Source: an uncultured Methanobrevibacter sp. | GTDB lineage: Archaea; Methanobacteriota; Methanobacteria; Methanobacteriales; Methanobacteriaceae | Assembly: GCF_905235195.1 (NCBI RefSeq) | Contig: NZ_CAJOKH010000011.1 | Span: 1-37,146, forward strand | DNA length: 37,146 nucleotides | Direction of reading: 5' to 3' | Part shown: piece by piece, positions 1 through 37,146 of the stretch | How the letters are laid out: each line of letters starts with the position of its first letter | How positions within the stretch are numbered: position 1 is the first letter of the stretch | Position numbers and translations under genes: made by a program | Notes under the pieces: model-generated | Seen by the model: the letters and a program-made list of their open reading frames with translations, nothing else | Told to the model about the DNA's origin: nothing | Databases searched by the model: none

Positions 1-69
1 GGTGCTAAAAGACAAATAAAATCAAATAATATAAAATGGATGGAAAATAATGTTTCAGGACTTAAATAA
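1..69 (+). CDS. C-terminal end of an unidentified protein (partial)
   Basis: An open frame runs from the window edge to a TAA at 67-69 and encodes 22 residues ending in WMENNVSGLK. The composition (Trp, Met, Lys/Asn rich) looks like ordinary coding sequence for this genome, and the stretch after the stop becomes non-coding and T-rich. The gene begins outside the window, so its function cannot be assigned. It converges on the minus-strand transporter operon that follows. Confidence 0.45.
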   Translation, partial: GAKRQIKSNNIKWMENNVSGLK

Positions 70-173
70 ATTTTTATCAGTTAAATTTTTTACAGTCCCG
101 TCTAAAACTTTTTTTTTAAAATCCCTATTAAATCATTTATTTTAAAAATAAAAATGGTATAAAATAATAAGAA

Positions 174-190
174 ATTAAGATAATCTTAAT
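174..190 (-). terminator. palindrome at the stop codon of the transporter ATPase gene
   Basis: ATTAAGAT and ATCTTAAT are perfect inverted complements around a single base, and the right arm covers the stop codon of the ATPase gene. Downstream on the minus strand the sequence is T-rich. In RNA it could form a hairpin once a few central bases open into a loop. A termination role is inference. Confidence 0.35.
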
Positions 191-869
191 CTCCTAATTT
201 TCCTAAGAATTCATTCATTCTTGAATTATCGGAGTTAAATACATCTTCAGGTGAACCTTCTTCAATAATATATCCGTTATCCATAAAGATAATATAATCT
301 CCAACATTACGAGCAAAATTCATTTCATGGGTAACAATTACCATAGTTATTTTCTCTTCTGCAAGTTTTCTTATAACTTTAAGAACTTCTGCAGTAAGTT
401 CTGGGTCTAATGCAGAGGTAGGTTCATCAAAGAATAATATATCAGGATTCATTGCAAGTGCTCTTGCAATTGAAACCCTTTGTTGTTGGCCACCTGATAG
501 ATTACAAGGGTAAGAATCTTCTTTATCTTCAAGACCAAACTTTTTAAGTAAAGCTCTTGCTTCTTTGTAAACTTCCTCTTTATTTCTTTTTTGAACTTTT
601 ATAGGTGCATTAGTAATATTTTTAATTACTGAATGGTGGGGGAATAAATTAAAATTCTGGAATACTAATCCGAATGTTCCGTCAAATATAATTTCCCCTC
701 CCTCGTAAGTTTCAAGATTTGTTGCACATCTAAGTAATGTGGATTTTCCTGAACCGGAAGGTCCAATGATACATAAAACTTCTCCTTTTTTTACTTTAAG
801 AGAAATATCTTTAAGAACTTCTTTACTGCCAAAACTTTTTTTAAGATTTTTTACTTCAAATAAACTCAT
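186..869 (-). CDS. polar amino-acid ABC transporter ATP-binding protein (GlnQ/HisP family)
   Basis: This is the ATP-hydrolysing subunit that powers amino-acid uptake at the cytoplasmic face of the membrane. Visible motifs are Walker [10 protein letters not shown] (36-44), the Q-loop in [10 protein letters not shown] (Q71), the ABC signature LSGGQQQ (124-130), Walker B ILFFDEP (144-150) and the H-loop His181. At 227 residues it is shorter than the usual 240 or so. The loss lies between Walker A and the Q-loop, where GEIIFDG runs straight into TFGLVFQ. It is the last gene of a three-gene operon, 10 bp after the permease, with an AGGAGG ribosome-binding site. The family assignment is firm. The transported amino acid cannot be told from sequence; the FNLFPH stretch is typical of polar amino-acid systems. 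Confidence 0.93.
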
Positions 870-879
870 AATATTCCTC

Positions 880-1530
880 CTAATCGTAGTAATTTAATTC
901 TTCTTCTATAGATTCCATTACTAATGCAACTATTATATTAAATATATAATAGAATACACCTGCAACTATCAATGCTGTAATTGATGCTTGTGCTGCTGCA
1001 ATTTGTTTTGCAACTGTAAACATCTCTGGAATTGCAAGTACAAATGAAAGTGACGTATCTTTTACAAGAGTAATAACTTCATTTGTAATTGAAGGAAGAA
1101 CAGTTTTAATGACTTGAGGTAAAATAATTATGAAAAATGTTTCAAATTTTGAATAACCTAATACTTTTGCAGCTTCATATTGTCCTTTTGGAATTGATTC
1201 AATTCCTCCTCTATATATCTCAGCAAAATACGCTGCATAATTTATTGAAAATGCAATAATAACTGCAATCATTCTAAAATGACTTGAGGTATTAAATCCA
1301 AAAATGTAATATGGTGCAAAAAATACTACGATTAATTGTAACATTAATGGGGTACCTCTCATAATGGAAATATATACTTTCATTAACCATCTGATTGGTT
1401 TAATCGTACTCATTCTTCCCCAAGCAACAAGAAGTCCTAAAGGAAGGGAAAAAAGTAATGTGAGAACGAAAATTTCAATTGAAGTAAGCATTCCTTTACA
1501 TAATTGAATAATCATTGATTCAAATATCAT
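880..1530 (-). CDS. polar amino-acid ABC transporter permease (HisM/GlnP family)
   Basis: Membrane-spanning subunit of the transporter encoded with its neighbours. The 216-residue protein is hydrophobic with about five membrane segments. It carries the family's EAA-type loop: [24 protein letters not shown] near residues 104-127, the cytoplasmic contact site for the ATPase. The motif [10 protein letters not shown] near residues 57-66 is typical of His/Glu/Gln permeases. The gene lies 9 bp after the binding-protein gene and 10 bp before the ATPase gene, with an AGGAG ribosome-binding site, so the three are almost certainly co-transcribed. Only one permease gene is present, which suggests a homodimeric channel. 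Confidence 0.93.
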
Positions 1531-1539
1531 ATTTTTCTC

Positions 1540-2358
1540 CTATAAAAATTCCTTATTGTTTTTTATTAGAGCCTCTGAAACACCATAATCTTTATATTTT
1601 TCAGCAATTTTTTCAACAGTTCCATCTTCATACATTTCATCTAATGTAGCTTGCACTCTATCTCTTAGTTTAGTATTTCCTTTTTTAAATCCAATTCCAT
1701 ACTGTTCGGATGAAATACTTTTATTTAAGATTATATACTCATTATTATTGGATTTTTTATTAATTTGATATAGTGCAACTCCCTGATCCATAGCTATAGC
1801 ATCACATGCCCCTACTTCTAAATCCATAAATAGAGTATTATCATCAGCGATTTCAGTTAATTTATTAAAACTTCCAGATAATTTTTTATTCTTTTTAAGT
1901 GCTGCTAATGCTGATGAATCTTTTTGCACTTCAACATTTTTACCTTTTAATTTTGCTAGTGATTTAATGCCAGAATGGTTTTTTACTACAATAACCTGTT
2001 TATTATTGACATATGGTTTAGACCAGGTATATTTATTTTCTCTACCATTTATACTGAATCCACTCCATATACAGTCAATACTTCCAGAGTTTAATTCTGA
2101 ATCTTTTGTTTCCCAATCTATAGGTTGTTTAACTAAAGTCCAATTATTTCTATCACAAATTTCTTGTGCTAAATCTAAATCAAATCCCGTATATTCTCCA
2201 TTTTTATCCATATATCCATAAGGGGGGAATTCTGCATCAATTCCAATCACTAAGGTTCTCTCATCATTTTCAGGTGGAGTGTTAGAGAGGTTTACAATAA
2301 TAAGTAAAGATACAAAAAATATAATAAAGCTTAATAGGATAACCAGTTTCTTATTCAT
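1540..2358 (-). CDS. amino-acid ABC transporter substrate-binding protein (SBP_bac_3 family)
   Basis: Extracellular solute receptor that delivers an amino acid to the permease. Residues 5-25 form one hydrophobic segment without a lipobox cysteine, so the protein is probably membrane-anchored by an uncleaved helix. The mature part has the family 3 pattern: VIGIDAEFPPYGYMDKNGEYTGFDLDLA (about 37-64), IWSGFSING (near 98) and YGIGFKKGNTKLRD near the C terminus. It is first in the operon. The start is supported by a GGAG site just upstream and a TATA-like element (TGTATAAAAATA on the minus strand) around 2388-2399. A polar amino acid is the likely ligand by family; the exact ligand is unknown. Confidence 0.92.
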   Translation of the reverse strand: MNKKLVILLSFIIFFVSLLIIVNLSNTPPENDERTLVIGIDAEFPPYGYMDKNGEYTGFDLDLAQEICDRNNWTLVKQPIDWETKDSELNSGSIDCIWSGFSINGRENKYTWSKPYVNNKQVIVVKNHSGIKSLAKLKGKNVEVQKDSSALAALKKNKKLSGSFNKLTEIADDNTLFMDLEVGACDAIAMDQGVALYQINKKSNNNEYIILNKSISSEQYGIGFKKGNTKLRDRVQATLDEMYEDGTVEKIAEKYKDYGVSEALIKNNKEFL

Positions 2359-2723
2359 TATTTTGCTCCAATATTTTTAAAACAAGGATATTTTTATACA
2401 ATTTAATTTAAACTATAATTAAATTTTTGATTTTTTTATTATTTATTTATAGTTATTAAATATTTTATCTGTTAGGGGTAAGTTATTTAATACTAAAATT
2501 TTAATAATAATTATTATTAATAAATTATATTAAACCTATATTTATATAAAATCTATATTTTTTAAACAAAATTTATAGATTGATTTTTCATTAGGAGTGT
2601 ATTTAACGATTATTTTTTAAGAATCTATTGTTTATATTCAAAAATTCTTATTATAATTATCATAATATTTTTTTTATATACGCTCTTAAAATATTATAAA
2701 AAAACTTATAGTGAGAAGATTAT
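2359..2723. other. divergent intergenic region with promoters for both sides
   Basis: No gene was found here. The region holds the minus-strand promoter of the transporter operon and the plus-strand promoter of the pyrophosphatase. A perfect 20-bp AT-only palindrome, TTAATAATAATTATTATTAA, lies at 2501-2520. It could be an operator, but in sequence this AT-rich it could also arise by chance. Confidence 0.5.
2673..2680 (+). promoter_or_regulatory. TATA-box candidate for the pyrophosphatase gene
   Basis: TTTATATA lies 43 bp before the ATG, the expected distance for an archaeal TATA box with a short leader. A weak GTGAG ribosome-binding site follows shortly before the start codon. The call rests on motif and position only. 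Confidence 0.5.
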
Positions 2724-3644
2724 ATGGCAAATACATATGTTTTTGGACATAAAAGTCCTGATACTGATTCAATTACTTCAAGTATAGTTATGGCTAATTT
2801 AGAACATGAACTTAAAAACGAAGAAGCTATAGCATGTAGATTAGGAAATTTAAATAAAGAAACTGAATATGTTTTAAATTATTTTAATGTTGAAGCTCCA
2901 AAATTAATTGAAACTCTTGAAGAGGGGTCTGATGTAATATTAGTTGATCATAACAGTCCTGCAGAATCAATTGATAATCTTGAAAATTTAAATATTAAAA
3001 AAGTTGTAGACCATCATAAAATTGCACTTGAAACTTCTTATCCTTTATTTTATAGGGCAGAAGCAGTTGGATGTACTGAAACAGTTTTATTTAAATTGTA
3101 TGAAGAAAATGATTGTTTCATATCAAAAGAAATTGCTTCTTTAATGTTATCTGCAATTATATCCGATACATTACTTTTAAAATCTCCAACTACTACTGAT
3201 GATGATAGAAGAGCAGTCGATGAACTTTCAAAAATTGCCGAAATAGATTATGAAACTTATGGTTTAGAAATGTTAAAAGCAGGTACTGATTTATCTGATT
3301 TTTCAATTGAAGAGATTTTAAATTTAGATGCAAAACAAATAGACTTTAAAGATGTTAAATCTATTGTAAATCAGGTAAATACTGCAAGTATTCCAGATGT
3401 TTTAGAAATGAAAGATGAATTAGAAGAAGGTATAGAAAAAATTATTGAGGATGAAAAACTTGATATTTTTATGCTTTTAATTACTGATATTATTAATAGT
3501 AATTCTGAAGTACTTGTTTTAGGTGAAAGAGCAGATCTTGTTGAGAAGGCATATAATGTAAAATTAGAAGATAATCTTGCACTTCTTGAAGGTGTTGTCT
3601 CCCGTAAAAAACAAGTTGTACCTATAATGACTGAAAATGCATAA
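2724..3644 (+). CDS. ppaC: manganese-dependent inorganic pyrophosphatase (family II)
   Basis: Hydrolyses pyrophosphate to phosphate in the cytoplasm, pulling biosynthetic reactions forward. The protein belongs to the DHH phosphoesterase superfamily. Metal ligands are visible in GHKSPDTDS (H9, D13, D15), VDHNSPAES (D75) and VVDHHK (D96-H98), followed by ISDTLLLKSPTTTDDD. The C-terminal DHHA2 domain ends with the substrate-binding SRKKQ motif (293-297). At 306 residues it is the usual length for family II enzymes without CBS domains. The gene is monocistronic, with its own TATA element and a hairpin overlapping its stop codon. The assignment is very secure. Confidence 0.97.
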   Translation: MANTYVFGHKSPDTDSITSSIVMANLEHELKNEEAIACRLGNLNKETEYVLNYFNVEAPKLIETLEEGSDVILVDHNSPAESIDNLENLNIKKVVDHHKIALETSYPLFYRAEAVGCTETVLFKLYEENDCFISKEIASLMLSAIISDTLLLKSPTTTDDDRRAVDELSKIAEIDYETYGLEMLKAGTDLSDFSIEEILNLDAKQIDFKDVKSIVNQVNTASIPDVLEMKDELEEGIEKIIEDEKLDIFMLLITDIINSNSEVLVLGERADLVEKAYNVKLEDNLALLEGVVSRKKQVVPIMTENA

Positions 3645-3653
3645 GCATTTTCA
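3632..3653 (+). terminator. hairpin terminator overlapping the ppaC stop codon
   Basis: TGAAAATGC and GCATTTTCA form a perfect 9-bp stem around an ATAA loop, and the loop contains most of the TAA stop. T-rich sequence (TTATTTTTTTATTTTT) follows at once. This is a bacterial-looking intrinsic terminator. Archaeal RNA polymerase mainly needs the T tract, so the stem may mainly protect the 3' end. Confidence 0.65.
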
Positions 3654-3989
3654 TTATTTTTTTATTTTTAATATTAAAATATTCTTTTTATGTGAGGGGT
3701 TTTTCTCAAAATTGATTTTTCAATAAAAAATTCCTTATTTTCAAAATAATTCCTTTTATGGGTTTTTTATAGTTTATTACTTAATTTTTCCCCCCCATAT
3801 TGAACTTATTTTTATAGTTTTTTTTTAAAATTTATTTTTTTAATTAATGAATATTGTTAATATGAAGTTTTATGAAAATTTTTTTTTAAATATTTATTCT
3901 TCCATAGCCTAAAAAAACTTATTTATTGTAGTGTTTATAAAATCAATGGTTAAAATTTTTTTACTAGAAATTTACCAGTTTAAAACATA
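3654..3989. other. convergent intergenic spacer
   Basis: This is T-rich non-coding sequence between two convergent genes, with a C run near 3790 and several T runs. No gene, RNA or repeat could be supported. Confidence 0.4.
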
Positions 3990-5189
3990 TTAAATTTTAT
4001 CCTCTAATAAGAAATCAACAATATTTAAATGTTCTATACCATCATGAGACATATTCACATCATCTAATGTAATCACATATTTAGGATAATTATCAGGAAT
4101 ATTTTTTAATGGTTTGAATTCTCTTTCAATTGTTTCTTCACTGACCAACAAATATGATACTTGAATATAAATTGGTTTATTTTGTTTTTTGCAGACAAAA
4201 TCAACTTCTAAATTATCTATTTTACCTATTGTAATATCATAATCTCTTCTTAAAAGCTCAATATAAACAATATTTTCAATTACTCGGGTAATATCTCTCT
4301 GATTATTTCCAATTATTGATTGACGAAATCCTAAATCACATAAATAATATTTTTCATCATATTTAAGTATTTTTTTTCCCTGTAAATCTTCACGTTTTAC
4401 TTGATAAATAAAACAGGCATTTTCAAAGTATTTCAAATAGTTATAAATAGTATTTACAGATAAATTCACCATATCTTGTTTTAATCTTTTATAGATTTTA
4501 TTTGCTGAAAAAGGTTGGCCGATATTATACATTATAAATCTCATGATTCTGTCTATTAAATCAATATTTTTAATATTATTTCTTTGAATAATGTCTTTTA
4601 AAACTATTGAATTGTATAAATCTCTTATAATCAACTTTTTGTCATCACTTACATAATCATAAGTTGAAGGCATCCCTCCATCTTCCAAATATTTGTAAAA
4701 ATGAGATTTATAATCTTCACTTATTTTATGATATTCAATATATTCTTCAAAAGAGAATGGAAAAATGTTTAATTCCACATATCTTCCAGACAAATAAGTT
4801 GCAAATTCACTGGATAGGAGTTTTGAATTTGATCCAGTTATGTATATGTCAAAATTTTCTTTTGCAAAATAGGAGTTAATCAATTTTTCCCATTGGGGAA
4901 TAACTTGTATTTCATCAAAAAAAAGATAAATTTTACCTTCCACATCTGTAATTTGGCAGGAAATATAATCTTCAAGCTTTTTAATATCTGTTATTTCAAA
5001 ATAATCACTTAATTCAAAGTTTATCCAAATAATATTTTCTTGAGGAATCCCATCTTTTATTAATGAATTAATTATTTGTTTTAGTATTGTAGATTTTCCA
5101 GAACGTCTGATTCCAATTAAAACTTTAATAATATGTTTATTTATGAAAGGCTTAATTTTTTCAATATAATTTTGTCTTTGAATAATCAT
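3990..5189 (-). CDS. AAA_14/DUF4143 family ATPase
   Basis: A 399-residue ATPase of the archaeal/bacterial family with an AAA core and a C-terminal DUF4143 domain. Motifs are Walker A GIRRSGKST (26-34), Walker B YLFFDEIQ (88-95), the sensor-like ITGSNSKLL (117-125) and LSGRYVEL (133-140). The C-terminal half has the nuclease-like pattern EVDFVCKK followed by IYIQVSY near residues 330-350, resembling a PD-(D/E)XK fold. I chose the ATG at 5189 over a GTG nine bases upstream because that GTG forms part of the GGTG ribosome-binding site, at a spacing of six. The gene stands alone. The family is common, patchy and poorly characterised in archaea, and no cellular role can be assigned. Confidence 0.88.
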   Translation of the reverse strand: MIIQRQNYIEKIKPFINKHIIKVLIGIRRSGKSTILKQIINSLIKDGIPQENIIWINFELSDYFEITDIKKLEDYISCQITDVEGKIYLFFDEIQVIPQWEKLINSYFAKENFDIYITGSNSKLLSSEFATYLSGRYVELNIFPFSFEEYIEYHKISEDYKSHFYKYLEDGGMPSTYDYVSDDKKLIIRDLYNSIVLKDIIQRNNIKNIDLIDRIMRFIMYNIGQPFSANKIYKRLKQDMVNLSVNTIYNYLKYFENACFIYQVKREDLQGKKILKYDEKYYLCDLGFRQSIIGNNQRDITRVIENIVYIELLRRDYDITIGKIDNLEVDFVCKKQNKPIYIQVSYLLVSEETIEREFKPLKNIPDNYPKYVITLDDVNMSHDGIEHLNIVDFLLEDKI

Positions 5190-5481
5190 TGAAATCACCT
5201 AATACTACTTTTATTAGATATTAATATAAATATTTTCAGTTGAATGAAAACCATGTTTAAAATTTAATATAGTTTTCCGTTTAATGAAAATTAAATAAAA
5301 AAAATCAAAAATGATATTAATCAATGAAATGAAATGGGATGTAGGTAAATTGTATAATATATTAAATACTTAAAATGAATCTATAAACATGTATTTAAAA
5401 ATTAGAGCTTAAAAATAAATAATGAAAAGGGTAATATGTAATACTTAATCATTTCCCATAGATAACTACTTTTTTCATGTT

Positions 5482-6330
5482 TTAATACCAACTTTCTAAT
5501 TTGGATACTGGTACGCTCATATCAACATTTAGTGGAGTTAAACTAGGTCTTTTTTCAACCATTAAACAATGTCCGTCTGTTCCTTCTTCATGAGATTCAT
5601 TAAGTTTTGAGGTAATCATAACGATTTTATGTGTGTCATCTTCAATAAATTCATTTGGAACAGTGTTATTTTTAAATTCGTAGGTAAAAATCTCCTGAAG
5701 GCTATCTTCTTTATCATCAATAACAGTTTTATTAAGCATTTTATCAGATAGTCTGGTGATTTTTATATTTTCAGATAAACAATTTGATGGAATATTTAAA
5801 TTAAATAAATCTACTCCTTCAGGAAATCCTTTTTTCTGGATTTTTAAAACACAATCCTTTAATATTTTTTTAGACAATTCAAAGTCTTGGTTTAAATGCC
5901 AATTACCATCTTCATCTTTTTCAAATGAAGTATAATCCATAAATAAGGATACAGAAATAGCAGGTATTCCCATAGCAACAGCTTCTAATGCTGCACATAC
6001 AGTTCCAGATGAGGTTAAATCTTTACGGCTAATATTAACTCCAGAGTTAATACCTGCAATTACTAAATCAGGTTTTTCATCCATAATGTAATTTGCACCA
6101 ATTACTACAGAATCTGCAGGTGTACCAGAAACACTATAAGCAGGACTATTATCTTCAAGTTCGCATGAACTTACCTGAAGGTGTTTAAACATTGTAAGAT
6201 GACGTCCTACTCCACTGTTATTATCTTCAGGTGCAACGACAGTTACATCTGCTAAATCTTTAACAGCTTCTTTTGCAGCAAAAATTCCAGGTGTATTAAC
6301 ACCATCATCGTTAGATATTAATATATTCAT
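5482..6330 (-). CDS. surE: 5'/3'-nucleotidase SurE
   Basis: Metal-dependent phosphatase that dephosphorylates nucleoside monophosphates in the cytoplasm. The N terminus MNILISNDDG supplies D8 and D9, and VVAPEDNNSG supplies the conserved Ser39. AGINSGVNISRKDLTSSGT carries the metal-binding Asn and the substrate loop. The length of 282 residues is slightly above the usual 250-265. The start is supported by GAGGTT seven bases upstream. The gene follows serS on the same strand at about 100 bp, so co-transcription is possible. The C-terminal part (from about 190) is more variable, as in other archaeal homologues. Confidence 0.95.
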   Translation of the reverse strand: MNILISNDDGVNTPGIFAAKEAVKDLADVTVVAPEDNNSGVGRHLTMFKHLQVSSCELEDNSPAYSVSGTPADSVVIGANYIMDEKPDLVIAGINSGVNISRKDLTSSGTVCAALEAVAMGIPAISVSLFMDYTSFEKDEDGNWHLNQDFELSKKILKDCVLKIQKKGFPEGVDLFNLNIPSNCLSENIKITRLSDKMLNKTVIDDKEDSLQEIFTYEFKNNTVPNEFIEDDTHKIVMITSKLNESHEEGTDGHCLMVEKRPSLTPLNVDMSVPVSKLESWY

Positions 6331-6427
6331 ATTTAACCTCGTTGAGTTAATTTAGCTTTAGTTAAAACACAGTTTTTCAAAATATGTCTTTATTAAATTA
6401 ATTTCATTTAATTTAATTAAATCTTAT

Positions 6428-7705
6428 TTAATTTTGTGCTTTAATTTCTGTTTTACCATTCATATACGGTATTAAAACTTCAGGTATTTTAATACTACCA
6501 TCTTCTTGTTGATAGTTTTCTAAAATACAACATATGGTTCTTTCTGTAGCAATTGCAGTACTGTTTAAAGTATGTAATATTTGAGCATCACCTGAACCTG
6601 CTTTTCCAACACGGGTTTTAGTTTTTCTTGCTTGATAATCAGTACAATTTGTACAGGAAACTAATTCTCTATATGCTTTAGAACCAGGGAACCATGCTTC
6701 AAGATCGTATTTTATAGCAGCATTGTCATTTAATGCAGAAGATACGATTGATACAATATGATATGGGATTTCTAATTTTTGATATATTCTCTCAGTTATT
6801 TCTAATAATTCTTTGTGTGCATTTTTAGAATCTTCGGGAGTAGTAAAAATAAATTGTTCGATTTTTTCAAATTGATGTACTCTAAATATTCCAAGAGTAT
6901 CCTTACCGTGAGATCCTGCTTCTTTTCTAAAACAGGTAGAAAGACCACAATATTTAAGAGGTAATTGTTCAGGCCTTATAATCTCATCTCTATGTAATGC
7001 TGCAAGAGTTTGCTCTGCAGTTGCAATTAAGTATAAATCATCACCATCAATTTTATATAATGTTTCTTCAAATTCACCTAGCTCAGAAGTTTCAGCAGCA
7101 ACTTCTCCTTTAACAAAGAATGGTGTTTGAAGAGGAATATAATTTTCTGATTTTAGTTCATTTAATGCAAATTGAATTAAGGCTAAATTTAAAAATAGAA
7201 TATCTTCTTTTAAATAATAGAATCTTGCACCAGAAACACTAGCAGCAGTTTCAATATCTGCACCATTGATTTTTTCTATTAAATCTACATGGCTTAAGGG
7301 TTCAAAATCAAATGAAGGTTTTTGGCCATATTCTTTTATTATTTGATTATCATCTTCACTATCGGAGATTGGTACATCTTCATCAATAATATTTCCCACT
7401 TTGTATCTGTATTCTTCACGAAGTCTTTTATACTCTTCTCCTTTAGCACTTAACTCTTTGATTTCTTCTGCTACAGCTTTGGATTTGCTTATAACTTCTT
7501 CAAGATTTCCATCTTGTTTTGCCTGTTTGAAAGATTTGGATAATTTGTTTTTTTCTTGACGTAATGTATTTAATTTATTTTCACTTTCTCTCCATAGAGT
7601 ATCATATTCAATTACTTTTTCAGCATAATCATTATTCCTAAATCTTTTCTTTTCAGATTCAAGTACTATTTTAGGATTTTCTCTAAATAATTTTATATCT
7701 AACAC
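6428..7705 (-). CDS. serS: seryl-tRNA synthetase, canonical (bacterial-type) form
   Basis: Charges tRNA-Ser (and tRNA-Sec where present) with serine. The N-terminal 110 or so residues form the long antiparallel coiled-coil arm (Lys/Glu-rich around 40-100) that grips the tRNA variable arm. The class II catalytic domain shows motif 2 in CFRKEAGSHGKDTLGIFRVHQFEK and motif 3 in STAIATERTICCILENYQ. At 425 residues it matches the common SerRS, not the rare zinc-dependent methanogen type of about 500 residues. Translation starts at a GTG with GGAGA seven bases upstream. The enzyme identity is secure. Confidence 0.97.
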   Translation of the reverse strand: MLDIKLFRENPKIVLESEKKRFRNNDYAEKVIEYDTLWRESENKLNTLRQEKNKLSKSFKQAKQDGNLEEVISKSKAVAEEIKELSAKGEEYKRLREEYRYKVGNIIDEDVPISDSEDDNQIIKEYGQKPSFDFEPLSHVDLIEKINGADIETAASVSGARFYYLKEDILFLNLALIQFALNELKSENYIPLQTPFFVKGEVAAETSELGEFEETLYKIDGDDLYLIATAEQTLAALHRDEIIRPEQLPLKYCGLSTCFRKEAGSHGKDTLGIFRVHQFEKIEQFIFTTPEDSKNAHKELLEITERIYQKLEIPYHIVSIVSSALNDNAAIKYDLEAWFPGSKAYRELVSCTNCTDYQARKTKTRVGKAGSGDAQILHTLNSTAIATERTICCILENYQQEDGSIKIPEVLIPYMNGKTEIKAQN

Positions 7706-7980
7706 TTGAATTTCTCCTTTTTAATTTTAACTGAATTTAATAAGTTTTTAAATTTTTTAAGAACATTTTATAATATTATATCATATATATGGTTTAAATT
7801 TCATTAAATATTATAAATAAAATTTTATTATTTTTATTTAATATATTTTTGTTATTTTAAACTTTTTAAATCATTCTTTATTTATATTAAAAATTCATAA
7901 ATTCTTACAAATATTTTAAATAAGTTTTAATATGAGTAATTTAAATAATTATTATTAATTAAAATTATAGGGGTTATATA

Positions 7981-8508
7981 ATGCCTGAGTTAATAGATAA
8001 AATAAAATCAAGAAGAAGTATTAGAAATTTTAAAAGTGATATGATTCCAGAAAAAGATATCGAAAAGATTATTGAAGCTGGAACTTATGCTCCAAATGGT
8101 AGAGGATTACAATCTCCAATAATTGTCGCTGTTACAAATAAAGAGTTTAGGGACAAATTAGAAAAAATTAACCGAGAAATAGGTGGCTTTCCAGAAGATG
8201 TTAATCCATTTTATAATGGTCCTGTTGTTCTTATTGTTCTTGCAGATAAATCTGTACCAACTTATATTTATGATGGAAGTTTAGTAATGGGTAATTTACT
8301 TCTTGCAGCACATGATTTAGGTTATGGTGGTATTTGGATTCATCGTGCAAAACAAGAATTTGAAATGGATGAATATAAGGAAGTTTTAAAGAATTTAGGT
8401 ATTGAAGGGGATTATGAAGGAATTGGCCATTGTGTTATTGGATATGTTGATGGTGACTATCCTGAACCTTTAAAGAGAAAAGAAAATTGGGTTTATTATA
8501 TTAAATAA
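7981..8508 (+). CDS. nitroreductase family protein (FMN-dependent oxidoreductase)
   Basis: A 175-residue flavoprotein fold of the nitroreductase family, which uses FMN and NAD(P)H or other donors. The N-terminal FMN-binding pattern IKSRRSIRNFKSDMIPEKDIEKIIEAGTYAPNGRG (8-42) is typical. The second flavin motif appears in YGGIWIHRAKQ and in the C-terminal GIGHCVIGYVDGDYPEP. An AGGGGT ribosome-binding site precedes the ATG. The substrate is unknown; in methanogens such proteins may serve in redox side reactions. The last codons of the gene are part of the first unit of a tandem repeat that continues downstream. Confidence 0.92.
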   Translation: MPELIDKIKSRRSIRNFKSDMIPEKDIEKIIEAGTYAPNGRGLQSPIIVAVTNKEFRDKLEKINREIGGFPEDVNPFYNGPVVLIVLADKSVPTYIYDGSLVMGNLLLAAHDLGYGGIWIHRAKQEFEMDEYKEVLKNLGIEGDYEGIGHCVIGYVDGDYPEPLKRKENWVYYIK

Positions 8509-8693
8509 TTAAGAATTTATAAGTATTATATTAAATAATTCATACTAAGATTTATTATATTAATAGTTAAGAATTTAGAGTTTATTTATTAAATAATTCA
8601 TACTAAAATTTATTATATTAATAGTTAAGAATTTAAAGTTTATTTATTAAATAATTCATACTAAGATTTATTATATTAATAGTTAAGAATTTT
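8492..8693. repeat. tandem repeat of 58 bp, about 3.5 copies, starting inside the nitroreductase gene end
   Basis: The phrase TTTATTATATTAATAGTTAAG recurs at 8551, 8609 and 8667, and ATTAAATAATTCATACTAA recurs at 8530, 8588 and 8646, giving a period of exactly 58 bp. A slightly diverged unit begins at 8492 and contains the last codons and stop of the nitroreductase gene. The array therefore seems to have grown from the gene's own 3' end. The copies differ at only one or two positions, which points to recent or homogenised expansion. Confidence 0.85.
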
Positions 8694-8746
8694 CAAATTT
8701 TATTATTATTATCATTTTTTTTAATTTGCAACTTATAGGTTTTATA

Positions 8747-9361
8747 ATGGATATTGATGCTCAAAAAGATATTTTACGTAAATCTGTTTATGATGCAATA
8801 TATAATGATGGTTTTTCAAATAGGCCTAATGGAGATTATGGTAAAATCCCTGATTTTAAAGGAAGTGTTATTGCAGCAGAACTGCTTAGAACGACTTTTC
8901 AGTGGAAAACTGCTCAAACTATTTTTTCAAGTCCAGACACTGCCCAAAAACCTGTTAGATATTTTCCATTAGAAGATGGTAAAGATTTGATTATGGCTAG
9001 CCCTAATCTTCAACATGGTTATCTTTTTTTAAAATCAAGTAAAATAACTTCATTTGTTGAAGCCTCTACTAAAGATGGGGCTTTTAAGTTTTCAGAAGAT
9101 TTAAATATTGAGGATTATCCTAAAGTTGATATGGTGGTTGAAGGTTCTGTTGCTGTTGATAAAAAAGGTAATAGAATTGGAAAAGGTAAAGGATTTGGTG
9201 ATAGAGAAATCCAGGATTTATTAAATCGTAAACTGATTGATAATAATACACCTATTGTAACTACAATTCATCCTCTCCAATTAGTTGACTCTGTAATTAA
9301 TGATCAACATGATAAAGTTTTGAATATGATAGTAACAACCGATAAAATTATTAGAATTTAA
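8747..9361 (+). CDS. 5-formyltetrahydrofolate cyclo-ligase-like protein (MTHFSD-type)
   Basis: The 204-residue protein resembles the archaeal/eukaryotic MTHFSD branch of the 5-FTHF cyclo-ligase superfamily. The best match is DMVVEGSVAVDKKGNRIGKGKGFGDREIQDL (about 138-168), equivalent to the nucleotide-binding GKGGGYYD loop of the family. Methanogens use tetrahydromethanopterin, so the physiological substrate is uncertain. I start it at the ATG at 8747 (MDIDAQKD), which has AGGT upstream; a TTG seven codons earlier has no site. A decayed copy of the gene's first 50 bp lies just downstream. Family call fairly firm, reaction inferred. Confidence 0.8.
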   Translation: MDIDAQKDILRKSVYDAIYNDGFSNRPNGDYGKIPDFKGSVIAAELLRTTFQWKTAQTIFSSPDTAQKPVRYFPLEDGKDLIMASPNLQHGYLFLKSSKITSFVEASTKDGAFKFSEDLNIEDYPKVDMVVEGSVAVDKKGNRIGKGKGFGDREIQDLLNRKLIDNNTPIVTTIHPLQLVDSVINDQHDKVLNMIVTTDKIIRI

Positions 9362-9390
9362 TTTTCAGTTAATTACAGATTTAAAATAGT

Positions 9391-9440
9391 TATTGATAGA
9401 AAAAAAGATCTTTCACGTAAAATCTGTTTATAATGCAATA
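9391..9440 (+). repeat. decayed duplicate of the 5' end of the cyclo-ligase-like gene
   Basis: TATTGAT, AAAAAGAT, ACGTAAA, TCTGTTTAT and ATGCAATA occur here in the same order and nearly the same spacing as at 8751-8800, the first 17 codons of the gene upstream. There are a few substitutions, a 2-bp deletion and a 1-bp insertion that break the frame. It is a partial direct duplication about 640 bp apart with no coding capacity. Confidence 0.75.
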
Positions 9441-9506
9441 GAAAAATATAAAAAGAAAAAAAGAAAGAATTATAAGAAATTATTTTTTATTCCTCTAAAA
9501 GTATTA

Positions 9507-10334
9507 TCATCTATTATATGGTGTATACCATACTTTAGCATAAACTGGTGTATATCCATTAATTAAATGGTAATAAGCTGTAGAAACATAAATGTTAGTT
9601 TGACCTTTAACTTTTTTAGTGATTAGTTTACTATTTTTATTATTTTTAAAATAAAACATAGCAGATACAATTTTCTTATGAATGTATCCATCTGAACTAC
9701 TTCGACCATCTACAGTAGCATATACTCCAGGATTACTTTGCCCTCCAAATGTATAATATGCGGTTATACCTTTTTTATGTGCAGGATAACTGTTAGGATT
9801 TCTAATTTTGAGCCCAACATAATATAGCTTACCATTGCCTATTGTGATTGTAGAGGTTGCAGATACCTTATATTTTGGATTGGCACTTGTAATATATATT
9901 TTATGTTTACCGCTTCCTAATTTTGAATAAAACTTAATACCCTCACCAGAAATTGTTCTTATATAAGAGGTATAACTATGTCCTTTGTAAACTCTTTTAA
10001 GTTTTAATTTAAGATTATCCACGGGCTTATTCTTATTGTCTTTTACCCACACAGCAAATTGTATATTTTTTCCTTGACTGCGTTTTATATCATGAGTTTT
10101 TACTTTACATTTAATTTGTTTTGTATTTGTCTTTTGAACAGTTTTTTGATCGTTCTTAGAGACTTGTGAGGATTGATCTTCCCATATAATTGGTTTTCCA
10201 TTGTAGGAATCTGATGTATCAATTTTTTTGTCTTGAACTGTAGATTGTTTAGTTAAATTATCTGTAGCATTTACTGCTCCAATTAAAAGGAATAGTAAAC
10301 TTATTCCGATTAGTATTTTTAAAATTTTTTTCAT
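9507..10334 (-). CDS. secreted Ig-like/adhesin-like protein
   Basis: A 275-residue exported protein of unknown role. The signal peptide is clear: MKKILKI followed by a hydrophobic core and AVNA about residue 24. The mature part begins with a polar Gln/Thr-rich stretch. It continues with two probable beta-sandwich segments: about 70-170, with VWVKDNKNKPVDNLKLKLK and GSGKHKIYITSANPKYK, as in Big/Ig-like repeats of methanogen adhesins; and about 170-275, Tyr-rich and ending VYAKVWYTPYNR. I start it at the ATG at 10334, with GGTGG nine bases upstream, rather than 21 codons earlier. No anchor is visible at the C terminus, so the protein is either released or held non-covalently. It may be a short relative of cell-surface adhesin-like proteins. 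Confidence 0.78.
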   Translation of the reverse strand: MKKILKILIGISLLFLLIGAVNATDNLTKQSTVQDKKIDTSDSYNGKPIIWEDQSSQVSKNDQKTVQKTNTKQIKCKVKTHDIKRSQGKNIQFAVWVKDNKNKPVDNLKLKLKRVYKGHSYTSYIRTISGEGIKFYSKLGSGKHKIYITSANPKYKVSATSTITIGNGKLYYVGLKIRNPNSYPAHKKGITAYYTFGGQSNPGVYATVDGRSSSDGYIHKKIVSAMFYFKNNKNSKLITKKVKGQTNIYVSTAYYHLINGYTPVYAKVWYTPYNR

Positions 10335-10878
10335 ACATATTCCACCTTTTTTTGTTTTATATGTCCTGTTACATTTATTAAATTTTATCCAGGACATATT
10401 AAGTTTAATAAGTTAAGTTTTTTTTAATTTAAAAAAATAGATATTAAACTTGTATTAATCAAGGGATAGGTAGGTGTCATTACCTCGATATCATCCCCAT
10501 TACTAAAAAACAGAAAATCATGAGGTCTTATGATTTCTAGTAACAATATAATAAATGTGTTTAAATTCTATTTAAATTTATTTAAAATATTCTAGATGAT
10601 TTTATAATGTAATATATATTAGTGAATGCTTAACGATTAAATAATTTTCATTTGAAAAATAAGATTGTGATAAACTTTAGTAATTCTAGTCGTGGAAATA
10701 TCTATGTGAAATTAAAATTAGTAGATATATTTTAAAAATAGGTTTATAAATAAAAATATTAAAGTTAATGGCCTAATAAAGGGGGATTTTAATATATTTT
10801 TAAAAAATTTAATAAATTAAATTATAAAAAGAGAAAAAATTAATAAAAAAATAATTGAATTTAAATTTAATTATTTAA
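10335..10878. other. intergenic region with a GC-richer hairpin segment
   Basis: No open frame of note. Between about 10459 and 10545 the base composition is clearly richer in G+C than the surroundings. The segment contains AGGT/ACCT and AGAAAATCAT/ATGATTTCT inverted repeats, the latter at 10512-10538 with an 8-base loop. It could be an untranslated leader, a small RNA or a residue of a lost gene. The rest is AT-rich spacer up to the pheS terminator. Confidence 0.4.
10850..10875 (-). terminator. pheS terminator hairpin
   Basis: A 26-bp inverted repeat (AATAATT, AATTTAAATT, AATTATT, one mismatched pair) begins four bases after the pheS stop on the minus strand. It is followed by TTTTTTATTAATTTTTTCTC. 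The stem plus T tract is a good intrinsic-type terminator. Confidence 0.6.
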
Positions 10879-12444
10879 TTAATAATCAAATTTTAATTTT
10901 ACACCATTATCTAATGGAATTTCTCTTAACCATTTGATATCACTTTTATACAACATTCTAATATCTGATATGTCATATCTAATCATAGCAAGTCTTTCAA
11001 TACCAAGACCAAATGCAAGAGTAGGTACTTTAATACCTAATGGTTCAAGAACTTCAGGACGAAACATTCCAGCTCCTCCAAGTTCAATCCAACTTTCCCG
11101 GTCTTCAAGATAAATTTCACATTCACATGAGAGGTAAGTGTATGGGAAATAAGCCGGTCTAAAACGAACTTCAAACCCTAATTTTTTATAAAATTCTTTT
11201 AAAATTCCAAGTAAATGTTGGAAACTAATTCCTTCAGCAGAAATAATACCTTCGACCTGATGGAATTCAGGTAAATGTTTATAAGTAATAGTTTCTCTTC
11301 TAAATACTCTACCTACTGAAAACATTTTCATTGGTGGTTGGTGTGAAGCTAAATATTTAGTTGAAATACCTGTAGTATGGGTTCTAAGTAATGATTGTCT
11401 TGCAACATCTATATCCCACTTATAACCCCATCCAGTACTATTAGTATTTCCTCCATCTTCATGGGTTTTTGATACATTTTCTACAATTTCACCTTCAGGT
11501 AGTTTACATTCTGAAGGGGTTTTAACATAAAATGTATCTTGCATTTCACGTGCAGCATGATCTTGAGGTTGAAATAGTGCATCAAAATTCCAGAAAGCAG
11601 AATCCAGGGTAGTACCATTTGATTCTGTAAAACCTAAATCTAAAAATATTTCTCTAATTTCTTCTATGATTTTTCTTAAAGGATGTGCTTTTCCTGCAAA
11701 TGTTTTAGGGCTTTCTGCTGTAATATCATAAGGCCTATAGTTTTTATTTTTCCATGTTCCTTCTTTTAAATCATCATGGCTAAGTTGAGTAGCTTCTTCT
11801 TTTTTATCCCCAATTTCAAAACCTTCTTCTAATATGTCTCTACCTAACTTATTAAGCTTGAAACTATGTGAACTGGTCTTTTTACTTATAAGAAGGTCTT
11901 TTCTTTGGGTTAAATGTTTGTAAGCTTGAAGTTCAATCTTATTTAAATTACTTTTATTTAAACTTTGGTCAGCAAATATTTTTTTTAAGAGTTTTTCATC
12001 TTCTCCTTGCAGGTCACTTTGTTCAATTCCATTATCTGTAACAGTTAATTCACCATTGTTTATTTTAGCCCATTTTTTCCGATTTAACCAACCCAGTGAA
12101 ATATTAGCTTCTTTTTTATCAATACCTATTTTTTCACTTAATTCCTTCATAGGAATTTTTTTCTCATGGGATAAGACATTTAATACTCTACGTTCTGGAA
12201 GACCTTTTTCTGCAAAGTCTTTTCCAGTTTTTGTTAATTTAATTACTTCTTCGGTATTTTTTTTAACATCAATTATACCTTTAGCAGCTAAGGAACCTGC
12301 AGCACTCATAACAGATTTAATATTTATATTTTCTTTTTCTGCTACCTCTTCAGGAAGAATATCTTCATTTTCTTCTAAATTTTTAAGTAAAATCTTTTCA
12401 TAATAAGGTAATTCTTTAATGATTTTTGAAATATCTTCACTCAT
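10879..12444 (-). CDS. pheS: phenylalanyl-tRNA synthetase alpha subunit
   Basis: Catalytic subunit of the heterotetrameric PheRS. The 521-residue protein has the archaeal/eukaryotic layout: N-terminal winged-helix DNA/RNA-binding-like repeats (about 1-210) and a class II core from about 240. Catalytic motifs include FSVGRVFRRETITYKHLPEFHQVEG (motif 2), the Phe pocket region GAGMFRPEVLEPLG and motif 3 GLGIER (479-484). The ATG is preceded by AGGTG. No pheT lies nearby; the beta subunit must be encoded elsewhere, as in several methanogens. The identification is secure. Confidence 0.97.
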   Translation of the reverse strand: MSEDISKIIKELPYYEKILLKNLEENEDILPEEVAEKENINIKSVMSAAGSLAAKGIIDVKKNTEEVIKLTKTGKDFAEKGLPERRVLNVLSHEKKIPMKELSEKIGIDKKEANISLGWLNRKKWAKINNGELTVTDNGIEQSDLQGEDEKLLKKIFADQSLNKSNLNKIELQAYKHLTQRKDLLISKKTSSHSFKLNKLGRDILEEGFEIGDKKEEATQLSHDDLKEGTWKNKNYRPYDITAESPKTFAGKAHPLRKIIEEIREIFLDLGFTESNGTTLDSAFWNFDALFQPQDHAAREMQDTFYVKTPSECKLPEGEIVENVSKTHEDGGNTNSTGWGYKWDIDVARQSLLRTHTTGISTKYLASHQPPMKMFSVGRVFRRETITYKHLPEFHQVEGIISAEGISFQHLLGILKEFYKKLGFEVRFRPAYFPYTYLSCECEIYLEDRESWIELGGAGMFRPEVLEPLGIKVPTLAFGLGIERLAMIRYDISDIRMLYKSDIKWLREIPLDNGVKLKFDY

Positions 12445-12648
12445 TTTTACACCTAAAGGTTATAATAATTTAAATTTCTTATTTTAAATTAGTAATAAAT
12501 TTTTTTTTTAGAATTTTGATATTTTAAATAATTAATAAATATTAAAATGTAATAATATATGTATAGATAAGATAATTTATAAATGTTATTTTTATTAAGA
12601 TTATTAAACATTTTTTTATAAATTTTTCCGTAAATTATTGTTGATATT

Positions 12649-14049
12649 ATGAATCTATTTAGGGCTACATACAATATTTTAAGTGATAAAACAGTTAATG
12701 AAAAATCATATTTTTTCACAAATAAAATGCTTTTTGCTTTATTTTTCCCTCTTTTAATAGAACAGGGTTTAGAATTTTTTGTCGGTTTTATTGACACTAT
12801 GATGGTTTCAACTATTGGTGAGGCAGCTGTTTCAGGTGTTTTTCTCATTGATTCTATTATGATGCTTTTAATATTTTCTTTTTCAGCACTTGCAAGTGGA
12901 GGTGCAGTTATTGCAGGACAATATTTAGGTAATGGGGAGTTAGATAAGGGATGTGAAGCATCAAATCAATTAGTATGGTTTTCAGCAATAATTTCTATTA
13001 TAATTGGACTACTTATTTTTCTTTTTAAAACATATATAATTAAATTATTATTTGGACAAATTAGTAGTAGTGTATTTGTCAATGCAGATATTTATTTAAG
13101 CTATATGATTTTAACTATTCCATTTGTTGCAGTTTATAATGCAGGGGCTGCAATTTATAGGACAATGGGAAATGCTAAACGACCTATGATTATAATGTTT
13201 ATTTGTGATTTATTTAATGTTATAGGAAATGCAATACTTCTTTTTGTCTTTGGTTTTGGTGTTGAAGGTGTAGCTATTCCTACGGTATTTTCCAGATTAA
13301 TAGCATCAGTTGTAATGATTTATTTTGTTTTAAATGAGAAAAATGACCTTCATATTAAAAAGACTTTAAAATATAAATTTGACTTTTCTATGCTTAAGAA
13401 GGTGTTAAATGTAGGTATTCCATATGGAATTGAAAATGGGCTCTTTCAATTAGGTAGAATTTTAATTTTAGGTTTAGTATCTACTTTCGGTACAATAGCT
13501 ATAGCTGCAAATGCTGTTGGTATAAGTTTCGGTATTTTTTCTGCACTGCCTGGTTTTGCTATTAATTTAGGTCTTACAACAGTTATCTCTCGTTGTGTTG
13601 GTGCAAATGATTATACTCAGGCTAAATTTTATAATAAAAAAATTATATTAATAACATTTATCACTCATTTATTGGTTAATATAATAATATTTATTATATT
13701 AGATCCGGTTCTTTCTTTATATAATCTATCACCAGAATGTAAAAATTTAGCAGCGGATATGATTATTTGGTATGGTATATTTGCAATCATTATATGGCCT
13801 TTAGCATTTACATTACCTACAAGCTTTAGAGGTGCAGGTGATGCTAAATGGCCTATGATTGTAAGTTTACTTGTAATGTTTATCTGCAGGATTGCACTTG
13901 CATATGTAATTGCTGATTACTTTGGATGGGGAGTATTTGGTACATGGGTAGCAATGTTTATAGACTGGTATGTTAGAGCAATATTTTATATTTATAGATA
14001 TTTAAGCGGTAAATGGATGGAATATAGGGCTGTAGGTAATAATTTTTAA
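12649..14049 (+). CDS. MATE family efflux transporter
   Basis: Integral membrane protein of 466 residues with about twelve hydrophobic segments in two homologous halves, as expected for Na+/H+-coupled multidrug and toxic-compound exporters. Typical elements are FFVGFIDTMMVSTIGEAAVSGV in the first helix pair, GAVIAGQYLGNGE, and in the second half the related PYGIENGLFQLGR and RGAGDAKWPM. The start codon has no convincing ribosome-binding site, so translation may start on a short leader; TTTATAAA about 40 bp upstream could be the TATA box. It is divergent from pheS. It is only distantly related to the second MATE gene in this window. Substrates are unknown. Confidence 0.92.
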   Translation: MNLFRATYNILSDKTVNEKSYFFTNKMLFALFFPLLIEQGLEFFVGFIDTMMVSTIGEAAVSGVFLIDSIMMLLIFSFSALASGGAVIAGQYLGNGELDKGCEASNQLVWFSAIISIIIGLLIFLFKTYIIKLLFGQISSSVFVNADIYLSYMILTIPFVAVYNAGAAIYRTMGNAKRPMIIMFICDLFNVIGNAILLFVFGFGVEGVAIPTVFSRLIASVVMIYFVLNEKNDLHIKKTLKYKFDFSMLKKVLNVGIPYGIENGLFQLGRILILGLVSTFGTIAIAANAVGISFGIFSALPGFAINLGLTTVISRCVGANDYTQAKFYNKKIILITFITHLLVNIIIFIILDPVLSLYNLSPECKNLAADMIIWYGIFAIIIWPLAFTLPTSFRGAGDAKWPMIVSLLVMFICRIALAYVIADYFGWGVFGTWVAMFIDWYVRAIFYIYRYLSGKWMEYRAVGNNF

Positions 14050-14099
14050 AAAATTTTAAATATATAATTTTAATAAAAAAATAAATAGGTTTTGTTATT

Positions 14100-14873
14100 A
14101 TGGATGAGATAAAATTAATTTCATGGAATGTTAATGGTATTAGAGCGGCTCATAGAAAAGGATTTATTGATTGGTTAGTAGAAGAAGATGGAGATATTGT
14201 ATCAGTTCAAGAGACTAAAGCACATATTGATCAGCTTCCACGTAAATTAATAAATATTGATGGTTACACTTCATATTTTTCTTCTGCTGAAAGGAAAGGG
14301 TATAGTGGTGTTGGAACTTATACTAAGCTTAAGCCAAATCAGGTTATAAACGGTATGGGCATTAAAAAATTTGATATTGAAGGAAGATTAATCAGATTGG
14401 ATTATGATGATTTTACCCTTTTAAATATTTATTACCCTAATGGTGGCTCTGGTGAGGAAAGATTACAGTATAAACTTGATTTTTATGATGCATTTTTAGA
14501 TTATGCAAATAATCTTGTTGAAGAGGGTTTAAATTTAGTAATTTGTGGTGATGTAAATACTGCACATAAACCGATAGACCTTGCAAGGCCAAAACAAAAT
14601 GAAGAAACTTCTGGTTTTTTACCGGTAGAAAGAGAATGGGTAAGTAAATTTTTAGATAATGGATATGTAGATACCTTTAGAGAATTTAACAAAGATGGTG
14701 AAAACTATACCTGGTGGAGTTATAGAACTAAAGCTAGAGATAGAAATGTTGGATGGAGATTAGATTATTTCTTTGTAAATGATGAATTTAAATCTCATGT
14801 AACTGACTCTTATATTTTATCTGATGTTTTAGGTTCTGACCATTGTCCAATTGCACTTCAAATAAAAGTGTAA
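14100..14873 (+). CDS. xth: exodeoxyribonuclease III / AP endonuclease (ExoIII family)
   Basis: DNA repair nuclease that cuts at abasic sites and degrades 3' ends. The 257-residue protein shows the complete endonuclease/exonuclease/phosphatase active site: SWNVNGIRA (N10), VQETK (E38), [26 protein letters not shown] and GSDHCPIAL (D247, H248). Its homologue Mth212 in Methanothermobacter also cleaves DNA at uracil, replacing uracil-DNA glycosylase; whether this one does is inference. The gene lies about 50 bp behind the MATE gene and has an AGGTTT site upstream, so it may be co-transcribed, though the functions are unrelated. Confidence 0.95.
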
Positions 14874-14893
14874 TTATTATAAAAAAATAGTTA

Positions 14894-14915
14894 TTGATTT
14901 AAAATTTTAAATCAA
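14894..14915. terminator. bidirectional terminator candidate between convergent genes
   Basis: TTGATTTAAAA and TTTTAAATCAA form a perfect 22-bp palindrome. It sits in the 63-bp gap between the convergent ExoIII and HAD genes, so it could serve both transcripts. It is AT-only apart from one G and one C. Confidence 0.5.
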
Positions 14916-14936
14916 AATAATTTATGAAATATAATA

Positions 14937-15632
14937 TTATAAAACAGTATCAACGTCTGAAATATTATTTAAAACAGTTACATCCAGATTTTCTTTTTCA
15001 ATCATTTCTTCTTCTTCAAAGCTTAACTCAGAATTAACAAGTATTCCTTTCATACCTGCATTAATTGCTCCAATAATATCTGTGTCAAATTTATTTCCAA
15101 CCATTATACTTTTATCTGCACTACAATTCATTCGTTTAAGTGCTTCTTCAAATATTTTAGTATGAGGTTTTTCATAACCTACCTCTTCTGAAGTTAAAAC
15201 AATGTCAAAAAATGGGTGAAGATTAAGTCTTATAAGTTTTTCCCACTGTTTAATGGTAATACCATTGGTAATTGCACCAATTGTATATCCTTTTTGTTTT
15301 AAATAAATTAAAATTGCAATAGTTCTTGGAAATGGTTCAAGAAGTGAAAACTTAACATTATGGTATGTTGTCATACCAAGTGCTATAAGGTAAGGATCTT
15401 CTGCACCAATCACTCTTTTTGTAAGTACATTGAAATGTTTACCATAATTTGATCCTTTCTCTTTAATAATTTCTTTGAAAATATCATAAGCTTCTTCTTC
15501 TTCAATAGGAAGTCCATTTTCTACAATATTGTTAATTGCGGCATGTCTTGCAAGTTCTGCAAATGAAGAAGTGTCAAGTAAGGTATCATCAATATCAAAA
15601 AATACTGCTTTATCTTTGCAATCTTCATCCAT
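14937..15632 (-). CDS. HAD superfamily hydrolase (subfamily IA phosphatase)
   Basis: A 231-residue phosphatase-like protein. HAD motif I is FFDIDDTLLDT (nucleophile D13, acid/base D15), motif II is GAITNG, motif III includes the Lys of GYEKPHTKIFE, and motif IV is MVGNKFDTDIIGA. The alpha-helical cap between motifs I and II marks subfamily I. The length and motifs fit the archaeal TIGR02253-like group. I use the ATG at 15632 because the GTG three codons upstream is part of the GGTG ribosome-binding site. The substrate is unknown; phosphoglycolate or a small sugar phosphate is possible. Confidence 0.9.
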   Translation of the reverse strand: MDEDCKDKAVFFDIDDTLLDTSSFAELARHAAINNIVENGLPIEEEEAYDIFKEIIKEKGSNYGKHFNVLTKRVIGAEDPYLIALGMTTYHNVKFSLLEPFPRTIAILIYLKQKGYTIGAITNGITIKQWEKLIRLNLHPFFDIVLTSEEVGYEKPHTKIFEEALKRMNCSADKSIMVGNKFDTDIIGAINAGMKGILVNSELSFEEEEMIEKENLDVTVLNNISDVDTVL

Positions 15633-15846
15633 ATTATTCACCTTATTTTTATTCTTAAATCGTTTATACTATTATATAAATTTTAATATATGCATATTTT
15701 TATTTTAATATATATATTTACTATATAGTATATTAAAAAATTCAATTATTTATAAATTTATAAATTTAAATTTTATCTTTAATTTCTATTTTTTTAAAAT
15801 ATCATAAAATGTAGAAATAATTTTAATTAAAATTTAACGGTTCTTT

Positions 15847-16560
15847 TTAAAAGAAAAAGGAGTCTAATGTTTGTTGTTTTTCTTTACTATCTAATTGTTC
15901 TAATTCTTCAACAGTATAGCCAAATGAACTCATAATACGTGATACTGCAGGGATTAACTGATTTGAAATATAGTAGTTTATATCAAATTCAGTATTTTCA
16001 TCAACATATTGGTATGGAACTGCTCTTGAGCTAATTGAACCTTTTCCTTTAATAATTACATATCTTAAAATATCTCCACGTTGAACTTTCATTCCATGGT
16101 CTTCCATTATACGAGCTGCAACTACATGTGGTGCAATTTGTTTATATTTATCTAGACTTTTTGTAATCTGTGTATGTATTACTAAATCGTCACGGTTAAC
16201 ATTTCGAGATTTAAGTTTTATAAGTGCTTCTTTAACAACTTCTACAGCAGCATCAACATTACCTTCATTTAAAACAGCATATAGCACATCTTCCTGTGCA
16301 TTTTTAGCAATTGGTGCCCAATCTCTTCTAACAAGTTCTAGTCCTTTTGCTATAATGTTTCCTTCTTCAATTACTGCATATCTTTTTTTAGTTACAAAAA
16401 ATCCTCTTCTGTAAAATCCTTCATATTCAAGTTCCATGGCTTCAGGTAAATTAGAATTAAATTCGTTTAAAAATTCTTGAGCTTGATGTTTTATTGTTTT
16501 TTCAAGTTCAAGCTGTTCTTCACTTTCTACTGGCCGTTCACCATATCTTTCTTTTAACAA
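15847..16560 (-). CDS. polB2: family B DNA polymerase, separately encoded C-terminal subunit (PolB2)
   Basis: This is the thumb and end of the palm of a family B replicative DNA polymerase. Diagnostic stretches are YEGFYRRGFFVTKKRYAVI, with the KKRY motif, LELVRRDWAPIAK and FDINYYISNQLIPAVSRI. In Methanothermobacter PolB is split into a catalytic PolB1 and a small PolB2 encoded at different sites, and this 237-residue protein corresponds to PolB2. No polymerase N-terminal part lies nearby and the ends are intact, so this is a natural split and not a truncation. The C terminus QQTLDSFF (229-236) fits the PCNA-binding PIP box QxxLxxFF. Translation starts at a TTG, supported by AGGTG six bases upstream. 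Confidence 0.93.
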   Translation of the reverse strand: MLKERYGERPVESEEQLELEKTIKHQAQEFLNEFNSNLPEAMELEYEGFYRRGFFVTKKRYAVIEEGNIIAKGLELVRRDWAPIAKNAQEDVLYAVLNEGNVDAAVEVVKEALIKLKSRNVNRDDLVIHTQITKSLDKYKQIAPHVVAARIMEDHGMKVQRGDILRYVIIKGKGSISSRAVPYQYVDENTEFDINYYISNQLIPAVSRIMSSFGYTVEELEQLDSKEKQQTLDSFFF

Positions 16561-17024
16561 ATTTCACACCTGGAAGATTTTTTTAATTTTTTTTAGATAA
16601 TATTGATTAAGTTTATATATTAATATATTATTATTTAACATTATAAGGTATTTTTTTTATTAGAATATATTTTTTTTTAGCTTATTTTTTATAAGATTAT
16701 TTTTTTAATTAATATTTTTTTTTCAAATAATAGTGTTTGGAGTGTATATACTTAGCTTACTATTTTTTTTAAAGATTTTTTAAATACTCAAAATTATCAA
16801 AAAAATTTTTTTATAAAACAAGCTTTATATATAAGAACATATCAATATTTAATTATCATTATTCTTTTAATGACTCTTTTTGCTCTATGGTTCTTAATAT
16901 TAAAAAGAATATAAATAAGTATTTTCTTGCTAACTTATTTATTTAAGAGTTATTTTAAGTTTGCGATTTAAAATTATTATATAACAATTTATTAATTAAA
17001 GATTAATTTTATTAGGTGAAATAA
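16561..17024 (+). promoter_or_regulatory. long upstream region of the S8e gene with promoter and hairpin
   Basis: No gene here. CTTTATATATAAG at 16823-16835 is a strong TATA-like element; a second candidate, ATTATTATATAAC, lies near 16974-16986. If the first is used, the S8e leader is about 170 nt and contains a perfect 10-bp hairpin, ATAAATAAGT/ACTTATTTAT, at 16911-16942. An additional ATTCTTTTA/TAAAAAGAAT pair lies at 16861-16910. The leader could be regulatory, as in other ribosomal protein genes; this is inference. Confidence 0.45.
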
Positions 17025-17402
17025 ATGTCAATTAGTCAAGGAAAATCTATAAGGAGTCCTTCTGGTGGAAGATTAAGATTTAATCATGGTAAAAGAAAAT
17101 CAGAATTAGGTAGATCTTCAGCTGAAACCAAATTAGGTGGAAAAAGATTAAGAAAAATTAGAACTCGTGGTGGAAACGAGAAATTGAGATTAGATGTTGG
17201 AAACAAAATTAATGTTATTGATCCAAAAAATAATAAAGCTGAAATTCTTGACATTTTAGATGTTGTAGAAAATAAAGCTAACCCTAACTTTGTAAGAAGG
17301 AACATCATTACTAAAGGTGCTATTGTAGAAACTTCTAAAGGTAATGCAAAAGTTACTTCTAGACCAGGTCAGTCTGGTGTTATTTCTGGTGTTTTATTAT
17401 AA
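17025..17402 (+). CDS. rps8e: 30S ribosomal protein S8e
   Basis: Small-subunit ribosomal protein found in archaea and eukaryotes. The 125-residue, strongly basic protein starts MSISQGKSIRSPSGGRLRFNHGK, followed by KRKSELGRSSAETKLGGKRLRKIRTRGGNEK, the classic S8e core. It ends in GNAKVTSRPGQSGVISGVLL. AGGTG lies upstream of the ATG. The gene stands alone, behind a long leader and divergent from polB2. The assignment is certain. Confidence 0.98.
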   Translation: MSISQGKSIRSPSGGRLRFNHGKRKSELGRSSAETKLGGKRLRKIRTRGGNEKLRLDVGNKINVIDPKNNKAEILDILDVVENKANPNFVRRNIITKGAIVETSKGNAKVTSRPGQSGVISGVLL

Positions 17403-18113
17403 ACACTAATTCTTTTTTTATTTTAATTTTAAGACTTTTTAAGTTATTTTTCAATAAGTTTTTTTTACTAATCTTTTTTTTAAAATAAGTTTAACTCTTT
17501 TTTATAAATATTTAATTTTAAATTTTAATTTATTAGTTATTTTTTGAATTTCAGATTTTTGTTTAATCTTTTTTTTAAACTATCTCTTTTTCATTTAGAA
17601 TTATATATTTTTTTAATATGATGTCTTTTTTTTTTAAAAAGTTTCATTTTTCTAAACCAATAAGAACGGATAAATTTTCCAAAAAATCAACCTTAAAAAA
17701 GGTAAATATTCTGTAAAAGTAGTTTTTGTTGGAAATAAGTGTTATAGCACAAAAACATTTAAAACAAATTTAAAAGTTTATTAAGTTTAATAATTTAAAC
17801 TTAATTTTTTATTTTTTTAACTTTTCTATTTTATTTTATTTTATTTTATTTTTAACTTTTTTTTAAGATTTTTTTTATTATCTGATTACATTATTTTAAT
17901 GTTTCTAATTTTTTTAATAATTCCTCATTAATCTAATTTTTCTTCTAAAATCATTTAAAATTAAATATAATAAAAGTTTCATTATTGACAAAACTTTTTC
18001 AATAATTATTTAAATTGCTAATAAAAAATATATTAAATATATTATAATATTTTAAAATAAAAATTAATTTTATTTTATAATCATTTTAAATTTAAAATCA
18101 TAAAGGAGATATT
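17403..18113. other. intergenic spacer holding an adhesin remnant and a TATTT microsatellite
   Basis: T-rich sequence follows the S8e stop and may act as its terminator. The middle contains a decayed coding fragment (17651-17784, listed separately). Five TATTT units lie at 17827-17851. The final 250 bp are AT-rich and hold the hypE promoter, with no clear single TATA box. Confidence 0.5.
17651..17784 (+). pseudogene. remnant of an adhesin-like Ig repeat protein (C-terminal end)
   Basis: A frame from 17674 to the TAA at 17782-17784 encodes NLKKGKYSVKVVFVGNKC, then YSTKTFKTNLKVY. The pattern of a glycine turn followed by KYSVKVVFVGN and an alternating-strand ending is that of Big/Ig-like repeats in methanogen adhesin-like proteins. 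Just upstream, SKPIRTDKFSKK is readable in another frame. The two join if one A is added to the A6 run at 17681-17686. There is no intact start or signal peptide. This looks like the worn end of a lost surface-protein gene. Confidence 0.6.
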
Positions 18114-19124
18114 ATGAAAATTGGAATGAACCACGGTGCTGGTGGAGAAGTAATGGAAAAACTTATTAAAGAAACAATTTTATCAAATATAAGTAAAAAA
18201 TCCGTTAATGGAGGTGTAGGTTTAGAAGATTTAGATGATGGTGCAACTATACCTATGGATGATTATGAAATTATTGTTTCAACTGATGGTCATACCATCC
18301 AGCCACTTTTCTTCCCGGGTGGGGATATTGGTAGAATTTCAGCTGCAGGTACTATTAATGATGTATCAATGATGGGTGCAAAACCCCTTGCTATAACTAA
18401 TGCAATGATTGTTCAGGAAGGATTTGATATTGGGGATATGGATAAAATAATGAAATCTATGAATGATACATGTGCTGAAGCAGATGTTGCTCTTATTGCA
18501 GGTGATACAAAGGTTATGGAATCTAATAAATTAGATGGTATAGTAATTGTAACCACTGGTATTGGTATTGCTAAAAAAGATCAGATTATTCGTGATTCTA
18601 CACTTGAAGTAGGTGATAAGATTATAGTTACAGGTAGTATTGGAGATCATGGTATGAGTCTTATGTCATTTAGGGAAGGTTTTGGTTTTGAAACTGATTT
18701 AAAATCTGATTGTGCACCTATGTGGGGTATTGTTGAGAAAGCTCTTAAAGTTGGTGGTGTTCATGCAATGAAAGATCCTACCAGAGGGGGATTTGCAAAT
18801 GCTATAAATGAAATGGCAGAAAAATCTAATGTTGGTGTTTTACTAGAAAATGATGTTATTCCAATTAAAAGGGAAGTTCATGCTGTAAGTGAAATGTTAG
18901 GTATTGATCCTTTTGAAGTTGCAAATGAAGGAAAAGTTGTTATGGGTGTAGCTGCAGATAAGGCTGATGAAATTCTTGATGCTATTAAAACAGATAAATA
19001 TGGTAAAGAAGCTGCAATTATTGGTGAAGTTGTAGAAGGTAAACATGTTATTATTGAAACTGCTGTAGGTGGACAAAGAATTCTTGAAGCACCGATAGCT
19101 GACCCTGTTCCTAGGGTTTGTTAA
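18114..19124 (+). CDS. hypE: hydrogenase maturation protein HypE (carbamoyl dehydratase)
   Basis: HypE takes a carbamoyl group from HypF on its C-terminal cysteine and dehydrates it with ATP to the cyanide ligand of [NiFe] hydrogenases. The 336-residue protein has the AIR synthase-like ATP fold: GAGGEVMEKLI near the N terminus, DGHTIQPLFFPGGDIG, KDPTRGGFANAINEMAEKS, and the essential terminal Cys336 in PVPRVC. AAAGGAGATATT gives a strong ribosome-binding site. No other hyp gene is adjacent. In a hydrogenotrophic methanogen it would serve the Mvh, Frh and Eha/Ehb-type hydrogenases. Very secure. Confidence 0.97.
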   Translation: MKIGMNHGAGGEVMEKLIKETILSNISKKSVNGGVGLEDLDDGATIPMDDYEIIVSTDGHTIQPLFFPGGDIGRISAAGTINDVSMMGAKPLAITNAMIVQEGFDIGDMDKIMKSMNDTCAEADVALIAGDTKVMESNKLDGIVIVTTGIGIAKKDQIIRDSTLEVGDKIIVTGSIGDHGMSLMSFREGFGFETDLKSDCAPMWGIVEKALKVGGVHAMKDPTRGGFANAINEMAEKSNVGVLLENDVIPIKREVHAVSEMLGIDPFEVANEGKVVMGVAADKADEILDAIKTDKYGKEAAIIGEVVEGKHVIIETAVGGQRILEAPIADPVPRVC

Positions 19125-19130
19125 TAAATA

Positions 19131-19161
19131 AAATAATATGGCCTTAATTACTATATTATTT
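19131..19161 (+). terminator. hypE terminator hairpin
   Basis: AAATAATAT and ATATTATTT form a perfect 9-bp stem around a 13-base loop. It starts 6 bp after the hypE stop and is followed by ATATATTTTTTATTTT. It separates hypE from the RDD gene. Confidence 0.5.
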
Positions 19162-19209
19162 ATATATTTTTTATTTTAAATCTTAATTAAATCTATTGTG
19201 AGGAATATT

Positions 19210-19632
19210 ATGGTGAGCATGACTACAAAAAGATTTATAGCATATATATTGGATTTTTTAGTTGTATTTGCAATTATGTGGCCAATATCTTATTTCCTTT
19301 TTTTATTTGCAAATCCTGTTTTTAAATATCAGGTTTATCATTATTTTCCTATAACGGCACCTATAATTATTATAATCTATTTTGTATTTTGTGAAAAGAT
19401 TAGAGGTGCTACTGTAGGTAAACTTTTAACATTTATTGAAGTGCAGAATGAAGAAGGAGAAAGAATTTCCTATAAACAAGCTATATTTAGAAATATTTCT
19501 AAATTATGGTGGATATTCATTATTTTTGATTATCTTATGGGAATGTTATATGGTTCTAAAGATGATCGTCTATTGGGACAATTATCCCATACTAAAGTAG
19601 TAAATGAAGATAAATCTAAATTTGATCTATAA
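19210..19632 (+). CDS. RDD family membrane protein
   Basis: Small integral membrane protein of about 140 residues, role unknown. The first helix carries RFIAYILDFLVVFAI, matching the Arg-Asp-Asp signature region, with the third position less typical. A second helix spans about 40-60, and the conserved ATVGKLLTFIEVQNEEGERISYKQAIFRNISK matches the cytoplasmic loop of the family. It ends near DRLLGQLSHTKVV, with the family's conserved DR. I chose the ATG at 19210, with GAGG seven bases upstream; a further in-frame ATG at 19219 has GGTG three bases upstream and is also possible. The family has been linked to ion exchange in some bacteria, but no function can be assigned here. Confidence 0.85.
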   Translation: MVSMTTKRFIAYILDFLVVFAIMWPISYFLFLFANPVFKYQVYHYFPITAPIIIIIYFVFCEKIRGATVGKLLTFIEVQNEEGERISYKQAIFRNISKLWWIFIIFDYLMGMLYGSKDDRLLGQLSHTKVVNEDKSKFDL

Positions 19633-19687
19633 TTATTTATTATTATCTTTTTTTTATAATTTTAATTTTTTTATCTTTTTTTATCTT

Positions 19688-19798
19688 ATTAGTTTATTTT
19701 CAGTTTTCATTATTAGTTTATTTTCAGTTTTGATTATTAGTTTATTTTCAGTTTTGATTATTAGTTTATTTTCAGTTTTCATTATTAGTTTAATAATT
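19688..19798 (+). repeat. tandem repeat of 24 bp, 4 full copies plus a partial
   Basis: ATTAGTTTATTTTCAGTTTT followed by CATT or GATT recurs at 19688, 19712, 19736 and 19760, with a partial unit from 19784. The only variable base in the full units is C/G. The period is divisible by three, and the plus strand reads ISLFSV-F/L-I in each unit without a stop, inside a possible 68-residue hydrophobic frame that begins at 19604 and overlaps the RDD gene end. That frame has no ribosome-binding site, so translation is doubtful. Confidence 0.85.
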
Positions 19799-20173
19799 GT
19801 TCCAAAATAAAAATTAAAAAATCAAAAATTTTTAACTAATTTTACTTTAATTTTCGTTCATTTAAACAGTGTTTTTAATAAAAAAGGGTTTGAATTATTA
19901 ATTGATTATTTGATTTATTTGTAGTAAAATTTAAAACATCAAGTTTCAATCTTGATAAGTTATCTGTACATATTTATTATTAAAAAATCATTATTATATT
20001 ATTATATATAAATTAATATTAAAATTAAATTTTAACAAAATTTATAATTAAATTTATAATTAAAATACATTAATGATAATTTAACTTATAAATTCAATTT
20101 AAACAATTTTTTATAATTTAAAAGGCCTTATCTGATTTAATTTTTTTATATGTTTTTATTTAGGAGGTATTTG
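19799..20173. other. non-coding spacer before the Cas4-like nuclease gene
   Basis: AT-rich sequence without an open frame of note. ATCAAG/CTTGAT form a small hairpin at 19938-19956 with a TTTCAAT loop. The nuclease promoter must lie in the final 200 bp; no single TATA box stands out. Confidence 0.4.
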
Positions 20174-20878
20174 ATGGAAAATATATCTATTGATAATTAT
20201 TCAGCTTATAATTATGAAAAACACCCTCAAATTAAAGGTGTACAAATAGTTAATGGTTTAAATAACTTTCCAATAAGCTGGTTGAATATTCAAGGGTACT
20301 GTGAATATGAATTGTATCTTGAATATTTTAAAGGTATAGTTGTAGGGGAAACTACACATATGAAAAAGGGAACTGAGGTACATCAAAAATTAGAAGATGA
20401 ATTTAATAAAACTGCCAAACCTGCAAGTTTTAAGGAAACATTAAAATTATCTGAAACTGCAAAAACAAAAACAAGGGAAATGTTTGTTATTGAGCCAAAT
20501 TATGGAATAAGAGGATTTATTGATGAGATTCAGATGACTCCAGATTCATTTATTATAATAGATGATAAACCTGGAAATAAAGCATATTCTTCCCAAATTA
20601 ATCAAGTTAGAGCATATTGTTTAGCATTTAAATCACTCATTGAAAAACAATCTGAAGGTAATGATAATCGTAAAATAATTGGGGCTTTAAGACAAAGAGG
20701 AACAGATAACATATTCTTCACAGAGGAATTTGATGAAAATGTTGAAAATCAGATTAAATATTTAATTAATAGAATGCAGGGATTATTGGATGGTACAAGG
20801 CCATTTGTACCTACAAAAAATCCAAATAAATGTAGAAGCTGTAGATTTAACAAAGAATGTGAACATAATAAAAATTAA
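20174..20878 (+). CDS. Cas4-like PD-(D/E)XK nuclease with iron-sulfur cluster ligands
   Basis: A 234-residue RecB/Cas4-type nuclease. The active site is readable as H70 (GTEVHQKLEDEF), D117 in GIRGFIDEI, D130-D131-K132 in IIIDDKPGN, and the QxxxY helix motif Q144/Y148 in INQVRAYCLAF. Four cysteines, C43 near the N terminus and C220, C223, C229 in CRSCRFNKEC, match the split [4Fe-4S] site of Cas4 and related nucleases. The start follows a strong GGAGGT site and replaces an upstream ATG eight codons earlier. No cas1, cas2 or CRISPR array is present, so this is a stand-alone member, probably for DNA repair or processing. A DEAD-box helicase gene begins 83 bp later. Confidence 0.85.
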   Translation: MENISIDNYSAYNYEKHPQIKGVQIVNGLNNFPISWLNIQGYCEYELYLEYFKGIVVGETTHMKKGTEVHQKLEDEFNKTAKPASFKETLKLSETAKTKTREMFVIEPNYGIRGFIDEIQMTPDSFIIIDDKPGNKAYSSQINQVRAYCLAFKSLIEKQSEGNDNRKIIGALRQRGTDNIFFTEEFDENVENQIKYLINRMQGLLDGTRPFVPTKNPNKCRSCRFNKECEHNKN

Positions 20879-20961
20879 TGATATTTGGTATACTTTAAAA
20901 ATTTTAATATAGATAAAATTATTATTAGCTATTTAATTTGAAGAATAATAAATTGAGATTT

Positions 20962-22272
20962 ATGAGTTTTGATTACTTTGATATACTTGATGATATTAAG
21001 GATGCAATAGAAGATATGGGTTTTAGTGAACCTACACCAATTCAAATCCTAGCTATTCCTCCAGCTCTTGAAGGATTAGATATTATTGCACAAGCCCAAA
21101 CTGGCTCAGGTAAGACATTAGCATTTGCAATCCCATCACTTAATAAAATATGGATTCCAGATAGATCTCCACAAATATTGGTTTTAACTCCTACTCGTGA
21201 GCTTGCTATTCAAATAGCAGGAGAGTTTGTAAAACTTTCAAATTTTATGGAAAAATTAAGGATTCTTCCGGTTTATGGTGGTCAAGCGATTGGTAAACAA
21301 ACAAGGGTTCTTAAAAAAGGAGTTCATGTAGTAATAGGTACTCCTGGCCGTATAATTGACCATATTAATAGGGGCAATCTGGATGTTTCAACAATCTCAA
21401 CACTTGTTTTAGATGAAGCAGATGAAATGTTGGATATGGGCTTTATTGAGGATATGGAAGAAATCATCTCATATACTCCTAAACAAAGACAGACTATGCT
21501 TTTTTCTGCAACAATATCTGATGATATTAAAAATATAGCTCAAAAATATGAGAAAAATCCTAAATTTTTAAAAACCAAGGATAATAATACTAATAAACCT
21601 AAAATCAAAGAATATTATTTTGAAACTCCTAGAAATAAAAAATTCCGTGCATTGATTAATATTTTTGAATTATATGACATTAATTTAGCTTTAGTGTTTT
21701 GTAATACTAAAAATCAGGTTGATTTTTTAAATAAAAAACTTAAAAACAGAGGTTTTAATGTTTCAGCCATTCATGGTAATATGAAACAAGTAAAAAGAGA
21801 CAGGATTATGGAAAAATTCCGTAAATCTAAAATCAATATACTCATTGCAACTGATGTAGCAGCAAGGGGTATAGATGTAAGTAATGTTGAGATTGTATTT
21901 AATTATGATTTACCTGAAATTGATGAGGTTTATGTTCATCGTATAGGTAGGTGTGGAAGAGCAGGTAGTACTGGTTATGCATTAAGCTTTGTTACTGGTC
22001 GTGATGTAAAGTATTTAAGAAGTATACAAAGGTTTACCAAAACTAAAATCACTAAATTAAAAGTACCTACTGTTGAGGATGTAGAGTTAAAAAAATCTAA
22101 AAAGGTTATTGATGAGCTTAAAGATATTTTAAACAATGATGATAATAAAGATAATAAAATTAATAATATTAATAAATCTTTAATTAAACAACTACAAAAT
22201 GAAGGATATAAAAATATTGAAATAATTTCAGCATTAATTGAAATTGTAAAAATGAATAAAAAAAGTAATTAA
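20962..22272 (+). CDS. DEAD-box ATP-dependent RNA helicase
   Basis: A 436-residue RNA-unwinding ATPase with all conserved motifs. These are the Q motif GFSEPTPIQ (20-28), motif I AQTGSGKT (45-52), PTREL (77-81), TPGR (127-130), DEAD (151-154), SAT (183-185), ARGID (301-305) and HRIGRCGRAG (326-335). A Lys/Asn-rich tail follows from about 385. I start it at the ATG at 20962 because the helicase fold begins there; the TTG eight codons upstream adds only Lys/Asn residues. It likely acts in RNA folding, ribosome assembly or RNA decay, including at low temperature. Possible co-transcription with the nuclease gene upstream is inference. Confidence 0.95.
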   Translation: MSFDYFDILDDIKDAIEDMGFSEPTPIQILAIPPALEGLDIIAQAQTGSGKTLAFAIPSLNKIWIPDRSPQILVLTPTRELAIQIAGEFVKLSNFMEKLRILPVYGGQAIGKQTRVLKKGVHVVIGTPGRIIDHINRGNLDVSTISTLVLDEADEMLDMGFIEDMEEIISYTPKQRQTMLFSATISDDIKNIAQKYEKNPKFLKTKDNNTNKPKIKEYYFETPRNKKFRALINIFELYDINLALVFCNTKNQVDFLNKKLKNRGFNVSAIHGNMKQVKRDRIMEKFRKSKINILIATDVAARGIDVSNVEIVFNYDLPEIDEVYVHRIGRCGRAGSTGYALSFVTGRDVKYLRSIQRFTKTKITKLKVPTVEDVELKKSKKVIDELKDILNNDDNKDNKINNINKSLIKQLQNEGYKNIEIISALIEIVKMNKKSN

Positions 22273-22329
22273 AAATCCTATGGGATTAAAATTAAATTTA
22301 ATTAATTTTTGCAAAAATCAATAGGATTT
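22273..22329. terminator. inverted repeat between convergent helicase and regulator genes
   Basis: AAATCCTAT (22273-22281) and ATAGGATTT (22321-22329) are exact complements, with the left arm starting at the helicase stop. A smaller AATCC/GGATT hairpin is nested at the left end. Placement between convergent genes suggests bidirectional 3'-end formation. Confidence 0.4.
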
Positions 22330-22366
22330 AAACAATATAAAAAATTAAAAAAAATAAATAAATGGA

Positions 22367-23179
22367 TTATAATTTACCATCAATTACATGGTATTTAATG
22401 TCCTCTGCTTCTACTGCTTTTATAAAACTTTTTGTCATATTACCAACAGATAATGCCATAATATTAAGTCCTTTTCTAGCTGCAGATGCAGTTGATGATG
22501 ATGCTGCAAATTGAATGTCAATTGGAATATCTAATTTATTTGCAACTGCATGTGAAACTGTTCCAACAGCAGCTACTTTATCAATCTGGTTGTTGTTTTC
22601 CCATTCTTTAAAACCTACCTTGTATATGGTTTTAATAAGATTTAAGTCAGTTGCATTAGATCCTCCTTCTTTAATAGTTGGAATTGTAATTATAAGTACA
22701 TTACCAATATTTAATTCAATCATTCCATTTAATTCTCCAAGCGCAACATCTTCTCCTACTTTTGCATCAGAAACTGCAGTTGCATTTGCAGATTGTTCGC
22801 TGTGTGATGCATAAAGTAAACCATTTTCCATAAATAGTCCTACAGTATCTCCTTTTTCAATATCTTCTTTAGCTATTGCAGGCCATACTGATTGGTAATG
22901 GTTCATAACTTCAAGAACGCCATCAGAATATTTACGTAATGTAACTGCATCCTTTTTAACCTTTTTAATACCTTCTTGGGTAATTTTGTATGGAGAACGT
23001 CCATCTTTGGAGGTTATATAACCTTCATCAATAAGTGATTTAATATTTTCAGATACTGCTTGTACTGTTATACCTAAACGTTCAGCTAAGTCTTTTTGTT
23101 TAAGGTGAGGTTCTTGTTTTGAAATTTCACTTAATATTTGAAATTTAGTCATTGCACCTCTTTTTTTAAATATTTCCAT
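22367..23179 (-). CDS. winged-helix transcriptional regulator with conserved archaeal C-terminal domain
   Basis: The N-terminal 75 residues form a MarR/Lrp-like winged helix: TKFQILSEISKQEPHLKQKDLAERLGITVQAVSENIKSLIDEGYITSKDG. The remaining 195 residues are a conserved archaeal domain without known chemistry, rich in small residues (AASSSTASAARKG near 225). DTVGLFMENGLLYAS and NVLIITIPTIKEGG suggest alternating strands and a possible ligand-binding fold. GAGGAA seven bases before the ATG supports the start. The protein is 270 residues and monocistronic. The target genes and ligand are unknown; I recognise the type but not a named function. Confidence 0.8.
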   Translation of the reverse strand: MEIFKKRGAMTKFQILSEISKQEPHLKQKDLAERLGITVQAVSENIKSLIDEGYITSKDGRSPYKITQEGIKKVKKDAVTLRKYSDGVLEVMNHYQSVWPAIAKEDIEKGDTVGLFMENGLLYASHSEQSANATAVSDAKVGEDVALGELNGMIELNIGNVLIITIPTIKEGGSNATDLNLIKTIYKVGFKEWENNNQIDKVAAVGTVSHAVANKLDIPIDIQFAASSSTASAARKGLNIMALSVGNMTKSFIKAVEAEDIKYHVIDGKL

Positions 23180-23678
23180 TATTATTCCTCATTTAAATTA
23201 ATTTTTCTGAAATTTATTAAACTGTAATTGATATAAAATATAAATTAAATCTTATTTAAATTTTTTCTAAATCTTATTTGAAAAATCTAAACACATAATA
23301 TATGTAATAAAGTAGATTTTAATTTTTTTAAAGTTTATTTTAATAATTTTTAGCTTTTATTATTTAATTTTTTAAATTATTAATAATTTTAATAAATTCA
23401 ATCATATTTTAAAAAAATAAATTATGGGATTTGAGGTAATAAAAATGTTAATATTTTTCTAATTACTTATTTTCTTTTTAAAAAGTATTAGTTTAAAAAA
23501 ATCAAATCTAAATTGACTAAAAATAGTAAAAATAATTAAAATATTAAAACAGTAAAAAATAGGAAATATTAAAACTGTAAAAATAGTTAAAGTAACAGTC
23601 AAAATAATATAATGTATTTAGATAATATAAAATAGTAAAAAGTGCTTAAAATTTAAATCGTGGCTGTTGATTAAATAT
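23180..23678. other. intergenic spacer with a short two-copy repeat
   Basis: No gene found. AAATATTAAAACAGTAAAAA at 23538 recurs with one base changed at 23564 (26-bp period), and looser AGTAAAAA/GTTAAAG phrases follow to about 23640. The first half carries the promoter of the winged-helix gene on the minus strand. Confidence 0.4.
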
Positions 23679-25105
23679 TTATAAATATCCTTCTAATTTA
23701 TCATTAAATGCATTTATAAATTCATCTTTTTTTTCTTTAGGAATATAAGCTCCACATGCAACTGAATGCCCTCCACCATTTCCACCAACACTTTGTGCAA
23801 CTTCACGTATAATATTTCCAAAATGTATTCCATCATAGGCAAGAAGTCTTGAACATCTAAGTGAAATCTTTAAATCATCATTTTCTTCACTTATTTCTGT
23901 ATAACCAATAATTGGTTTTTGCCAATTTCCCTGTGATAAGATCATTCCAGTAATAGTTCCAACAACCTCACTTTTAATATTATTACCATTAAAGTATTGT
24001 AAATTATCTAACTCAGTAATAGCATTATTTTCATCTAAATCTTTAATTTTTAAAGCAAGATATCTTCTATGTTCTCTTGAAATTAATTCAAGTGCATCAA
24101 GAGCATCGCTTCTATTACCTTTTAATATTTCTAGTGCAACCATTTCTTCTTTATTTCTTGCACATGCATTCATTGCAGTTGAAAATTCAGATGCATCTCT
24201 AAGGGAGGTATGGTTTTCTTCATGTAAGAATTCGTAACTGTCAGCATAAACGAGTTTAGGAATATGTTTAACATATTTTGGTGGAACTTCCATAGATAAC
24301 ATTTTAACAAGTTCTGAGAATAATCTGCTTTTTTCTTCATGGGATAAATCTGAAAGTTTTCTAAATACTCCCTCATCATCTTGTCTTTCAATATCTAATT
24401 TTTTTAGAAGTTCTATACATTCGTTTTTACTATTTGTTATTGGAAGATTAACATCACTAAAATAGGATAATGCTAAGGTCTTGTTTCACGACCATATAAT
24501 GAAAGATCACCTATTTTTTTCACATAACCTTCATCAATTGCATCTTGGAGTATAAGTTTATTTAAACCTTCCATTTTTCCAGTATGACTGTTTTGCATAT
24601 CTCCAACAGCAGATAAGACACCAATCCAACTTAAATCTTTATATCCAAATTCTTTTGCTAAATAATAACATAATCCTCCTCCACAAATATAGTAAGTTCC
24701 ACTAATACCAAAATGCATAGGATTAATTTCAAGAAACTTAAAATCAACAGTATCTTTATAATCTAAATCTCTAAGTGGGGGGTGATGGTCTAATATGAGA
24801 ATTTCAGAGTCCCTTTTAGCATTTTTTTCAACTGGCTGACCTGAACCTAAATCTGAAAAGATTGTTAATTTGTTTTTAATTTCTAAATCTTCTAGTTTAT
24901 CAAGAGATACAAATTCTATTTCATGATCTTTACCTAGTCTATCAAGGATTATAGATAAAATTGCTCCTGAAGAAATTCCATCACAATCATTATGGGAATA
25001 AATCTTAATATCTTCATTTGAAAGTATCATATTCTTTGCTTGACTGTATAGGTCTTTCATACCTTTTGGTAAATCTTCAATTTCCATTGCAACTTCTTCT
25101 CTCAT
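23679..25105 (-). pseudogene. RecJ/GAN-like DHH exonuclease, one gene split by a -1 frameshift
   Basis: Two adjacent frames together make one DHH/DHHA1 phosphoesterase of about 475 residues, the single-strand exonuclease family to which archaeal RecJ, GAN and Cdc45 belong. The first part (25105 to 24473) has YSHNDCDGISSG, LDHHPPLRD and SAVGDMQN and stops after GRETRP. The second continues without a stop from 24476 as [12 protein letters not shown] and ends with DHHA1 motif [14 protein letters not shown]. Adding one base in CCTTAG joins them, so a one-base loss near 24474-24478 is the simplest cause. AGGTGG supports the start. SRP19 lies 58 bp upstream on the same strand. It may be a real mutation, an assembly error, or two separately made domains. 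Confidence 0.85.
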
Positions 25106-25163
25106 TGTACCACCTGATTATAAGATATTATTTAAAAAAAGAATTTTAAAATTTATAAAAAAA

Positions 25164-25445
25164 TTAGTATCTGTTGGATTTTATTTTATCTGCAACTGCT
25201 TTTAGAAGTTCATTTTTTTTCATTTCAGTATCTACAGCTACACGTCCTGAATGTTCATACCATAGTCCAGGATAACTTTTTTCAGTATCTACTACAGGTT
25301 GTAATTGTAATTTGTAACATGCTTTTCTAATTTCATTAATACTAGGATTTTTCACAGCATATTCTTTAGATATTTTACGTCCTTCTTTTAAAGTTCTATT
25401 GGAATCAATATATACAGGCCATATTGTAGTAAGTTCATTTTTCAT
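25164..25445 (-). CDS. srp19: signal recognition particle protein SRP19
   Basis: Binds SRP RNA and helps load SRP54 for targeting of membrane and secreted proteins. The 93-residue basic protein shows the family pattern WPVYIDSNRTLKEGRKISKEYAVKNPSINEI (9-39) and a second half with PGLWYEHSGRVAV. AGGAGA lies nine bases before the ATG. It is upstream of the recJ-like gene in what looks like a two-gene unit. SRP19 is confined to archaea and eukaryotes, which supports the archaeal origin of the window. Secure. Confidence 0.96.
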   Translation of the reverse strand: MKNELTTIWPVYIDSNRTLKEGRKISKEYAVKNPSINEIRKACYKLQLQPVVDTEKSYPGLWYEHSGRVAVDTEMKKNELLKAVADKIKSNRY

Positions 25446-25955
25446 AAATTATCTCCTAAGTTATGATATTTATTATTTATAAAATAATTTAAAATATTGA
25501 ATTCTATTATTAATATAATATTTACATATATTTTTTATATATTATATCATTTGTTACAAAAAATATGTTTATGATTTGATTTTTATTTTTCATATGGATT
25601 CTTTGGATATTCAGGAAATAAAAAGATCTTAAAAATGTATTTTAATTGAAGATTTGCAAATATGAAATAGTTTAGACATTGATATTATGCAAATTTAATT
25701 TTATATCTTCTTAGATGGAACAAAAATTTTAAATATTATTTTCATCTTTTTGACTATTTTTTATTATTTCTTATTTTCTTTTTAACAATATTCTTATGAT
25801 ATTTCTGTTTTTTTATTTTTTTATTTTTAAATTTTTAATTTATTAAAAATACTCTCAGATAAGATAATATTCTTTAATTAATTCTTTATATATGAACAGT
25901 TCGTAGGAAATTATATATGTTCATTAAGATGTAATATATAAATAAATAAGACTAG
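25446..25955. other. divergent intergenic region between SRP19 and the marR remnant
   Basis: AT-rich, no supported gene. The left part carries the SRP19 promoter on the minus strand. The right end has the TATA-like and operator elements of the marR-MATE unit. Confidence 0.45.
25892..25924 (+). promoter_or_regulatory. inverted-repeat operator candidate at the marR-MATE promoter
   Basis: ATGAACA (25892-25898) and TGTTCAT (25918-25924) are exact complements 19 bp apart. The left arm also belongs to a compact pseudo-palindrome, ATGAACAGTTCGT. TTTATATA directly overlaps the left edge at about 25885-25892, so a bound repressor would block TATA-binding protein or the start site. MarR-type operators are usually such inverted repeats in their own promoters. 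Confidence 0.55.
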
Positions 25956-26397
25956 ATGAAAAACATGTCTCTGGAGAAGAAAAATATAGATAAATTCGAC
26001 AGTATGCCTTTTATTACATTAATTAATTATATATCTAAAAATAAACTAAAATACTATATGAAAAATCCAAATTTGCAGATATGGTTCATGAAGGTCGTTA
26101 TTTAATGCAGATACATAGAAGCAATGATTTATCTCAAGATGATTTTGATGATTTTTTTGCTCAAAGCAAAGGAACTATAGCTAAGGCATTGAAAAAACTA
26201 GAAGATAATGGGTATGTAGAAAAAAATCCAGGAAACCAACATAAGAAAATATATATAAAAACAACAAAAAAGGTGAAAATTAGCTATTACTTGAAATAAA
26301 ATCTAAAAAAAAATAGGAAGAGCTTATTGGAGTTAATAAATTAGACAATAGGACAAAAAACCAGTTAAGAGAAATAGCAAGAAAAGTGAGGAAATAA
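25956..26397 (+). pseudogene. MarR family regulator, disabled by frameshifts and stops
   Basis: The pieces of one MarR-type winged-helix protein of about 145 residues are readable in order. They are MSLEKKNIDKFDSMPF, then ADMVHEGRYLMQIHRSNDLSQDDFDDFFAQSKGTIAKALKKLEDNGYVEKNPG (the HTH and wing), then EELIGVNKLDNRTKNQLREIARK. The first two are joined by adding one A in the run at 26061-26065, the next by one A at 26266-26271. In-frame TAG codons follow at 26281 and 26314; the latter precedes GAAGAG and is likely a former TGG. With two frameshifts and two stops it is unlikely to be sequencing error alone. It lies directly before a MATE exporter gene, the usual target of such a regulator. Confidence 0.8.
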
Positions 26398-26425
26398 TTA
26401 AAGAATGATTATTAAAGGAGATAAT

Positions 26426-27790
26426 ATGACAAATAAAAATGTGGAATTAATGAGGGGAGAACCTGAAAAGGCTGTAAAAAAATTAGCTATCCCAATTATG
26501 ATTTCAATGATTCTAACAGCACTATACAATATTGTTGATGGAATTTGGGTAGCTGGACTTGGACAGACTGCAATTGCAGGGATTGGTTTTGTAACTCCAA
26601 TTTTCATGGTCTTAACAGGAGCAAGTGTTGGACTTGGAAACGGTGCTACAAGTAGTATTTCAAGGTTTATTGGAGCAAAAAATCGTGATATGGCTACTAA
26701 ATCAGCAACACAAGCATTATTTATTTTTGCACTAGCTTCAATTATATTATCAATTATTTTCTTTTTAATTCAAAGACCATTACTTGAAAGTTATGGTGCT
26801 TCTGGTCAAACTTTAAATGAAGCTATAGCTTATTCTACTCCATTGTTTGTAGGATTATTCACTTTAATGTTTGCAAATGGTTGTAGTGGAATCCTTCGTG
26901 GGGAAGGTGATATGAAACGTTCAATGTATGTTGTAGTTATTACAGTTATTTTAAATGCATTATTAGATCCAATATTTATATATGTTTTTAAATGGGGCTC
27001 TGCAGGAGCATCACTTGCAACAGTTGTAAGTTCTGCAATTGCTGCAATAGTAATTTTATACTGGATTCTAATTAAAAAGGATACTTATATTGATATTAAC
27101 CTTAAATATTTTGTATTCGATTCAAAAATAGTAAAAGATATACTTAAAGTTGGTATTCCCTCTTCATTTGATATGTTAATTATGGCAATTGCAATGTCAA
27201 TCATTTTGATTGTAATTTCAATGGTTGGTGGAGATTATGGAATAGCAACATTCACAACAGGTCAAAGATTATATCTTTTTGCAATAATGCCTTTAACAGC
27301 AATAGGGTCTGCTGTTATTGCAGTATCTGGTAGTGCTTATGGTGCTCGAAATGGAGATTACCTTTCCAGAACACATATTTATGGTGTTAAAATGGGACTG
27401 ACTGTAGGAATTGCAATTGCAATAATATTGGTGGTTTTCTCATCTCAGTTAGCTACAATTTTTGCATACACTCCAGAAACTGCTAATTTAGTACCGGGGA
27501 TCGCCCAATATCTACAATTAGCATCTCCATGTTTATTCTTTACAGGTATGGGAATTCCATCAAGTTTTTTTTATCAAGGAATTGGAAAAGGATTGTATAG
27601 TTTAATGTTTACAATTCTAAGAGAAATTATATTTGTCCTTCCTTTAATCCTATTATTTGTATTTGTATTTAATTGGAATTTAGTGGGTGTCTGGCTTGGA
27701 TTAACTGTTGGAAGGTCAATTGCCAGTATTTTAAATTATGCATTTGCAAGATATGAAATTAGAAAAACAAGAATAAAATTTGAAAATTAA
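26426..27790 (+). CDS. MATE family multidrug efflux transporter
   Basis: A 454-residue membrane protein with about twelve helices, of the MATE branch common in methanogens and clostridia. The N terminus MRGEPEKAVKKLAIPIMISMILTALYNIVDGIWVAGLG and the loops GLGNGATSSISRFIGAKNRD and CSGILRGEGDMKRSMY are diagnostic. The second half repeats the fold (VGIPSSFDMLIMAIAMS, SGSAYGARNGDYL). I start it at the ATG at 26426, behind AAAGGAGATAAT. It follows the marR remnant by 28 bp and would be transcribed from the same promoter. With the regulator broken, expression may be constitutive. Substrate unknown. Confidence 0.94.
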   Translation: MTNKNVELMRGEPEKAVKKLAIPIMISMILTALYNIVDGIWVAGLGQTAIAGIGFVTPIFMVLTGASVGLGNGATSSISRFIGAKNRDMATKSATQALFIFALASIILSIIFFLIQRPLLESYGASGQTLNEAIAYSTPLFVGLFTLMFANGCSGILRGEGDMKRSMYVVVITVILNALLDPIFIYVFKWGSAGASLATVVSSAIAAIVILYWILIKKDTYIDINLKYFVFDSKIVKDILKVGIPSSFDMLIMAIAMSIILIVISMVGGDYGIATFTTGQRLYLFAIMPLTAIGSAVIAVSGSAYGARNGDYLSRTHIYGVKMGLTVGIAIAIILVVFSSQLATIFAYTPETANLVPGIAQYLQLASPCLFFTGMGIPSSFFYQGIGKGLYSLMFTILREIIFVLPLILLFVFVFNWNLVGVWLGLTVGRSIASILNYAFARYEIRKTRIKFEN

Positions 27791-27796
27791 AATTAT

Positions 27797-27816
27797 TTAG
27801 AAGAGTATACTTCTAA
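27797..27816 (+). terminator. hairpin after the MATE gene
   Basis: TTAGAAG and CTTCTAA form a 7-bp stem around AGTATA, seven bases after the stop codon. The following sequence is only moderately T-rich, so this is a weak call. Confidence 0.35.
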
Positions 27817-27938
27817 TTCTATCATTTAATCCTAAAATTAGTTTTATAGTTATTTAGCAAATTTTTATTATAAATCATTTATAAATAACTATAATAAAAG
27901 GTTAGTATTTACTATAATAGAAATTCTTATTTAAAAAT

Positions 27939-29057
27939 TTAATTTAAAAGTCTGTTAATTAATAGTATTATTAATTTTCCTATAATTCCACAATTATATT
28001 CTTTTTTAAATTTATTAAATTCATCAATGATTATGTTTTTTTCATCTTTTGTTAGATTAGACTTTTTAACTAGACTTATAAAATTAAGTAAAAATGGATT
28101 TAATATTATTTCAACATCTTTAAATTTATATTTGTTACAAAGGCTAGAACATTTACTATATCCAATTAATGAATCATAGACTAATTTAAAACTAATATCT
28201 TTTGTAATGGATTTGTCATCTTCACTATCTCTCATATAATAATTATATACAAATTGGTTATTTAGAAATATTATCCCCTTTGCATGAAAATATGCTTCCA
28301 TTAAAAAGTTTAAGTCTTCTGCAGATATAACTTCTGGAAATTTAATATTATTTTTTAAAATCAAATCGGATTTATAGATTTTTGTCCAGAATGAAGGAAG
28401 ACTTCTAAGTATATTTATATTATCATTTAATGTTTCAAGATAAATTTTATCATAAACTCCACAGGAGATATTTGGATTTTTATAGGTTTTTCCATAAATA
28501 AAATATGATATAATATTTTTCCATATAAATCCACTTAATCCTTCAAGGTTTATATTATCTATAATATCGTCTGTGTAATCATTTAATCTGTCTTTAAATG
28601 CAGAGTGGGATTTTTGTATTAATTGGTTTTTATTGTTTATGTAATGATTTTCATATTTATCATTATCTACATCAGTATATATTCTTTTATATCTACCAAA
28701 GACAATGTCTACATTTTCATTTTTAATTGTATTGTATAATACTTCACAGCTATTAAGCTCATAAGTATCATCAGCATCTAAAAACATTATGTATGGCCCT
28801 TTAACATAATCAAGAGCTATATTTTTAGGTCCATATGCTGCTCCAATATTTTTATCCAGATTAATCAGTTCAATATTAGGATACTCTTTAATATAATTTT
28901 CAATTATCTTTGAGGTATCGTCAGTTGATTTATCATTAACTATAATTATCTGTAAGTTTTCTATGCCTATTGTTTGTTTTATAAGACTATTTAATGTATT
29001 TTCAATGGTTTTCTCACCATTATATACTGGTATTATAATACTTATTTTATAGGTCAT
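27939..29057 (-). CDS. family 2 glycosyltransferase (GT-A fold)
   Basis: Transfers a sugar from a nucleotide donor to a surface glycan, lipid or protein acceptor at the membrane. The N-terminal GT-A domain is clear: ISIIIPVYNGEKTIENTLNSLIKQT (5-29), IIIVNDKSTDDTS with the first conserved acid, and MFLDADDTYE with the metal-binding DxD. The remainder (about 130-372) is Lys/Asn/Ile rich and variable; it has no strong membrane helix. GTGAG precedes the ATG. The gene stands alone with no other glycan genes nearby. Its low G+C content and isolation would fit acquisition from elsewhere, but that is only an impression. Acceptor unknown. Confidence 0.9.
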   Translation of the reverse strand: MTYKISIIIPVYNGEKTIENTLNSLIKQTIGIENLQIIIVNDKSTDDTSKIIENYIKEYPNIELINLDKNIGAAYGPKNIALDYVKGPYIMFLDADDTYELNSCEVLYNTIKNENVDIVFGRYKRIYTDVDNDKYENHYINNKNQLIQKSHSAFKDRLNDYTDDIIDNINLEGLSGFIWKNIISYFIYGKTYKNPNISCGVYDKIYLETLNDNINILRSLPSFWTKIYKSDLILKNNIKFPEVISAEDLNFLMEAYFHAKGIIFLNNQFVYNYYMRDSEDDKSITKDISFKLVYDSLIGYSKCSSLCNKYKFKDVEIILNPFLLNFISLVKKSNLTKDEKNIIIDEFNKFKKEYNCGIIGKLIILLINRLLN

Positions 29058-29153
29058 AATCTCACTTAATTATTAATTATATTTATTTTAATTTATAATA
29101 TTATTTCTTAGCTAGTTTTTTTCATATTCCATTGAATTTAAATAGTCAATGTA

Positions 29154-29921
29154 TTAAATCATATCAAACATTAATTCAATCATATCTTTAACTGTATATC
29201 TATCAGGATAAACGTATTTTACATTATATGTATCTAATGCTTTTGCAGTTATTGGTCCAATAGACACACATAATAAATAATCGGATAATCCTATAGCTAA
29301 ATCATCACTTCTTTTATCTGCAACTTTAAATAGGTTGTGAACAGTTAAAGGACTTGTAAATGTTATTGCATCAACTTCTTTATTTAATATTTTAGTAATC
29401 AAATTGTCTATTTTACTTGTATCCTTAGGTAGTATTGATTTATAACTCTCAGCAAGTATAACTTTAGCTCCTCTTTTTTCAAGCTCTTCAGGTAGAAGTT
29501 TCCTTGCAGAATATGTTCTTGGAATTCCTATGCATTGATTTTTAATGTTTATATCTTCAAAACTTTCAAGTAATCCTTCTGCAGTATAATCTCGAGGTAT
29601 TAAATCTACTTTAAGACCATATTTTTCTGCAACTTCTGCAGTTTTATGGCCTATAACTGCCGTTTTACATTTATTGTTTATCTTTTCATTAAAATCAGGA
29701 TAATATTTATATATTGAATCTAAAGATGAAACGGAGGTAAATATTAACCAATCCATATTTTCCACTTCTTCCATAAATGTCTTAAGTGTAGGAGAATTTA
29801 ATAGTTCTATTTCAAGTGTTGGAACTATAAGTGCTTCAGCCTTATATGATTCTATTAATTTTTTAGCTTCATCACTTCTACTTACAGGACGAGTTAATGC
29901 TATTAGTTTTTTATTGTTCAT
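29154..29921 (-). CDS. hemD: uroporphyrinogen-III synthase
   Basis: Closes hydroxymethylbilane to uroporphyrinogen III, the common precursor of cobalamin, coenzyme F430 and heme-type tetrapyrroles, so it is essential to a methanogen. The 255-residue protein shows the HemD two-domain layout: IALTRPVSRSDEAKKLIESYKAE at the N terminus, DWLIFTSVSSLDSIYKY, IGHKTAEVAEKYGLKVDLIPRDYTAEGLLESF, AITFTSPLTVHNLF and SIGPITAKALDTYNVKYVYPDRYTVKDMI. The ribosome-binding site is weak (GGGGCAAA). It lies 107 bp downstream of the DUF2207 gene. The family diverges strongly in sequence, but this pattern is unambiguous. Confidence 0.94.
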   Translation of the reverse strand: MNNKKLIALTRPVSRSDEAKKLIESYKAEALIVPTLEIELLNSPTLKTFMEEVENMDWLIFTSVSSLDSIYKYYPDFNEKINNKCKTAVIGHKTAEVAEKYGLKVDLIPRDYTAEGLLESFEDINIKNQCIGIPRTYSARKLLPEELEKRGAKVILAESYKSILPKDTSKIDNLITKILNKEVDAITFTSPLTVHNLFKVADKRSDDLAIGLSDYLLCVSIGPITAKALDTYNVKYVYPDRYTVKDMIELMFDMI

Positions 29922-30028
29922 AGTTTGCCCCAGTTTATTTTATTTATTATTTTTTCTTTTTTATGAAAATAAATTATTATTAAATCTTTAAAAAAACAGA
30001 TTATTTTTTTAAAAATCTGTAGTGGAGT

Positions 30029-31894
30029 TTAGAATGCTCCACCACCTCCACCACCAGATCCCCCACCAATATCACCTATGGAATCCATGTCTATTTGATT
30101 TATAGTTGAAATTGCAGTAGCAAATGTTCTATCAAATGCATAGTATCCTCCAAATGAGTAGAATATATAGATTGCACTATAATCATCATATCCGCTTGAA
30201 CTATATGCTAAGTCTCCCATAGCTTTTTCAACTTCATCTGCAACTCCAAGTGCAGTTGCATAGACTAAATATTCATTCCATATGATAATAGACTCTGGAG
30301 GGTATTCTTTCATAAGTGAAAAGTCTTTAAGATATTTTTTAAAGTTATTCCACTTTTGATAATATTCTCTTCCCTTTTTAGTCCACTGTCCACCAATAGT
30401 ATTTGGGATAATAATAAGTATTATGGATATTACTATAACAATTATACTCATTATAAGCAGTGTATAGAATGCAGATTTGTTATTACTAAACAGTGAAAAT
30501 ACTATTATTACTATTGATAAAATTACTTGAACAATTCCATAATATTTTATATATCTTGCTCCTTTATCATTAAAGAATTGATCTAATTGTGGGTTAATAT
30601 ATTGTTCTTTATAATTTTCTTTCCATTGTTCAATACTATTCATATAGGTACTTGCCATACTTTCATATTGTAGTTCCTCTTCCATATAAGTAAAGTCAAT
30701 TATGCCATTAATTTCAAATCTTTTTAAAAGATTAATTGCTTCAACTTCAAAACTTTCAAGTTCAGACATATTTTCATCTGCTATTTGAAGCTTAACAGTA
30801 TCTTTTTCATCTTTATGTATTAAAATTAAATATTTTCTATTTATTAAATCCATAATTGTAGATTTAAATCCATTTTCATTTAAATCTCCAATGCTTTTTA
30901 ATTTTCCTGATACACCCATTGCATTAACAAACGCAGGTTTATCATTACTTGGAGTTTCTCTTTCATAAATTCCATTATAATCTATTTTAGGTTCACGACC
31001 ATATTTTAGGTATAAACCTACAGGTATAATTAAACTTAATAATTCTAGAATTCCTAATAATGGTAGAAATGTTTTATCATGTTCATAATTTTTCACATAA
31101 TTATCCTGATTATTACGGACTTTATCAATTTGCTTATTGGGATGATAAGTTATTTTATCAATAGACGAGAAGGTATCTAAAGGTATTAGAGAGTTTATCT
31201 CTAAATATTGGTTTGTTTTCTGATTTCTTGTAATTACAAGTGTGTCCCCTTCCCATTTACTATTAGTATCTTTATATTCATATGGATTAATCCAATATTC
31301 AACATTATTACTTGAAGGATAGTTTATATGTGCTGTTAATTTTTCAACAGGTTTATCCCATGTATCTCCCCATATTTTATATTGGAATTCTGCTGTATCA
31401 TTGTAAAATTTAACTACATGGTTCATTTCATAGTCATATGTAATATTTACCTCTGCATTATTTGATATTCTTTCTGTTTTAGCTTCATTACTGTAGAGAT
31501 AGGTTGTAATATTATATCCAGTATTTGATGAATATTCGTCAACTGTTCCATAGGCTCCATCAAGATAAACATTTAGATTATTTAATTCTTCATGATTTTT
31601 AAGGGGAATATTACGTTTTACACCTTGATATGATCCATCAAAGTTATAAGTATAAGTTTCTCTAACATGTAGTAAACCATTATCATTAATAGTTAGATTA
31701 ATATCTCCATTTGATATTTTATAATCTCTATCTCCATCATTAATTTTAATATTGTCATTATTATTACTATTACTATTTACATTACTATGGCTATTATTAT
31801 CCCCATTTAAAAAATAAAAACCAGCTAAGCCAAATACAAGAAATAGAATTAAAACTCCAATAACGAGTAATGTAGTAATATTTGCTTTATTCAT
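30029..31894 (-). CDS. DUF2207 family membrane protein with glycine-rich tail
   Basis: A 621-residue membrane protein of unknown function. A signal-anchor helix spans about 9-29, then an Asn/Ser linker (36-48) and an extracellular DUF2207 domain (about 55-255) with VRETYTYNFDGSYQGVKRNIPL. Further helices are at about 276-296, 452-470 and 476-498, with a cytoplasmic domain between. The C terminus is a glycine run (GGGSGGGGGGAF) like that of bacterial homologues. It follows the lemA gene by 42 bp on the same strand, and this pairing occurs widely in bacteria and archaea. A role in envelope or membrane stress is a guess. Family confident, function unknown. Confidence 0.88.
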   Translation of the reverse strand: MNKANITTLLVIGVLILFLVFGLAGFYFLNGDNNSHSNVNSNSNNNDNIKINDGDRDYKISNGDINLTINDNGLLHVRETYTYNFDGSYQGVKRNIPLKNHEELNNLNVYLDGAYGTVDEYSSNTGYNITTYLYSNEAKTERISNNAEVNITYDYEMNHVVKFYNDTAEFQYKIWGDTWDKPVEKLTAHINYPSSNNVEYWINPYEYKDTNSKWEGDTLVITRNQKTNQYLEINSLIPLDTFSSIDKITYHPNKQIDKVRNNQDNYVKNYEHDKTFLPLLGILELLSLIIPVGLYLKYGREPKIDYNGIYERETPSNDKPAFVNAMGVSGKLKSIGDLNENGFKSTIMDLINRKYLILIHKDEKDTVKLQIADENMSELESFEVEAINLLKRFEINGIIDFTYMEEELQYESMASTYMNSIEQWKENYKEQYINPQLDQFFNDKGARYIKYYGIVQVILSIVIIVFSLFSNNKSAFYTLLIMSIIVIVISIILIIIPNTIGGQWTKKGREYYQKWNNFKKYLKDFSLMKEYPPESIIIWNEYLVYATALGVADEVEKAMGDLAYSSSGYDDYSAIYIFYSFGGYYAFDRTFATAISTINQIDMDSIGDIGGGSGGGGGGAF

Positions 31895-31936
31895 TTAAAT
31901 CCCTAAAAAATAGAATTAAAAAAATTAAGTTGAATT

Positions 31937-32491
31937 TTAAAATTCAACTTTAGGTACTGTTTCAGTTCCTTCTTGAGCTTTAAAGAATTCAGCTTGTTTA
32001 AATCCAAATGCATTAGCAAAAATATTACTTGGGAAAGTTTCACATTTGTTATTATACATTAATACAGTATCATTATAAAATTGTCTAGAATAGGAAATTT
32101 TATTTTCAGTATCTTCAAGTTGATTTTGCAAATTTTGGAAGTTTTCATTTGCTTTGAGTTCAGGATAATTTTCTGCCACAGCAAATAATGATTTTAAAGT
32201 TTGACTTAAAGTGTTATCTGCATCAGCCATTTCTTGAACTCCATTTGCATTCATAAGACCTGTTCTTGCTTGGGTAACTTCATCAAATACTTTACTTTCA
32301 TGTGATGCATATCCTTTTACAGTTTCAACAAGATTTGGAATTAAATCTCCACGTCTGTTTAATTGAACTTCAATTTGAGCCCAACTATTTTTAACTTTAT
32401 TTCTAGCTTTTATAAGGCCATTATATGTACTAATTACAAATAAAATTAATGCAATTATTATAATTATTAAAATAATAAGTAATATATTCAT
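31937..32491 (-). CDS. lemA: LemA family protein
   Basis: A 184-residue protein with one N-terminal membrane helix (about 2-20) and a long helical domain outside or inside the membrane. The family signature [53 protein letters not shown] is complete, as is the C-terminal [26 protein letters not shown] with [16 protein letters not shown] precedes the ATG. It is first in a two-gene unit with DUF2207. The biochemical function of LemA is unknown; the pair likely forms a membrane complex, which is inference from conserved adjacency. Confidence 0.94.
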
Positions 32492-32657
32492 TTTTCATTC
32501 TCCTCTTTTTATAAATGATTAATAAATAATATATCAGGATTTTATATTATTTTCAATTATTATAATCTTTTAAAAATATTATTTTTTTTATTATCAATAT
32601 AGCTATTTTTTCTTTTACAATTAATCAATTTTTTTATCATTTAGTATTATAATAATA

Positions 32658-33875
32658 TTATGTGATTCTATAATTATTAATCTTATTTACAATAGGCATA
32701 ACAATATGTTTGCTAATCCATAAGATTTGTTTAAATCCCACTTTTTCAAATTCTTTTTCAACCTTTTTAAGTTCTTCAGGAATATTTAATTTTTGAGTAC
32801 ATAATCTTACACATTTATTACATTTTATGCATTTGCTGGCATATTGTTCTTTTCCACCTACAATTCCTGAAACTTGCATAAAATAATTTTTAAAGCTTTC
32901 AAGTTTACTTTCATCAAATAAATACTTTTCATTATATAAACTTAAACATCTCGGTATATCTACACCATATTTACATGGCATACAGTAACCACAATTTGTA
33001 CAATTTATTTTAAGTGATTCTCTCATAATATTTTTAACTTCATTAATTGTATTTATTTCCCTTTCACTTAAAGAATTGATTTTTACATGTTTTGCAGTAT
33101 TTAGATTTTCATCTAATATGTCTAAACTTGTTATTCCAGATAATACTGCGGTTATCTCTTTCTGGTTAAGTAGCCATGAAAGCCCCCATTCACCATTTGT
33201 TTTAGATGGATCTGCTTTTTTAAATATTTTTTCTGCTTTTTGAGGTAATTTTCCTGCTAAAATTCCTCCTTTAAGAGGTTCCATAACGAAAACGCCCATA
33301 CCTTTGGATTTTACATATTTTATACAATCTAAATCCATTTGGATTCCTTCATCAAAATAATTATATTGGATTATACATGCATCAAAATTGTATAAATCAA
33401 CAAGATCTTTAAATTGGCTTATATTTCCATGATAGGAAAATCCCGTGTATTTGATTTTACCCTCTTTTTTTGCTTTTTCTAGAAAATCAAAGATTCCTTT
33501 CTTTTCAAGTCTTTTTAAAATTTTTAAATCAATATTATGGAGAAAATAATATTCAATACAATCAGTATTAAGGGCTTCTAATTGTTTATTCAAGTATTTT
33601 TCACATTCTTCTATTTTTCTAATATTAAATGCAGGAATTTTTGTAGATATTTTAACTTTTTCTCTATATCCATCTTTAAGCACTTCACTTAAAAATTTTT
33701 CATTTTCTCCAAGACCATAAAGATAGGCAGTATCTATTAAATTTATACCATTATCAATTCCATGACGAAGTATTTTTTTAGATTCTTCTCTTCCTTTTTT
33801 AATATCTAATCTCATTGCTCCAAATGCAAGTGGCGATATTTCATCTCCAGTTTTTTCTATAACTCTTTTTTCCAT
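32658..33875 (-). CDS. aldo/keto reductase with C-terminal ferredoxin domain (405 aa)
   Basis: An AKR (beta/alpha)8 barrel (about 1-280) fused to a 4Fe-4S domain. The catalytic tetrad is visible as D48 and Y53 in NLIDTAYLYG, K79 in STKIP and H113 in FLHNID. The tail has NCTNCGYCMPCKYGVDIPRC (about 290) and CIKCNKCVRLCTQ (about 355), giving ligands for two clusters, the second Cys group ending in CTQ rather than CP. Such fusions may pass electrons between ferredoxin and a carbonyl substrate; the substrate is unknown. AAAGGGAT supports the start. A paralogue of 376 residues lies about 2 kb away beyond the radical SAM gene. Confidence 0.92.
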   Translation of the reverse strand: MEKRVIEKTGDEISPLAFGAMRLDIKKGREESKKILRHGIDNGINLIDTAYLYGLGENEKFLSEVLKDGYREKVKISTKIPAFNIRKIEECEKYLNKQLEALNTDCIEYYFLHNIDLKILKRLEKKGIFDFLEKAKKEGKIKYTGFSYHGNISQFKDLVDLYNFDACIIQYNYFDEGIQMDLDCIKYVKSKGMGVFVMEPLKGGILAGKLPQKAEKIFKKADPSKTNGEWGLSWLLNQKEITAVLSGITSLDILDENLNTAKHVKINSLSEREINTINEVKNIMRESLKINCTNCGYCMPCKYGVDIPRCLSLYNEKYLFDESKLESFKNYFMQVSGIVGGKEQYASKCIKCNKCVRLCTQKLNIPEELKKVEKEFEKVGFKQILWISKHIVMPIVNKINNYRIT

Positions 33876-34263
33876 TTTATCCCTTTAATATTATATTTTA
33901 ATTAGATATTCGATTTTTTTAATTAGTTTTCCTTATTTTATTAATTCTTTAATATTTATTTTGTTTTAATCTTTTTAAAACTTTATTTCTAATAATAATT
34001 ATATTTAATTAAATTGTTTTATTATTTTTTTTATATTGATGTTTATTTTATTGTTTTTGTGTTTTATTTTTTTGTTTTTGATATTTACTTTATATATTTA
34101 TGATAAGTAAATTCATTTGTAATTTCTATTAATAAATTTATATAATATAAAAATAAAATTTATATTTGATTAAAAAGTATTATAATTAATAATCTAATAA
34201 ATATTAAATTTAAGGATTATGTTTATTTATTTTTATTTTTAAAAAATTAAATTTGGTGTATTG
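33876..34263. other. divergent promoter region
   Basis: Strongly AT-rich, with TTGTTTTTGTG-like T/G runs near 34050-34080. No gene, repeat or RNA could be supported. It must contain the promoters of the reductase on the left and the radical SAM gene on the right. Confidence 0.4.
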
Positions 34264-35739
34264 ATGAAAATCTTATTTTTAAATTTACCTTATGAATTTA
34301 ATATTAGTAGGGCTAGTAGATGGCCTGAAAAAACTAAATCTGGAACTTTATATTATCCATACTGGTTAGCATACTGTGTTGGAGTATGTGAAAATAATGG
34401 AATTGAGGTTAATTTAATTGATTGTATTACCCAAAACTTTACACTTGAAGACACGTTAAATGCAATATCTTCATATGATCCAGATTATATTATGTGTGAG
34501 ACTACTACACCTACATGTAATTATGATTATAATACACTTAATGAAATAAAGAATAAATTTCCAAATATAAAAATTATCTGTGGAGGAACTCATCCAACAA
34601 TTTTACCTGATGAGGTATTAAAAGAATGTAAAGGTATTGATATTGTTGTTCGTCAAGAATATGATTTTACAGTACCTGAGATTGTTCAAGCAGGTGGAAA
34701 TGAGATTGTAGATGATAATCAGCTAAAGGATATTGAAGGCTTATCATATAGGGCAAGTGATGGTTCAATTATTCACAATATTGATAGACCATTAGTAGAA
34801 TTAGATCAGCTTCCATGGGTAAGTAAAGTTTATAAAAAATTTTTAAATTATGACGATTATGCATATGCATTTGCACAAAAACCTATGATACAGATTGTAT
34901 CAAGTAGAGGTTGTCCAAATAAATGTAATTTTTGTTCATATCCATCTACTATGGGTGGAAGATTGTATAGACTTCGTTCTGTAAATGATCTTGTAGATGA
35001 AATTGAATATATATTAAAAGAAATTCCTGAAATTAAGGAAATCTTCATTGAAGATGATACTTTTACAGTAAATAAACAACGTGTAATGGATGTTTGTGAT
35101 GAGATTTTAAAAAGAAATCTTAAACCTGTATGGAGTTGTAATACTCGGGTAGATTTAGACTATGAGACTATGGCAAAAATGAAAGAGGCTGGATGTAGAT
35201 TACTTGTATGTGGATATGAATCTGGAAATCAGGAAGTCCTTGATAAGACTAAAAAAGGAATTACTCTTGAACAGTCACGTAATTTCGCAAAAGCAGCCCA
35301 TGAATTAAATATTAAAGTCTTTGGTTGCTTTATGATAGGTCTTACTGGAGATAATTTTGATACAATTAACCAGACTTATGAGTTTGCAAAAGAAGTATAT
35401 CCTGATATGTGCTTTTTCCAACAGGCTGTACCATTTCCAGGAACAGAATTTTATAATTGGGCTAAAAACAATGGATATCTTATAACTGAAGATTATTCCA
35501 AATGGTTAAATGATGATGGTTATCTTAATTGTCTTGTAGATTATCCTTATGCAAATCATAAGGAAATTGAAAAAATTAGAGATAATCTTATGAGTAAATA
35601 TTATTTCTCATTTGCATATATATTTAAAACATTTATTGCTAATTTGACTTGGGAAGAATTGAAGAGAAATGTCAGGGGTGGAAGTCAATATATCTCATTT
35701 AGAATTAAAAAATCTCTTCACAGGTCAAATAATGAATAA
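34264..35739 (+). CDS. B12-binding-domain radical SAM protein
   Basis: A 491-residue iron-sulfur enzyme. The N-terminal cobalamin-binding-like domain (about 1-150) contains YDPDYIMCETTTPTCNYD and IICGGTHPTILPDEVL; it lacks the DxHxxG motif, as usual for this class. The radical SAM cluster motif is C217, C221, C224 in SSRGCPNKCNFCSYP, followed by EIFIEDDTFTVNKQRV, VDLDYETMAKMKEAGC, CGYESGNQEVLDKTKKG and FMIGLTGD. The ATG at 34264 has GGTG five bases ahead and replaces the TTG one codon upstream. Members methylate or rearrange lipids, cofactors or natural products; the product here cannot be told. It is flanked by two ferredoxin-fused aldo/keto reductases. Confidence 0.92.
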   Translation: MKILFLNLPYEFNISRASRWPEKTKSGTLYYPYWLAYCVGVCENNGIEVNLIDCITQNFTLEDTLNAISSYDPDYIMCETTTPTCNYDYNTLNEIKNKFPNIKIICGGTHPTILPDEVLKECKGIDIVVRQEYDFTVPEIVQAGGNEIVDDNQLKDIEGLSYRASDGSIIHNIDRPLVELDQLPWVSKVYKKFLNYDDYAYAFAQKPMIQIVSSRGCPNKCNFCSYPSTMGGRLYRLRSVNDLVDEIEYILKEIPEIKEIFIEDDTFTVNKQRVMDVCDEILKRNLKPVWSCNTRVDLDYETMAKMKEAGCRLLVCGYESGNQEVLDKTKKGITLEQSRNFAKAAHELNIKVFGCFMIGLTGDNFDTINQTYEFAKEVYPDMCFFQQAVPFPGTEFYNWAKNNGYLITEDYSKWLNDDGYLNCLVDYPYANHKEIEKIRDNLMSKYYFSFAYIFKTFIANLTWEELKRNVRGGSQYISFRIKKSLHRSNNE

Positions 35740-35904
35740 TTCATTTATTTTTATCGATTTTTCTAAATGGAATATTTTGGAAAATTAATATTTTTAATCA
35801 AATAATTCTTAAAATGATTAATTTAATCTTTAAGAGGCAAAAAAAATTATTATTATTTTTTATTTTTATTTTTATTATTATGTATTTTTTATAGAGGTGT
35901 AATT

Positions 35905-37035
35905 ATGAAATTAGGAATGGGTATGATGAGACTTCCTCTTTTAGATGAAAATGACTTTACAAATATTGATTATGAGCAAGTAAATAAAATGGTAGATACA
36001 TTTATGGATGCCGGTTTTAATCACTTTGACACTGCATATATTTATCATGAAGGTAAATCTGAATCCGCTTTTAAAAAATCAGTTGTTGAGAGATATCCTA
36101 GAGATTCATATAAAATTGCAACTAAAATGCCTTTGTTTATTATTTCAGAAGAATCTCAATTAGAGCCAATATTTTCCGAACAACTTGAAAATTGTGGTGT
36201 AGACTATTTTGATTATTATATGTTGCATAATGTAAGTGGATTTACTGAAACTGCATGGAAAAATGTTGACTTGTATTCATTTATCCAAAATAAAAAAGAA
36301 GAAGGTTTTATTAAACATATAGGATTATCTACACATGGTAATGCAGAATTTTTAGAAGAAATTCTTTTCACTCATCCTGAATTGGAATTTGTATTATTAC
36401 AAATCAATTATCTTGATTGGGAAGATGAGGGAATTGAATCAAGAAAATGTTTGGAAGTAGCAAAAAAATATAATAAGCCGGTTATGATAATGGAACCATA
36501 TAAAGGAGGATTTTTAGCAGATGTTCCTGAAGAAGCAGAAAAGCTTATGAAAGAATATAATCCTAATAGGTCAATTGTTTCATGGGCAATGAGATTTGTA
36601 GCAAATTTAGATGCTTGTGTTGTATTGACAGGTGCAAGCAGTTTAGAACAAGTTGAAAATAATATACAAGAATTTAATAATGCGGGTCCATTAAATGATG
36701 AGGAATATAAAATTCTTAAAGAAGTTTCAGATATTATAAATAGTAATATTACTGTTAACTGTACAAAATGTAGATATTGTGTTGATATATGTCCTGCCAA
36801 CATTGATATAGCGAAAATCTTTGATTTATATAATAAACACAAAATCCTTGGTCGTGAAGATTGGTCACAAGCAGGAAATGCATATCTAAACTATTCGAAA
36901 CTTTCTAATGTAGGAATTGCTTCTGATTGCACTGAATGTCAGTCATGTATTGAAGAATGTCCTCAACAGATAAATATACCTGAAGTTTTAAAGGATGTTC
37001 AAAAAACTTTTGAAACTGAAAATTATGGATTCTGA
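35905..37035 (+). CDS. aldo/keto reductase with C-terminal ferredoxin domain (376 aa)
   Basis: An AKR barrel with D42 and Y47 in FDTAYIYHEG, K74 in ATKMP and H108 in YMLHNV, fused to a C-terminal domain with two four-cysteine groups: CTKCRYCVDICP (about 287-298) and CTECQSCIEECP (about 342-353). The second half, HGNAEFLEEILFTHPELEFVLLQINYLDWEDEGIESRKC, is typical of this archaeal/clostridial group. It lies 165 bp behind the radical SAM gene on the same strand, with GAGGTG before the ATG, and has its own probable leader. It is a diverged paralogue of the 405-residue reductase. Substrate unknown. Confidence 0.93.
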   Translation: MKLGMGMMRLPLLDENDFTNIDYEQVNKMVDTFMDAGFNHFDTAYIYHEGKSESAFKKSVVERYPRDSYKIATKMPLFIISEESQLEPIFSEQLENCGVDYFDYYMLHNVSGFTETAWKNVDLYSFIQNKKEEGFIKHIGLSTHGNAEFLEEILFTHPELEFVLLQINYLDWEDEGIESRKCLEVAKKYNKPVMIMEPYKGGFLADVPEEAEKLMKEYNPNRSIVSWAMRFVANLDACVVLTGASSLEQVENNIQEFNNAGPLNDEEYKILKEVSDIINSNITVNCTKCRYCVDICPANIDIAKIFDLYNKHKILGREDWSQAGNAYLNYSKLSNVGIASDCTECQSCIEECPQQINIPEVLKDVQKTFETENYGF

Positions 37036-37146
37036 TTATATATTTTATTTTATAGGGTGCTAGATTATTTAGTACGAGAAACTTGCACAAAACTCTTATT
37101 TTTACTAAATTCAATTAATTTAATTTAATTTTATAATGGTGTTTTC

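Follow-up and report, generated by a model that had tools for sequence, protein, structure and literature searches.

A decayed marR gene and operator remnant before an intact MATE exporter gene suggest loss of local repression in a methanogen

Results

The window analysed here is a 37,146-nucleotide stretch of contig 11 of an uncultured Methanobrevibacter sp., a low-GC (26%) Methanobacteriaceae genome of 1.89 Mb assembled in 107 contigs at 96% completeness. Between the SRP19 gene (25164–25445, minus strand) on its upstream side and a glycosyltransferase gene (27939–29057, minus strand) on its downstream side, the locus carries on the plus strand the remnant of a marR regulator gene followed by a complete MATE family gene. 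An Rfam scan of 25400–28000 found no known RNA element.

The MATE gene (26426–27790, plus strand) codes for a 454-aa protein in an intact frame (26426–27787) that matches both MatE repeats of the family with PF01554 (Pfam MatE, 170.7 bits) and is covered end to end by TIGR00797 (positions 1–396 of 396; 239.6 bits against a cut-off of 147.4). With all named MATE equivalog models the protein scored below the cut-off, and we refer to it as a putative exporter by family. The strong ribosome-binding site noted before this gene in the initial annotation was confirmed as AAAGGAGAT at 26414–26422 (plus strand). Comparison with the sister species (G002) gave a dN of 0.078 and a dS of 0.382 (dN/dS of about 0.2), indicating that the MATE gene is under purifying selection. 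Many MATE genes are present in this genome, judging by 31 MatE domain matches; a second intact one in the window (12649–14049) is EmmdR/YeeO-like at 213.5 bits, below the equivalog cut-off, and another homologue in the same genome (G000:C4:26374–27084) is broken by several stops.

The gene ahead of the intact exporter gene had initially been described as a broken marR, and profile searches and alignment bore this out. Frameshift-aware alignment to the intact marR proteins of relatives outlined a pseudogene of about 150 codons at 25956–26408 (plus strand), with its start at 25956 (or 25965) and its end at the TGA at 26406–26408. Its longest open stretch (26066–26299, plus strand), which codes for the winged-helix DNA-binding part, matched PF01047 (Pfam MarR) at 31.6 bits (cut-off 24.6; E 1.6e-7) and showed up to 67% identity to the intact marR of relatives. 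The window marR lacks a single open frame that includes the N- and C-terminal dimerisation helices: the two in-frame TAG codons reported earlier are present (26281 and 26314), and the two frameshifts of the earlier count became four net phase changes by homology, near 26073, 26222–26225, 26256 and 26384–26387, and these lesions led us to class the gene as a pseudogene rather than a functional member. The distance to the MATE gene was also revised, to 17 nt by homology from 28 bp, a figure that had come from the shifted-frame stop TAA at 26395–26397. For the window pseudogene, dN of marR relative to dN of MATE was 1.8–2.35, inside the range of 1.15–6.5 among intact pairs, leaving no detectable excess of non-synonymous change as a sign of relaxed selection; because this ratio is no higher than between intact pairs, the inactivation of marR looks recent.

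Intact counterparts of the locus were sought in relatives from the Methanobacteriaceae. A search of 139 family genomes for marR and MATE identified 24 with an intact marR directly before the same MATE, at a distance of 1–131 nt. These pairs (for example L062, L064 and L069) resemble the window in the MATE (59–84% identity over the 24 pairs), in the marR subfamily and in the position of a promoter element. The element, ATTGTTYATCRATRAACAGTTTCCNNGGAAACATTTATATA, is common to all 24 pairs, with 20 of its 41 columns invariant. It consists of two abutting 14-bp dyads of the form GTTT-N6-AAAC, GTTYATCRATRAAC and GTTTCCNNGGAAAC, with one base between them, followed directly by a putative TATA box, TTTATATA. 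In each dyad the centres of the two half-sites lie 10 bp from one another, close to a full turn of the helix. This spacing fits a MarR dimer, which places its recognition helices in successive major grooves (PMC3737563). If MepR at the mepA promoter is a guide (PMC3617543), the tandem dyads would most likely accommodate two MarR dimers side by side.

From the 24 marR-MATE pairs we built a sequence-only model of the element, R1, which scored 31–55 bits in these pairs and 22–35 bits before five marR genes that are unlinked to this MATE and lie outside the training set. A scan of the family with R1 returned 95 sites in 69 of the 139 genomes, 88 of which lie on the same strand as, and 122–288 nt before, a marR domain match (within 400 nt); these 88 comprise the 24 training sites, two tandem copies beside them and about 62 independent sites. 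Because the sites stand just upstream of marR in 88 of 95 cases, ATTGTTYATCRATRAACAGTTTCCNNGGAAACATTTATATA is almost certainly an autoregulatory MarR operator. None of the MATE orthologues without marR that were examined carried the element (L092, L095, L100–L108, L110, L112–L115, L117, L029, L030 and L006, the last from an uncultured Methanobrevibacter sp.). An exception to this pairing was found in G028 (L161, G028:C19:18900-22500), in which 97 nt of DNA lacking marR separate a 35.2-bit operator (20444–20482, minus strand) from the MATE gene that follows it, a real orphan-operator case and in this respect unlike the window. The tandem double operators, also before marR-MATE, are located at G018:C1:344466-344572 and G030:C3:21833-21942.

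The window retains a remnant of this operator at 25881–25917 (plus strand; ATTCTTTATATATGAACAGTTCGTAGGAAATTATATA), on the same strand as the marR pseudogene and just before it, and homologous to ATTGTTYATCRATRAACAGTTTCCNNGGAAACATTTATATA. The R1 match (25885–25917) reached 10.7 bits, compared with 31–55 bits for the intact pairs and 22–35 bits for the marR paralogues, although it still stood above the local background (E 4e-4 for 801 bases). In the first dyad the first GTT no longer has its invariant G and the centre is altered; in the second, one base is missing and the phasing is lost. Three bases, one of them the C of the final AAAC, are absent relative to all relatives between GGAAA (25906–25910, plus strand), a possible BRE upstream of the TATA box, and the retained putative TATA box TTATATA (25911–25917, plus strand), which aligns with the TTTATATA that ends the element in the 24 relatives. 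Consequently, no tandem dyad stands before TTTATATA at 25881–25917, and the window operator is, judging by these positions, decayed. In the intact pairs marR is open and the operator well conserved, whereas in the window both are broken.

The locus of the sister species (L167, G002:C31:23500-31000) has the MATE gene in the same position, next to the SRP19 and DHH genes, with a DNA identity of 85–87%; the two MATE proteins are 86% identical and form sisters in the tree (support 99/93). There, too, marR is truncated, but in a different manner: about 1.5 kb of other DNA stands in place of window positions 25783–26212, which span the operator and roughly the N-terminal 60% of marR, and a further gene of about 1.2 kb is inserted upstream. 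The 1.5-kb replacement holds three genes, an HTH gene and two small ones. A shared ancestral lesion was considered and rejected: the C-terminal 69 codons of the G002 marR are still open, without the stops and the frameshift that the window has in this overlapping part. On this basis the losses of operator and marR in the window and in G002 look independent.

Across the MATE tree, parsimony required nine gains or losses of marR, at least six of them on well-supported branches. At a syntenic locus in another genus, g9 (L062, L095 and others), the MATE gene is flanked by the same divergent gene with or without marR and operator, and species with marR are about as many as species without it. We give roughly even weight to the generalisation, and to its being wrong, that in the Methanobacteriaceae marR and its tandem-dyad, TATA-abutting operator form one removable module before a conserved MATE gene, both parts present or both absent, from which the exporter has repeatedly been released in parallel.

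Discussion

The window appears to hold a formerly autoregulated marR-MATE operon that has lost both repressor and operator, with the MATE gene now transcribed without specific repression; we put the probability of this reading at about 0.75. It is favoured because marR and the operator are both broken, whereas the exporter gene retains its TATA box, its ribosome-binding site and an intact frame. In the ancestral arrangement marR would have been encoded first, and two MarR dimers would have occupied GTTYATCRATRAAC and GTTTCCNNGGAAAC, which extend up to the TATA box. From there, over or next to the TBP/TFB site, MarR would have blocked the archaeal TBP/TFB machinery and kept both genes repressed until an inducer released it from the DNA. 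With the frameshifts and stops in marR, and an operator in which invariant positions and the second-dyad phasing are lost, the predicted outcome is TATA-driven, unrepressed MATE. We infer from sequence a MarR binding site in the element, a repressor role for MarR and a MATE gene that is now constitutively on. The initial annotation had likewise expected the exporter to be permanently on; its premises of a lost local repressor and a kept exporter stand, and derepression is the best inference from the sequence, but its preserved operator does not survive the comparison with relatives. Counting against the favoured reading, the remnant may still be bound weakly by some protein.

Promoter strength may also be lower because of the three bases lost between GGAAA and the TATA box, and this loss, which sets the window apart from all relatives, is what a further explanation builds on: the promoter would have decayed as well, leaving the MATE gene silent or weakly transcribed from another start. 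Given the retention of TTATATA, the strong ribosome-binding site and an intact MATE gene under purifying selection, we regard such a decay as unlikely. An assembly or sequencing error, with marR intact in the living organism, is less probable again. The lesions were read from an assembly, a draft of 107 contigs and 96% completeness, and indels can be errors; yet four phase changes and two stops would have to be mistaken within 450 bp, among neighbour genes with long open frames, and the adjacent operator has decayed too, while the nearest sister is without a working marR by a different change.

The initial annotation had proposed that an inverted repeat, ATGAACA-N19-TGTTCAT, is an operator that has been preserved and that either serves no purpose now that MarR is lost or is recognised by a MarR from another locus. 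The repeat is indeed present at 25892–25924, a genome search returned this as its sole exact copy, and its left arm falls inside the true surviving half-site. The right arm lies just 3′ of the TATA box, in sequence that is not conserved among relatives, and the half-site centres of the repeat are 26 bp apart, not about 10. The repeat is missing before all 24 intact marR-MATE pairs, an outcome that the initial annotation had itself named as refuting its proposal: each has at least three mismatches, and even the nearest is wrong at 3 of 14 arm positions. Repeats of this kind are also frequent in this AT-rich DNA. Dinucleotide shuffles of the 156-nt region produced arms of at least 7 with spacers of 3–25 in 820 of 1000 cases; requiring at least two G/C per arm lowered the count to 30 of 1000, yet in the window such a repeat was still present in 29 of 238 tiles of this size. 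Its absence in intact relatives and its frequency in such DNA identify it as a chance repeat.

A regulator acting in trans finds little in the rest of the genome either. Among five MarR-like Pfam matches, the pseudogene itself was the sole match to this marR subfamily, and the one further canonical MarR (L001), 148 aa long and flanked by unrelated genes, belongs to a different subfamily and is encoded at a locus without an operator of this kind. The genome contains no intact operator elsewhere (the best site scored 15.1 bits over half the model, and nothing reached E 0.001) and no second copy of the repeat within one mismatch. A substitute may reside in the missing part of the 96% complete assembly, but a related MarR from elsewhere using this site is unlikely, and the proposal of a preserved operator as a whole is very improbable. 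Least credible is that the open stretch 26066–26299, whose MarR winged helix is recognisable, is still translated into a small DNA-binding protein with a novel mode of regulation: the frame is lost at both ends, where MarR proteins have their dimerisation helices, no ribosome-binding site was seen before the internal ATG and the operator that such a protein would bind is degraded.

Loss of the local repressor, as we read the window, has well-studied bacterial parallels. In the Staphylococcus aureus mepRAB system, premature stops in mepR lead to mepA overexpression (PMC3617543), and by analogy the event proposed here would be of this already known type, derepression in the style of MepR-MepA. 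MepR-MepA shares with the presumed ancestral archaeal pair the order of the genes, MarR followed by MATE, as well as autorepression and a promoter-overlapping operator that two dimers probably occupy (PMC3617543). The systems differ in that MepR-MepA uses a bacterial −35/−10 promoter with a GTTAG motif, whereas the archaeal pair has a TATA box with GTTT/AAAC dyads; in that the window MATE scored only 72.3 against a cut-off of 850 with the MepA model; and in that the window operator is degraded besides the repressor. In Pseudomonas aeruginosa, efflux pumps are derepressed when the repressor is lost or when the operator palindrome loses its symmetry (PMC10609311), though those cases are bacterial, concern mostly RND pumps and represent within-species variation.

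Taken alone, the window would be a commonplace example of local repressor loss, and the gain lies in the operator found through genome comparison: a well-defined, TATA-abutting methanogen MarR site in about half of the family genomes searched. Our search of the literature on marR-MATE in methanogens found no paper on this operator, and the operator, its family-wide spread and its joint absence with marR appear to be undescribed in the literature searched. The nearest report is a transcriptomic study of M. ruminantium under lauric acid, in which two MatE genes went up and one MarR gene went down, with no link to this pair shown (PMC5816558). That marR and operator are repeatedly missing together suggests that constitutive export frequently brings an advantage or does no harm, and the operator makes MarR regulation in these archaea testable by gel shift. 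A MarR-type operator between a marR-like and an aldo/keto-reductase-like gene (L166, G003:C2:4070-4107) suggests that the operator also has another type of target.
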